From the NCBI GenBank assembly GCA_005789685.1, contig SXXD01000299.1, positions 1 to 6,750 of the forward strand: DNA of 6,750 bases. The letters run 5' to 3'. This DNA comes from Burkholderiales bacterium (GTDB taxonomy: Bacteria; Pseudomonadota; Gammaproteobacteria; Burkholderiales; Burkholderiaceae_C). The position numbers and the translations under genes were made by a program. The notes beneath the pieces were generated by a model, which saw only the letters and a program-made list of their open reading frames with translations, did no database searches and had not been told where the DNA came from. Positions 1-6,750 of the stretch are shown piece after piece; the stretch's first letter is position 1, and every line of letters starts with the position of its first letter.

Positions 1-616
1 ATGCAAAGCCTGCCACCTTGACCCAGCGAGTGTTCACACCCAAGGTTTGCGCGCGTTGCTCATCGCCGCCAATGCCTAGCAAGGCCAAGCCAAATCGCGT
101 GCGACGTAGAAAAATAGAAAGTGCCACAGTGATCACAGCCAACAGCAACACGGTGTGATAAATGGTGCTCATCTCGGGCACCGTGGTGAGTACGCGGCCC
201 ACGGTGCCGTGCACAGATTTTTCGTAATAGCTGATGGCGTGTCTAATGAGTTCGGCCATGCCAAATGTGAGCACCGCAAAGTAAGTACCGCGCAAATGTA
301 AAACTGCCAGTCCCATGACCACGGCCACCGCTGCGGCAATGGCTGCGCCCAAGGCGATGGCACTGGCCCATTCCATGCTGTCTAAATTCATGGCGGTGGT
401 GTAAGCACCCAAACCAAAGAAGGCCGATGTGGCCAAAGACAAGTAGCGCGAGCTGCCACAAAAGAAGCCCCAGCTGGTTGATAAAGCCACATACATCAAG
501 CAGGTGAGTGCCATGGAGAGGGCAAATTCACTGCCATAGCTTGGCAAAGCCAAAGCCCATCCGGTGAGTCCGAAGAGCACCAGGACATCTCGCCAAAGGT
601 TTGCGTTGGAATTCAT
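1..616 (-). CDS. livM: Branched-chain amino acid-type ABC transporter permease LivM, C-terminus cut by window edge
   Basis: Inner-membrane permease subunit of a high-affinity amino-acid (HAAT/BCAA-type) ABC importer, expected to pair with LivH. The frame is open from the ATG at 616 to the window edge (205 residues); family members are usually about 300-350 residues, so roughly the last third is missing. Hydrophobic segments lie near residues 11-26, 30-50, 58-75, 84-107 and 151-170. LivM hallmarks are FFGLGAY (66-72), LRGTYFAVLTFGMAELIR (108-125) and the cytoplasmic EAA-like loop RRTRFGLALLGIGGDEQRAQ (171-190) followed by TLGVNTRWVK, which contacts the ATPase. The start overlaps the livH stop in ATGA, and the Shine-Dalgarno match is poor (AAGG about 13 nt upstream), so translation is probably coupled to livH. 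The segment normally reading G-Q-x-S-L-G-H-A-x-F is altered here (GSSRYLSLATSAF), so the substrate may not be a standard branched-chain amino acid. Confidence 0.93.
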   Translation of the reverse strand, partial: MNSNANLWRDVLVLFGLTGWALALPSYGSEFALSMALTCLMYVALSTSWGFFCGSSRYLSLATSAFFGLGAYTTAMNLDSMEWASAIALGAAIAAAVAVVMGLAVLHLRGTYFAVLTFGMAELIRHAISYYEKSVHGTVGRVLTTVPEMSTIYHTVLLLAVITVALSIFLRRTRFGLALLGIGGDEQRAQTLGVNTRWVKVAGFA

Positions 617-1488
617 TTGCTAAACAAGCCTTTAGGACGAAACAACAGCACGCCAATGAAAACGACGTAGGACAAAAGTGCTTTGAGCGAGGGGTTGGTA
701 AAGTGCATGCCAAAGGCCTCGACCACACCCAGCAACAAGCCGCCTGCCAGCGCGCCGCCCATGCTGCCAAAGCCGCCAAGCGTGATCACAATCAAAGCTG
801 TGACGGTATAAGGCTCGCCCATGGCGGGTGAGATGGTGTAGGCCATGGACAACAAGCAACCGGCCAAACCAGAAAGTCCTAAGCCAATGCCAAACATGAG
901 TGGGTGCAACGTTCGTGTGTTGATGCCTACCAATTGCGCGCCCACTTGAGACTGCATGAGTGCACGCACACCTTTGCCCAGCAAAGTTTTGCGCAGCAAA
1001 ACCATCAAGCCCAAACTGAAAATCAAGGCCATGGCAAACACAAGTAATTTGTTGCCTGCAAATTGCGCACCGCCCATGACGACCGGATCTGCCATGTAGT
1101 CATATCCCCGAAGCTCGCCGCCCCAAATGGAGGAGACCAAGTTTTGGATAAGAAACATCAAGCCAAAAGCCACCATCAAGCCTCGCGCCTCGAAGATGTC
1201 GATGTTGGGTGAGGTGGCCGTGAGGCGTCTAAAGCACAGCCAATGAATGACCAGTCCCAGGCCCATGAGCACCACAAAAGAAACGGGAATCATCAGGAGC
1301 GGCGAAATTCCGAAGCTGGTTTGCACCATCCAGGTGAGGTAGGCACCCAGCATCAAGAATTCGCCATGCGCAATATTCAGAATGCGCATCAGGCCGTATT
1401 GCAAATTCAGCCCTAGCGCAACCAACGCATAAATGCCGCCTGTAATGAGCCCGCTGAAAATCAGCTCAATCCAAGCGGTAGCAGACAC
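613..1488 (-). CDS. livH: Branched-chain amino acid-type ABC transporter permease LivH
   Basis: A 291-aa integral membrane permease of full family length. N-terminal GLITGGIYALVALGLNL (13-29) and ILNIAHGEFLMLGAYL (36-51) form the classic LivH entry motif. The EAA-type cytoplasmic loop is at RALMQSQVGAQLVGIN (175-190). ITLGGFGSMGGALAGG (235-250), LLLGVVE (251-257) and the terminal LLFRPKGLF (281-289) are also typical. About eight hydrophobic segments are visible. The start is GTG at 1488: the next in-frame codons upstream are CGC and then the TGA of the preceding gene, so no earlier start is possible, and the nearby ATG at 1495 is out of frame. GGAAA at 1495-1499 lies 6 nt upstream as a modest ribosome site inside the end of the binding-protein gene. 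The gene sits between its usual partners, the binding protein upstream and livM downstream (4-bp overlap). The solute carried cannot be told from sequence. Confidence 0.95.
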   Translation of the reverse strand: MSATAWIELIFSGLITGGIYALVALGLNLQYGLMRILNIAHGEFLMLGAYLTWMVQTSFGISPLLMIPVSFVVLMGLGLVIHWLCFRRLTATSPNIDIFEARGLMVAFGLMFLIQNLVSSIWGGELRGYDYMADPVVMGGAQFAGNKLLVFAMALIFSLGLMVLLRKTLLGKGVRALMQSQVGAQLVGINTRTLHPLMFGIGLGLSGLAGCLLSMAYTISPAMGEPYTVTALIVITLGGFGSMGGALAGGLLLGVVEAFGMHFTNPSLKALLSYVVFIGVLLFRPKGLFSK

Positions 1489-1491
1489 GCG

Positions 1492-2682
1492 TCATTTCCA
1501 AGCTGGTTTGTTTGGATTGATTTTGGCAGTAGCGAGTTTGGATGGCCAGACAACTTCAAACTCACCGTTTTGCCATTGGCTTACAGTGCCGGGTGTGGCA
1601 ATGTTTTCGCTGCCAGAAAACTTCACATCGCCAATGATGGTTTTGTGATTGGTGTTGGCGATGAAGTCGCGCAAAGCTTTGCGGTCTAAGCCGACTTGCT
1701 TAACGCCAGCCGTTAAGATTTCTAGGCCTGCCCATGTGTGGCCGCTGGCCCAGCGATCGGGTTCTTTGCCAGGAAACTTTTTGACGTGCGCATCAAAGTA
1801 GGCCTTGGCGCCAGGGCTGGTTTTGGCGTTCCAAGAGCCCATGCCCATCACGCCTTCTGCGCCGGCGGGGGTCATGACATTGCGGTACAGCTGGAAGGCG
1901 GTGCCTACAGAAGCGTAGAAGAACTTGGGGTTGAAGCCCACTTCTTTGGCCTGACGGCTGGCCAAGATGGTGTCGGGTGGGTAAGTAAAGCCTACAAATG
2001 CGTCTGGATTCTTATCTTTGATGGCACGCAACACAGGCGACAAATCTTTCACGCCGCTTGGGTAGCTTTTCTCTTCAATCATCTGAATGCCGCTGCCTTG
2101 GAGCGCAACTTTCAATGCTGCGTAGTTTTCCAGACCAAACAGGTCGTCAACATAAATACAGGCGATGGTTTTAACGCCATTGGCCTTGAACATGTCAACC
2201 AAAGCATTGGTCATGGGCTGGGGTTGTTGCAGCAGCAAGAAGAAGTAGGGCAACTTCATCTCGATCAATTTTCTGCTGAGGGCGGTGGGCGCTAAAAATG
2301 GATAGCCAAAACGGTTGGCCAAGGGTGCCACCGCAAAGTTGGCGTTGCTGCCCCAAGGTGCCAAGACCAAGTCGACCTTGTCTGAGCCCATGAGTTTTTC
2401 GTAGGTGCGAACGCAGGTTTCAACGTCGCTGCGGTCGTCGGAGCTGATGAGTTCGATGGGGCGTTTGACTCCCTTTACATCTAGACCACCTGCTGCATTG
2501 ACCTGTTCTGCCCATAAGAGGTAGTTTGGCTCTTGGCTAACTTGTGCACCACCAGTCCATGGGCCTGTCCGGGCCATGGAGTAGCCGATTCGCACGGGTT
2601 TGGCTTGTGCGTGAATGGCGGGTGCAAGGCTGGCAACGCCAAGGGCTGCAGCGCCTTGAAGAATTTGGCGACGTGAGGTCAT
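1492..2682 (-). CDS. Periplasmic substrate-binding protein of the BCAA-type ABC transporter (Peripla_BP_6 family)
   Basis: A 396-aa solute-binding protein that would capture an amino acid or related small acid in the periplasm and deliver it to LivH/LivM. The leader MTSRRQILQGAAALGVASLA has a twin-arginine (SRRxxL) motif followed by a hydrophobic stretch and AIHAQA. This suggests Tat export with cleavage near residues 25-27. The mature part starts KPVRIGYSMARTGPWTGG (28-45), the normal first strand and ligand loop of the family, and continues with NAAGGLDVKG (62-71), ELISSDDRSD (77-86), VDLVLAPWGS (103-112) and IACIYVDDLFGLENYAAL (173-190). Length is normal. A strong AAAGGAG ribosome site lies 7 nt before the ATG. 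It is the first gene of the operon, and one sense codon separates its stop from livH. Ligand identity is unknown; amides, branched-chain amino acids or aromatic acids are all possible for this family. Confidence 0.93.
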   Translation of the reverse strand: MTSRRQILQGAAALGVASLAPAIHAQAKPVRIGYSMARTGPWTGGAQVSQEPNYLLWAEQVNAAGGLDVKGVKRPIELISSDDRSDVETCVRTYEKLMGSDKVDLVLAPWGSNANFAVAPLANRFGYPFLAPTALSRKLIEMKLPYFFLLLQQPQPMTNALVDMFKANGVKTIACIYVDDLFGLENYAALKVALQGSGIQMIEEKSYPSGVKDLSPVLRAIKDKNPDAFVGFTYPPDTILASRQAKEVGFNPKFFYASVGTAFQLYRNVMTPAGAEGVMGMGSWNAKTSPGAKAYFDAHVKKFPGKEPDRWASGHTWAGLEILTAGVKQVGLDRKALRDFIANTNHKTIIGDVKFSGSENIATPGTVSQWQNGEFEVVWPSKLATAKINPNKPAWK

Positions 2683-2689
2683 GAGGGGT

Positions 2690-2696
2690 CTCCTTT
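2690..2696 (-). promoter_or_regulatory. Strong Shine-Dalgarno of the binding-protein gene
   Basis: On the minus strand the sequence reads AAAGGAG, then 7 nt, then ATG (2682). This near-ideal site fixes the start of the binding-protein gene. It is much stronger than the sites before livH and livM, consistent with the binding protein being made in excess over the permeases. Confidence 0.8.
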
Positions 2697-2713
2697 GGTA
2701 TTTTTAGCCCCAC

Positions 2714-2743
2714 ATCCTACCAACTTCGGTAAACCCTTGCCAA
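2714..2743 (-). promoter_or_regulatory. Candidate sigma-70 promoter of the transporter operon
   Basis: On the minus strand, TTGGCA (2743-2738) matches 5 of 6 bases of the -35 box. TAGGAT (2719-2714) matches 4 of 6 bases of the -10 box, with an 18-bp spacer. Transcription would begin near 2707, giving a leader of about 25 nt before the ATG at 2682. The -35 box overlaps the terminal two bases of the large palindromic repeat. This is read by eye only. Confidence 0.5.
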
Positions 2744-3020
2744 TAATTGGGGTCAGATCAACATTAATTTCCAGTCAGTGAGGGCTAAGGCTGAGAGCGG
2801 CTCAATAAGTGGGGTCAGAGCAAAATTAATTTCCAATCAAAGGGGGTAAAGGCTAAGGGGGGCTGAACGATTTGTGGTACTCCACCATGAGGAAGCCCCC
2901 CTTAGCCTTTACCCCCTTTGATTGACCAAATTAATCTTGATCTGACCCCAATTATTGTCAGCCGCTTTCAGCCTTAGCCCTCACTGACTGGAAATTAATG
3001 TTGAGCTGACCCCAATTATT
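2742..3020. repeat. Nested palindromic repeat, locus A: outer inverted repeat with a second element inside
   Basis: The outer arms are 2742-2802 and 2960-3020, 61 bp each, and differ at two positions by my alignment. Both start AATAATTGGGGTCAG at the outer end and run inward through CATTAATTTCC, GTCAGTGAGGGC and TAAGGCTGA. The space between them is filled by the inner element (2803-2957) plus two bases, TC. The locus is therefore a long near-perfect palindrome with arm units ordered forward, forward, reverse, reverse. No transposase gene is present. GGGGTCAGATC-ended palindromes of this sort are common in beta- and gammaproteobacteria, and I associate them with REP-like elements mobilised by Y1 (RAYT) transposases. 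That family link is an inference. It sits in the 538-bp gene-free stretch between the divergent transporter operon and the gene at 3221. Confidence 0.9.
2803..2957. repeat. Inner palindromic element of locus A (about 155 bp)
   Basis: The left arm is 2803-2864 and the right arm 2894-2957. The termini are CAATAAGTGGGGTCAG and the complement of CAATAATTGGGGTCAG, and the arms share AATCAAAGGGGGTAAAGGCT and AAGGGGGGCT. The right arm is 2 bp longer (TTTGGTCAATC against TTTCCAATC). The 29-nt loop (2865-2893) contains a tip hairpin GTGG-TACT-CCAC. Its reverse complement matches the loop of the repeat at 6586-6743 at 26 of 27 positions, so this copy belongs to the same family as locus B. Confidence 0.88.
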
Positions 3021-3024
3021 TACG

Positions 3025-3044
3025 AGTGGCAAATGTTTGCCGCT
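3025..3044. promoter_or_regulatory. Short palindrome, possible operator
   Basis: AGTGGCAAA-TG-TTTGCCGCT: two 9-bp arms with one mismatch around a 2-bp centre. It lies just outside the large repeat and just upstream of the -24/-12 candidate at 3050. Size and symmetry fit a site for a dimeric regulator, but no T-run follows, so a terminator is unlikely. No specific regulator is recognised. Confidence 0.35.
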
Positions 3045-3049
3045 TAACG

Positions 3050-3067
3050 TTGGCATTGTTTATGCAT
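3050..3067 (+). promoter_or_regulatory. Candidate sigma-54 (-24/-12) promoter for the gene at 3221
   Basis: TTGGCATTGTTTATGCAT has the GG (3052-3053) and GC (3064-3065) dinucleotides exactly 12 bp apart and keeps TGGCA and TGCA of the consensus YTGGCACG-N4-TTGCW. A start near 3077 would leave a leader of about 144 nt. A weaker look-alike, TGGC-N7-TTGAC, lies at 3081-3096. Neither enhancer-binding sites nor an activator gene are visible, so this remains a by-eye match. TTGACA at 3092-3097 could instead be a sigma-70 -35 box, but I see no good -10 at the right distance. Confidence 0.35.
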
Positions 3068-3075
3068 AGTTGTTG

Positions 3076-3149
3076 GTGATTGGCTGATTTCTTGACATTC
3101 AATTTTTATTGAGCACTTTTGCATCAGGTCTAACGAAACAGCCAATCAC
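3076..3149. repeat. Spaced inverted repeat in the leader of the gene at 3221
   Basis: GTGATTGGCTG (3076-3086) is exactly repeated in inverted orientation as CAGCCAATCAC (3139-3149). TTTC/GAAA continues inward after a one-base offset. The 52 bp between the arms include TTGACA (3092-3097). The centres of the arms are 63 bp apart, about six helical turns, which would suit a looping pair of protein sites. Alternatively the arms fold in RNA as a stem at the very start of a transcript from the -24/-12 candidate. Confidence 0.6.
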
Positions 3150-3220
3150 TTATTTTGAAATCCTTGCAAACAGAAGAGGTTTAGACAAACAGTTATTTAA
3201 GATCGAAAGGCGTCCGTACC

Positions 3221-3616
3221 ATGGATACTTCAATTTCTCTGCGCATTAACGGCAATCCTCAGCATTGGGGGGGTAGCAATTCACCTCAAGGTGAAAGGCA
3301 AAACCGCCGTAAGCAAAAGCTGGAAGCATTGCTACACAGCATCATTGCCGGTGATTTGGACACTGCGCGACAAGCCTTCATTGCCCTTGTCAATTTCGAT
3401 CCTTCTGTGTCTACTGACCCCTACCTCACTAAAATTGGCGCTGCTTTGCAAAGCAGTAACTTATACGCTGCAAGGCACTTTGCCCAGGAATTGCAAAACC
3501 GTGGCGGCCAACTTCAATTGCTGCCATTTAATGGCCATGGCGTCAAACAAATGGGTGAAAACCTAGCTACGCAAAACACCTACTCGGGGCAGATTCGGGT
3601 TGATTTGTCTGCTTGA
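3221..3616 (+). CDS. Hypothetical protein with two helix-pair repeats (131 aa)
   Basis: I do not recognise a named family. The frame starts with ATG preceded by AAAGG (3206-3210) at a 10-nt spacing and ends in TGA. The N-terminus (1-32) is polar and probably disordered, with a basic patch RQNRRKQK (26-33). Two similar helix-turn-helix stretches follow: LLHSIIAGDLDTARQAFIAL (37-56) and IGAALQSSNLYAARHFAQEL (72-91), both of the form small-hydrophobic, G/S-D/N-L, xxAR, F/A. This A-L-x-x-G-D-L-x-x-A-x-x-A-F pattern recurs in small uncharacterised proteobacterial proteins and resembles half of a TPR-like solenoid. The C-terminus (95-131) is Gly/Asn/Gln rich. No signal peptide, membrane segment or cysteine is seen. 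It is convergent with the VIT/VWA gene (25-bp gap, no clear terminator) and has a long structured upstream region. It is likely a real gene; the function is unknown. Confidence 0.72.
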   Translation: MDTSISLRINGNPQHWGGSNSPQGERQNRRKQKLEALLHSIIAGDLDTARQAFIALVNFDPSVSTDPYLTKIGAALQSSNLYAARHFAQELQNRGGQLQLLPFNGHGVKQMGENLATQNTYSGQIRVDLSA

Positions 3617-3641
3617 GCCGCGCAGCAAGAAGGTTTGAGTT

Positions 3642-6146
3642 TTATGACGCAGGTGCGACCAGAGTGCGTTCAAACATTTCTATCGCTCTTTCATGCATTT
3701 CAATGGGGGCCAGTTTGAGCTGACTTCTCATTAAGCGCTGCGCATGCTTTTCTAGTAGCAAATCCTGTCCGTCTTTACTGAACAACCACTCGAACAGCAA
3801 AGCCCAGCTTGTAGCGCTGTCTTTGGTTTCACTTGTGAGGTCAAAGATGATCTGAGAGTACTCAGGTTTGAGATTGAGTTTCAGTGCTTGTTGTAAAGCG
3901 AGGCGGAACGATATTGCTTTTAGGGATGTGGCGTTCAGTACCTTGGCAATGTCTTCTAAGGAGGCATGTTGGGGCAGGGGCTTTGCAGGGATCACCGTGC
4001 TTGGCGTTACCCAATCTTTGACTTTGCTAACCACCTTAGCCACTAAGGAAGTATCGGTAGTGTCCATTTTTTGTAATTTGTCTGGCGATATGGTGGATCT
4101 TTGAATCATTTCATCCAGCGTTGGCGCCTGTTTTCGCAGGAAGGCTGGAATTTCAACATCGTCCATGCCTTGCAAACCAGACGTGCTTGATTTTGCGGCT
4201 ACAGCTGTTCTGTTGGTGCGCCAAACGCTGGGGTTGTTGAGGCGGCTGTAGTCTCCGCCTAAGCTTTTGGCGTTGCTGTTTTCTTCGTACTCAAATGATG
4301 TTGTGGAACGGCTAATTTTGCACTGCAAAATAATGGTGCCTGGAGGCCATGCCGTGCCATTTCCGCTAACACCTGCAGCTTGCATTTGCGCTATTTGTTG
4401 CAACTTGGGCAAACCTTCTGCTTTGTTTTCTTCTGCGCGTTCGTGTACCAAAAAGAAGTTGGTGTGCTGGGTGACCAATTGGTATTTGACCGCTATAGAC
4501 TTGGCTAGTTTGATGTCTGCTTTTTCCTCAGTCAACTCAGCAATTTGAGCGGCAGCGCACAACCTGGCCACAATGCCTTCGGTGTCCCATGTGATGCTCA
4601 AGGGCTTGGCACGGCTTACTTCATGCTCTTCTGCTTTGACTAAAGTCTTGCAAATTAAAACTGGAGGCGATTCTGTTTTAGCAGGCAATCTGGCATACAG
4701 GTGCACGGTTTCGCCATCGATCAATTGAGGGGGCAGGGTACTGGCCCACTCGTGGTCTTTGTGTTTGTCTTCAATGGCATTCCATTGAATGGCAAAGCGC
4801 ACTTCGTGGGCAGAGCGCATGCGTGTGATCATTCGGTCTATGGCGCCTCGCATGTCTTCGTTGGGCGTTACAAATTCGCACGTACCGCCAGTGTCCTTGG
4901 CCAATTCACGCAACAAGCTTTCTGCGGGTGCGCTGCCCACACCAATGGTGTAAACGCGGTGGCCACTTGTGCGCGCCAAGGCAATGATATTTTCAATGTT
5001 CCAAACTTCACCATCGGTAATGATTAAAACGTCGGTAGGCAATGCGTCTTCTTTGGGATTGCGTGGATTGACGCGGGTACCCATTTTGAACACATCGTTC
5101 ATGGCATCGCCCAGTTCGGTGCCACCTAAGTCGGCTTCTGTTTTGGGTAACTTCTGAAGCAGGCCTTGAATGCGCTCGCTGTCGGCCATGACCATGCGGG
5201 AAGTTTCGCGCTGCACGCTGCTGCCAAATCGTGTGTAGGCAAAGCAGTCGTTGGCATTGAATGATTTGAATAAGTGCTGGAGGGCCAAGCGGCCTTGCAC
5301 CATGCTGTCGCCAGCCATGGAGCCAGAGCAGTCTAAAAGTATTTTGAGGCGGAGTGCATTGGGCTTGGAGGGCGGCAGTTTGGGGCAAAAGCTGGTGATG
5401 ATGGCGGTGGTGTTGCTGCCTTCTGTGTCGGGGCCAGCTATGCAAAACGATTCGCCTTGTAGGTCTTCAATGAGAAGCACAAAGTCGCGGTCTAGGTAGG
5501 CTTGTTTGCCAAGTTGTACGTTGATGCCGTCAAAGCTTTTGGTAGTTTTGATGGCGTGTGTGGGGCTGCTGACCATGCCTTTGGCTGCGGTGCCTTGAAT
5601 GTCCAAGGTCATGAAGAAGCCGTATTCCACCAAGCCATTTGCTGCGGTAGTTTGGTGGGGCTGTAGTCCACCTTGTTGGTGTTGGTCGCCGTAGCGTGGG
5701 GCAATGGTGGTGGGAATGCTGAGTCTGATGCGATCGGCTTCAAAGTTTAGAAGCTGTGCGTATTCGATTTCAATGACGGCTGTTTCTCCGGGGAGTAGGT
5801 TGCCCAAGTTGGCGGTGTACAAGCCACGTCCGGAGCGCTCTACCATGATGGGTGTATCGCCGTTGTCGATGGCTTTTTCATATTTTTTGACGGCTTGTTT
5901 TTTTTCTATCACGGTGCCGTTAAGGCGCTTGCCGTTGAGTTCTACGGCTAGGTTTAAGAGTGTTGCGCCCCAGGCTAATGGGAAGGTGTAGACGGTTTCT
6001 AGAGTGTCTTCAGTTTGGTTGGTGTAGGTCTGCCTTGTTTTCATTCTGAGCAGCAAGCCGTCTAACTTACCGTGCACGTGCACAGATTTCATGGCAACTT
6101 CTTCGCCGCCACAGGTGAATGAGCAGGGTTCTTGTTCTTCGTACAT
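3642..6146 (-). CDS. VIT and von Willebrand factor A domain protein (834 aa), no signal peptide
   Basis: Residues about 8-135 form a VIT domain: LETVYTFPLAWGATL (49-63), then KYEKAIDNGDTPIMVERSGR (88-107), NLGNLLPGETAVIEIEYAQL (113-132). Residues about 264-440 form a VWA domain with a complete MIDAS metal site: D272-x-S274-x-S276 in LLDCSGSM, T343 in GGTELGDA, and D378 in IITDGE. A beta-rich part follows (445-570, ending YQLVTQHTNFFLVHER), then a Ser/Asn/Thr-rich linker (about 595-660). A peptide EIPAFLRKQA (665-674) resembles the FtsZ C-terminal peptide, and a helical tail runs from 727 to 830. There is no signal peptide or membrane segment, unlike many VIT/VWA proteins, so a cytoplasmic role in divalent-metal-dependent protein binding is likely. 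It starts 2 bp after the merR stop, with AAGG 7 nt before the ATG, so the two are co-transcribed and probably translationally coupled. The biological role is unknown. Confidence 0.92.
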   Translation of the reverse strand: MYEEQEPCSFTCGGEEVAMKSVHVHGKLDGLLLRMKTRQTYTNQTEDTLETVYTFPLAWGATLLNLAVELNGKRLNGTVIEKKQAVKKYEKAIDNGDTPIMVERSGRGLYTANLGNLLPGETAVIEIEYAQLLNFEADRIRLSIPTTIAPRYGDQHQQGGLQPHQTTAANGLVEYGFFMTLDIQGTAAKGMVSSPTHAIKTTKSFDGINVQLGKQAYLDRDFVLLIEDLQGESFCIAGPDTEGSNTTAIITSFCPKLPPSKPNALRLKILLDCSGSMAGDSMVQGRLALQHLFKSFNANDCFAYTRFGSSVQRETSRMVMADSERIQGLLQKLPKTEADLGGTELGDAMNDVFKMGTRVNPRNPKEDALPTDVLIITDGEVWNIENIIALARTSGHRVYTIGVGSAPAESLLRELAKDTGGTCEFVTPNEDMRGAIDRMITRMRSAHEVRFAIQWNAIEDKHKDHEWASTLPPQLIDGETVHLYARLPAKTESPPVLICKTLVKAEEHEVSRAKPLSITWDTEGIVARLCAAAQIAELTEEKADIKLAKSIAVKYQLVTQHTNFFLVHERAEENKAEGLPKLQQIAQMQAAGVSGNGTAWPPGTIILQCKISRSTTSFEYEENSNAKSLGGDYSRLNNPSVWRTNRTAVAAKSSTSGLQGMDDVEIPAFLRKQAPTLDEMIQRSTISPDKLQKMDTTDTSLVAKVVSKVKDWVTPSTVIPAKPLPQHASLEDIAKVLNATSLKAISFRLALQQALKLNLKPEYSQIIFDLTSETKDSATSWALLFEWLFSKDGQDLLLEKHAQRLMRSQLKLAPIEMHERAIEMFERTLVAPAS

Positions 6147-6148
6147 GT

Positions 6149-6544
6149 TTAGGCCTTGATTTCTTGGATGGTTTTCATGACTGCTTTGACAAGGGCTCTG
6201 ATTTGTTCGGGGCTCATGTCGGCTTCTTCGGGGCTAATTTGCAACTCAATGCCAGGGGCAATGTGGATGTGGCTCTTGACTTGGATGTCGCCAGGCTTGC
6301 GGGGCTTGGTGGGTATTTGCAGTTCTTCACCGTTTTGAATTTCTGCAATGCGTTCTAAGGAAATGCCAGCGTCTGAAAGTTGTTTGACTTTTAGAAGCTG
6401 GTCTAGGTGTTGAGAGAGGTAGTGAGCCGCTCTGGTTTCGCCAATGGGCCGGTCTACCAGTCCCATTTGCATGTAGTACCTCACTGTGCGCTTGGGCAAG
6501 TCGGTGAGGGTGCAGAGTTCATCAAGACTGAAAGTTTTGGACAT
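6149..6544 (-). CDS. MerR-family DNA-binding regulator (131 aa)
   Basis: The N-terminal MerR winged helix-turn-helix is clear: FSLDELCTLTDLPKRTVRYY (5-24), MGLVDRP (27-33), the wing ETRAAHY (36-42), and LDQLLKVKQLSDAGISLERI (48-67) as the second helical pair. The rest is atypical. Instead of a long coiled coil and metal-binding cysteines there is a Pro/Lys linker (78-85), a probable beta pair IQVKSHIHIAPGIELQIS (87-104) and a terminal helix SPEQIRALVKAVMKTIQEI (111-129). The only cysteine is C11, so metal sensing of the MerR/CueR kind is unlikely. The ATG at 6544 is forced, since TAA occurs in frame 10 bases upstream. The only ribosome site is AGG 3 nt before the ATG, and a promoter lies at 6551-6578, so the mRNA may be leaderless. 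It is the first gene of a two-gene unit with the VIT/VWA gene, whose expression or activity it presumably senses or controls. Confidence 0.88.
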   Translation of the reverse strand: MSKTFSLDELCTLTDLPKRTVRYYMQMGLVDRPIGETRAAHYLSQHLDQLLKVKQLSDAGISLERIAEIQNGEELQIPTKPRKPGDIQVKSHIHIAPGIELQISPEEADMSPEQIRALVKAVMKTIQEIKA

Positions 6545-6550
6545 GAACCT

Positions 6551-6578
6551 ATATTAACACCAAAACTGTTTAAATCAA
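6551..6578 (-). promoter_or_regulatory. Candidate promoter of the merR-VIT/VWA unit
   Basis: On the minus strand, TTGATT (6578-6573) and TAATAT (6556-6551) are separated by 16 bp, each matching 4 of 6 consensus bases. The expected start, about 7 nt after the -10 box, falls at or within a base or two of the ATG at 6544. The spacer is not the 19-bp type that MerR proteins typically untwist, so classic MerR-type activation of this promoter is not evident. Confidence 0.45.
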
Positions 6579-6585
6579 GTGTAAA

Positions 6586-6743
6586 TAATTTAATTGGGGT
6601 CAGATCAACATTAATTTCCAATCCAAAGGGGAGGAGGCTAATGGGGGCCTCCTCATGGTGGGGTACCACAAATCGTCAGCCCCCATTAGCCTCTTCCCCT
6701 TTAGATTGACGAAATTAATGTTGATCTGACCCCAATTAAATTA
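6586..6743. repeat. Palindromic repeat element, locus B (158 bp)
   Basis: Arms 6586-6648 and 6679-6743 share TAATTTAATTGGGGTCAG and ATCAACATTAATTT at the outer ends and GAGGCTAATGGGGGC at the inner ends. They differ by a few substitutions and a 2-bp length difference (TTTCCAATC on the left, TTTCGTCAATC on the right). The 30-nt loop 6649-6678 has a tip hairpin GTGG-GGTA-CCAC and matches the loop of the inner element of locus A in reverse complement. No coding potential or transposase is present; the copy would need a transposase elsewhere. Its left end lies 7 bp upstream of the -35 box of the merR promoter. It fills the last gene-free stretch of the window. Confidence 0.9.
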
Positions 6744-6750
6744 CCAAGCG

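Follow-up and report, generated by a model that had tools for sequence, protein, structure and literature searches.

The C-terminal tail of FtsZ is a hub that anchors and regulates the Z ring, and the question raised by this locus is why a protein of a quite different domain architecture contains what appears to be such a tail. The window, which is the whole stretch of 6,750 nucleotides analysed here, carries on its minus strand a gene for an 834-aa protein (positions 3642..6146) with a VIT domain (5760..6092, residues 19-129; Pfam, 4.9e-26) followed by a VWA domain (4869..5342, residues 269-426; Pfam, 6.2e-14). The Pfam listing of this protein contains VIT and VWA families only, with no tubulin/FtsZ GTPase domain, no ADP-ribosyltransferase domain and no effector domain. 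The assembly from which the window is taken comprises 1.81 Mb at 73% completeness, and the nearest named relative is a Limnohabitans metagenome-assembled genome. Directly upstream on the same strand lies a gene for a 131-aa MerR-family regulator (6149..6544; Pfam MerR_1, 7.3e-14), the reading frame of which ends 2 bases ahead of the start codon of the VIT/VWA gene, and the two genes probably belong to the same operon. Of 29 tail-bearing loci with room for one, 25 also have a MerR gene no more than 300 bases upstream.

The segment in question was recognized through its conserved core, which occupies residues 661-674 (4125..4166, minus strand), where the reading frame gives MDDVEIPAFLRKQA, as the sequence-only reading of this DNA had reported. 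The tail of Escherichia coli FtsZ is printed as DYLDIPAFLRKQAD (PMC4117426), and the nine consecutive residues IPAFLRKQA are indeed common to both, with an acidic residue preceding the Ile in each case. The extent of the resemblance had been understated, since the homology covers 47 residues, 628-674 (4125..4265, minus strand; ..GGDYSRLNNPSVWRTNR...GMDDVEIPAFLRKQA), which are 72% identical to the C-terminus of one same-genus FtsZ (E 2.2e-18), while this segment alone matched no Pfam family. Same-genus FtsZ proteins end, for example, in LGGDYGRLNTPSVWRTNRTQAAAKVDGMASAGMDDIEIPAFLRKQAD, and the FtsZ-signature frames of relatives in, for example, ALGGDYGRLNTPSVWRTNRTQAAAKVDGMASAGMDDIEIPAFLRKQAD, the tail to which residues 628-674 show the stated 72% identity. 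In a protein search of 40 relatives, frames of 333-448 residues were matched, besides the VWA relatives, at residues ~603-684, and such frames with the FtsZ signature were found in 21 of 23 other same-genus genomes as well as in one genome of the same order (G025). Residues I666 and L670 of the window protein correspond to I374 and L378 of E. coli FtsZ, which are called critical for binding and are needed by several partners (PMC4117426). In the clade of the window, the central part of the segment has become divergent (AVAAKSSTSGLQ vs QAAAKVDGMASA), and in some relatives remnants of the beginning of the FtsZ linker persist, such as VLRTGTDGVAF in L027 and APSLQVMRSGCDNVPF in L073. The homologous PSVWR segment, the matching to the host and the relocation to the C-terminus described below go beyond the sequence-only reading.

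The likeness to an FtsZ tail includes two conserved blocks (PSVWR... and GMDD.EIPAFLRKQ), disordered surroundings and the key Ile and Leu, whereas the tail is here attached to VIT/VWA domains rather than to a GTPase, with no tubulin fold, and its core is not at the extreme C-terminus but internal, being followed by 160 residues. A structure model built from a 32-sequence alignment (mean pLDDT 70.6) consists of a folded VIT/VWA body, a predicted disordered linker with pLDDT below 50 (residues 587-725; 3972..4388, minus strand) and, at the C-terminus, a bundle of helices (residues 730-830 by DSSP on the model; 3657..3959, minus strand). The disorder proposed earlier for residues ~595-660 is predicted to extend over 587-725, so that the motif does not lie behind the linker but inside it, where the model leaves it disordered instead of burying it in a fold. 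When 55 VWA loci were scored against FtsZ tails from other genomes, 34 of them reached 101-247, whereas the same regions after shuffling (20 shuffles each, against one third of the distinct FtsZ tails) reached at most 52; the 55 loci are 69 loci plus L071 and L073, minus 15 without an FtsZ search and minus L067, which was too short. A chance match of nine residues had already been judged unlikely, and with these scores chance resemblance is excluded. On sequence comparison, the finding of an FtsZ tail inside a VIT/VWA protein is firm.

The segment appears to be maintained by selection on the protein. In 32 homologues (the window protein and 31 of the 120 listed, chosen for diversity), the mean column entropy of the tail is 1.15 bits, as compared with 2.47 bits for the linker before it, 2.41 bits for the linker after it and 1.16 bits for the VWA domain, so that the motif is kept well above its flanks, as would be expected from the sequence-only reading. 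W642 and P667 are invariant in these homologues, and the conserved region takes in not just the last residues but also PSVWR and the core around IPAFL. The broader homologue set comprises 120 listed of 2181 proteins and three from a region search, 122 of them with at least 500 residues, including many near-copies, so the counts are not independent. Among the 122, a strict match to the motif was present in 114 and an altered copy in six of the other eight; orthologues in this set keep the motif, the loss of which would have spoken against a role for it. The strict motif is internal only in 104 proteins, both internal and terminal in three, terminal only in seven and lacking in eight.

In total, 10 of the 122 listed homologues bear a copy at the extreme C-terminus, ending in QAD or QPD, and in seven of these the internal copy fails the strict motif. 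Six of the seven have altered internal copies such as FEDPAFLRVQ, FEVPAFLLKQ and FEGPAFSRRQ, and the seventh, P0109, has FETPAFLRKQ. Further variants of this arrangement are a protein (L034) in which the PSVWRHGRTAAAK block is internal and identical to that of its own FtsZ with the core placed at the protein end, and a copy on a Massilia plasmid in which internal and terminal forms are both present. Terminal copies of this kind would suit a degron, in which ClpXP reads the tail and the VIT/VWA protein is short-lived or coupled to the turnover of FtsZ, and the C-terminus of E. coli FtsZ is a ClpX signal (a table in PMC8138137; PMC4117426). This explanation is nevertheless unlikely, since a simple degron at the C-terminus fits poorly with the 104 internal-only copies, the 160 residues after the tail of the window protein indicate that a free C-terminus is not needed, and conservation takes in the PSVWR stretch together with the IPAFL core rather than the last residues alone.

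A comparison with the FtsZ of the same genome had been suggested, and across related genomes the two tails tend to match. No FtsZ was found in the 73%-complete assembly of the window itself, and the host comparison for the window therefore rests on G040, the VWA body of which is 98% identical. For 29 pairs of VWA protein and FtsZ from one genome (VWA tail score of at least 100, one duplicate dropped), the distances between VWA tails and between FtsZ tails are correlated (r=0.78), and the partial Mantel coefficient is 0.71 after removal of the VWA body distance (p=0.0002; p=0.00005 with shuffling of hosts). When, for the same 29 pairs, the VWA tail was compared with the host's own FtsZ and with that of the host whose VWA body is nearest, the own FtsZ proved closer in 13 cases and more distant in five, with 11 ties, nine of which reflect identical FtsZ tails in both hosts. 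The VWA tail thus tends to follow the FtsZ of its own host across relatives. For example, in Polynucleobacter the FtsZ tail YDLPRVFRSS..DYYEIPAFLRKQAD is paired with YDMPRVFRSS..DYYDIPAFLRKQA in the VWA protein, so that PRVFRSS and DYY.IPAFLRKQA are common to both, and sharing of the same kind is seen in G071, G050, G052 and G056 (in G050, STPAVWRGSRTTAAQKVDALSSGGMDDYEIPAFLRKQAD for FtsZ and STPAVWRGSRTSATRKIDSLSSRGMDDYEIPAFLRK for the VWA protein). In G082 the VWA body comes from one clade and the tail scores best with the host FtsZ (own 150, best other 139), whereas G049 is a clear mismatch (own 124, best other 152).

A separate case was encountered in the Desulfovibrionaceae, where the VWA protein of Mailhella (G081) reads SPYYGFTNEDSSIPTCLRLKEK..FVYEDECDVPTF and its own FtsZ NPYHGFNDEDRSIPTYLRIKER..FTFEDESDVPTF. 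The Mailhella VWA tail scores 113 with its own FtsZ and at most 51 with any other, and a whole-protein search of that genome reaches the FtsZ end directly (E 1.3e-5). Additionally, the VWA tail of L178 (G438, a genome drawn from the family of Mailhella), GFIFDEDEFEVPAYIR, resembles the FtsZ end of G076, FIYDEDDFEIPTFIR. The remaining 21 of the 55 scored loci fall below 100 against FtsZ tails; in three of them (L021, L026 and L035) the core is at or near the C-terminus, L050 has the Mailhella tail, and the others show a weak copy or no copy. In a separate set of 17 tail-poor or terminal members, only three (G081, G064 and G087) have their own FtsZ as the best match; Malikia L029 retains DLGLPSLWRKPASR where its own FtsZ has DLGVPSIWRKPTDR. 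A convergent or neutral resemblance devoid of function would sit well with the weak, altered or absent tail in part of the family, but it is a very improbable account that these results already contradict, given the 47-residue homology, the conservation over the flanks, the matching to the host, the terminal copies beside an altered internal copy and the separate Desulfovibrionaceae case.

The age of the tails was addressed through their codons. In 31 VWA/FtsZ pairs, 1042 of 1394 aligned residues agree, and where the residue is the same the codons are identical at 464 positions of 969, as compared with 406 expected from the codon use of both genes, with z above 2 in five of the 31 pairs (G001 and G041, apparently one assembly, are counted twice here). 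Because synonymous identity is only slightly above chance, most copies look old and kept at the protein level; recent gene conversion as the sole source of identity was discarded on the same grounds, while some re-copying from ftsZ is possible. Matching to the host would arise if the same receptors read both tails, which would change together, or if the VWA gene is occasionally re-supplied from ftsZ.

The presence of the tail also appears to have changed repeatedly. A tree of 65 bodies, built by a quick method with two long-branch joins flagged and with gain and loss indistinguishable, requires the tail to have come or gone 10 times (in 7 cases because starred branches for the tail-less group force it) and the C-terminal copy four times, and a VWA carrier of the tail occurs patchily, in five of 24 same-genus genomes, the window's own and fragments included. 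Such patchiness, together with the host-matched tail and the relative on the Massilia plasmid, could be read as the mark of a bait, in which the VIT/VWA protein, as a decoy or alarm, lures phage or toxin proteins directed against the FtsZ tail. We consider this improbable: the VIT/VWA protein had no PADLOC match at E 0.01, its Pfam listing is free of effector domains, and no phage record with the tail itself was found at E 1, a search that says nothing on inhibitors of the tail. For the neighboring MerR protein, PADLOC gave two weak matches, mad1 (1.4e-4) and Cas3d (0.0052).

The tail is not a general property of VIT/VWA proteins, which is ruled out by a comparison with other Pseudomonadota: the FtsZ tail of the own host was found in none of 20 full-length VIT/VWA proteins drawn from a set of 30 (for G533 and G750, the FtsZ used ends without a recognizable tail peptide). 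These 20 proteins mostly have hydrophobic ends, with an N-terminal stretch above 1.8 in 15 and a C-terminal one, measured for this set, in 18, and they are mostly of the envelope type. Tail-bearing proteins have no strong N-terminal hydrophobic stretch (n=34; best 16-residue mean at most 1.80, the starts used for hydropathy differing slightly between the two sets), and for this reason they are predicted to be cytoplasmic.

With regard to partners, the E. coli FtsZ tail binds FtsA, ZipA, MinC, ZapD, ClpX and SlmA, and a 14-residue tail peptide is enough for SlmA binding and for blocking the binding of FtsZ (PMC4117426). FtsA was found in all 18 genomes searched (G081 and 17 whose VWA tail is of the Burkholderiales) and ZapD in 17 of them, G081 being the exception. 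In a second set of 18 handles, which represent 15 distinct genomes when handles with identical coordinates are counted as one, 17 gave a ZipA_C match, always low-scoring though above the cut-off in 16, and 11 a MinC match. MinC was not found in the other seven handles, or six of the 15 distinct genomes (G001/G041, G043, G084, G073, G080 and G045), and the VWA proteins of G001/G041, G043 and G084 group with that of the window. MinC is therefore unlikely as a general partner, close relatives of the window being among the tail-bearing genomes in which it was not found. Judged by presence, FtsA would be the searched partner that fits every case, although the presence of FtsA, ZapD and ZipA is weak support because they probably occur in most related genomes anyway. 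For the PSVWR block of Burkholderiales FtsZ, no partner was found.

Taken with the conservation and host-matching, these observations lead us to propose, with a probability of about 0.65, that the 834-aa protein docks through its borrowed 47-residue tail on the receptors of the FtsZ tail and thereby joins the Z ring or competes with FtsZ. The tail would be displayed from the disordered linker and would dock on FtsA first, and on ZipA or ZapD where present; the docked protein would then become part of the Z ring or contend with FtsZ for the proteins that anchor it, with a regulatory effect on division and control of the gene by MerR, both of which we infer. The suggestion of the sequence-only reading that the tail is displayed for FtsZ partners is supported in this sense, while binding to FtsA, ZipA, ZapD, MinC or SlmA would follow by analogy with FtsZ. 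In a wider form, which we advance tentatively, a cytoplasmic VIT/VWA family would have captured the host FtsZ tail more than once, in Burkholderiales and Desulfovibrionaceae, and kept it in step with FtsZ, serving as a MerR-controlled decoy or adaptor of the Z ring; it would draw FtsA, ZipA or ZapD away from FtsZ, or else tether a metal-dependent scaffold to the divisome.

The body of the protein admits a reversed arrangement, in which it is itself a receptor of FtsZ tails and its own tail fills the site in cis, as auto-inhibition, or in trans, as self-assembly. Residues D272, S274, S276, T343 and D378 of the VWA domain, which we take to be its metal site (MIDAS), are the same in all 32 aligned sequences, and a body that already bound FtsZ would account for the repeated capture of host tails. 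By sequence, the nearest solved structure to the body is PARP4 (residues 13-585, E 1.9e-22), and a Foldseek comparison of the fold gave ITIH1 and, lower in the list, the archaeal Sec23/24-like ArnAB, the relatives including Sec23/24-core proteins and among them Sec24 with bound cargo peptides. The tail nonetheless has a pLDDT below 50 in the model, with no confident docking on the body, and we regard such a receptor role as doubtful. Docking of the tail on the receptors of FtsZ remains our preferred reading.

Several known systems offer partial parallels. PARP4 and the inter-alpha-trypsin heavy chains likewise combine VIT and VWA domains, as reflected in the matches to PARP4 and ITIH1, and PARP4 docks on the vault particle by its C-terminal part; in contrast to PARP4, the window protein has no listed ADP-ribosyltransferase domain, and we know of no FtsZ-type tail in PARP4 or in the inter-alpha-trypsin heavy chains. 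The marine proteobacterial sortase targets (TIGR03788) have the same VIT/VWA core, but the window protein scores 209.6 against a cut-off of 551.65. In Staphylococcus aureus, PBP4 and FtsZ have a common GpsB recognition motif (PMC11062636), which resembles the present case in that a non-FtsZ protein bears the docking motif of the FtsZ C-terminus and is recognized by the same divisome receptor, a docking that is here proposed; the S. aureus motif is an octapeptide on a penicillin-binding protein in one organism, whereas the present tail measures ~47 residues, is host-matched and occurs in two phyla.

The VIT/VWA body and the FtsZ tail are each already known. To our knowledge, a complete FtsZ tail matched to that of the host has no precedent in any other class of non-FtsZ proteins; no description of the link between the two was found in the literature searched, which did not cover all print. 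A second protein with a host-matched tail could be expected to compete for the FtsZ-tail hub or to be one of its clients, and, if the proposal is correct, an unstudied family would be tied to cell division, possibly adding a further layer of division control in Limnohabitans, which is common in freshwater, and its relatives. It would also provide a natural tool for establishing which receptors read which tail residues, among them the PSVWR block that is conserved in FtsZ of the Burkholderiales.

Apart from the VIT/VWA proteins, the tail appears to be almost private to FtsZ. In 299 genomes of the bacterial family, the tail was matched in 290 and more than once in six, among the matches listed; single matches were mostly taken as FtsZ from their length where listed. 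The extra matches are VIT/VWA proteins (G279, G354 and G118), a second FtsZ (G109), two copies of ftsZ truncated at the 5' end (G386) and a degenerate ftsZ end of 65 residues (G102). The contig of P0072, a protein with a PF07072 (ZapD) entry, appears to be chimeric. The region search, with candidates of 459-1460 aa, yielded 60 proteins, 59 of which have a VWA domain, and P0070 has VIT domains only.

The tail of Burkholderiales FtsZ contains, in addition to the C-terminal peptide, a second conserved block, PSVWR..R..AA.KVDAL, situated approximately 20–25 residues before that peptide (FtsZ loci L075-L093 and L096-L098, together with other FtsZ loci), and this block is also retained in the VIT/VWA proteins. 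No partner for the block was found. Among the relatives of the window, minC was not found in the genomes G001/G041 (apparently one assembly), G043, and G084, while other Limnohabitans carry it.

Extra FtsZ sequences occur in some genomes. Genome G109 encodes two adjacent FtsZ proteins with differing tails (L169, L173). In genome G386 a complete ftsZ and two further copies truncated at the 5' end lie inside 13 kb (L166, L170, L176), and in genome G102 a decayed ftsZ end lies close to ftsZ (L175); such copies and remnants represent a possible source of free tails. Second, weaker FtsZ matches were also observed in genomes G045 (L125), G086 (L152), and G091 (L153-L154).

In Massilia sp. H6, the MerR and VIT/VWA genes reside on a plasmid (NZ_CP103373.1, locus L283), near an Imm74 immunity gene, and the VIT/VWA protein bears EVPAFLRAKP internally as well as DIPAFLRRRAD at its C-terminus. 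The Oxalobacter FtsZ (L133) has the unusual end DIPSFLRDRMK, and the VWA protein of the same host (L059) contains the stretch DIPCLLRDSH, which may be a decayed match. A Limnohabitans-type VWA gene was encountered in a record titled Singulisphaera (Planctomycetota; L005), which is probably a mixed bin.

The C-terminal part of the MerR partner (6149-6544, minus strand) is similar in relatives, extending to Polynucleobacter, and reads PGDIQVKSH...PGIELQISPEEADMSPEQIRALVKAV. Convergent with the VWA gene (3642-6146, minus strand) is a 131-aa open reading frame (3221-3616, plus strand), for which Pfam and NCBIfam searches returned no match. The two membrane open reading frames and the periplasmic binding protein at 2-2682 (minus strand), judged by reading alone, resemble a branched-chain amino-acid ABC transporter. 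A large nested inverted repeat occupies 2742-3020, with 61-nt arms that are 97% complementary, additional inner arms, and recurring GGGGTCAG motifs; it has the appearance of a REP- or MITE-type element.
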